A stretch of DNA of 37,535 bases, from the NCBI GenBank assembly GCA_017529425.1, contig JAFXNQ010000051.1, positions 1 to 37,535 on the forward strand. Reading direction: 5' to 3'. The position numbers and the translations under genes are program-made. This document shows positions 1 to 37,535 of this stretch, in pieces. Source of the DNA: Bacteroidales bacterium. GTDB lineage: Bacteria; Bacteroidota; Bacteroidia; Bacteroidales; UBA932. Under the pieces are notes generated by a model, which was given only the letters and a program-made list of their open reading frames with translations, had not been told where the DNA came from and did not search any database. Numbering within the stretch: position 1 is the first letter of the stretch; each line of letters starts with the position of its first letter.

Positions 1-89
1 GTGTAGACTGTAATATGGATTTCCCCCAGATTGTAACTGAAAAAGGGGCCAATTTGGTGGGTTGATTACAAAGGTAGGCAAACATCTGG

Positions 90-854
90 TTAAAGCAATT
101 TTTCAAGCATCATTCTGGTTTCCTTTACACGATAAGAAGGTCCGGTCATGTTGACAAGGTAAGCCTTGTGACACAGGCGGTCGACGAGGGCAGAGCACAG
201 AGCTTTGTCCTTTATTATTTCTTCCCAGCGTGTGAACGGGAGGTTCGTGGTGGTGATGGTGGCCTTCTTGCCGGCGCGGAGAGACAGGTGATTGAAGATC
301 TGCTCACCACCCTCCTTGTCGAATGTGACGTATCCGAACTCATCGCAGATGACAAGGTCATAGGCCAGGAAGCGGCGTCGCAGATGAGTAAGGGTCTTGG
401 CTGTCTGCGCTTCGCGTATCTGTGTAAGAAGCTGTGGCACAGAAGCGAAGTATACAGTGAAGCCTTCCAGGCATGCCTGGATGCCCAGTCCGATGGCCGT
501 ATGCGTTTTCCCCGTCCCAGGATTGCCGTACATCACCACGTTACGCCCTTCCCGGATGAAGTTGAGAGTCTCCAGCTCCGGGAGGATGTTCCGGCAGTCT
601 GCCGGAAGGTCCTCCCTTACCAGTTCGCTCAGGTATTTCATTTGAGGGAAGTTGCCCTTCTTTATACGTTGGTGCGTCCTGTGGTCTTGACGCTGGTACA
701 CTTCCATCTTCATGAGTTCACACAGGAACCTGCGATATCCCCACTGCCCGGCAGTGGCTTCGGCAATCTTGTCCTCCAGATTCTCGCGAAAGGTGGGAAG
801 TTTGAGTTCTTTTGCATATTTTACAAAGAGTTCGTTTTCAGTCAGTTGATTCAT
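90..854 (-). CDS. istB: IS21 helper ATPase IstB
   Basis: 254 aa, AAA+ ATPase of the IstB/DnaC type, which assembles on target DNA and activates the IstA transposase. Walker A (GNPGTGKT) is at residues 110-117 and Walker B (LVICDE) at about 167-172; the N-terminal ~90 residues are the helical IstB adaptor region. The length fits the family (~250 aa). It lies 17 bp after istA in the same direction, as usual for a two-gene IS21 operon. Nothing in the frame suggests decay. Confidence 0.95.
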   Translation of the reverse strand: MNQLTENELFVKYAKELKLPTFRENLEDKIAEATAGQWGYRRFLCELMKMEVYQRQDHRTHQRIKKGNFPQMKYLSELVREDLPADCRNILPELETLNFIREGRNVVMYGNPGTGKTHTAIGLGIQACLEGFTVYFASVPQLLTQIREAQTAKTLTHLRRRFLAYDLVICDEFGYVTFDKEGGEQIFNHLSLRAGKKATITTTNLPFTRWEEIIKDKALCSALVDRLCHKAYLVNMTGPSYRVKETRMMLEKLL

Positions 855-871
855 AACGGTTCCTCCTTATA

Positions 872-2440
872 TTATTTTGTGGCCCCTTTTTCCATTGCAC
901 ATTCCAACTGCCGCAGCACATCTTCCGAGCCTATCTCTATCTCCATGAAGTCGTCATTGCGCTGTTCATCCATGAAGTCATCGTTGTTCGCGTTGGCCGT
1001 TGCCAGTGCAGTTATGATATGATCGGATGTCAGCCTTTTGAGCCCCCTTTTACGAGCTTCTGTTGCAGCAGAGAGGATTTCCTCGTAACCGACGCCATTG
1101 TCCCTTGAGTACTGCAGCAGCCGCAGGAAGTCCTTGCCGTTGGAACGGAAGTGTACTCGGAAGAGTTCCTGCATTGCGTGCGGCAGCTGATGGAATGCCT
1201 CGGCATGTTCCAGTGCCCCAGTTTTCTTTATGAGGGTGTTGAGATAGTGATTGATGTCCAGGACATATTCTCCGGATTTATAGCTGCGCTCATGTTTGGC
1301 AACAGCTTTTCCTGTGTTGTCACAGGCCACTATCTTCTCGCTGTATAGTTTTACCGGTATCGTTTGTCCTACGAGATTGTCGGGGACGGAGTAATGGACG
1401 CCTTTTACTGTGACTGTCGACTGCTTGTCAACAGAGTATGCCTCCACTTCAAAGCATCCGAACTCGCCCGGATATGACTGAAGGGCTGAGAGTTCCTCCG
1501 CATACATATCGACTTTACCCTGGGTATATTTGCTCCCCTCCTCAGCGTTTATCTGGTCACATATTTTGTCCAGCCATTGCTGCGCCTCTTCTATCGAGTT
1601 AAAGTCTACGGCGGTTGTAAAGGCCCTGCCCCGGACATAGTCTACGCTGCGTTCCACGTTGCCCTTCTCCCAGCCTGCACGGGCATTGCAGAAGCGGAAG
1701 TCATACTTGTAGAACGTACACATACGGCGCAGTGTCATCGTGGGCTTCTTGCCTTCGTCTGTGAAGGCAACAGCTACTTTCATGTTATCATAGACCATTA
1801 TGCGGGGCACGCCTTGGACGTCCTTGAAGAAGTTCCTGTGAGATTCCATGAAGGCAAGTGCATCCTGATGCCGGAAGAGATAGGCCCTGCGTCCCTTGCT
1901 GTATGGGAAAGCGAACACAGCCATCGTGAACACCGTTACGGTTCCGCGTATGCGGAGCTTTACTTCGCCCCAGTCGAACTCGCATTCCTGCCCAGGCTCG
2001 CGGTGTATCTTGATATACACATCCTTGCTCTTGCCGCTGCGCTCCGCCTTGCGGCGGGCGATGTACTTACACACGCTGGAATAACTCACGTCATACCCTT
2101 TCTCAAGCAGCTGTCGGTGTATGTCCTGGCGTTTTAGGCATTGCTTGCGCATACCGGTAGAGCGGCGCTTCTCATTCTCTTTCAGCCACTTGTCAATCTC
2201 GTCCGTTACTGGCTTCAGCAACACTCGCGGCGTATAACGTCGTTGTTTGTAGCGCGGCATCTCTCGAAGCACCCGATTGAGTCCTCCTTCCGGATCCGCG
2301 GCGATAGCCGCTTCATAAGCATGTACAACCTTGGAGACAGTCTTTCTGTCCACGCCGAGTTTGCGGGCGATCGCCCGCAAACTCAGCTCTTCTACTCTGT
2401 AGTAGTGAAGAATCTGTTCGTAAATGTCCATATCTATCAT
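872..2440 (-). CDS. istA: IS21 transposase IstA
   Basis: About 522 aa from the ATG at 2440; the frame extends to a TTG at 2470 and a second ATG lies at 2431. The N-terminus has a helix-turn-helix (RAIARKLGVDRKTVSKV) and a second one near residues 105-130. The RNase H-fold DDE integrase core follows: D156 in EFDWGEV, D218 in MVYDNMK, and a glutamate in GWEKGNVE (E263, or E258). The C-terminal part resembles the beta-barrel region of IS21/Mu-type transposases. It acts with IstB on the element's terminal repeats. Intact. Confidence 0.95.
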   Translation of the reverse strand: MIDMDIYEQILHYYRVEELSLRAIARKLGVDRKTVSKVVHAYEAAIAADPEGGLNRVLREMPRYKQRRYTPRVLLKPVTDEIDKWLKENEKRRSTGMRKQCLKRQDIHRQLLEKGYDVSYSSVCKYIARRKAERSGKSKDVYIKIHREPGQECEFDWGEVKLRIRGTVTVFTMAVFAFPYSKGRRAYLFRHQDALAFMESHRNFFKDVQGVPRIMVYDNMKVAVAFTDEGKKPTMTLRRMCTFYKYDFRFCNARAGWEKGNVERSVDYVRGRAFTTAVDFNSIEEAQQWLDKICDQINAEEGSKYTQGKVDMYAEELSALQSYPGEFGCFEVEAYSVDKQSTVTVKGVHYSVPDNLVGQTIPVKLYSEKIVACDNTGKAVAKHERSYKSGEYVLDINHYLNTLIKKTGALEHAEAFHQLPHAMQELFRVHFRSNGKDFLRLLQYSRDNGVGYEEILSAATEARKRGLKRLTSDHIITALATANANNDDFMDEQRNDDFMEIEIGSEDVLRQLECAMEKGATK

Positions 2441-2788
2441 CGTTTTGATATTTGCTCCTAAGCAAATCAAAACACCTGATTAGTGGACCATTTTTCAATT
2501 ACAATAGTGGGGGAAAATTGAATTACTATCTACACTATACAATTATTCGTAGTGTTTTCTTGCTCTGTTTTTGAGCAAATATATACCAATATCCGTGTAA
2601 TAATACCACTTGAAATAAGCAGTACGTCAAGTATTTACGTTGTTAAAAGCGCCGTTTCTGATTGCGAAATATGAAAACAAGAATGGGGTTCTGAAAACGA
2701 TGAAGAAGCTGCCCGGCAAACCGCTTCGCGGCCGCAATGTTCTTGCATAAAAAAAGAAGATTTTCTTCCTTTTCTGTGAAAATATTTA

Positions 2789-2796
2789 TATATTTG
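2789..2796 (+). promoter_or_regulatory. Candidate -7 element upstream of abiEi
   Basis: TATATTTG fits the Bacteroidota -7 consensus TAnnTTTG and would start transcription near 2803, about 14 bases before the ATG at 2817. No clean TTG lies at the -33 spacing (TTC is there), so this is moderate. The rest of 2536-2816 between the IS element and this gene shows no gene. Confidence 0.4.
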
Positions 2797-2816
2797 CAGT
2801 ACATTATCGTTGTGTG

Positions 2817-3449
2817 ATGTACAAGAAAAACCCATTATTGCAGTTTGCAGGGATACCTGTTACGGGAGCAGACATAAAGTCTTGCTTCCTGCATCTTGCA
2901 TCCCCGGAAAAGAAGATCCAGTCGCTGGAAAAGAGCGGAGAACTTATTCGGCTCAAGCGCAATCTATTTATTGTAAACCATGAACTGACAGGCAAGTGGA
3001 CGGATGAGAGGCTTTGTGCCAACCATATTTACGGACCATCATACGTTTCTTTCCAGTGGGCTCTGCGCTATTACGGGATGATTCCGGAACGTGTTTATCT
3101 GGTCACCTCGGCGACTACGAAGCGCACTCGTTTTTTTGAAACACCGATAGGAAACTTCAGTTACGTCCAAGTTCCGGTTTCATACTTTCCCATCGGAGTT
3201 GAATCTCATGAGGAACAAGGAGTCAGTTTCCTCATGGCATCTCGCGAGAAGGCTTTGTGTGATACTATTCTTCTGGACAACTTCGTCCCAGGCCAGTCAA
3301 TGAAGTCCCTGGGCATTTATCTCGAAGAGGATATGAGACTCGATATGGATGTCCTGCCAGAGTTGGATACCGAGATTATTGAGCAATGTGTCCAAGCTGG
3401 ACGAAAGACTCAAATATTCAAGAACCTGATTAAACTTATCAAGCAATGA
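2817..3449 (+). CDS. abiEi: AbiEi-family antitoxin of a type IV toxin-antitoxin system
   Basis: 210 aa from the ATG at 2817 (an in-frame GTG precedes it). An N-terminal winged-helix segment (about residues 10-55, with SLEKSGELIRLKRNLF) is followed by the AbiEi core (SYVSFQWALRYYGMIPE; later SREKALCDTI). In characterised AbiE systems this protein binds its own promoter and neutralises AbiEii without a direct protein complex. The coding end overlaps the toxin start by 4 bp (ATGA), the usual co-translational layout. The family call is firm; regulation here is inferred. Confidence 0.88.
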   Translation: MYKKNPLLQFAGIPVTGADIKSCFLHLASPEKKIQSLEKSGELIRLKRNLFIVNHELTGKWTDERLCANHIYGPSYVSFQWALRYYGMIPERVYLVTSATTKRTRFFETPIGNFSYVQVPVSYFPIGVESHEEQGVSFLMASREKALCDTILLDNFVPGQSMKSLGIYLEEDMRLDMDVLPELDTEIIEQCVQAGRKTQIFKNLIKLIKQ

Positions 3450-4273
3450 CTACATATGAGTCCATGTTGGCCGGCTATGGCAATATCGAGGGATCAGCTC
3501 TTATGAATGCCGAACAGGAGGTTTGCCAGAAGATAGCATTGGCCGGGCTTCACAGAGGCGGTTTTTTTGATCACGCGGCGTTTTATGGCGGCACCTGCCT
3601 CCGGCTCTTCCATGGCCTGCCAAGGTTCTCGGAAGATATGGATTTCTCCCTTATTGAAAAGCGGGACGATATTCATCTTGAGAATTATTTCGATGCCATA
3701 CGCGAAGAGTTCCATATCGCAGGCTTCGACGTTACAATTACCAAAAAAGAAAAGAAAGCTTTCGGGAAAGTAGAGTCTGCATTTCTGAAGGAGAACACAG
3801 AAGCATACGACATCAAGTTCCAGGCAAAGAGAACGGTTAAGGTTAAAATAGAACTCGATACTGACCCGCCGCTTTTGTTCAATACCGAACAAAAAATTCT
3901 CAAGCTTCCATATTCATTCATGGTTCGCTGCTTTACCCTTCCGGATCTGTATGCAGGAAAGATGCATGCGTTGGTCTATCGTGCATGGCAGCGGCGCGTA
4001 AAGGGACGAGACTGGTATGACTTCGAATGGTATGTCCGATACAATGTACCGCTGGATTTCAAGCATCTCCAGGAAAGAATCCGGGAGTTCAGTGGAATCG
4101 AGGTCAGCCTCGAAGAGTTTATGTCTAAATTGCGCGAGAAACTGGCCGGGACGAATATCGACAATGTCAAGCAAGAAGTAATCCCTTTCATCGACGAAAG
4201 CCATCTTCGGACGCTGGACATCTGGTCCAACGACTATTTTCTGCAGTTGGTGGATATGATTAAGATTCAATAA
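3446..4273 (+). CDS. abiEii: AbiEii/AbiGii-family nucleotidyltransferase toxin
   Basis: 275 aa. The nucleotidyltransferase signature GGT-x-LR with a following SxDxDFSL is at residues 48-69, a KVKIELD segment follows near 131-137, and the third block LYAGKMHAL...GRDWYDFEWY lies near 170-200. These are the conserved motifs of the AbiEii family, reported to add nucleotides to tRNA ends or otherwise arrest growth. It overlaps abiEi by 4 bp, giving the antitoxin-toxin order of type IV systems linked to phage abortive infection. All motif residues look intact. Confidence 0.9.
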   Translation: MTTYESMLAGYGNIEGSALMNAEQEVCQKIALAGLHRGGFFDHAAFYGGTCLRLFHGLPRFSEDMDFSLIEKRDDIHLENYFDAIREEFHIAGFDVTITKKEKKAFGKVESAFLKENTEAYDIKFQAKRTVKVKIELDTDPPLLFNTEQKILKLPYSFMVRCFTLPDLYAGKMHALVYRAWQRRVKGRDWYDFEWYVRYNVPLDFKHLQERIREFSGIEVSLEEFMSKLREKLAGTNIDNVKQEVIPFIDESHLRTLDIWSNDYFLQLVDMIKIQ

Positions 4274-4366
4274 TGAATAATACTATGACCGGTGTAGCCA
4301 AGGCTATAAAGATGATAGAATCTAGCAAGCAGTAAAGCATAATCAGTTTTTGTTGAGATTCACACT

Positions 4367-4555
4367 ATGCAATGCATCCAATACACCGGCAACAACTACG
4401 ACGAGATTAAGCGATTCTGCGGCGACAAGGTCCTTGCCCCATATTTCTGTATGGGATTCTCAATGCTTTCTCTGGAGACGGCAGAAGGATGGGTCTCGGT
4501 GAATGAGGGGGACTTTATTGTTAAGGATTCCAGCGGGGTGCTGTACGTCGGCTAA
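4367..4555 (+). CDS. Small phage-like hypothetical protein
   Basis: 62 aa. The pattern IQYTGNNYDEIKRFCGD near the start and VNEGDFIVKDSSGVLY near the end resembles small phage proteins whose C-terminus reads GDYIIKGxxGEFYPCKP. This copy stops right after that motif and lacks the usual PCKPDIF tail, so it may be shortened. No function is known. It sits between abiEii and the convergent SDR gene (5 bp from the SDR stop). No clear promoter of its own is visible. Confidence 0.55.
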   Translation: MQCIQYTGNNYDEIKRFCGDKVLAPYFCMGFSMLSLETAEGWVSVNEGDFIVKDSSGVLYVG

Positions 4556-4560
4556 AACAA

Positions 4561-5370
4561 CTACCTCATCAGGGCGTCCCACCAGCGGTCGGGGAGGATG
4601 CTGTGGGCGAAGACGGCGATATGGGAGCCGAAGCCGGTGCGGTAGCGGGTCCTGGGACGGTGGGAGTTCACAGCGCGCGAGATAGCCTTGGATATAACTA
4701 TCGGCGACGATATGAAGTTGCCGGTGTAGGCCTTGCGCATGGTGTCGGCCTGTTCGTTTGCGGTCTGCTGATAAACGGTGCCCTTTGAGGATTCAACCAG
4801 ATGGTCGGCGGCGATGATGCCCCAGTCGGTCTTGATGGCACCTGGCTCTATGATGCTGACATCGATGCCGAAGGGCTTCAGTTCTATCCTCAGGGCGTCG
4901 CTTAGGGCCTCTACGGAGTATTTTGATACATGGTACCAGCCGCCGTACTGGAACACGGTTTTGCCGGCAACGGAGGCGAGGTTGATGATGCGGCCGCCGC
5001 CCTGGGCACGCATCTGCGGGATGACGAGTTTGGTGAGGGCGGCCAGGCCGAATACATTGACCTCAATCTGGCGGCGGGCATCTTCCATCGTCACGTTCTC
5101 AATGGCGCCAAAATAACCGTATCCGGCATTGTTGATGAGTACATCTATGCGCCCTTCGGCGTCTATTACAGCCTTCACACCTGCTTCCATGGAGGCCTGG
5201 TCGGTGACGTCCATCTTGAGGGCGGTTACGCCCAGAGGTGCGAGCGGTTCTATCTTTTCCGCGCGGCGGGCGGCGCCATATACCTTATGGCCCTGCTCCG
5301 CCAGCATCTTTGCAGTGTTATAACCGATGCCGCTGCTGGCACCGGTTATGAGGATTACTTTGGGGTCCAT
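4561..5370 (-). CDS. SDR-family NAD(P)-dependent oxidoreductase
   Basis: 269 aa classical short-chain dehydrogenase. The cofactor motif TGASSGIG is at residues 9-16, the NNAG motif at 80-83, and the catalytic residues N105, S133, Y146 and K150 (YHVSK) are present; the proline-glycine loop IIEPGAIKT is at about 173-181. The substrate cannot be deduced. The start is 4 bp after the pduL stop, so it is probably the last gene of the tamL-pduL-SDR transcript. Confidence 0.9.
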   Translation of the reverse strand: MDPKVILITGASSGIGYNTAKMLAEQGHKVYGAARRAEKIEPLAPLGVTALKMDVTDQASMEAGVKAVIDAEGRIDVLINNAGYGYFGAIENVTMEDARRQIEVNVFGLAALTKLVIPQMRAQGGGRIINLASVAGKTVFQYGGWYHVSKYSVEALSDALRIELKPFGIDVSIIEPGAIKTDWGIIAADHLVESSKGTVYQQTANEQADTMRKAYTGNFISSPIVISKAISRAVNSHRPRTRYRTGFGSHIAVFAHSILPDRWWDALMR

Positions 5371-5374
5371 AGTA

Positions 5375-5947
5375 TTATTTTACAATCCTGCCGGTGATTT
5401 CGCCGCAGCTGCAGGCAGCGGCATTGGCCTCGTCGGTGTCGATGTGCATGGCCAGGGCGTATTTCTTGCTGACGCGGACCACTGTGTCGCCGAAGATTAT
5501 CTTGCGGCCGGTTTCCTGCTCAACCTCAACGTTGACTATCTGGCCGTTGGAGACACCGAATGCTTCTGCATCCTCAGGGGTCATGTGGATGTGACGTTTG
5601 GCAACTATTACCCCCTCTTTAAGATCAACCTCACCGCAGGGGCCAATGAGTTTGCAGGGGGCGCTGCCGGCCACATCGGCGCTTTCGCGGACCGGAGCGG
5701 TGATGCCCAGAGTGCGGGCATCGGTAAATGAAACTTCAACCTGATTCTCAGGGCGTACAGGACCGAGGATGGACATCTTGAGGCTCGATTTGGGGCCTAC
5801 TACCTCAACCTTTTGATTTGTGGCAAACTGGCCGGGCTGGGAGAGGGCTTTCTTGAATTCCAGCTGTGCGCCGGCACCAAAGAGGATTTCCAGGGTTTCC
5901 TGGGTTACATGTAAATGACGTGCAGAAGTTTCAATAATAAAGTTCAT
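5375..5947 (-). CDS. pduL: Phosphate propanoyltransferase, PduL type
   Basis: 190 aa. Two similar halves each carry the zinc-binding HxH motif: SARHLHVT at residues 8-15 and AKRHIHMT at about 120-127. PduL interconverts acyl-CoA and acyl phosphate and is unrelated in fold to Pta. The length fits the family (~190-210 aa). No N-terminal encapsulation peptide is apparent and no microcompartment shell genes are nearby, so a soluble housekeeping phosphotransacylase is likely. It starts 18 bp after the tamL stop. Confidence 0.9.
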   Translation of the reverse strand: MNFIIETSARHLHVTQETLEILFGAGAQLEFKKALSQPGQFATNQKVEVVGPKSSLKMSILGPVRPENQVEVSFTDARTLGITAPVRESADVAGSAPCKLIGPCGEVDLKEGVIVAKRHIHMTPEDAEAFGVSNGQIVNVEVEQETGRKIIFGDTVVRVSKKYALAMHIDTDEANAAACSCGEITGRIVK

Positions 5948-5965
5948 ATCTGATTGTTTTATGTT

Positions 5966-8110
5966 TTAGAATGGATATCCTATACCGAGATGTATTGCAG
6001 AGCCGTAGCTGGAGAACCACTCGCGGGGAGCAAGCCACCGTTGCAGGGCGGGGTCATAGCCTTTGATGCCCCAGTCCAAACGAATCAGCAGCAGGCCAAA
6101 GTCGAGGCGGGCGCCCAGACCCCAGTCCATACCAATGGATTGGGGAAGATTGTTGAGGGAGAATACAGACAGGTTGTATTCTTCATCTGATAAGCTATCT
6201 TCTTTAGGGAGGTTCCAGATGTTCCCGATATCGGTGAAAATAGCTCCGTTAATCTTCCAGACCAGCGGGAACCGGAATTCCAGGTTGGTTTCCAGACGCA
6301 TATCGCCGACCTGGTTGTATATCGCAAATGATTTGTCAAGCTGTGAGAGGCCGGGGCCTATGCAACGGGATTGCCAGCCTCGCATTGAACTGGCACCTCC
6401 GGCGTAGAACATCTGCTCCATAGGCATGGAAAACAGAGAGTTGCCATAAGCATATCCTACGCCGCCCAGGAATCTGGCGGCAAGGGCCATCTTATTGTCG
6501 CGGCCAAAGCGGAGCGTTCCTACAGCGGTTACCTGTGTGCGGACATACTGTGAATAGGGGATTCCCCAGATGATGTGCTGTCCGCGCCGGTTTTCATCCA
6601 TATAACTGTTGAGCAAGCTGAGTCCAAGGCCAGAAGATGCCAAATCCCCGCGAAGGTAGAAGTAACTTACAGTGGGGTTGACTTTTGTGTTTGTAGTGTA
6701 ATATACCGACGCATTCATACCCATATCAAAGTGGTCTTGATAGAGGTACTGCAGGTAGCTGCTGTTCAGGTTGGAATAGAAATCGGGGTCGATGTTGAAA
6801 ATCTTGATGATGCTCACGTTGGGCACCTTTACAGAGAACCTGAGGTTGCGTGCGGAGCTCCATGTATATCCGTAAGAACCTGAGAAGATGTTGCGGGTAT
6901 ATTCGGGTCGGTTCTGGTAGTTGTAGGCCAGCGAGAAGTCTGTAGAGGGGAGGTTGGGGGTGGTGCTCTTTATAAAGGGCAACAGCAGCAGTTTGGGGAA
7001 CCTGAGACTGGTGGTGATCGCAAACTCGTTGCTGTGGGTGTTGTCGTTGAATTTGAACTGGAAGTTGCCGCGGAAACCGAGGCTGAGCACCTCTCCGCCG
7101 TGGAACAGGTTGAAATGGTTGTAAGTAAACGACGGTGTTATACCTATCAGGCCGGCAGAGTTGGTGGAGGCATCCATATTGACCTCGAAGTTCTGAGACC
7201 GTGAGGGGGTCAGAGCTATATTGCAATCCACGTTGCCTGTGGTGTCCACGGGGTTGAGGCTGATGTTTACGGTGTTGAAACAGCGGTTGCTGGCAAATCG
7301 CTGGTACGTGGTGTTGATCAGTTCTTCGCTATAGGGCATCCCGCTCTTGATCAGGTTCAGGTTATCAAGAAAACCGAGTCTTACATTCATGTTGCGGGGC
7401 AGCTCGTAACTCACGTAACGGATGGTGTGCTGCTTGAGTTTCCGGGCCATCGAGGGAGACTCGTTGCGGGTATAGTTGCGCAGTTCCACCCGCAGCATGG
7501 CAGAATCGGGTACCGACAAAGTGTCGGCAAAATTGAACATATAGTTCTTGGTGAAGCCGTAGTAGCCTTTGTTACGCAAGAGGGTGGCGATGCGGGTTGC
7601 CTCGTCCTCAAGGCTCTGCTCGGAGAGTATCTCTCCGGTGTGGATGGTGCGGGAAGAGGAGTCGGCAGCCATTATCTCACGTATAGTGGAATCGGCCACA
7701 AAATATTCCAGTTTCTGGATGGGGTATTGTTTGCCAAGCTTGACCAGATAGTTCACAATGGCTTTGTTGCGCCCCCGCCGGGAGATAATTGTGTCGACGG
7801 AGGAGTTGTAGTAGCCCTCGTATTCCAGGTGGCGGAGCATACCGTCCCGGCTGGCCTCTATAGTGCCCGGGTCCATCACGGTCGGCGCTTCAAACGGTGA
7901 GCGGATGCCTAAAATGCTCGGGGTCGCGCTCTGTTTGATAAATGGGGTAAGGTCGTTGCTGGGATAACTCTTCGAGTTGGTGACAATGACGTGGTTCTTT
8001 GTGAGGATATACTGCCCCTTCTCCAGTTTCTTTGCTCCGGCGCAAGCGGTGACCGCCGCTATCACAAGTGCGGCTGTCGCCAGGCTGTATATTCTCTTGA
8101 CCCCTTTCAT
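5966..8110 (-). CDS. tamL: TamL-type lipoprotein of the BamA/TamA outer-membrane family
   Basis: About 714 aa from the ATG at 8110; the longer frame starts at a TTG and would bury the signal. The N-terminus (MKGVKRIYS, a hydrophobic stretch, then a lipobox ending AVTAC) is a lipoprotein signal. A POTRA-like region follows (about 90-230: EYEGYYNS, GKQYPIQKL), then a C-terminal 16-strand-type barrel ending in an aromatic residue (GIGYPF). Lipidated TamA relatives called TamL are known in Bacteroidota and act with TamB in outer-membrane biogenesis; tamB is not in this window. Confidence 0.85.
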   Translation of the reverse strand: MKGVKRIYSLATAALVIAAVTACAGAKKLEKGQYILTKNHVIVTNSKSYPSNDLTPFIKQSATPSILGIRSPFEAPTVMDPGTIEASRDGMLRHLEYEGYYNSSVDTIISRRGRNKAIVNYLVKLGKQYPIQKLEYFVADSTIREIMAADSSSRTIHTGEILSEQSLEDEATRIATLLRNKGYYGFTKNYMFNFADTLSVPDSAMLRVELRNYTRNESPSMARKLKQHTIRYVSYELPRNMNVRLGFLDNLNLIKSGMPYSEELINTTYQRFASNRCFNTVNISLNPVDTTGNVDCNIALTPSRSQNFEVNMDASTNSAGLIGITPSFTYNHFNLFHGGEVLSLGFRGNFQFKFNDNTHSNEFAITTSLRFPKLLLLPFIKSTTPNLPSTDFSLAYNYQNRPEYTRNIFSGSYGYTWSSARNLRFSVKVPNVSIIKIFNIDPDFYSNLNSSYLQYLYQDHFDMGMNASVYYTTNTKVNPTVSYFYLRGDLASSGLGLSLLNSYMDENRRGQHIIWGIPYSQYVRTQVTAVGTLRFGRDNKMALAARFLGGVGYAYGNSLFSMPMEQMFYAGGASSMRGWQSRCIGPGLSQLDKSFAIYNQVGDMRLETNLEFRFPLVWKINGAIFTDIGNIWNLPKEDSLSDEEYNLSVFSLNNLPQSIGMDWGLGARLDFGLLLIRLDWGIKGYDPALQRWLAPREWFSSYGSAIHLGIGYPF

Positions 8111-8146
8111 TGCTTCTATAATACGCAAAAATAGTTATTTTTGTAC

Positions 8147-8866
8147 ATGATTTCAAAGGCAGATATCAAAAGGATACGCGCGCTGGGCAGCAAAAAGCAG
8201 CGCGAACTTAGCGGCCTGTTTGTGGTGGAGGGGGAAAAGATGGTTGCCGAGGCCCTATCAAGCGGGTTTGTGGTGGAGGAGGTCCATCGTATTGAAGATA
8301 TCGGCGAGGAGGCAATGGGGCGCATTTCACAGCTGAATTCGCCCTCCCCGGCGCTGGCTGTGGTGAGGATGCCTGAGGCCCCTTCTGCGGCAGAAATCGT
8401 TGCCCTGATAGCTTCCCGCCCGCTGTGCCTGGCGCTGGATTCTGTGCGCGATCCCGGCAATCTTGGTACAATAGTACGTATTGCTGATTGGTTTGGAATT
8501 GACGCTGTTTTCGCTTCCTCGGATACTGTAGAGTTGTATAACCCAAAGACCGTTCAGGCTACGATGGGAGCAATATTCCGCCGTAAGGTGATATACTGTG
8601 ACTTGCCCTCGGTTGCGGGGTGTTTTCAGAAGGCCGGGATGCCTGTGTACGGCACATTCCTGGATGGCCGCGACATCTATTCTGAGGCTCTCCTGTCTGA
8701 GGGTCTGATTGTAATGGGTTCTGAATCTAACGGAATCGGCGCAGATATGGCTGCAAAAGTCACCTCCAGACTCTACATTCCGCCATACCCGCGCAATGCC
8801 GTCGGCAGCGAGTCGCTCAACGTCGCCATCGCCACCGCCGTTACCTGTGCATTATTCAGGAAATAG
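8147..8866 (+). CDS. TrmH/SpoU-family RNA 2'-O-methyltransferase
   Basis: About 239 aa from the ATG at 8147; the TTG two codons upstream is less likely. An N-terminal substrate-binding region (residues 1-90, KKQRELSGLFVVEGEKMV) precedes the SPOUT domain with its knot motifs: LDSVRDPGNLGTIVRIADWFG near 105-125, VMGSESNGIG near 190, and IPPYPRNAVGSESLNVAIA at the end. Such enzymes methylate rRNA or tRNA ribose; the exact target is unknown. It is divergent from tamL with only 36 bp between starts, and a TATTTTTG sequence lies directly before the ATG. Confidence 0.9.
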   Translation: MISKADIKRIRALGSKKQRELSGLFVVEGEKMVAEALSSGFVVEEVHRIEDIGEEAMGRISQLNSPSPALAVVRMPEAPSAAEIVALIASRPLCLALDSVRDPGNLGTIVRIADWFGIDAVFASSDTVELYNPKTVQATMGAIFRRKVIYCDLPSVAGCFQKAGMPVYGTFLDGRDIYSEALLSEGLIVMGSESNGIGADMAAKVTSRLYIPPYPRNAVGSESLNVAIATAVTCALFRK

Positions 8867-8875
8867 CTTACTCTC

Positions 8876-8995
8876 TTATTTGAACCAGGTGGTGATGTGG
8901 TCCCTCGCAAAAAGGAAATAGACTGCAATCCCTATCCAGCTTGTAGCCAGTACTAAAATAGCGCAGATAATCTTGCCGATTGTGTGATTATTAAG
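8876..8995 (-). other. 39-codon hydrophobic reading frame directly after the aldo/keto reductase stop, same frame
   Basis: After the reductase TAA (8996-8998) the same frame stays open for 39 codons to a TAA at 8876. It encodes one convincing membrane span (IICAILVLATSWIGIAVYFLF) with a charged end (ARDHITTWFK). No ATG, GTG or TTG lies between the two stops, so it would need readthrough or a non-standard start (an ATT is at 8971), or it may be the remnant of a small membrane-protein gene. Composition argues that it was once coding; expression is unproven. Confidence 0.35.
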
Positions 8996-10333
8996 TTATA
9001 ATGTGTCTTGTTTAAGAGATTCTATGTAACGGGAGATGCGGCTCAACTCGCGGGGAATGGAGATCCCCTGTGGACAGTGCTCGATGCAGTCGCGGCAGCT
9101 GATGCAGTGGTCGGCCTGACGGATGGTCTCCACGGCGCGGTCGTAGCTCACCAGGTAGGCGCGTTTGAGTTTCTTGTAGTCCGCCTGTTCTTGTGTCTGC
9201 GGGTAGCGCCCTTCTGTCACTGAGTCGTTGTAGTGGCGGAAAATGCCCGGGATATCCACGCCCCAGGGGCAAGGCATGCAGTAGTTGCAATAGTTGCAGT
9301 TCACAATCGGGTAATCTTCCATCCATTTTGCCATCCTCTCCAGAAAATCCATCTCTTCATCACTTAACGGCTTGAAGTGTGTGAAGGTGTCGATATTATC
9401 CAGCAGCGGGTCCATGGAGGCCATACCGCTGAGGATGCACAGCACTCGCGGGAAACTGCCGCAGAAACGGAATGCCCAGGAAGCCAGTGATTTGTCTGGT
9501 TCGCGCTCCTTCATCTGTTTGGCGATGCCGTCCGGCACGCTGGCGAGGCGTCCGCCAAGCAAGGGCTCCATTATCACCATAGGTATCTCTCGCTTGTCAA
9601 GCTCTGAATAGAGGTAATCGGCATTTACGTTCCGTTTGGGGGCGGCGTGAGTCCAGTCTTTGTAATTGAGTTGTATCTGGCAGAAGTCCCAGTGTATCTC
9701 TCCGTTGTCGTGCATCTTGAGAAAGTGGTCAAACATCTCCCGGATGCCGTGAAAAGAGAATCCGAGGTTGCGGATGCGGCCTGCTTCACGTTCTGCCTTT
9801 ACAAAATCTATCAGGCCGTTGTTTACATAACGGTCGTTGAATTGCTCCATGCTGCGGCCGATATTGTGCAGCAGGTAATAGTCAAAATAGTCGGTTTTCA
9901 GCTGCTCAAAAGAGTCGCGGTACATCTTGAGCGACGCAGCCTTGTCAAAGTCGCCGAAGTTTGAGAGCTTGGTGGCGATGAAGTAGCTGTCGCGGGGATG
10001 GCGGCTCAGGGCGATGCCGGCGGCCTTCTCTGACTGCCCCTGCAGGTAGGCGGGGGAGGTGTCGAAATAATTGACGCCGTGCGCCAGTGCATAATCGACC
10101 ATCTCGTTCACCGCCTCCTGGTCAATGACCTGCACCCCGTCCTTGTCATTCATGGGCCAGCGCATGCACCCGAAGCCCAGCAGGGAGACCTTGTCGCCTG
10201 TAGCCGGGTTTATGCGATACTCCATTTGGCCTGTGCCTTTGTCAGTGCCTGTGGTGTTGCCGGGTTTACAACCGGTAGCAGCAAGGGTGAGTGCGCTTGC
10301 GCCGGATATTTTTATAAAGTCTCTGCGATCCAT
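8996..10333 (-). CDS. Aldo/keto reductase with C-terminal 4Fe-4S ferredoxin domain
   Basis: 445 aa. The N-terminus (MDRRDFIKISGASALTLAATGCK) looks like a Tat-type leader with a lipobox-like cysteine, so export is possible. The (beta/alpha)8 domain has D91 and Y96 (YFDTSPAY), K122 (ATKLS) and a histidine in YYLLHN. The C-terminal ~100 residues carry cysteine clusters CNYCNYCMPC and CISCRDCIEHCP, expected to hold 4Fe-4S centres. It starts 2 bp after the polyferredoxin stop, so the two are co-transcribed and electron transfer between them is a reasonable inference. Substrate unknown. Confidence 0.9.
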   Translation of the reverse strand: MDRRDFIKISGASALTLAATGCKPGNTTGTDKGTGQMEYRINPATGDKVSLLGFGCMRWPMNDKDGVQVIDQEAVNEMVDYALAHGVNYFDTSPAYLQGQSEKAAGIALSRHPRDSYFIATKLSNFGDFDKAASLKMYRDSFEQLKTDYFDYYLLHNIGRSMEQFNDRYVNNGLIDFVKAEREAGRIRNLGFSFHGIREMFDHFLKMHDNGEIHWDFCQIQLNYKDWTHAAPKRNVNADYLYSELDKREIPMVIMEPLLGGRLASVPDGIAKQMKEREPDKSLASWAFRFCGSFPRVLCILSGMASMDPLLDNIDTFTHFKPLSDEEMDFLERMAKWMEDYPIVNCNYCNYCMPCPWGVDIPGIFRHYNDSVTEGRYPQTQEQADYKKLKRAYLVSYDRAVETIRQADHCISCRDCIEHCPQGISIPRELSRISRYIESLKQDTL

Positions 10334-10335
10334 GG

Positions 10336-11847
10336 CTAATTCTCATTAAGGTGGTTATGGCGGCCAACTACGGTGATTGCGCTCAAAGGGCGCACCGGGC
10401 AAAGATTCTCGCAAGCGCCGCAGCCAATGCAAAGGTTCTCGTTCACTACAGGGCGCTGGTGTTCAGCATCTCCGGTATGCACCATCTCGATTGCGGCGGC
10501 GGGGCAGTGGCGGGCACAGTTGCCACAATGTGTGCCACTCTCTGCTACGCACAGTTCGCGATTGATGATGGCCAGACCGACATGATATTGCGTTTTCTCT
10601 TCGCGGGATATCCTGCTGATGGCTCCGGACGGGCATACCTCGCTGCAACGGGTGCACTCTGGTCTGCAATAACCGCGTTCATACGACATCTCGGGCTGCA
10701 TCAGATGCTCCAGGGTGGCGCTGGGGCGGAGCACATTGTTGGGGCAGGCGGCCACACATAGCTGGCAGGCGGTGCATCGGCTGTAAAAGTCTTTCACGCT
10801 TTTGGATCCCGGAGGAGTTACGGGCACTTCACGTTCCGGCGCCTTTTTGTCAAGCAATACCGCAAGCCCGCCGTCGGTCTTTTTCTCCTGGGCGCTGAGG
10901 GCAATGCTGCCCGCAGCCAGGGCGGCACCGGTGATAAATGCGCGACGGGCGTTCTGCCCTTCGGCGTTGGGAGCGGCCGCAGGTTTTTCCGCCTTTTTGG
11001 AAACTGTGCCACGACCCCATGCAAAACGATATTTGAGTGCGTCGAACTGGCAGTCTTCCAGACAGTTGAAACAGTCCACACAGCGGGAATAATCTATCTT
11101 ATGCGCGGCAATATTGATGCAAGATGCCTTGCAGTTGTGCTCGCACTTTTTGCAGTTGCGGCACTTGTCGGCGTCAATCACCGGGCGGAACATCGCAAAG
11201 CGGGAGAGCAAACTGAGGGTGGTGCCCACCGGGCAGACGGTATTGCAATATGTACGGCCGCCGCGCCACGCGAGCACAATCAGGACTATCAGGGTCACGG
11301 CAGCAATAATAAAGGTCGGAAGGCTGCGCATCCACACCTCACGGCTGTAAAAAGCATAGCTGCCGGTGCGCTCTGCGATAGCGGCCAGAAGATTGTTGCC
11401 CAGAAGGATGACCGGCTGTAAGAGGTTCTGCACTATGCGGCCCCAGGCGCTGTAGGGGGCCAGCAAGGCGACTATCGCCTGAATGCCAATAATCAGCGCC
11501 GCTAAGAACAGAACCCAGATAATGTATCTGAGCCACCTCTTCTCCGGGCTCCAGCTGTAGGGTTTGTTGTTATTGTGACGTCGTTTGTGGCTCGCTCCAA
11601 AATGGGCAATGACGTCCTGGAATACGCCCAAGGGACATATAACGGAGCAATATATGCGGCCAAAAATGAGTGTGATCAGCGCCAGGGCAGCGATTACCGC
11701 CAGGTTCAGTGCCATTACCGCAGGGAGAAACTGCACCTTTGCCATCCAGGAGAGCCATCCGTGCAGCGCCCCGGTAAAGTCCAGAAGCAGCAGCGTTATC
11801 CCTGCAAAGAACAAGGTGCCGATAGTTATGCGTAGTTTTCGAAACAT
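10336..11847 (-). CDS. NapH-like membrane polyferredoxin fused to a second ferredoxin module
   Basis: 503 aa from the ATG at 11847. The open frame runs on to 12729, but that extension lies antisense to the carbonic-anhydrase gene and is not coding. Residues 1-220 have several membrane spans and the NapH/MauN-type motifs CSVICPLG (67-74) and CNTVCPVG (201-208). Cysteine clusters follow at 229-239 and 256-266. A second module begins at about 301 with RRAFITGAALAAGS, like a twin-arginine leader caught inside the chain, and carries further clusters at 358-368, 394-405, 433-448 and 473-483. It is likely a membrane electron carrier for the adjacent reductase. Confidence 0.85.
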   Translation of the reverse strand: MFRKLRITIGTLFFAGITLLLLDFTGALHGWLSWMAKVQFLPAVMALNLAVIAALALITLIFGRIYCSVICPLGVFQDVIAHFGASHKRRHNNNKPYSWSPEKRWLRYIIWVLFLAALIIGIQAIVALLAPYSAWGRIVQNLLQPVILLGNNLLAAIAERTGSYAFYSREVWMRSLPTFIIAAVTLIVLIVLAWRGGRTYCNTVCPVGTTLSLLSRFAMFRPVIDADKCRNCKKCEHNCKASCINIAAHKIDYSRCVDCFNCLEDCQFDALKYRFAWGRGTVSKKAEKPAAAPNAEGQNARRAFITGAALAAGSIALSAQEKKTDGGLAVLLDKKAPEREVPVTPPGSKSVKDFYSRCTACQLCVAACPNNVLRPSATLEHLMQPEMSYERGYCRPECTRCSEVCPSGAISRISREEKTQYHVGLAIINRELCVAESGTHCGNCARHCPAAAIEMVHTGDAEHQRPVVNENLCIGCGACENLCPVRPLSAITVVGRHNHLNEN

Positions 11848-11868
11848 CAGACTAATAGTTTTGTCTTG

Positions 11869-11900
11869 TAAAGATAGACTTTTTTCAGCACAGAAAACAA
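11869..11900 (-). promoter_or_regulatory. Bacteroidota-type promoter for the polyferredoxin-reductase operon
   Basis: Read on the minus strand: TTG (11900-11898), a 21-bp spacer, then TATCTTTA (11876-11869), one base off the TAnnTTTG consensus. Transcription would start near 11862, about 15 bases before the ATG at 11847. Confidence 0.55.
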
Positions 11901-11970
11901 CTTGTTTAGCTGCCACGGCAAAGGATTGCATGCGACTCATCGAGGGACGCGAAATTTCCGAAAGAATTAG

Positions 11971-11978
11971 TATATTTG
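11971..11978 (+). promoter_or_regulatory. Candidate -7 element for the carbonic anhydrase-kinase operon
   Basis: TATATTTG matches TAnnTTTG and predicts a start near 11984, 20 bases before the ATG at 12004. No TTG stands at the exact -33 spacing. Confidence 0.45.
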
Positions 11979-12003
11979 TAGGTTGTAAAATCTCAAAGAA
12001 TTT

Positions 12004-12630
12004 ATGGCGATAGTCAGGGAACTGAATGGCGTTAAGCCGATAATCGGGCGCAGGTGCTTTTTGGCGGAGAATGCCGCCATCATTGGGGATGTGAAGATGG
12101 GTGATGACTGCAGTATCTGGTACAGTGCGGTGCTGAGGGGCGATGTGAATCCTATAATTATGGGTGACCGGGTGAACATACAGGACGGCGCTGTGTTGCA
12201 TACACTTCACAAGCGTAGCGTGGTTGAGATAGGAAACGACGTCTCCGTGGGCCACAACGCCGTTATCCACGGAGCCAAGGTTGGCAACAATGTGCTGGTG
12301 GGGATGGGTGCCATACTGATGGACAATGCCGTTATCCCGGACAATACCATAATTGCGGCCGGAGCCGTGGTGCTCAGCAATCAGGTGCTGGAGCCGGGCA
12401 TTTACGCCGGTATCCCTGCAAAAAAAGTGAAGGAGGGGAGCGAAAAGATAGCTGAGATGGCTCACAACAATGCGCAGGGCTATATGAAATACAAAGCCTG
12501 GTTTGATGACGGCATCGGCGGATGCTTTGATTGGAGCGAGTCGGAAGAAGATGTAGAGGACGAGTTTGACTACGAGCCCACCGGCGAGCTGGGCGGAGGA
12601 AACCTGGCGGAGCCTACTGGTGAAAATTAG
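12004..12630 (+). CDS. Gamma-carbonic anhydrase family protein
   Basis: 208 aa left-handed beta-helix (hexapeptide repeat) protein. Three histidines in the positions of the gamma-class zinc ligands are present: H66 (VLHTLH), H84 and H89 (VGHNAVIHG). The hexapeptide coils (IGDVKMGDDCSI, VGNNVLVGMG) run from about 12 to 145. Many members of this YrdA-like branch have weak or no measured anhydrase activity, so catalysis is not assured. The C-terminal ~35 residues form an acidic tail rich in D and E (EEDVEDEFDYEP) beyond the usual helix. The kinase gene follows after 12 bp. Confidence 0.88.
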   Translation: MAIVRELNGVKPIIGRRCFLAENAAIIGDVKMGDDCSIWYSAVLRGDVNPIIMGDRVNIQDGAVLHTLHKRSVVEIGNDVSVGHNAVIHGAKVGNNVLVGMGAILMDNAVIPDNTIIAAGAVVLSNQVLEPGIYAGIPAKKVKEGSEKIAEMAHNNAQGYMKYKAWFDDGIGGCFDWSESEEDVEDEFDYEPTGELGGGNLAEPTGEN

Positions 12631-12642
12631 TAAGACAGAGCG

Positions 12643-13344
12643 ATGCATATAGGGATTGCGGGAAATATTGGCAGCGGAAAGACTACGCTCACACGGATGC
12701 TTTCTGAGCATTACGGGTGGACTCCGCAATACGAGGCCGTGACCTACAACCCTTATCTGGAAGATTATTATAAGGACATCCAGCGCTGGTCGTTCAATCT
12801 GGAGGTTTACTTCCTCACGCAGCGCTTCAAGGACCTGCTGGATATTGCAGAGAGCAAGGAGACGGTTATCCAGGACCGGACGGTGATGGAGGGTGTGAAT
12901 ATCTTTGTGGAGAACAACCGGGCCATGGGGAACATCTCAGAGCGCGATTATCAGGCATATATGGAGTTGTTCCGAGTGATGATGCGCATGGTGCGGCTTC
13001 CGGACCTCCTCATCTACCTGCGCTGCAGCGTACCGCATCTGGTAGGCCAGATACAGAAGCGCGGTCGCGAATACGAGCAGGGTATCAGCCTGGAATATCT
13101 CAATGGGCTCAACGACCGTTACGAGAAATGGATTGCAGACTACAAGGGCAAAGTGATAACCATTGATGCAGACCGGCTGGATTTTGTGGAGCGTCCGGAG
13201 GATTTTTTTGAGATAACAAATATCATTGATGCCCATGTGTACGGCTTATTCAGTGATTTGAGCCCGAAGGGCGATGGTAAGTCCCTGACCGGGGCCCCCG
13301 ACAAGCTTGCTTGTTGGGGTGTAAACCCGAGGGAAGGGATTTAG
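12643..13344 (+). CDS. Deoxynucleoside kinase with a repeat-derived C-terminal tail
   Basis: 233 aa. P-loop GNIGSGKTT is at residues 7-15, the DR catalytic motif (IQDRTVMEG) at 78-79, and a lid-like RGREYEQGI near 145-153. Family members phosphorylate deoxyadenosine, deoxyguanosine or deoxycytidine in nucleotide salvage; the base preference cannot be read. Homologues of this type usually end at the VYGLF helix, here residue ~203. The last ~30 residues and the stop are largely encoded by a GC-rich palindromic element (13278-13343), which appears to have been inserted at the 3' end. Co-transcribed with the carbonic anhydrase gene. Confidence 0.88.
   Translation: MHIGIAGNIGSGKTTLTRMLSEHYGWTPQYEAVTYNPYLEDYYKDIQRWSFNLEVYFLTQRFKDLLDIAESKETVIQDRTVMEGVNIFVENNRAMGNISERDYQAYMELFRVMMRMVRLPDLLIYLRCSVPHLVGQIQKRGREYEQGISLEYLNGLNDRYEKWIADYKGKVITIDADRLDFVERPEDFFEITNIIDAHVYGLFSDLSPKGDGKSLTGAPDKLACWGVNPREGI
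13278..13343. repeat. Nested palindromic element at the 3' end of the deoxynucleoside kinase gene
   Basis: The outer arms TAAGTCCCT (13278-13286) and AGGGATTTA (13335-13343) pair with one G-T contact. Inside, an 11-bp stem joins 13296-13306 to 13309-13319 (CCCCGACAAGC against GCTTGTTGGGG, one G-T pair) with almost no loop. There is no T-tract, so it is not a standard terminator. The form suggests a small palindromic repeat, possibly dispersed in the genome, which now supplies the last codons and stop of the kinase. It lies 83 bp before atpD. Confidence 0.6.
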
Positions 13345-13422
13345 GGATGGGGACACGTTATAATGTGCGTTGGGTATATTATAAAACGGTTGTGGTTAGG
13401 AAATAGGTTTAGAGATAGCTAG

Positions 13423-15184
<1,762 letters not shown>

Positions 15185-15185
<1 letters not shown>

Positions 15186-16234
15186 TGAAGATGTTCCTCA
15201 GATATGCTCTCGTGGTTGCAATCGCACTGGTTGCCCCGTTACTTGCATCGGCTTCCGGCCATGGCGACGGGGAGGCGTTCAGCCCCAAGGAGATGGTGAT
15301 GGAGCATCTGGCCGACTCGTATGAGTGGCACATAACCTCTTTCAAGGGGCACGACATAATTGTACCCCTGCCGGTGATAGTCCGCTCTTCTACGGGCTGG
15401 CATATATTCTCTTCAGACAAGATATGTCACGAAGGTTCGGTTTATGAAGGGCTCTATATCGCCCGCGAGGGAAAATACAAAGACAAGATTGTAGAGGATG
15501 TGGACGGCGCCCAGAAGCGGCCGCTGGATATTTCTCTCACCAAAACCGCCTGCGGTGCGATTTTCTCGCTGCTGGTGGTTATGATACTCTTTCTGGTTGC
15601 AGCCCGTGCATACAAGAAGCGCGATGAGGTGGACTACTGCCCCAAAGGGCTGGCAGGCCTGATGGAGTGGCTCATAAGCTCAATTCTGGACAGTGTGATA
15701 AAGCCCTGCGTCGGAAGTAACTGGCGAAAGTTTGCCCCATATCTGCTCACTGCGTTCTTCTTCATATTCGTCACCAACCTGCTGGGTCTTATACCCATCT
15801 TCCCGGCTGGGGCGAACGTTACAGGAAACATAACCGTTACACTATTCATGGCGGTGATGACTATGCTGGCGGTGAACCTGTTTGGAAGCAAGCACTACTA
15901 TAAGGAGATTTTCTGGCCCGACGTACCTGTATTCCTGAAGGCGATTCCCCTGATGCCGCTGATTGAGATTATCGGAATATTCACCAAGCCCTTCGCGTTG
16001 ATGATGCGTCTTTTCGCAAATATTCTCGCCGGGCACTCTATCATACTGAGCCTCTGCTGCATCATTTTCGTAACGGTTCACATGGGTGCGGCCGTAAACG
16101 GGTCGATGACTGTGGTGGCGCTGCTGTTTATGATATTTATGAACTGTCTGGAATTGCTGGTTGCATTCCTGCAGGCCTATGTATTTACAATGCTGTCGTC
16201 AGTCTTCATAGGCCTGGCGCAGGAGGGACATTAA
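15185..16234 (+). CDS. atpB: F-type ATP synthase subunit a
   Basis: 349 aa from the ATG at 15185, which overlaps the atpC stop by one base; the frame opens earlier. A signal-peptide-like start (MKMFLRYALVVAIALVAPLLASA) and ~100-residue exported segment precede the usual membrane core, a layout typical of Bacteroidota. The essential arginine is R275 in KPFALMMRLFAN, next to the half-channels. It forms the proton path with the c-ring in the inner membrane. Confidence 0.96.
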
Positions 16235-16283
16235 TAGAAGATTAAAAGGAAATTATTTATAAACCATTAATAAAAAAGTTACT

Positions 16284-16496
16284 ATGGAATTAGCAAAAAT
16301 GGCTGCCGCAATAGGTGCAGCATTGTGCGTTTTCGGAGCCGCATGGGGCATCGGTAAAATCGGTAAATCGGCAATGGAGGCAATCGCCCGCCAGCCGGAG
16401 AGTGCCGGTAACATCCGTACCTCAATGATTATCGTAGCAGCTCTCATAGAGGGTGTATCTCTCTTTGCAGTAGTAGTCTGCTTCATGGCGCTCTAA
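16284..16496 (+). CDS. atpE: F-type ATP synthase subunit c
   Basis: 70 aa, two membrane helices joined by the ARQPE loop (residues 35-39). The ion-binding carboxylate is E56 in ALIEGVS. The residue after it is glycine and the helix-1 position of the sodium-ligand glutamine of Ilyobacter-type rings is I23 by my alignment, so the ring is more likely proton- than sodium-coupled. Confidence 0.96.
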   Translation: MELAKMAAAIGAALCVFGAAWGIGKIGKSAMEAIARQPESAGNIRTSMIIVAALIEGVSLFAVVVCFMAL

Positions 16497-16514
16497 TACT
16501 TCGCAGGACAGACT

Positions 16515-17015
16515 ATGGGACTTCTGACACCATCAGGTGGTCTGTTGTTCTGGATGACGATTGCCTTTGGGGTGGTCTTCTTCATCCTGGCAAAGTTTGC
16601 CTTTCCGGTGATTCTGGACTCCGTCGAGAAGCGTGAGAAATATATCGGCACGCAACTCGACGCAGCCAGGGCCGCCGAGGTCCGCATTGCCTCCCTTGAG
16701 GCAGAGGGGGAGAAGATCATAGCCGATGCCGAGCGCGAGAAGGTCAGCATCCTGAAAGATGCCGCCGCCAGCCGCGACAAGATTGTGGGTGATGCCCGCG
16801 AAACGGCGCAGGAAGAGGCGTCCCGCATCATTGCCGAGGCCAAGAAACAGGCTCAGGAAGAGAAAGATGCTATCCTTGCCAGCGCCCGTGGAGAGGTGGC
16901 CAAGATTGCCATTGCGATGGCAAGTAAGGTACTTCGTGGCCAGTTGAGTGACAACGATGCGCAGACTGCTCTGCAGGAGATACTTGGCGACGAAGCTTCT
17001 GGCGAAAAGGTTTAA
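16515..17015 (+). CDS. atpF: F-type ATP synthase subunit b
   Basis: 166 aa peripheral-stalk subunit: one N-terminal membrane helix (LLFWMTIAFGVVFFILAKF), then a long charged helix rich in A, E, K and R that dimerises along the stalk. The length is typical. It precedes atpH by 6 bp. Confidence 0.95.
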   Translation: MGLLTPSGGLLFWMTIAFGVVFFILAKFAFPVILDSVEKREKYIGTQLDAARAAEVRIASLEAEGEKIIADAEREKVSILKDAAASRDKIVGDARETAQEEASRIIAEAKKQAQEEKDAILASARGEVAKIAIAMASKVLRGQLSDNDAQTALQEILGDEASGEKV

Positions 17016-17021
17016 CGGATT

Positions 17022-17567
17022 ATGAACGGCGGACTTATAGCAAAACGGTATGGCGCTGCGCTTGAGCAGTATGCCGCGGAGTGCGGGCAGCAGAAAGAGT
17101 GTTATCGCGATGCCCGTGCGATGCTGGCGGTATTGACTCATCTGCACGACTATCTGCGTTCGCCCCATCCTGCGGCAGAGAAAATGGCGCTTCTGGAGAA
17201 GGCGATGCCAAAGGCTTGCCCCGCGTTTATGCGCTTCCTGAAGTTGGTCACTGCGCACCGTCGCGAGGGTCGGCTTATCACCATCCTGCATACCTACATC
17301 GACATCTATAAGAAGGATCACGGGATTGTATCGGCTCATCTCACGGTGGCCGCACCGGCTTCTGAAGGGCTGCTGGAAAAGCTCGAATCGCTAACGAAGG
17401 AGAGCACCGGAGCCAGGGAAGTGGAGATTGAAGTAGAGGTGAATCCCTCCATTATCGGGGGCTTTATCTACAGGGTGGAAGACCGCCGCATCGACGCCAG
17501 TGTACAGCGCCAGATAAATGATTTGAAAAAAGCATTTGAATTTAACAACACCAACAGAATAATTTAG
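17022..17567 (+). CDS. atpH: F-type ATP synthase subunit delta
   Basis: 181 aa. The N-terminal helical bundle (IAKRYGAALEQYAAE) and the C-terminal conserved segment (VNPSIIGGFIYRVEDRRIDAS) identify the OSCP/delta family, which links the b-stalk to the top of the alpha/beta hexamer. It lies 6 bp after atpF and 6 bp before atpA. Confidence 0.95.
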   Translation: MNGGLIAKRYGAALEQYAAECGQQKECYRDARAMLAVLTHLHDYLRSPHPAAEKMALLEKAMPKACPAFMRFLKLVTAHRREGRLITILHTYIDIYKKDHGIVSAHLTVAAPASEGLLEKLESLTKESTGAREVEIEVEVNPSIIGGFIYRVEDRRIDASVQRQINDLKKAFEFNNTNRII

Positions 17568-17573
17568 GTTGTA

Positions 17574-19154
17574 ATGGAAGAGAGTATCAGACCCTCCGAA
17601 ATATCAAAAGTGTTGCTGGAAGAACTCCGGCAGATTGACCTCAGCGCCAAGACAGAAGAGGTGGGAGAGATGCTCAGCGTCAGCGACGGCGTGGTCCATA
17701 TCTGGGGCCTGGGCGCTGCAGGCGCGGGTGAACTCCTGGAACTTGCCGGTGGCGGCAAGGCGGTGGTCATGAACCTTGAAGCCGACAACGTCGGCGCCGT
17801 GCTGCTGGGTTCCAGTGACAATGTCAAAGAGGGCGAAGTAGTTAAGCGCACCTACCGCACCGCCTCAATAGAAGTGCGGGAGTCGATGCTGGGCAGGGTC
17901 ATTACCCCCTTGGGCGAACCTCTTGACGGCGGTGGCGAAATCAGCGGTGAGAAGTTCCGTATGCCTCTGGAGCGCAAGGCGCCGGGCGTGATTTTCCGTC
18001 AGCCGGTAGCACAGCCGTTGCAGACGGGTATAAAGGCCATCGACTCTATGATCCCCATCGGACGCGGCCAGCGCGAGTTGATTATCGGTGACCGTCAGAC
18101 CGGCAAGACATCCATTGCAATCGACACCATAATAAACCAGCGCGCCGGCTACGAGAACGGCGACCCGGTTTATTGCATCTATGTCGCCATCGGTCAGAAG
18201 GCCTCTACAGTTGCGACCATCGTAGAGACCCTCCGCCAGCATAAGGCGATGGATTATACGGTGGTGATTGCCGCCACTGCCGGCGATTCTGCCGCAATGC
18301 GCTATTATGCACCGTTTGCGGGTGCCGCCGTCGGCGAGTATTTCCGCGATACGGGGCGTCACGCTCTGGTGATATACGACGACCTCTCCAAGCAGGCCGT
18401 GGCATACCGCGAAGTGTCGCTGATCCTCCGCCGCCCCTCGGGCCGCGAGGCATATCCAGGCGATATCTTCTATCTCCATTCAAGGCTTCTGGAGCGTGCT
18501 GCCAAGATCATTGAGCAGCAGGAGGTTGCAGAGATGATGAACGACCTGCCGGAGAGTATGAAGGGTAAAGTCAAGGCGGGCGGTTCGCTCACCGCGCTCC
18601 CTATCATCGAGACGCAGGCGGGCGACGTGTCAGCATATATCCCGACTAATGTGATCTCCATCACCGACGGTCAGATTTTCCTTGAGACCGACCTCTTCAA
18701 CCAGGGTAACCGTCCCGCCATCAATGTCGGCATCTCTGTATCCCGCGTCGGCGGCAATGCCCAGACCAAGGCTATGAAGAAGGTGGCCGGCACCCTCAAG
18801 ATAGACCAGGCGCAGTACCGGGAGCTGGAGGCGTTCAGCAAGTACAGCAGCGATATGGACGCCATCTCAATGATGACTTTGGATAAGGGGCGCAAGAACA
18901 CCAAACTCCTCATACAGCCGCTTCACGCAGTGATGCCTGTGGAGAAGCAGGTGGCTGTGCTCTACTGCGGCACCAAGGCGTTGATGAAGGATATCCCCAT
19001 CGACAAGGTTCACGAATTTGAGAAGCTGCTGCTGGAACATCTCGCCAGCGGCGATACATTGGAAACTATCCGCACCAAAGGGCTTACACCGGAAGTGGAG
19101 GAGGCAATCCGTGCCGCCGCTTCTGTTGTATGCGACGCTATACTTAACTCGTAA
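17574..19154 (+). CDS. atpA: F-type ATP synthase subunit alpha
   Basis: 526 aa. The P-loop GDRQTGKT is at 172-179; the arginine finger lies in the later [17 protein letters not shown] region. It is the non-catalytic nucleotide-binding partner of beta in F1. Length and motifs are normal. Confidence 0.98.
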
Positions 19155-19166
19155 TGACAGCTTGAC

Positions 19167-20039
19167 ATGGCATCCCTCAAAGAGATAAAGGCCCGGATAT
19201 CGTCTGTAAGGAGCACGCTCAAGATTACGCAGGCGATGAAGATGGTTGCGTCGGCCAAACTGCGCAAGGCGCAGAAGATGGTCGCGGGGCTGGATGCCTA
19301 CAAGAGTGCGCTGAACGATATCCTTTCGCGTCTTGAGGGACAGATGGCCGGATCGCCGCTGATGCTCAAGCGTGAGGGCAAGACCGCTTTGATTGTGTTT
19401 TCCTCTAATACTGCGCTCTGCGGCAGCTATAACTCCAACCTGTTCAAGACTCTGGAGTACAGGCTGGGAGAAATTGCCAAAGAGTATGGAGCCACGGAGA
19501 TTTATCCGGTTGGTGAGAAGGTCTCCAAGATGGCCCGCAAGGCGGGATATGAGGTCTTCACCGATTTTGTTACGGCTGGTGACAACCTCTCTTACGATGA
19601 TATGGCGGCAATGGCGCAGTTTTTCCTGGATGGATTCTTACAGGGGCGCTTTGCGAGGGTGGAGTTGCTTTATATGCACTATTTCAGTGCCGCACGGCAG
19701 GCAATCAAATGTCGTGAATGGCTCCCCCTGAAATCATCTGCTGCGGCAGCTGCCAATGATGTTGCGTCTGTGACCGACGCTTTGCCGGATATCGTAATTG
19801 TTGAGCCGTCACAGAAGGAGGTGGTGGAGAAGCTGCTCCCTTTGGCTATGCGCACCGAGATGTATGCGACCCTTCTGAGCAGCAATGCGAGCGAGAATGC
19901 CTGCCGGATGATTGCCATGCAGACCGCCAGCGACAATGCGCAGGATTTGCTCGGGCAGCTCCAACTGACCTACAACAAGCAGCGTCAGCAGGTTATTACA
20001 GAAGAACTTACCGATATATCAAACGGAAAGCTGGCTTAG
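19167..20039 (+). CDS. atpG: F-type ATP synthase subunit gamma
   Basis: 290 aa central-shaft subunit. The N-terminal helix (KEIKARISSVRSTLKITQAM) and the C-terminal helix (ASDNAQDLLGQLQLTYNKQRQQ) form the coiled coil that rotates inside F1. It is last in the operon. No strong terminator is visible after it; a small minus-strand reading frame overlaps its stop. Confidence 0.97.
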   Translation: MASLKEIKARISSVRSTLKITQAMKMVASAKLRKAQKMVAGLDAYKSALNDILSRLEGQMAGSPLMLKREGKTALIVFSSNTALCGSYNSNLFKTLEYRLGEIAKEYGATEIYPVGEKVSKMARKAGYEVFTDFVTAGDNLSYDDMAAMAQFFLDGFLQGRFARVELLYMHYFSAARQAIKCREWLPLKSSAAAAANDVASVTDALPDIVIVEPSQKEVVEKLLPLAMRTEMYATLLSSNASENACRMIAMQTASDNAQDLLGQLQLTYNKQRQQVITEELTDISNGKLA

Positions 20040-20098
20040 TCCTGCGAGGCAAATACTATCGATGCGGCGATAATTGCGAGTGCGATAATCAGTTTCAT
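20036..20098 (-). CDS. Possible 20-aa hydrophobic peptide
   Basis: From the ATG at 20098, the minus strand encodes 20 residues, almost all hydrophobic after MKL and ending ASQD, like a bare signal peptide. A CATCTTTG sequence upstream is one base off the -7 consensus. Its stop overlaps the last codons of atpG. It is too short to be sure that it is expressed. Confidence 0.2.
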   Translation of the reverse strand: MKLIIALAIIAASIVFASQD

Positions 20099-20150
20099 TT
20101 TGTTTTCGTTTTTGTTTCTGGAACAAAGATGGTGCTCTATGTGTGTAAAA

Positions 20151-20184
20151 TTTTGGGGCACATAATTATTTTTTGTTAATTTTG
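20151..20184 (+). promoter_or_regulatory. Bacteroidota-type promoter for the WYL regulator
   Basis: TTTTG (20151-20155), a 21-bp spacer, and TAATTTTG (20177-20184) match the consensus in full. Start near 20191; ATG at 20203. Confidence 0.65.
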
Positions 20185-20202
20185 TTCTAGAATTTTCATA
20201 CT

Positions 20203-21258
20203 ATGAAAACCAGTACATCTTATTTGGTCGCCAGGTATATCTGGCTGTTGAATCTCATATATGAGGCGGGCTCATACGGCATCTCCCGTGAGGAGATTAA
20301 CCGCCGCTGGCGCGACTGCATCTACAATGACAATCACGAGCCTGAGATCTCCCGCAAGACGTTTTATAACTACAAGTGTGAGATTGAGAGTCTGTTTGGA
20401 ATCACGCTGGATGTTTCACGCATTGACGGTCATTTCCGCTACCGCATCGCGGAGGAGGATTCTCTTCAGCGTTCTCAGGTGAAGCGCCTGCTGCTCAATT
20501 CGCTCAGTATTAACGAGGCGGTTTCCAACGGAGGTGAACTGGCGGAACGTATCCTGCTGGAGGATATCCCTTCTGCCGGCGGGACCGCCCTCTCTACGAT
20601 TATTCAGGCTTTGCGTACTAACCGCGCCCTGAGCATTGTCCACAAGAGTTTCAAGCCGGACGCGCATCCTGTGGCTGCGGTGGTGTATCCTCTCTGCCTT
20701 AAGTTGCGCGAGCAGCGCTGGTATATGCTTGCCTGGAGACCTTCTGATTCCACGGCCCGTGTCTATGGAGTGGACAGGATAGGGGAGTGTACTGTCACTG
20801 ATGAGGAGTTTGATGCCCGCAAGGTGGCCGCTCTGGTGCTTGGAGGCAGCCGCGGCGCTGTGCCGGAGGATTATTTCCGCGACTTTTACGGGGTTCTGAT
20901 TGATGATACCGTGCCGCTTATGGATGTTACCATACGTGTGTATACATCCCAGTATGTCAACTATTTCCGCTCGCTTCCGCTGCACTCTTCCCAGGTGGAG
21001 GTGAACACGGTCTCTGCCGGCAGCGATCCTGGTGCGCTATCTGTGCCTGACCACCTGATGGGCGAGTCTTCTTACCAGATTTCTGACAGTGCCTATTCTG
21101 ACTTTTCATACCATATCCACCCTACGCTGGACTTCACCCGCAAGCTCCTCTCTTATGGCCAGTTTGTCAAAGTCCTCTCTCCGGCGGAATATGTCGCGGA
21201 ATTCGCCTCTATCTTCCGCCTTGCCGCCGGGAATTATGAGTTAGGGCAATGGAGTTAA
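20203..21258 (+). CDS. WYL-domain transcriptional regulator
   Basis: 351 aa. The N-terminal ~100 residues are a winged-helix-type region (ISREEINRRW; SRKTFYNYKCEIESLFGI). The WYL domain is at about 135-215, with the namesake-like WYMLAWRP at about 177-184 followed by ARVYGVDRI. WYL proteins sense ligands, often nucleic acids or nucleotides, and regulate transcription, some in phage defence. The target here is unknown. Its last 18 bases overlap the 3' end of the convergent transporter gene. Confidence 0.85.
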   Translation: MKTSTSYLVARYIWLLNLIYEAGSYGISREEINRRWRDCIYNDNHEPEISRKTFYNYKCEIESLFGITLDVSRIDGHFRYRIAEEDSLQRSQVKRLLLNSLSINEAVSNGGELAERILLEDIPSAGGTALSTIIQALRTNRALSIVHKSFKPDAHPVAAVVYPLCLKLREQRWYMLAWRPSDSTARVYGVDRIGECTVTDEEFDARKVAALVLGGSRGAVPEDYFRDFYGVLIDDTVPLMDVTIRVYTSQYVNYFRSLPLHSSQVEVNTVSAGSDPGALSVPDHLMGESSYQISDSAYSDFSYHIHPTLDFTRKLLSYGQFVKVLSPAEYVAEFASIFRLAAGNYELGQWS

Positions 21259-23043
21259 AGGATAAATTAAATTGACACAAAAGATGTTGGCCGCCAGGAT
21301 AATCAGGTTCATCGGCAGGCCGATACGGATAAAGTCACTGAAGCGGTAGCCGCCTGGTCCATATACAAGCATATGGGTGGGTGAGCCGATGGGTGTGGCA
21401 AAACTGCTGCTGACGCTGATCATCAGCGCAATGAGGAAGGGGTAGGGCTCATATCCCAATTGAATCGCGGCCTGATACATAATAGGGAAGAACATGGCGC
21501 CCGCAGCTGTATTGGAGATGAACTCGGTGATGAATGTCCCCACGAAACAGATGGCTGTCATCACAATGATGGGGTTGGTTCCGCACACATCGAGGATGCC
21601 GTATGCCAGCCGTTCGGCAATACCTGTATTCTGGATGGCAAGGCCCAGCGCCACCGATCCGGCAAACACCATCATGATGTCCCAATTGATGGATTCCATA
21701 GCCTGGCCCGGAGTGCAGCAGCGCAGCAGAAGCATGGCTGCAGCGGCTAAAAAGGCACACTGCAAAAGCGGCATCACTTTGAGGGCCGACAATACGACCA
21801 TGGCTAACATGATGGTGGAGGACAAGAGCGTCTTATAGCTGATGTTAGGCACTTGTTCAGAGTCGAAAAACTGCAGCTGGGTGCTCAGTTGAGGAGTGTT
21901 TATGTTCAGCTTCGGGGGGCACTCGAGAAGCAGGGTGTCTCCGGCGTGCAGCTTCACCTCGTGGGGAGACTGCTCCAGACGCTTGCCCTGGCGCGCTATT
22001 GCTACAAGAACCACATTGTTGTCTTTCTCGAACGTGGTATTTCCCATGACTTTGTGGATGAGGCTGCTGTTGTATGGGATATAGGCTGTACGGAGTTTGC
22101 GGTTCTGGTCCACATTGTCCATCGTATATACGTGATGGTCGGCATTCACAAAGCCGTGACTCTTCTTGAGGTCAAGAATCTCGTCTATCTGGCCGGCAAA
22201 CACCAGCCTGTCACCGCCCATTATCGGCTCGTCGTCGGGCACGGGCGAAATTATATCGTCATAATGGATGATTTCTATGAGCTTGCCGCCGTGAACCTCT
22301 GTAAGGCCGGCTTGGGTAACAGTCTTCCCGATATTGGGATTGTCCGACGGTACCAGCAGTTCCACGGTAAATTCCGATGTATCCTCGAATGCCGCCTCGG
22401 GAGCCTTGCGGTCAGGCAGCAGACGGCGCATCGCGATGATGGAAATAACACCGATAAACAGGCAGAACAGGCCGGGAATAGTCGTTGCCAATACGTTCAT
22501 GGCTATGCCCGTCTTGTCGGCGTAAAGGCCGGAGATAATCATGTTAGGCGGTGTGCCGATCAGAGTACATACGCCACCCATTCCAGAGGCATAACTCAAG
22601 GGTATCAACAGTTTGGAAGGTGATATCCCCAGTTTCCTGGACCACATCTTGACGATGTTTACAAACAGTGCCACTACAGTGGTGTTACTCAGGAAAGAAC
22701 TGAGAGCAGCCACCGGCAGCATTAGGCGGGCCACAGCCCCGGAATAAGACTTGGGCTGCCCCAACAGGTGCCTTACAATCCATTGCAGAACTCCTGTATG
22801 TGTGAGTCCCGCCACCACAATGAACAGTACTCCGATTACAACAACGGAGGTACTGCTGAAGCCCGAGAAGGCCTCTTTTGCATCCAATACACCCGTCACG
22901 AACAAGATGGCGACGGCCCCCATGAAAACCAGGTCGGAGCGTAACTTGGTAAACAGCAGCACGGTGAACATAGTAAACACCGTTAAGATTGTTATCCAGG
23001 CATGCAGATTAAAGCCCAGAAACATAAATGACTCGGTTTCCAT
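21241..23043 (-). CDS. SLC13/DASS-type anion transporter with two TrkA-C domains
   Basis: 600 aa inner-membrane protein. Many hydrophobic spans flank a soluble middle part with two RCK_C/TrkA_C-like modules (about 205-280 and 305-372). The motif LSNTTVVALFVNI near residue 118 and its repeat EFISNTAAGAMFFPI near 511 match the SNT signature of sodium-coupled carboxylate/sulfate transporters. The substrate may be sulfate or a dicarboxylate. It starts 18 bp after the outer-membrane barrel gene, so they are probably co-transcribed. Confidence 0.88.
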   Translation of the reverse strand: METESFMFLGFNLHAWITILTVFTMFTVLLFTKLRSDLVFMGAVAILFVTGVLDAKEAFSGFSSTSVVVIGVLFIVVAGLTHTGVLQWIVRHLLGQPKSYSGAVARLMLPVAALSSFLSNTTVVALFVNIVKMWSRKLGISPSKLLIPLSYASGMGGVCTLIGTPPNMIISGLYADKTGIAMNVLATTIPGLFCLFIGVISIIAMRRLLPDRKAPEAAFEDTSEFTVELLVPSDNPNIGKTVTQAGLTEVHGGKLIEIIHYDDIISPVPDDEPIMGGDRLVFAGQIDEILDLKKSHGFVNADHHVYTMDNVDQNRKLRTAYIPYNSSLIHKVMGNTTFEKDNNVVLVAIARQGKRLEQSPHEVKLHAGDTLLLECPPKLNINTPQLSTQLQFFDSEQVPNISYKTLLSSTIMLAMVVLSALKVMPLLQCAFLAAAAMLLLRCCTPGQAMESINWDIMMVFAGSVALGLAIQNTGIAERLAYGILDVCGTNPIIVMTAICFVGTFITEFISNTAAGAMFFPIMYQAAIQLGYEPYPFLIALMISVSSSFATPIGSPTHMLVYGPGGYRFSDFIRIGLPMNLIILAANIFCVNLIYPLTPLP

Positions 23044-23061
23044 ATCTGTCTTACAGATAAG

Positions 23062-23631
23062 TTAGAAAATATAGCCGACGGAAAGGGTAAGGAATTGATT
23101 CTTTTCCGGAATACCGGCTATCTTGCTGATATTTGTCAGCCCGAATTTATGACCAACTTTTACGCGGATAGTCTCCATAAAGTCTAACCATAAACCGCCT
23201 CCAACAGACACGTCAAACCGTTTGCTGTCGGTTGCATAATAGTTATAGGGCGGATATACTGATGTTTCCTGAGAGAGGAGGCCATAATGGAGGGTAGGGC
23301 CTGCAAATAATGCAAGGCTCAGATTGTTACTTATACGGAAACTATAGTTGACATCTACCGGTGCAAAAAGTCCAACCTCCCGGTATCTGAGACCGGCAGG
23401 GTTAATAAAAGCATAGTTGATTCCCAATCCCGGGGCTATCCCGAGTCTTTCTGTCAGATGCAAGTTATAATCCACTGCGGCCATAACGCCCCTGTAAGCA
23501 CCTGCTAATTTACCAACTTCATTATTCCCGGCCTTGATTCTGTTTGAAACACCGCCCAATTGAACACTTACCTGTGCATTTGCAATTAGTGTAATAGTGA
23601 GCGCAGCAGCCAGTACTAATAACTTTTTCAT
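23062..23631 (-). CDS. Outer-membrane beta-barrel protein (porin-like)
   Basis: 189 aa. A signal peptide (MKKLLVLAAALTITLIANAQ) is followed by alternating strands such as GLGINYAFI, VDVNYSFRI and LSLALFAGPTLHYG, and an aromatic end (LSVGYIF), typical of small 8-strand barrels of the OMP_b-brl type common in Bacteroidota. Function is unknown; it leads the transporter transcript. Confidence 0.85.
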   Translation of the reverse strand: MKKLLVLAAALTITLIANAQVSVQLGGVSNRIKAGNNEVGKLAGAYRGVMAAVDYNLHLTERLGIAPGLGINYAFINPAGLRYREVGLFAPVDVNYSFRISNNLSLALFAGPTLHYGLLSQETSVYPPYNYYATDSKRFDVSVGGGLWLDFMETIRVKVGHKFGLTNISKIAGIPEKNQFLTLSVGYIF

Positions 23632-23677
23632 AGTAGTTGATTATGTTTGGTTAGATATCTTTCCTGAGATTCGTATG

Positions 23678-23708
23678 CAAAAGTAGGCAAAGAATCGCAT
23701 CTTCACAA
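23678..23708 (-). promoter_or_regulatory. Bacteroidota-type promoter for the barrel-transporter operon
   Basis: Read on the minus strand: TTG (23708-23706), a 20-bp spacer, TACTTTTG (23685-23678). Start near 23671, 40 bases before the ATG. Repeat copy A begins 6 bp upstream of this promoter. Confidence 0.65.
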
Positions 23709-23713
23709 GAAAT

Positions 23714-23963
23714 GCTCGTGGCAGAAGCCTTCGCTTGCAATTCTTTCTGGGCAAAAATCTGCCCTTGAAAGAATTCAAGCTCCGGACTATATCTGCCACT
23801 CGCTCTTCGCCAGCAGTCTAGCCAAAGCGCCACACGGACATTTGAGGCTCCCCGAAATAGCGTGGGCGCACCACCTTCACCTTTTCTAAAGCCTTTGGCG
23901 CGAGCACTGCCGCATGGGACGGGTGGGGTAAAGGCGCACCTCTGCGCTTTAGCGGGACGAGCC
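23714..23963. repeat. ~250-bp structured direct repeat, copy A
   Basis: The first ~128 bp match 24965-25091 with about five differences, and the last ~60 bp match the end of copy B; the middle ~60 bp diverge. A long hairpin spans 23718-23799: GTGGCAGA against TCTGCCAC outside, then CTTG/CAAG, AATTCTTTC/GAAAGAATT and GGGCA/TGCCC inside. Ends GCTCGT and ACGAGC are inverted. No convincing gene lies in it on either strand. It may be a small non-autonomous mobile element or a structured RNA. Confidence 0.75.
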
Positions 23964-24094
23964 AAGGTATTCTAATAAATTATAAATTTGCGTAGTACAG
24001 TCTATTAGCGTTTTATACATGGGACTTGCCACCGAAGTCGTCGCAATAGTCTCAGGCCGCGGAGAGTTACCAGTAGCGTGGTCAATCATATCTC

Positions 24095-24124
24095 TTGCTG
24101 ATTCAGGAAAAAGTAATACCTTTG
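24095..24124 (+). promoter_or_regulatory. Bacteroidota-type promoter for the candidate small RNA
   Basis: TTG (24095-24097), a 19-bp spacer, TACCTTTG (24117-24124): a full consensus match. Predicted start about 24131. Confidence 0.65.
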
Positions 24125-24130
24125 CATCAG

Positions 24131-24268
24131 TTTGATAAGACACGGTATAGAGGGCTGTTCACAGCGTGCAGAAGTCCCCGCCCCAGGAAGGCCCACTTTT
24201 ATAAGTAAACTCTTACCGCGCAAGACTGGGGCAAGCATAGCACCTCGCATTTGTCGAGGTGCTTTTTT
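24131..24268 (+). ncRNA. Candidate structured small RNA, class unassigned
   Basis: A full-consensus promoter and an intrinsic terminator bound ~138 nt with no convincing reading frame on the plus strand. Predicted pairings: CGGTA-t-AGAG near 24144-24153 with CTCTTACCG near 24211-24219; a GCTG-TTCA-CAGC hairpin; an ACTT-TTAT-AAGT hairpin; and GCCCCAG with CTGGGGC beyond the first stem, which would form a pseudoknot. It shows neither the SRP domain IV motif nor the tmRNA tRNA-like ends. The 6S-Flavo family of Bacteroidota is the first class to test. The start is predicted, so the 5' end may shift by a few bases. Confidence 0.55.
24240..24268 (+). terminator. Intrinsic terminator of the candidate small RNA
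   Basis: An 8-bp perfect stem, GCACCTCG (24240-24247) with CGAGGTGC (24255-24262), a 7-base loop, then six T (24263-24268). Plus-strand orientation only, as no T-run follows the stem on the minus strand. Confidence 0.85.
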
Positions 24269-24749
24269 AATCTTTGATGTCAATAGCAGTAATGCAATAC
24301 TGTATCTTGATATGCGTTCGCAGTTTCACGCCAACGGTCAGTTTTACTCTTCCTACGCCCGGGCAATCGTGCTCCATTTCTATCATTGCCTGAAATTTGG
24401 ACTGACTAGTACGTGCCTTTGGCTTTCCTATCCTGACTTTTTTGGCGCATGCTAGTATTCCGTCTAACTGCATCACGGCCAAGGTTGACAAATATGTCTT
24501 TGCGGCATGGCGTGCAGTCTCCGAGATGGATACTTTCCGTATGTTGATGTAGTCTTTCAACTCATTATTATATACTCGCTGCGTTGGGTTAGCTGCTTTC
24601 CACTCTCTGTAAAACTGTAGAATAATGGCTTGTCTTTGTTCTATTTCCGCAGGATTGTTCCCAATAGGGACGTCTTCTTTGTTGATACACATAATACGTT
24701 GATATATAGTTTTTATACTTAGTGGCTTGTCTCGATAATATGCACCCAT
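24267..24749 (-). CDS. Hypothetical protein of unassigned Bacteroidales family
   Basis: About 160 aa from the ATG at 24749; an in-frame TTG at 24776 would add nine residues. No named domain is recognised. Visible features: a QRQAIILQFYREWKAANPT helix, KDYINIRKVSISETARHAAKTY, LSTLAVMQLDGIL, and a C-terminal block VGRVKLTVGVKLRTHIKIQY likely to be beta-rich and basic. I have the impression of similar multi-copy proteins in this order but cannot verify it. Its TAA stop lies inside the T-tract of the opposing small RNA terminator, so the two units are packed end to end between the direct repeats. Confidence 0.6.
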   Translation of the reverse strand: MGAYYRDKPLSIKTIYQRIMCINKEDVPIGNNPAEIEQRQAIILQFYREWKAANPTQRVYNNELKDYINIRKVSISETARHAAKTYLSTLAVMQLDGILACAKKVRIGKPKARTSQSKFQAMIEMEHDCPGVGRVKLTVGVKLRTHIKIQYCITAIDIKD

Positions 24750-24873
24750 AACTGGCTGCACATTCCTGTGTAACAATACGATATTCTGGTGAAGGGAGCC
24801 GCCTCCAGAATGGAGAACTTACCTTGCTCCTGATTTCATTACCGGCCGATTCGGACGACCGCCTTGCTTGATA

Positions 24874-24904
24874 CAAATGTAACTATTCCGGCCGTTTGAG
24901 GCAA
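24874..24904 (-). promoter_or_regulatory. Bacteroidota-type promoter for the unassigned gene
   Basis: Read on the minus strand: TTG (24904-24902), a 20-bp spacer, TACATTTG (24881-24874). Start near 24867, giving a leader of ~118 nt to the ATG, long enough to hold a regulatory structure. Confidence 0.6.
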
Positions 24905-24964
24905 GTAGTGGTCGTGATTATTGCACTATAATCCATGCTCGTCATAACTGGGCATCTCTCTTCC

Positions 24965-25213
24965 GCTCGTGGCAGATGCCTCCGCTTGCAATTCTTTCTG
25001 GGCAAAAATCTGCCCTTGAAAGAATTCAAGCTACGGACTATATCTGCCACTCGCTCTTCGCCAGCAGTCCTGCCAAAGCGCCACACGGACAATTGGTGCT
25101 TCACGAAACCGAGCGGGCACGCCACATCCAAACTTCCTAATGTCCTAGTGACGAGCACCGCCGCATGGGACGGGTGGGGTAAAGGCGCACCTCGGCGCTT
25201 TGGCACGACAGTC
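24965..25213. repeat. ~250-bp structured direct repeat, copy B
   Basis: Same orientation as copy A. A hairpin spans 24969-25050: GTGGCAGAT/ATCTGCCAC, TCCG/CGGA, CTTG/CAAG, AATTCTTTC/GAAAGAATT and GGGCA/TGCCC, with small internal bulges. A second, perfect 11-bp pair, GCCAAAGCGCC (25072-25082) with GGCGCTTTGGC (25194-25204), encloses the rest, including the divergent middle. It ends 13 bp before the mazG-like promoter. No gene is seen in it. Confidence 0.75.
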
Positions 25214-25225
25214 ATTGTTAAAACG

Positions 25226-25256
25226 TTGATGAGGTTGATAAAAATCGTTATCTTTG
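25226..25256 (+). promoter_or_regulatory. Bacteroidota-type promoter for the mazG-helicase operon
   Basis: TTG (25226-25228), a 20-bp spacer, TATCTTTG (25249-25256). The start near 25263 falls on the first ATG (25264), which favours the second ATG (25276) as the true start codon. Confidence 0.65.
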
Positions 25257-25275
25257 AACGGAAATGAAAGAAACA

Positions 25276-25605
25276 ATGAGCGATATCCAAGAGATTCTCG
25301 ATGAATTGAGAAGGTTCAACTCTGAGCGGGATTGGGATCAATTTCACAATGGAAAAGATTTGGCGATTGCACTGTCAATAGAGGCCTCGGAACTGCTTGA
25401 AGCCTTTTTGTGGAAATCGGCAGAAGAAGCCCCGCTGTTAAAGATTAAGGAAGAACTTGCCGACGTCTTGAACTATGCTTTTCAGATGGCGGATAGGTAT
25501 AATCTTGATATTAAGCAAATAATGCTTGATAAACTCGCCAAGAATGCGGCGAAGTATCCCGTAGAGAAAGCAAAAGGCTCAGCAAAGAAGTATAACGAGT
25601 TATAG
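25276..25605 (+). CDS. MazG-like nucleotide pyrophosphohydrolase
   Basis: 109 aa from the ATG at 25276, chosen because the promoter would start transcription at about 25263 and homologues begin near M-x-DI. The all-alpha NTP-PPase fold is shown by E36 and E39 in SIEASELLE and by E60 and D63 in EELADVLNYA, the magnesium-binding ExxE...ExxD set. Such enzymes cleave (d)NTPs to NMP and pyrophosphate; dCTP is a frequent substrate. It is 8 bp before the helicase gene in the same transcript. Pyrophosphohydrolases that deplete nucleotides are used in some anti-phage systems, so a defence role is possible but inferred. Confidence 0.9.
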   Translation: MSDIQEILDELRRFNSERDWDQFHNGKDLAIALSIEASELLEAFLWKSAEEAPLLKIKEELADVLNYAFQMADRYNLDIKQIMLDKLAKNAAKYPVEKAKGSAKKYNEL

Positions 25606-25613
25606 CTCCTGTT

Positions 25614-27482
25614 ATGATAGTTTACAACGGCACTAAACAGCTTTTTATTGACGATGTTAGAAGGGGGTGTATAGATTCCAAGATTCTCAATCTGATCCGG
25701 GAGAAAGGTTTGATGGGCGGGCAGGAGCGTGAAGTCGAGTCTTGGCATAACTCTATGCAGTTCATGCGCAATATCGTGGACGATCCCGACATTGCAGATG
25801 ATGTCCAGATAGCCATTGAGTATAATATCCCTCAAACTTCAAAGCGTGTTGATTTCATCATAATCGGGTCGGATCATACCGGCCAGGACAATATAGTCAT
25901 CGTAGAGTTAAAACAGTGGAGTCGTGCGCAGAAGGTAGATGATGATATGCATTTCAGCGTCAGGACATATCTTGCTAACGACAACAGGATAGTTTGTCAT
26001 CCTTCTTATCAGGCATATTCGTATTCGAGATTTCTTGTGAATTATTCACAGATCATTCAGGATAATGATATTGCCCTGGTCCCATGTGCTTATCTTCACA
26101 ATTATCATCCAGAATACAAGTCGGAATTGTCGGATGACATTTATAAAGAGTGGTATACCGCAGCACCGTTTTTCGTCCGAAACGAAACTGTCGAGTTTTC
26201 TGAGTTCGTAAAAAAGCATATTTCTAAAAGATCTTCTCGGGGAGACTTGTTGTACTTGATTGAGAATGGGCGCATCCGTCCGACCAAATCATTGCAGGAT
26301 GCTCTTACTTCCATGGTGATGGGTGTCCCAGAATTCATGCTTCTTGACGAGCAGGCGGTTTGTTACGATATGTGCCTTAAAACAATGCTTCAGTGTCAAA
26401 AAGACAAGAAGAAGCGGACAATTGTGATTCAAGGCGGACCTGGAACTGGCAAGTCTGTGCTGGCTGTCAATCTGCTCATGCGTTTTATAAATGACAGCCT
26501 AAACGCAGCTTATGTGACGAAGAATAGCGCACCAAGACAGGCGTTCCTTTCTCTTTTGGCCGACGGACATGCTAACAGGGTGGCGGATATCGGTCATCTG
26601 TTCCGCTCGCCATTCGGGTTGAATAAGTGCCGGGAAAACGATTTTGATTGTCTCATCGTAGATGAGGCACATCGTCTTGTCAAAAAGATGTATGGTGACT
26701 GGGGCGGTGAGAATCAGGTCAAAGAGTGCATTGAATCGTCGTTGTTGACCATTTTCTTGTTGGATGAGGATCAAGCGGTTACAAAGAGCGACATAGGTAG
26801 TGTGTCTGAGATCAGCAAATGGTGCGATGCACTTGATTCTCGGCTTATTATGAATCGCGACACAAGGCTCACTTCGCAGTTTAGGTGCAATGGTAGCGAC
26901 GCATATATACAGTTTGTAGATAATCTCTTTCAAAGGACGGAAGAGCCTGTTGATATAGATTTCTCCGAACTTAATTATGATTTCCGGGTATTCGATAGCC
27001 CCGTGGAAATGCGCGATGCATTGCGGGACATCAATCAAATCAATAACAAGGCACGCATGGTTGCTGGTTATTGCTACGATTGGAACGTGAAGAATAATCG
27101 TTCAGACATTGATATTCAGCTCTCAGAGGGCTTTGAGGCAAAGTGGAATCTTGCCAACGACAAGATTTGGGCAATCAATCCCGAATCATTTGAAGAGGTT
27201 GGCTGCATCCATACAGCGCAGGGTTTGGAGTTTGACTATGTCGGGGTGCTTGTCGGAAAGGATTTGTATTATGATGAAACCGACGGTCGCGTCAAGACAA
27301 ACAAACTTGCCATCTCAAAGGATGACCATTCGTCCGGCATTCGTGCTTCTGCTGATACGGTTGCCCATCGTCTTATTCTGAATACATATAAGACATTGCT
27401 GACCAGGGGTCAGAAGGGCTGTTTTATTTACTGCGAGGACGAGAATCTTAGGAATTACATCAAGAAGATAATAGCTAAGTAA
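25614..27482 (+). CDS. DUF2075-type SF1 helicase/ATPase with N-terminal PD-(D/E)xK-like nuclease region
   Basis: 622 aa. The N-terminal ~200 residues contain a nuclease-like pattern: E69, D80 in RVDFIII and E98-x-K100 in IVIVELKQW. The SF1 motor follows: Walker A GGPGTGKS at 274-281, DEAH at 350-353, LLDEDQ with Q387, SQFRCNGSDAY at about 421-431, HTAQGLEFDYVGV and NTYKTLLTRGQKG. DUF2075 is a Schlafen-group helicase domain. The fusion of nuclease-like and helicase parts with a MazG partner fits a nucleic-acid defence role, but neither substrate nor activity is known. All motor motifs look intact. Confidence 0.85.
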   Translation: MIVYNGTKQLFIDDVRRGCIDSKILNLIREKGLMGGQEREVESWHNSMQFMRNIVDDPDIADDVQIAIEYNIPQTSKRVDFIIIGSDHTGQDNIVIVELKQWSRAQKVDDDMHFSVRTYLANDNRIVCHPSYQAYSYSRFLVNYSQIIQDNDIALVPCAYLHNYHPEYKSELSDDIYKEWYTAAPFFVRNETVEFSEFVKKHISKRSSRGDLLYLIENGRIRPTKSLQDALTSMVMGVPEFMLLDEQAVCYDMCLKTMLQCQKDKKKRTIVIQGGPGTGKSVLAVNLLMRFINDSLNAAYVTKNSAPRQAFLSLLADGHANRVADIGHLFRSPFGLNKCRENDFDCLIVDEAHRLVKKMYGDWGGENQVKECIESSLLTIFLLDEDQAVTKSDIGSVSEISKWCDALDSRLIMNRDTRLTSQFRCNGSDAYIQFVDNLFQRTEEPVDIDFSELNYDFRVFDSPVEMRDALRDINQINNKARMVAGYCYDWNVKNNRSDIDIQLSEGFEAKWNLANDKIWAINPESFEEVGCIHTAQGLEFDYVGVLVGKDLYYDETDGRVKTNKLAISKDDHSSGIRASADTVAHRLILNTYKTLLTRGQKGCFIYCEDENLRNYIKKIIAK

Positions 27483-27572
27483 GCATTATTTATCTATCTT
27501 TGTTACAACACTGGTTGTCTTAGCTGGTGCGTTCTTTTTTGTCAGTTTAATGAAGATTTGGAGGGGAAGGAT

Positions 27573-27893
27573 ATGACAAACCATTTTATTTACAATCAAG
27601 TTTACAGGCTCGAGGAGTATAACAAAGTAATCGATGTTATGCTGGTCTTCGATGCGTACCAAAGCAATGGCACTTTGGCTGTATCGTTGTATACTGCCGA
27701 TAGCGGTGAATTGTACGACGTAATAACAGTCAATTTGCCAGAATCATCATCTCTCCCTGATGGTGTGCAATTCGTTGATGTCAATAATCACCCAACCATT
27801 CCGGAGTGGCTTGTGAGAAACGGCGTGGCAGATCAGTACCCGGCAACTGCTCGAAGTGGTTATTGCGAATATCCTGCATTTCGCTTCCGATAA
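27573..27893 (+). CDS. DUF4313 domain-containing protein
   Basis: 106 aa from the ATG at 27573, which has a purine-rich GGAGGGGAAGG just upstream, unusually Shine-Dalgarno-like for this phylum. The pattern NGTLAVSLYTADSGELYDVITVNL, FVDVNNHPTIPEWLVRNGVA and SGYCEYPAFRF matches DUF4313, a short family often found on mobile elements in Bacteroidota. Function is unknown. A TATCTTTG at about 27493 could drive it, otherwise it reads on from the helicase. Confidence 0.85.
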   Translation: MTNHFIYNQVYRLEEYNKVIDVMLVFDAYQSNGTLAVSLYTADSGELYDVITVNLPESSSLPDGVQFVDVNNHPTIPEWLVRNGVADQYPATARSGYCEYPAFRFR

Positions 27894-27907
27894 TTATGAC
27901 GAGCATA

Positions 27908-27937
27908 TTGGGGTAATAATATTATTACCTATATTTG
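27908..27937 (+). promoter_or_regulatory. Bacteroidota-type promoter for the DUF2442-HTH gene
   Basis: TTG (27908-27910), a 19-bp spacer, TATATTTG (27930-27937). The spacer is filled by an 18-bp perfect palindrome. Confidence 0.65.
27912..27929. promoter_or_regulatory. Palindromic operator in the promoter spacer
   Basis: GGTAATAATATTATTACC is a perfect 18-bp palindrome lying exactly between the -33 and -7 elements. A further half-site (GGTAATGAT) lies at 27942-27950, near the expected transcription start. A dimeric repressor bound here would block the polymerase; the HTH protein encoded just downstream is the obvious candidate. Confidence 0.6.
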
Positions 27938-27968
27938 CAGAGGTAATGATTATGCCAAATAGTTAACG

Positions 27969-28382
27969 ATGATTACTGTTACAAAGATTTGGTTAACGGA
28001 AGATGCCGTTTGGATTCGCACTTCAGAAGGGATCGAAGCCTGCGAATACTTTGATAATTATCCGCGGTTGAAATATGCCACTCGGGAACAACGTGCCAAT
28101 TATATCGCGGATAAATACGGTATTAACTGGCCGGATGTTGACGAGGATTTAAGCTTTGAAGGATTCTTTTGCCAGAAGAAACAAACTGAACTTCAAAGTT
28201 TGTTTATTAATCACCCTGAACTGAATGTATCTGCTATAGCAAGAAGAATGGGGATTTCCCAGAGCCTTTTTGCCCAGTATATCAGCGGACTGAAGAAGCC
28301 GTCAAAAGAAAGGATGGATGCAATTTATTCTACGATTCATGAGATCGGGTCAGAATTATTGGCTATCCGTATGAACGGTTAG
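27969..28382 (+). CDS. DUF2442 domain protein with C-terminal helix-turn-helix
   Basis: 137 aa. Residues 1-70 are DUF2442 (IWLTEDAVWIRTSEGIEA; REQRANYI; DVDEDLSFEGFF). Residues 80-130 are an XRE-like HTH (LNVSAIARRMGISQSLFAQYISGLKKPS). Proteins with this build often act as antitoxin-like regulators beside DUF4160 proteins; no such partner is next to it here. The promoter carries a palindrome, so autoregulation is likely. Confidence 0.85.
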   Translation: MITVTKIWLTEDAVWIRTSEGIEACEYFDNYPRLKYATREQRANYIADKYGINWPDVDEDLSFEGFFCQKKQTELQSLFINHPELNVSAIARRMGISQSLFAQYISGLKKPSKERMDAIYSTIHEIGSELLAIRMNG

Positions 28383-28536
28383 TATCATCGCATTGAATAG
28401 TGGCAGTGGTTGTATGGAGCGATTTCAAAGTATCATTTGCTTGCTCCAAAGTCTCAATTTGATACATTGCCTTAACCGACTGGGAGGACACTTGAATCAA
28501 GATTGGTAAGTTGGTACAAAATAACATAGAAAAGTG

Positions 28537-28566
28537 TTGCAAATGATATAGAATTGTATAACTTTG
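28537..28566 (+). promoter_or_regulatory. Bacteroidota-type promoter for hicAB
   Basis: TTG (28537-28539), a 19-bp spacer, TAACTTTG (28559-28566). Start near 28573; the hicA ATG is at 28579. The rest of 28383-28536 shows no supported gene. Confidence 0.65.
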
Positions 28567-28578
28567 TGGGGTTTTGAA

Positions 28579-28776
28579 ATGAGGCGTTATAAGGTGTGGC
28601 AAGTTATTGAAATGCTGAAAGAAGATGGCTGGGTGTTGGTAAGGACAAGAGGCGATCATCGCCAGTTTAAGAATACCAAGGGTAAGAAAGGGACTGTTAC
28701 TGTTAGTGGTAAGCTCAGGGATTCTTTGTCACAAGAGATTTTAAATAGTATTTGGAAACAGGCAGAATGGAAATAA
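28579..28776 (+). CDS. hicA: HicA-family mRNA interferase toxin
   Basis: 65 aa from the ATG at 28579; the open frame begins at a TTG upstream. The double-stranded-RNA-binding-like fold shows the catalytic histidine in TRGDHRQFKN and the closing pattern GTVTVSGK. It cleaves mRNA when not bound by HicB. The antitoxin gene follows after 1 bp. Confidence 0.92.
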   Translation: MRRYKVWQVIEMLKEDGWVLVRTRGDHRQFKNTKGKKGTVTVSGKLRDSLSQEILNSIWKQAEWK

Positions 28777-28777
28777 T

Positions 28778-29179
28778 ATGAATAAGGTTATCATCATCAT
28801 CGATTGGGTGCCGAACAATTTCAGTGCAGCAGTCGCAAACGGAGAGGTGGCTTGCGTGGCGACAGGTAAAACACTCGAAGATGTCAAGAAGAATATTATG
28901 GGTGCCTTGGCCTTTCATATTGATGGAATCTTGCAGGATGGAGGGATTGTGCCTGTGGAATTCAGTGAAGACTGGGAACCGGTGTATCATATGACCACAA
29001 GAGCTCAGCTCAAGTATGCTGATAAGTACATTGTAAGGAAGTCACTTGCGGAAGAAATTGGTGTGGCGGAGCAGCAGTTGAGCCACTATGCGAATGGGCA
29101 ACGTCATCCCAGGCCAGCAATGCAAAGACGTATCTCAGAAGGAATAAAATCAATCTGTGCTCGTCTGGCGTGTATGTAA
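28778..29179 (+). CDS. hicB: HicB-family antitoxin
   Basis: 133 aa. The N-terminal partial RNase H-like fold (NNFSAAVANGEVACVATGKTLEDVKKNI) is followed by a C-terminal HTH (KSLAEEIGVAEQQLSHYANG). It binds and blocks HicA and represses the shared promoter in known systems. The length is typical of HTH-bearing HicB. Confidence 0.92.
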   Translation: MNKVIIIIDWVPNNFSAAVANGEVACVATGKTLEDVKKNIMGALAFHIDGILQDGGIVPVEFSEDWEPVYHMTTRAQLKYADKYIVRKSLAEEIGVAEQQLSHYANGQRHPRPAMQRRISEGIKSICARLACM

Positions 29180-29198
29180 ATTCTTTAATACACGTAAA

Positions 29199-29288
29199 AT
29201 GAAAACAATAACAAGGATTACCCCGTCGCATATCAGCGCACTTGAGCCGGGAGAAGTATTTGTGTTTGGGAGAAATATCAATATATAG
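29199..29288 (+). pseudogene. Truncated 5' remnant of a VFGSNLAG-type protein gene
   Basis: 29 codons, starting MKTITRITPSHI and running to GEVFVFGRNINI, then a stop. The beginning matches an uncharacterised phage/mobile-element protein family in which FVFGSNLAGxHGGGAA follows at this point. The sequence departs from the family right after VFG and runs into a terminator, so a deletion or recombination removed the rest. It marks the right edge of the accessory region. Confidence 0.6.
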
Positions 29289-29296
29289 ATAAAGAA

Positions 29297-29325
29297 AGAG
29301 GGTGACTAAACCGTAGCCACCCTCT
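29297..29325 (-). terminator. Intrinsic terminator of the rubrerythrin gene
   Basis: AGAGGGTG pairs with CACCCTCT, with four further pairs (one mismatch) towards the loop. On the minus strand it is followed by TTCTTTAT and lies ~20 bp after the rubrerythrin stop. It could also work on the plus strand. Confidence 0.7.
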
Positions 29326-29345
29326 CTTTCCGTCTCGCGGAAATC

Positions 29346-29885
29346 CTAATAATTTTCTGCGTGAACCTCAAAGAATGCCTGGGGATGGTTGCAGGCAGGG
29401 CAGACGTCGGGAGCGGCGGTGCCAACCACAATGTGACCACAGTTGCGGCATTCCCACACTTTGACCTCGCTCTTTGCAAAGACAGCTGCGGTCTCTACAT
29501 TCTTGAGCAGTGCGCGATAACGCTCTTCGTGATGCTTTTCAATGGCGCCGATCAGGCGGAATTTCTTTGCCAGCTCGGGGAAACCTTCTGCATCGGCAGT
29601 CTTTGCGAATTCTGCATACATATCGGTCCATTCATAGTTCTCGCCTTCGGCTGCGGCCGCCAGATTGGCAGCGGTGTCGCCGATGCCGTTCAACTCTTTG
29701 AACCAGATCTTAGCGTGTTCCTTCTCATTCTCTGCGGTCTTGAGGAACAATGCAGATATCTGCTCAAAGCCCTGTTTCTTTGCTACAGAAGCAAAATAGG
29801 TGTATTTGTTGCGTGCCTGTGATTCACCGGCAAATGCGGTCTGCAGGTTCTTCTCTGTTTGTGTGCCTTTGTACTTGTTGTCCAT
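29346..29885 (-). CDS. rbr: Rubrerythrin
   Basis: 179 aa. The ferritin-like di-iron domain has E21, E54 and H57 ([10 protein letters not shown]) and E116-H119-E120 (IEKHHEERY); the C-terminal rubredoxin domain has C146, C149, C162 and C165. It reduces hydrogen peroxide in anaerobes using NADH-derived electrons. Full length and intact, which suits a strict anaerobe. Monocistronic, with promoter and terminator visible. Confidence 0.96.
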
Positions 29886-29912
29886 ATTGTATCAGTATTT
29901 TATTGTTTGTAA

Positions 29913-29945
29913 CAAAGGTATGAAATTTGTAAAAACAATTACCAA
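29913..29945 (-). promoter_or_regulatory. Bacteroidota-type promoter for rubrerythrin
   Basis: Minus strand: TTG (29945-29943), a 22-bp spacer, TACCTTTG (29920-29913). The spacer is one base longer than usual. Start near 29906. Confidence 0.5.
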
Positions 29946-29963
29946 ATATTTATCAACGTAAAA

Positions 29964-30857
29964 ATGAAAAAGTTAATTAATTCAATTTCTATACTGCTTG
30001 CAGCGGCGGCACTTCTAACATCATGTAAAAACGTGGAAGAGTCTGACCAGTACAAGCAGCTCCAAAGCCGTGTGGATTCTCTCGACAGGGCCAACAAGCA
30101 ACTTACGGCAAACTATAACGAGACTCTTGATATGCTCAACGAAATCGAGAGCGGGTTCAACGAGATCTCTGCGGCGGAGAGCAAACTGATTGCCCTCAAC
30201 CTTGAGAACCAGGGCGATACCGTATCACGCAAGGATATAATGCTCAACCAGGTTGACAAGATCAAAGACAAGATTGCAGCACAGCAGAACAAAATAGACA
30301 ACCTGCAGGCGCAACTGTCCAAGAGCAACGCCAAGAACAAGACCCTCACAGCTACCATCGCCCGCATGCAGAAGGAGCTGGATGAGAAAACGGCGGTCAT
30401 AGAAGACCTGCAGCGCACTGTATCAGAACAGCTGGCGCGCATTAATGTGCTGGACAGTACCGTTACCTCCCTGGAAAAGGACGTGGCGGGACTGCAGGAG
30501 CAGAACGCGTCGCAGCAGGAGCGCATCAAGAGCCAGGATACTGATATGAATGCAGTACACTACATCTGCGGTACCGAAAGCGAACTCACAGAATGGCACC
30601 TGTTTGAAAAGAAGGGGCTTTTTGACAGCGGCAGGCTGATGGACCTTTCAAATACCAACGCCGACTTCAAGACCTTTGACCGCCGTCGCGTCAAGGTGAT
30701 TCCCACCAACGGCAAGCGGATCAAACTGCTTACCAACCATCCTGAAGGCAGCTACTCCATCGAGCCCCAGGAAGACGGCACAGAGAGCATAATGATCAAC
30801 GATTCCGACACCTTCTGGAGCATCTCCCGTTATCTGGTGGTTCGAGTGAAACGATAA
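29964..30857 (+). CDS. Coiled-coil lipoprotein
   Basis: 297 aa. A lipoprotein signal (MKKLINSISILLAAAALLTSC) is followed by a long coiled coil (about 30-195, heptads rich in L, N, Q and K) and a C-terminal globular part from about residue 200 (CGTESELTEWHLFEKKGLF ... DTFWSISRYLVVRVK). The layout resembles Bacteroidales surface lipoproteins, some named as Cbp1-type collagen-binding adhesins, but I cannot confirm that assignment. Probably anchored in the outer membrane or facing the periplasm. Confidence 0.75.
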   Translation: MKKLINSISILLAAAALLTSCKNVEESDQYKQLQSRVDSLDRANKQLTANYNETLDMLNEIESGFNEISAAESKLIALNLENQGDTVSRKDIMLNQVDKIKDKIAAQQNKIDNLQAQLSKSNAKNKTLTATIARMQKELDEKTAVIEDLQRTVSEQLARINVLDSTVTSLEKDVAGLQEQNASQQERIKSQDTDMNAVHYICGTESELTEWHLFEKKGLFDSGRLMDLSNTNADFKTFDRRRVKVIPTNGKRIKLLTNHPEGSYSIEPQEDGTESIMINDSDTFWSISRYLVVRVKR

Positions 30858-30877
30858 CACCGCAGGAAAGGATATGA

Positions 30878-30911
30878 AAAATACGCCCGGCAGCGATGCC
30901 GGGCGTATTTT
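30878..30911. terminator. Strong bidirectional terminator
   Basis: A perfect GC-rich stem, ATACGCCCGGC with GCCGGGCGTAT, a 6-base loop, A-run on the left and T-run on the right. It serves the lipoprotein gene (plus) and the convergent TIM-barrel gene (minus). Confidence 0.9.
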
Positions 30912-30932
30912 TATGTGTTGCATCGTGGCTCG

Positions 30933-31790
30933 TCAGGCCATATCGCAGACGGCTTTCAGATAGCCGAAGGATTCTGCGATGCCCATGAAGGGGTCGTCCA
31001 GGTCTTTCTCGTATTCAAGGGAGCACATCCCGTCGTAGCCAACCTCACGCATCATCCTCACCAGGGCGGGGAAGTCTATCATGCCCCGGCCAATCTCCAC
31101 ACACCATCCCGCTTTGGAGGCCTCCGATTCGTCTTTGAAGTGCATGTCAAAGACGCGGGTATGGTATTTCTTGAGATCTTCAACGGGGTCGGCTCCGCCG
31201 CGAAGGTCGTGGCCGATATCGAGGCACATTCCCAGGCGCGGGTTGAGGTCTTTGACCTTGTCCCAGATTACGCTGGCTGTCTGGAAGATGTCGATGTCCG
31301 GGCCGTGCAGGTGTATTGCATACTTGATTTCCGGATATTCTTCAAGTTTCTTGTCCACATAGGGGAGGATTCCATAACTGGGGACGCCCACCAGGACTTT
31401 GACGCCGACGCGGCGTGCGTATGCGAAAGCCCTGTCGGCCTCTTCTTCGGTTTCCATATAGATGGGGCCGACGCCGTAGCCCGTTACGCCGTAGGAGGCG
31501 CACTTTGCGTGGAATGCCGCAATCTGCTCATCGCCTGCATCCAGAGGAAGGTGGAAATCCTTGATGCACAGGTAGTGTACGTCGGCTTTCTGAAGGGTCT
31601 TCAGTGCTGTTTCAAGATCGAATTTTACAAAAGTGTAACCTGCGGCAGAGAGGTGGAATTTGTCTGCCTTGGCGACGTCTTTGCCGGATGCTGGTCTGCC
31701 TGCAGTACATGCTGTGCCCAGTGCGCCGGCAGAGAGCATCAGGGCGCCTGCTGCGGATGATTTGATAAATGAGCGTCTGTTGATAGCCAT
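30933..31790 (-). CDS. Exported TIM-barrel protein, sugar phosphate isomerase/epimerase family
   Basis: 285 aa from the ATG at 31790; the longer frame has no leader in the right place. The N-terminus NRRSFIKSSAAGALMLSAGALGTACT is a twin-arginine leader ending in a lipobox-like cysteine, so export by Tat is likely. The xylose isomerase-like barrel shows YAIHLHGPD, LGMCLDIGHDLRGG and DMHFKDE, with metal-binding D/H/E residues. Substrate unknown; such exported members are common in gut Bacteroidales. Confidence 0.85.
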   Translation of the reverse strand: MAINRRSFIKSSAAGALMLSAGALGTACTAGRPASGKDVAKADKFHLSAAGYTFVKFDLETALKTLQKADVHYLCIKDFHLPLDAGDEQIAAFHAKCASYGVTGYGVGPIYMETEEEADRAFAYARRVGVKVLVGVPSYGILPYVDKKLEEYPEIKYAIHLHGPDIDIFQTASVIWDKVKDLNPRLGMCLDIGHDLRGGADPVEDLKKYHTRVFDMHFKDESEASKAGWCVEIGRGMIDFPALVRMMREVGYDGMCSLEYEKDLDDPFMGIAESFGYLKAVCDMA

Positions 31791-31820
31791 ATATTTTCTG
31801 TTTATTTGTTTACGTAGTTG

Positions 31821-31828
31821 CAAATGTA
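31821..31828 (-). promoter_or_regulatory. -7 element for the TIM-barrel gene
   Basis: TACATTTG on the minus strand matches TAnnTTTG; start near 31814, 25 bases before the ATG. No TTG at the -33 spacing. Confidence 0.45.
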
Positions 31829-31849
31829 AAATATTTCGGTGTGTTTTGG

Positions 31850-31880
31850 TTACACCATCGTCAATAATTTTTTACCTTTG
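31850..31880 (+). promoter_or_regulatory. Candidate promoter of the 2-oxoacid dehydrogenase operon
   Basis: TACCTTTG (31873-31880) is a full -7 match; TTA at 31850-31852 stands 20 bp upstream in the -33 place. Start near 31887, giving a ~50-nt leader. Confidence 0.5.
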
Positions 31881-31939
31881 TACGATATTCAAAAAATGAA
31901 TTGGTTAACCTTATATAATAATCTTTAAGATAGTATTTT

Positions 31940-33321
31940 ATGGCTTCTGTTGTAATTATGCCCAAGCAAGGGCAGTCTGTAGAAAGTTGTATTCTTACCG
32001 AATTCAGAAAGAACAAAGGTGACAAAGTAGCAGTCGGGGACATCCTGTTTGCATACGAAACCGACAAGGCATCTTTTGAAGAGGAATCTAAGGTAGAAGG
32101 GACAGTCCTTGCTGTGTTTTACAACGAAGGCGATGAAATCCCCGTGCTCGAGAACGTAATGGTGATAGGGCAGGAGGGTGAGAATATTGACGACCTGCTT
32201 GCAGGCGCACCTGCAGCAGAAACACCGGCCCCTGCCGCTGCTCCGGAGGTAAAGGCAGAAGCTGTCAAGGCTCCGGAAATCACCGTTCATGAGAGCGCAC
32301 CCGCAGTGGCTGTAGAGGGCAAACGAGCCATCAGTCCCCGTGCAAAAGCACTGGCAGAGAAACTGAACGTAAATCTTGCATACGTTACCGCAACCGGCCC
32401 CGAAGGACGCATCATCGAGCGTGATATCGAGGCCGCTGCTGCATCCGGGGCACGTCAGACTCCTCTCGCAGCAAAGGTTGCAGCAGAAACAGGAGCAATG
32501 GCTCCCGCAGCCGGCAGCGGTCTTGCTGGCATGGCACGCGCCTGCGACCTGGGCAAAGCCGCTGCAGCACCTGCACCTGCCGCTCCCGCGGTCAAGGGCA
32601 AGGATATTCTTGAGAGCGGTGACGACTTTGAGGTACGCAAGCTCAGCAACATCCGCAAGGTGATAGCAAAGAGCATGTATGCGAGCCTGCAGAACTCCGC
32701 TCAGCTTACCCACCACCTGAGCGCTGACGCACGCCGAATCCAGGCTCTGCGCAAACAGGCCAAGAAGATGCTGGAAGAGGGCAAGCTGGATGTAAACATT
32801 ACACTCAACGACTTTATTTGCATGGCTGTAATCCGCGCGCTGAAGAAGTTCCCCAATGTGAATACCCACTTCCTTGGCGACAGCATCAAATATTTCAACA
32901 AGGTTCATCTGGGTCTGGCTGTAGATACTGAACGCGGCCTGATGGTGCCTTGCGTGAAGAATGCCGACGACCTCTCCATCGCAGGTCTCTCCCGCCAGCT
33001 GAAGCAGGTGGCTGACGCTTGCAAGAAGGGGAGCATCAATCCCGATATCCTCAGTCCCGAGGCCGCTACCTTCACGGTATCCAACCTTGGCAACTACGGC
33101 GTCGAGGTCTTCACCCCGATCATCAACCTGCCGCAGAGTGCCATCCTTGGTGTCAACACAATCGTTCCCGTCCCAAGGATCTGGGCGGCGGAGTATATGC
33201 GTTCGTGCCTCATATCGGCCTTTCGCTCACTTATGACCACCGCAGCATAGACGGCGGCGAGGCAACCCGCTTCCTGAAGCAGATTGCAACCGAAATCGAA
33301 ACTCTTGAAGTTGAATTCTAA
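31940..33321 (+). CDS. Dihydrolipoamide acyltransferase (E2) of a 2-oxoacid dehydrogenase, with an apparent frameshift
   Basis: The lipoyl domain is at 1-80 with the lipoylated K43 (ETDKAS). An alanine/proline-rich linker leads to the peripheral-subunit-binding domain (SPRAKALAEKLNV...GPEGRIIERDI, about 130-165) and then the catalytic domain. The first frame runs only to 33250. At about 33167-33169 (CCC in GTTCCCGTCC) one base seems missing, since after IVP the expected RPKDLGGGVYAF continues in the next frame to 33321. The catalytic DHRSIDGG lies after this point. Either a real inactivating mutation or a sequencing error. First gene of E2-E3-E1. Confidence 0.85.
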
Positions 33322-33335
33322 ATTACTGACTCGAT

Positions 33336-34697
33336 ATGATAGATCTCGCAATTATCGGTGGCGGCCCTGCTGGTTACGTGGCTGCCGAGAGGGCAGGTGC
33401 AAAAGGCCTGGCCGTGACACTTTTTGAGAAGCGCGAGCTTGGCGGTGTCTGCCTCAATGAGGGCTGTATTCCCACCAAGACCCTGCTTTACAGTGCAAAG
33501 GTTTATAATTATGCAGTTCATGGAGACAAGTATGGTGTAAATGCTGAAAACGTCTCCTGCGACTTTGCTAAGGTTATGGACCGCAAGAACAAAGTTGTCA
33601 AGAAACTTGTCGGCGGTGTAGGCGCAGCCATGAAGGGCAACAAGGTTACTGTTGTCAAGGGCGAGGCCGTCATTGAGGGCCGCAGTGCAGAGGGAATCAC
33701 CATCGCTTGCGGCGGTGAGAAATATCTGGCAAAGAACCTGCTGATATGCTCCGGCAGCGAGGCTGCAGTTCCCCCGATTCCGGGACTGAAAGAGGCTGGC
33801 GACGTGATTGTCACAAACCGTGAAATCCTGGCGCTCAAAGAGCAGCCCAAAGAGCTTGTAGTTATCGGCGGCGGCGTTATCGGTATGGAGTTCGCTGCAT
33901 TTTTCAACACTATCGGCACCAAGGTGACCGTGGTTGAGATGCTCCCCAAGATTCTCGGTCCTCTGGACGATGAGATAAGTTCTTCTCTGCAAAAGATATA
34001 TGCAAAGCGGGGCATCGAATTCTGCCTCAGCTGCAAAGTTACCGCCATCGAAGGGAACAAAGTTGTTTATGAGACTCCCAACGGCAAGGTCAACAAGGTT
34101 GCCGGCGACAAGATACTGGTATCAGTGGGCCGTCGTGCCAATATCCGCGGCATCGGCCTGGAGAGCATCGGTGTAGAAGCAGAGCGCGGCATCAAGGTTG
34201 ACGACAAGATGCGCACCAATGTGCCCAACGTATTTGCTGCGGGCGACTGCGTGAGCGGCTATCCTATGCTGGCACACGTGGCAAACCGCCAGGGCGAGAT
34301 TGTGGTCAACAACCTCACAGGCGGTAACGACCATTTCCGTGGCGATGCTATCCCCAGCGTGGTTTATACCAATCCTGAAGTCGCAAGTGTAGGTCTCACC
34401 GAGGCTCAGGCACAGGCAGCGGGTAAAGAGTTCAAGATTGTCAACCTCCCTATGGCTTATGCCGGCCGCTTTGTTGCTGAGAACGAGGGTGGTGAAGGCT
34501 TCTGCAAGATTCTGGTGGGTGCAAAGCACGGTGAAATCCTGGGCGTCCATATGATGGGCAACCCCTCCAGCGAGATGCTTTACGGCTGCTGCATGGCCAT
34601 CGAAATGGAGATGACCGTTGAGGAGCTCAAGCAAATCATCTATCCTCACCCGACCGTGAGCGAAATCATAAAAGAAGCTGTATTCTCTGTCAAATAA
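33336..34697 (+). CDS. lpdA: Dihydrolipoyl dehydrogenase (E3)
   Basis: 453 aa flavoprotein. The FAD-binding GGGPAG is at 8-13, the redox-active disulfide C39-x4-C44 in GGVCLNEGCIP, the NAD-binding GGGVIGME in the middle, and the catalytic H438 and E443 in HPTVSE at the end. It reoxidises the lipoyl arms of E2. It begins 14 bp after the E2 stop and ends 18 bp before E1. Confidence 0.95.
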   Translation: MIDLAIIGGGPAGYVAAERAGAKGLAVTLFEKRELGGVCLNEGCIPTKTLLYSAKVYNYAVHGDKYGVNAENVSCDFAKVMDRKNKVVKKLVGGVGAAMKGNKVTVVKGEAVIEGRSAEGITIACGGEKYLAKNLLICSGSEAAVPPIPGLKEAGDVIVTNREILALKEQPKELVVIGGGVIGMEFAAFFNTIGTKVTVVEMLPKILGPLDDEISSSLQKIYAKRGIEFCLSCKVTAIEGNKVVYETPNGKVNKVAGDKILVSVGRRANIRGIGLESIGVEAERGIKVDDKMRTNVPNVFAAGDCVSGYPMLAHVANRQGEIVVNNLTGGNDHFRGDAIPSVVYTNPEVASVGLTEAQAQAAGKEFKIVNLPMAYAGRFVAENEGGEGFCKILVGAKHGEILGVHMMGNPSSEMLYGCCMAIEMEMTVEELKQIIYPHPTVSEIIKEAVFSVK

Positions 34698-34715
34698 TAA
34701 AACACAATATATAAT

Positions 34716-37190
34716 ATGCCTAAATCACAATTTGCAGATCCCGATTTTCTGCGCAAACCCGGAGAAGTAAAGATTGCCCCGATTCCGGTCAATCAGTATA
34801 ACAAGACTATCAAGGAAGAGCTCAAAGAGAAGAACTTCACTAAGGATGATCTCAAGAACATCTATCGTGACATGTTCACCATCCGCGAGTTTGAGACAAT
34901 GTTGAATCTCGTTAAGACCACCGGTGGTTACAACGGTGTGGAGTATAACAACCCCGGTCCCGCCCACCTTTCTATGGGTCAGGAGGCAGCCGCTGTCGGT
35001 ATGGCTTACAACCTTACTACCGATGATTTTATCTTTGGCAGCCACCGCAGCCACGGCGAAATCCTCGCAAAAGGTCTGCGTTCAATAGAGATTCTCCCCG
35101 ACAAGGAGCTCACCAAGATTATGGAAGAGTTCTGGGGCGGCAAGACTCTGGAAGTTGCAAAGAAGGGCTTCAAGGGTGGCAGCGTGAAGGATCTGGGTAT
35201 GCATTTCCTGCTTTACGGTGCTATGGCGGAGATTTTTGCCCGCACCACCGGCTTCAACAAGGGCCTCGGCGGCAGTATGCACACCTTCTTCACTCCGTTT
35301 GGCATTTATCCCAACAACGCTATCGTGGGCGGCAGCGGCTCCATCGCAGTCGGTGCAGCACTCTATAAGAAAGTAAACCGCAAGAAAGGTATCGTGGTTG
35401 CCAACCTTGGCGACGGAGCCCTGGGCCGCGGCCCGGTTATGGAGGGTATGACCTTCGCATCCATGGATCAGTTCACCCAGCTCTGGGAGGGCGACATGAA
35501 GGGCGGCCTGCCTATCCTGTTCAGCATCATGGACAACCAGTATGCAATGGGCGGCCAGACCCGCGGCGAGACCGAGGGTTACAACTTTGCAGCCCGCATC
35601 GGTGCCGGCTTCAACCCCGACAGCATGCACGCAGAGCGCGTGGACGGTTACAACCCTCTGGCAGTCATCGACGGTTTCCGTCGCAAGATGGCGCTTCTGG
35701 CAGAGAAGAAGGGTCCCGCATTGCTCGATATCGTTACTTACCGCTATGCAGGTCACTCACCGTCCGACTCGTCTACCTACCGTACTCCCGAGGAGATCAA
35801 GGCTTGGGAAGCTATCGACTGCATCAAGTGTTTCGGCGAGAAACTCGTAGAGGCAAAGGTCGCTACCGAGAAAGAGCTTGAAGAGATCCGCAACAAGCAG
35901 AAGAGCATCATCTTTGAGATGTACAAGCTCGCCATCGATCTGGAAGTATCTCCCCGTATGGATCTGGTTAAGGAGAGCGAACTCCTGGGCGATATGATGT
36001 TCTCTAACGGCAGCGTTGACTCCATGAGCGACGCCAAGCCCGACGTGAATATGCCTATGGAAGAGAACCCGCGCGTTAAGCAGCTCGCCACCAAAGAGCG
36101 CTTTGCATTTGATGCCAACGGCAAGCCTTTCAGCGCAATCAAGACCTTCGGTATCCGCGACGGTCTGTTCGAGGCTATCATCGACCGCTTCTATAAGGAT
36201 GCATCCCTTGTCGCATACGGTGAAGAGAACCGTGACTGGGGCGGTGCGTTTGCAGTTTACCGCGGTCTTACCGAGGCCCTGCCTTATCACCGTCTGTTCA
36301 ACTCGCCCATCAGCGAGGCAGCCATCATCGGTACCGCCATCGGTTATGCTATGTGCGGCGGCCGCGTAATCCCCGAGATTATGTACTGCGACTTCCTTGG
36401 CTGCTGCGGTGACGAGGTGTTCAACCAGCTCCCCAAGTGGCAGGCAATGAGCGGCAATATCCTCAAGATGCCCGTTGTGGTACGTGTATCTGTCGGCAGC
36501 AAATATGGCGCACAGCACAGTCAGGACTGGACTTCGCTCTGCACCCATATCCCCGGCCTGAAGGTCGTGTTCCCCGCAACCCCTTACGATGCCAAAGGTC
36601 TTATGAACGCCGCTCTCCAGGGCACCGACCCTGTGATTTTCTTCGAGAGCCAGCGCATATACGGCCAGGGCGAGGAGTTCCATAAGGGTGGTGTCCCCAA
36701 GGAGTATTACGAGATCCCTATCGGCGAACCCGATGTTAAGAAAGAGGGTAAGGATGTCACCATCCTCTCTATAGGTGCAACCCTTTACCGCGCAATGAAG
36801 GCAGCCAAACTCTTCGAGGAGAAAGGTATCAGTGCAGAGGTTATCGACGCCCGCAGCCTCGTGCCGTTCAACTACGACAAGGTTATCGAGAGTGTCAAGA
36901 AGACCGGCAAGATCATTATCGCAGCCGACGCCTCTGCCCGCGGATCTTTCCTGAACGATCTGGCAGCCAATATCGCAAGCTTCTGCTTTGACTATCTGGA
37001 CGCTGCTCCGGTAGTTCTCGGCAGCCGCAACTGGATCACCCCCTGCCACGAGCTTGAAGAGGCATTCTTCCCTCAGCCCGAGTGGTTTGTGGATGCATAC
37101 CACGAGCGTATCGCGCCCATCGCCGGCTACACCCCGGTTGCAAACCTTACCAACGCGGAACTTATCTCCCGCGCCAAGAAGGGTATCTAA
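34716..37190 (+). CDS. 2-oxoacid dehydrogenase E1, fused alpha and beta subunits
   Basis: 824 aa. The alpha part (about 40-440) has GSHRSHGEILAKG, the thiamine-diphosphate motif GDGALGRG (232-239) ending at N274, and YRYAGHSPSDSSTYR. The beta part (about 480-824) has YGEENRDWGGAFAV, the SEAAIIG glutamate, QDWTSLCTHIPGLKVV and DARSLVPF. Fused E1 alpha/beta chains occur in Bacteroidota. With E2 and E3 in the same operon it forms a complete complex; pyruvate versus branched-chain substrate cannot be settled by eye. Confidence 0.92.
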   Translation: MPKSQFADPDFLRKPGEVKIAPIPVNQYNKTIKEELKEKNFTKDDLKNIYRDMFTIREFETMLNLVKTTGGYNGVEYNNPGPAHLSMGQEAAAVGMAYNLTTDDFIFGSHRSHGEILAKGLRSIEILPDKELTKIMEEFWGGKTLEVAKKGFKGGSVKDLGMHFLLYGAMAEIFARTTGFNKGLGGSMHTFFTPFGIYPNNAIVGGSGSIAVGAALYKKVNRKKGIVVANLGDGALGRGPVMEGMTFASMDQFTQLWEGDMKGGLPILFSIMDNQYAMGGQTRGETEGYNFAARIGAGFNPDSMHAERVDGYNPLAVIDGFRRKMALLAEKKGPALLDIVTYRYAGHSPSDSSTYRTPEEIKAWEAIDCIKCFGEKLVEAKVATEKELEEIRNKQKSIIFEMYKLAIDLEVSPRMDLVKESELLGDMMFSNGSVDSMSDAKPDVNMPMEENPRVKQLATKERFAFDANGKPFSAIKTFGIRDGLFEAIIDRFYKDASLVAYGEENRDWGGAFAVYRGLTEALPYHRLFNSPISEAAIIGTAIGYAMCGGRVIPEIMYCDFLGCCGDEVFNQLPKWQAMSGNILKMPVVVRVSVGSKYGAQHSQDWTSLCTHIPGLKVVFPATPYDAKGLMNAALQGTDPVIFFESQRIYGQGEEFHKGGVPKEYYEIPIGEPDVKKEGKDVTILSIGATLYRAMKAAKLFEEKGISAEVIDARSLVPFNYDKVIESVKKTGKIIIAADASARGSFLNDLAANIASFCFDYLDAAPVVLGSRNWITPCHELEEAFFPQPEWFVDAYHERIAPIAGYTPVANLTNAELISRAKKGI

Positions 37191-37277
37191 TGAGTTTTGC
37201 CGGAGGGACGGGGAATGTCCTTCGCGATACTTACGTAATGTATTATGTGTAAAAGTAATAACACAGAAAACAGCCGT

Positions 37278-37535
37278 ATGGAGGTGTGCGACGTCAATGC
37301 ACATCTCCATACTCCGTATTCTTTCAGCGCCTTTGACAGCATCCCACAGGCCGCACAGATGGCTGCGGACCAGGGAGTCAAGGTGGTCGGAATAAATGAT
37401 TTCTACTCTATGGACGGATATGCGGAGTGTGACAGGGAGACCCGGGCCCGTCTTCTTATTATTTACGATTTACTAATTTTCTATTTACGATTTGTTAGTT
37501 TTGCTATTTCCTCTTCAGGCGGTTCCACATTCCGA
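37278..37535 (+). CDS. PHP-domain protein, 5' part only, with an abrupt change near 37455
   Basis: From the ATG at 37278 (an in-frame ATG also lies at 37245) the frame gives MEVCDVNAHLHTPYSFSAFD, then VKVVGINDFYSMDGYAE, the PHP metal-binding start (HLHTPYSFS). The gene runs off the window. From about 37455 the sequence becomes AT-rich with two near copies of TATTTACGATTT, and the translation no longer resembles a PHP protein although the frame stays open. This may be a repeat insertion, a rearrangement or an assembly join. Confidence 0.65.
   Translation, partial: MEVCDVNAHLHTPYSFSAFDSIPQAAQMAADQGVKVVGINDFYSMDGYAECDRETRARLLIIYDLLIFYLRFVSFAISSSGGSTFR

Follow-up and report, generated by a model that had tools for sequence, protein, structure and literature searches.

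A pseudoknotted small RNA as one half of a conserved convergent pair with an LPD3-type protein in Bacteroidales

Known RNA–protein pairs and the locus compared

RNA partners of toxic proteins are best compared through type III toxin–antitoxin systems (ToxIN, CptIN, TenpIN), in which a small protein with a MazF/Kid fold is matched with a pseudoknotted RNA, and RNA and protein classes co-evolve. To our knowledge, RNA antidotes that act on a protein belong mainly to such MazF/Kid-like toxins in type III operons. The RelE, BrnT, HigB and YoeB toxins (BECR-type) have a protein antitoxin instead. In convergent type I pairs such as TxpA/RatA, small membrane peptides serve as toxins, and the RNA works through its overlap with the mRNA. 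A published account of type III systems (PMC5086642) places the RNA, in tandem repeats, ahead of the toxin gene within a single operon, the two being separated by a terminator. The LPD3 domain (PF18798) is known from phage polyvalent proteins; in those of Helicobacter phages it occurs alongside PBECR RNase and RelA/SpoT domains (PMC5512222).

The window, by which we mean the whole 37,535-nucleotide stretch of Bacteroidales DNA that was analysed, contains a predicted small RNA and a protein gene that face each other:

24095..24124, plus strand: predicted promoter box of the sigma-ABfr type (Bacteroidota), with TTG at 24095-24097, a 19-nt spacer and TACCTTTG at 24117-24124
24131..24269, plus strand: class A small RNA, about 138 nt including its terminator, ends inferred (matches to models R1 and R3)
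24141..24220, plus strand: helix P1, pairing 24141, 24143-24147 and 24149-24152 with 24210-24218 and 24220
24153..24193, plus strand: helix P2, pairing 24153-24155 with 24191-24193 (outer) and 24158-24160 with 24187-24189 (inner)
24176..24231, plus strand: pseudoknot crossing P1, pairing 24176-24179 with 24228-24231, plus G24180 with U24227
24195..24206, plus strand: hairpin P3, pairing 24195-24198 with 24203-24206
24239..24269, plus strand: intrinsic terminator, a stem at 24239-24263 and then T6, overlapping the stop codon of the opposing gene
24267..24692, minus strand: gene for an LPD3-type protein of 141 aa from ATG (169 aa from TTG at 24776), convergent with the RNA

The locus shares with type III systems a small protein with a pseudoknotted RNA partner, the matching of RNA and protein classes, and a suspected RNase-like protein. 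It differs in that the RNA runs towards the gene from its 3′ side rather than preceding it, carries its own promoter box and terminator, and is present as one unit per gene as a rule, with few exceptions, rather than as tandem repeats; RNAs without a gene are also common here, and the predicted protein fold is closer to RelE/BrnT than to MazF/Kid among the rows compared. Because two defining features, operon order and tandem repeats, are lacking, the pair is not a type III system, although it would work like one in the mechanism proposed below. By Pfam in relatives and by fold, the protein probably shares its domain with the phage polyvalent proteins, but here LPD3 occurs in bacterial genomes, by itself or following an HTH-like part, and with a convergent RNA. 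The order of strands and helices and the best fold rows of the models resemble RelE, BrnT, HigB and YoeB, although Z is low, a sequence search finds no solved chain at E <= 10, and the partner is an RNA rather than a protein. Gene order is convergent as in TxpA/RatA, but the RNA has a conserved fold and shows no specific pairing with the leader of the gene. No description of an LPD3–RNA pair was found in the titles and abstracts of the literature searched, a scope outside which subscription papers and preprints lay.

The RNA family, its fold and its promoter

The preliminary description had read this region as an independent small RNA unit. A separate structured RNA is supported by conservation of the promoter box and by covariation, but the unit is not free-standing, since its T-run overlaps the stop codon of the convergent minus-strand gene at 24267-24692, which that description had missed. 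The promoter it reported (TTG, a 19-nt spacer and TACCTTTG) is present where it was placed, as is the intrinsic terminator, and its stem of about 9 bp is borne out by the nine pairs of 24143-24147 and 24149-24152 with 24210-24218, T24148 being bulged. The 7-bp pairing that it proposed to cross this stem, GCCCCAG at 24180-24186 with CTGGGGC at 24226-24232, can form in the window but is not the register kept by the five relatives named below. The predicted conserved pseudoknot is one in which the same 3′ strand pairs with the C-run just upstream of the 5′ partner first proposed; that this upstream register is the conserved one follows from five distinct relatives (L057, L036, L116, L030, and L055 at 2207) that have GAGG on the 3′ side and a matching CCUC at the upstream C-run.

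Taken alone, the window sequence makes a case for an RNA that is not above chance, and it is the relatives that settle the matter. The folding energy of this single sequence gives a non-significant z of -0.86 against shuffled copies, and four terminator-like sites occur in 2.5 kb, against 2.0 +/- 1.2 expected. A plus-strand ORF at 24132-24455 was rejected as a gene; it runs through the RNA and is without a Pfam match.

No family of Rfam 15 fits the window RNA at its gathering score, in keeping with the preliminary description, which could place it in no named class. The preliminary description had asked that 6S-Flavo (RF01685) be excluded first, and it is excluded at the locus, with no match in the window at gathering score or in 23700-24700 at E <= 10; over the whole of the genome it likewise gave no match, but this is uninformative, 14 control genomes being equally silent. 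Candidate identities as rimP, SNORD63, snoTBR7 and RT-2 were rejected, all lying far below their gathering scores. Among 18 relatives searched against Rfam 15 (E <= 0.5), tRNAs alone pass the cut-off; GcvB scores 24.6 bits in a match overlapping the L023 unit, its cut-off being 42. In 13 further loci, no family reaches its gathering score within the RNA. DNA similarity searches returned nothing from phages; across 41 genomes they recovered only the window and a single 33-nt stretch of L002 that matches the 3′ end of the query.

Models of the RNA recover a family. Model R1, which includes the window, matches it at 24129-24238 (62.5 bits); model R3, a covariance model built from 42 of 49 sequences after removal of the window, L029, L030 and four odd members, recovers it at 24130-24238 (E = 1.1e-7) as the sole match in 37.5 kb at E <= 1. 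By the R3 match, the predicted window RNA is truly a member of the class A family. In class A, P1, P2 and P3 are accompanied by a pseudoknot in which a C-run within P1 pairs with a GGGG that follows P1. Across 72 distinct sequences, in an alignment fitted to the nested helices with the pseudoknot outside that model, 81.8% of cells are paired and slid versions reach 28-45%, an advantage due in part to the helices having been placed by hand and the structure derived from the same sequences. Both sides of a pair have changed in 166 cells, against 58 +/- 6 in shuffles, and a MAFFT alignment of 49 sequences gives 112 such changes against 41 +/- 5. RNAalifold returns only 6 pairs on the class A alignment, in our opinion because MAFFT misplaces the 3′ part. 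The covariation analysis of collected homologues that had been suggested as a check finds the helices, the pseudoknot included, kept by paired changes over the 72 distinct relatives. In P1, helix 1 is paired in 86.6% of cells and helix 2 in 77.5%, and 9 of 11 pairs have changed on both sides; outer P2 (helix 3) is paired in 100%, with such changes in all 3 pairs; P3 (helix 6) is paired in 77.8%. The two weak points are inner P2 (helix 4), paired in 53.1% of cells, and the pseudoknot (helix 5), which is paired in 91.3% but has changes on both sides in one of its four pairs.

Class B is a shorter RNA, represented by 22 sequences in which 98.6% of cells are paired, with 60 double changes against 19.4 +/- 4.5; its count of pair types is near that of shuffles, 38 of 500 of which reach the same number. 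Its pseudoknot (GUCA/UGAC) is 100% paired but with changes on one side only, and for this reason is put forward as a proposal. A third type of short unit, with one long closing stem that apparently also serves as terminator, was seen by eye beside LPD3 genes in L170, L171 and L181, and other distant loci have assorted short units (also by eye). Several units are arranged in ways worth recording. Class B runs directly into class A, as if in one transcript, at L045:1936-2112 (the same place as L076) and L047:1264-1457; G384:C31 has class B and then class A in tandem with no gene; G331:C2 has two class A units 128 nt apart; L061 has a repeated 3′ part of the RNA; and the genome of the window holds a second class A RNA at G000:C13:54522-54627 (L148), beside a gene remnant.

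The promoter box, predicted from conserved sequence, recurs across most of the family. TAnnTTTG is the consensus of the sigma-ABfr -7 element as given in PMC7366714. From 146 rows, 122 with a near-complete domain and at least 160 nt downstream were kept, giving 99 unique genes; in 91 of these, TAnnTTYG lies on the RNA strand at 60-190 nt ahead of the gene stop, whereas the opposite strand has it in 13 of 99 and shuffled sequences in 8.2 on average. The remaining eight were inspected by eye. In L045 and L047, a class B RNA lies immediately upstream; L082, L169 and L175 have a box nearer the gene stop; and L062 has no unit before the gene stop, but a 30.6-bit R1 match on the 5′ side of the gene. 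The last two, L056 and L066, have a class A RNA without a promoter box of its own directly after a gene that looks by eye like a tRNA, and such an RNA may be released by tRNA 3′ processing.

The opposing protein and its linkage to the RNA

The window protein matches Pfam LPD3 (PF18798) at E = 1.2e-4 and 22.7 bits, against a gathering score of 27, which is exceeded by its relative in L075 (32.8 bits); 55 of 58 aligned relatives match the domain at E <= 5, the best at 6e-10. Phage LPD3 proteins match the fold of the window model (best E 1.1e-5 among all rows, 8.2e-5 for one named LPD3). Some long forms have an HTH-like N-terminal part, below the Pfam cut-off, and in L060:345-1523 the domain lies behind a HATPase_c_4 domain in a 393-aa frame. 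The predicted structure (pLDDT 93.3) has no strong match in a PDB fold search, and a sequence search against solved chains gave no match at E <= 10. Two models weakly suggest a fold like that of RelE/BrnT (BECR-type) toxins, at low Z: the best rows (1-14 for one model, 1-35 for the other) are toxin–antitoxin, CDI, colicin-type ribonuclease, RegB, Cami1 and Txp40 entries, with the exception of one unnamed protein, 2otr. A MazF/Kid-like fold is absent among the best 50 rows for each model, which does not exclude such a fold. The LPD3 protein was not found in plasmid or phage collections, nor, with one protein as query, in viral contigs.

The pairing of RNA and protein is a conserved convergent linkage. 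Among the 60 nearest genomes, the protein occurs in 9, at 10 places, and at all 10 a short promoter-led unit with shared motifs lies on the opposite strand past the gene stop; a hand tally of the 21 RNA places in these genomes gives 10 with a gene, 8 without, 1 with a remnant and 2 at a contig edge. In 398 genomes of the family, the protein was found at 100 places in 76 genomes, class A at 92 places and class B at 70, the RNA counts being lower bounds because 9 or 10 candidates were scored per genome. Both partners occur in 67 genomes, the protein only in 9, RNA only in 24 and neither in 298, so that RNA is present in 67 of 76 protein-bearing genomes and in 24 of 322 without the protein. Counting upstream members of tandem RNAs, 87 of 162 RNA places converge on an LPD3 gene within -80 to 300 nt. 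The existence of solo RNAs might suggest an unrelated housekeeping or regulatory RNA that adjoins the gene by chance; against so accidental an arrangement, which we find hardly credible, stand this linkage (Fisher p = 3.7e-45, overstated because the genomes are related) and the matching of classes described below.

From the side of the protein, 85 of 100 places have a paired RNA. In our sorting, the other 15 include 3 contig ends, 10 partial matches, L062 (with its weak RNA match on the 5′ side) and L074 (with another short promoter-led unit, seen by eye), and none is a complete gene with an open flank and no RNA-like unit, the cases of L062 and L074 being weak or judged by eye. Complete genes almost always adjoin an RNA or RNA-like unit, while the reverse is often untrue. 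The RNA is one half of a conserved RNA–protein pair.

The two classes also separate on the protein tree. Of 99 genes, 63 with class A and 28 with class B (91 genes) are divided by one change; label A against all other genes takes 3 changes (shuffled mean 29.3) and label B takes 2 (shuffled mean 24.6). The split is clean, though relatedness inflates the contrast and the branch between the classes has a support of only 82/91. Six genes are labelled 'other' (L062, L074, L169, L175, L176, L179); L071 and L076 were set by hand from C to B, giving a four-label total of 6 changes (8 before).

Convergent order would also suit an antisense mode, as in type I systems, in which the RNA base-pairs with the mRNA of the gene; on the gene strand no T-run follows the terminator hairpin, and the mRNA could therefore extend through the RNA region. 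We regard this as very unlikely, given that the RNA fold is kept by covariation and that the RNA pairs with its own gene's 5′ leader no more readily than with leaders swapped in from other genes (mean fraction 0.51 across 91 pairs, with guessed starts and 5′ leaders only).

The pair is patchily distributed. An order-level draw found the protein in 13 of 393 genomes, namely that of the window and 12 more from eight other families. At E <= 0.001, R1 recovers 5 of the 17 order-level loci and R2 recovers 3, which amounts to six distinct places; the L167 RNA is the same as that of L135, already in the set, and nine loci beyond the models (L169, L170, L171, L175, L176, L177, L179, L181, L183) were judged by eye. 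Named loci belong to Bacteroidales or Bacteroidia, including Prevotella, many from rumen or gut. The exception, L101, is a 3.2-kb contig labelled Lachnospiraceae whose protein scarcely differs from that of L038, a locus in the window's family, and is probably mis-binned. Such patchiness, like the toxin-like fold rows, argues against a regulatory pair, in which the LPD3 protein would be an RNA-binding regulator and the small RNA its ligand or sponge; the HTH-like parts of some long forms, though below cut-off, and the HTH part retained in L195 speak for this possibility, which we hold to be rather improbable.

The plus-strand neighbours of the pair in the window are the following:

25264..25605, plus strand: MazG-like protein (Pfam 1.5e-17), also in L020/L105/L145 and L029/L075
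25614..27482, plus strand: Schlafen group 3 helicase (Pfam 9.8e-88; PADLOC AbiO 4.6e-20), also in L020/L105/L145, L029/L075 and L117
28564-28776, plus strand: HicA toxin gene (Pfam 9.7e-14)
28778-29179, plus strand: HicB-like gene (Pfam 0.0091, below cut-off)

The MazG-like and Schlafen-type helicase genes recur beside the pair in L020/L105 and L029/L075, and L117 too has the helicase. In L075 these two genes lie between two RNA–protein pairs, one of class B and one of class A. HicA or Gp49-type genes occur near solo RNAs. A direct 245-nt repeat, 86% alike, flanks the pair at 23714-23958 and 24965-25209; it has 16 matches in the genome of the window, some partial, and similar repeats were seen by eye near class B units in L024 and L027.

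Solo RNAs and a possible antidote role

At 75 of 162 RNA places, no LPD3 gene is converged upon, at least three of these (G023:C10, G006:C181, G289:C5) lying at a contig edge. Solo RNAs often keep both promoter box and terminator, with the exceptions of L185, L186, L193 and L201 (no clear terminator) and L200 (no full box), and a gene end is kept beside 3 of 29 solo places examined (L148, L191, L194). A separate case is the L195 gene, convergent with an RNA, whose HTH part is 55-69% identical to that of long relatives; nothing of LPD3 lies between it and the tail, in which 8 of 9 residues are alike to L056 (E = 0.20 for the tail alone). Here the domain seems to have been deleted naturally while the RNA next to it was kept.

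These solo RNAs bear on whether the two partners could instead form a ribonucleoprotein effector, the RNA serving as a cofactor or sensor that activates the LPD3 protein or aims it against phage rather than restraining it. Class matching, a conserved unpaired RNA core and defence-like neighbours would fit an effector, but a cofactor should decay after loss of its protein, whereas 75 of the RNA places have no adjoining gene and in 24 genomes the RNA is the only partner present; nor did the alignments, viewed by eye, show a variable stretch resembling a guide. On balance we think an effector unlikely, though less so than the other alternatives.

The asymmetry between the partners, the matching of classes, the toxin-like fold and the setting are together the traces expected of a protein toxin with an RNA antidote. 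HicA and the AbiO-like helicase in the window, the HicA or Gp49-type genes near solo RNAs, and the company that LPD3 keeps with PBECR RNase and RelA/SpoT domains in Helicobacter phage proteins count on the same side. It is therefore probable, by a modest degree, that the RNA is the antidote half of a toxin–antitoxin-like pair, in which a putative toxin would be restrained by a separately promoted, pseudoknotted RNA. The minus-strand gene would encode a small protein of RelE/BrnT-like (BECR-type) fold, probably a toxin that cuts or binds RNA. The RNA would be transcribed from its own promoter on the plus strand, ending just short of running into the gene, and would fold into a pseudoknot whose conserved stretch GUGCAAAGUCCCCGCC (consensus) may be bound by the protein, such binding blocking the protein's active surface. 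Were the supply of RNA halted, for example by phage shut-off of host transcription, the RNA would decay and the protein would be freed.

For the Bacteroidales, we see an even chance that the pair represents a new toxin–antitoxin or anti-phage module, in which proteins of RelE/BrnT fold are held by clade-matched pseudoknotted RNAs with promoters of their own, in at least two modelled classes (with a third seen by eye), and in which solo RNAs persist as immunity after loss of the toxin gene. Two RNA families absent from Rfam 15 would be added. If the reading is true, pairing a RelE/BrnT-like protein with a pseudoknot transcribed on its own would be an independent second way of building an RNA antidote, and the LPD3 domain of phage polyvalent proteins would gain a testable function. 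The matched classes and solo RNAs provide a natural set in which specificity and immunity are directly testable.
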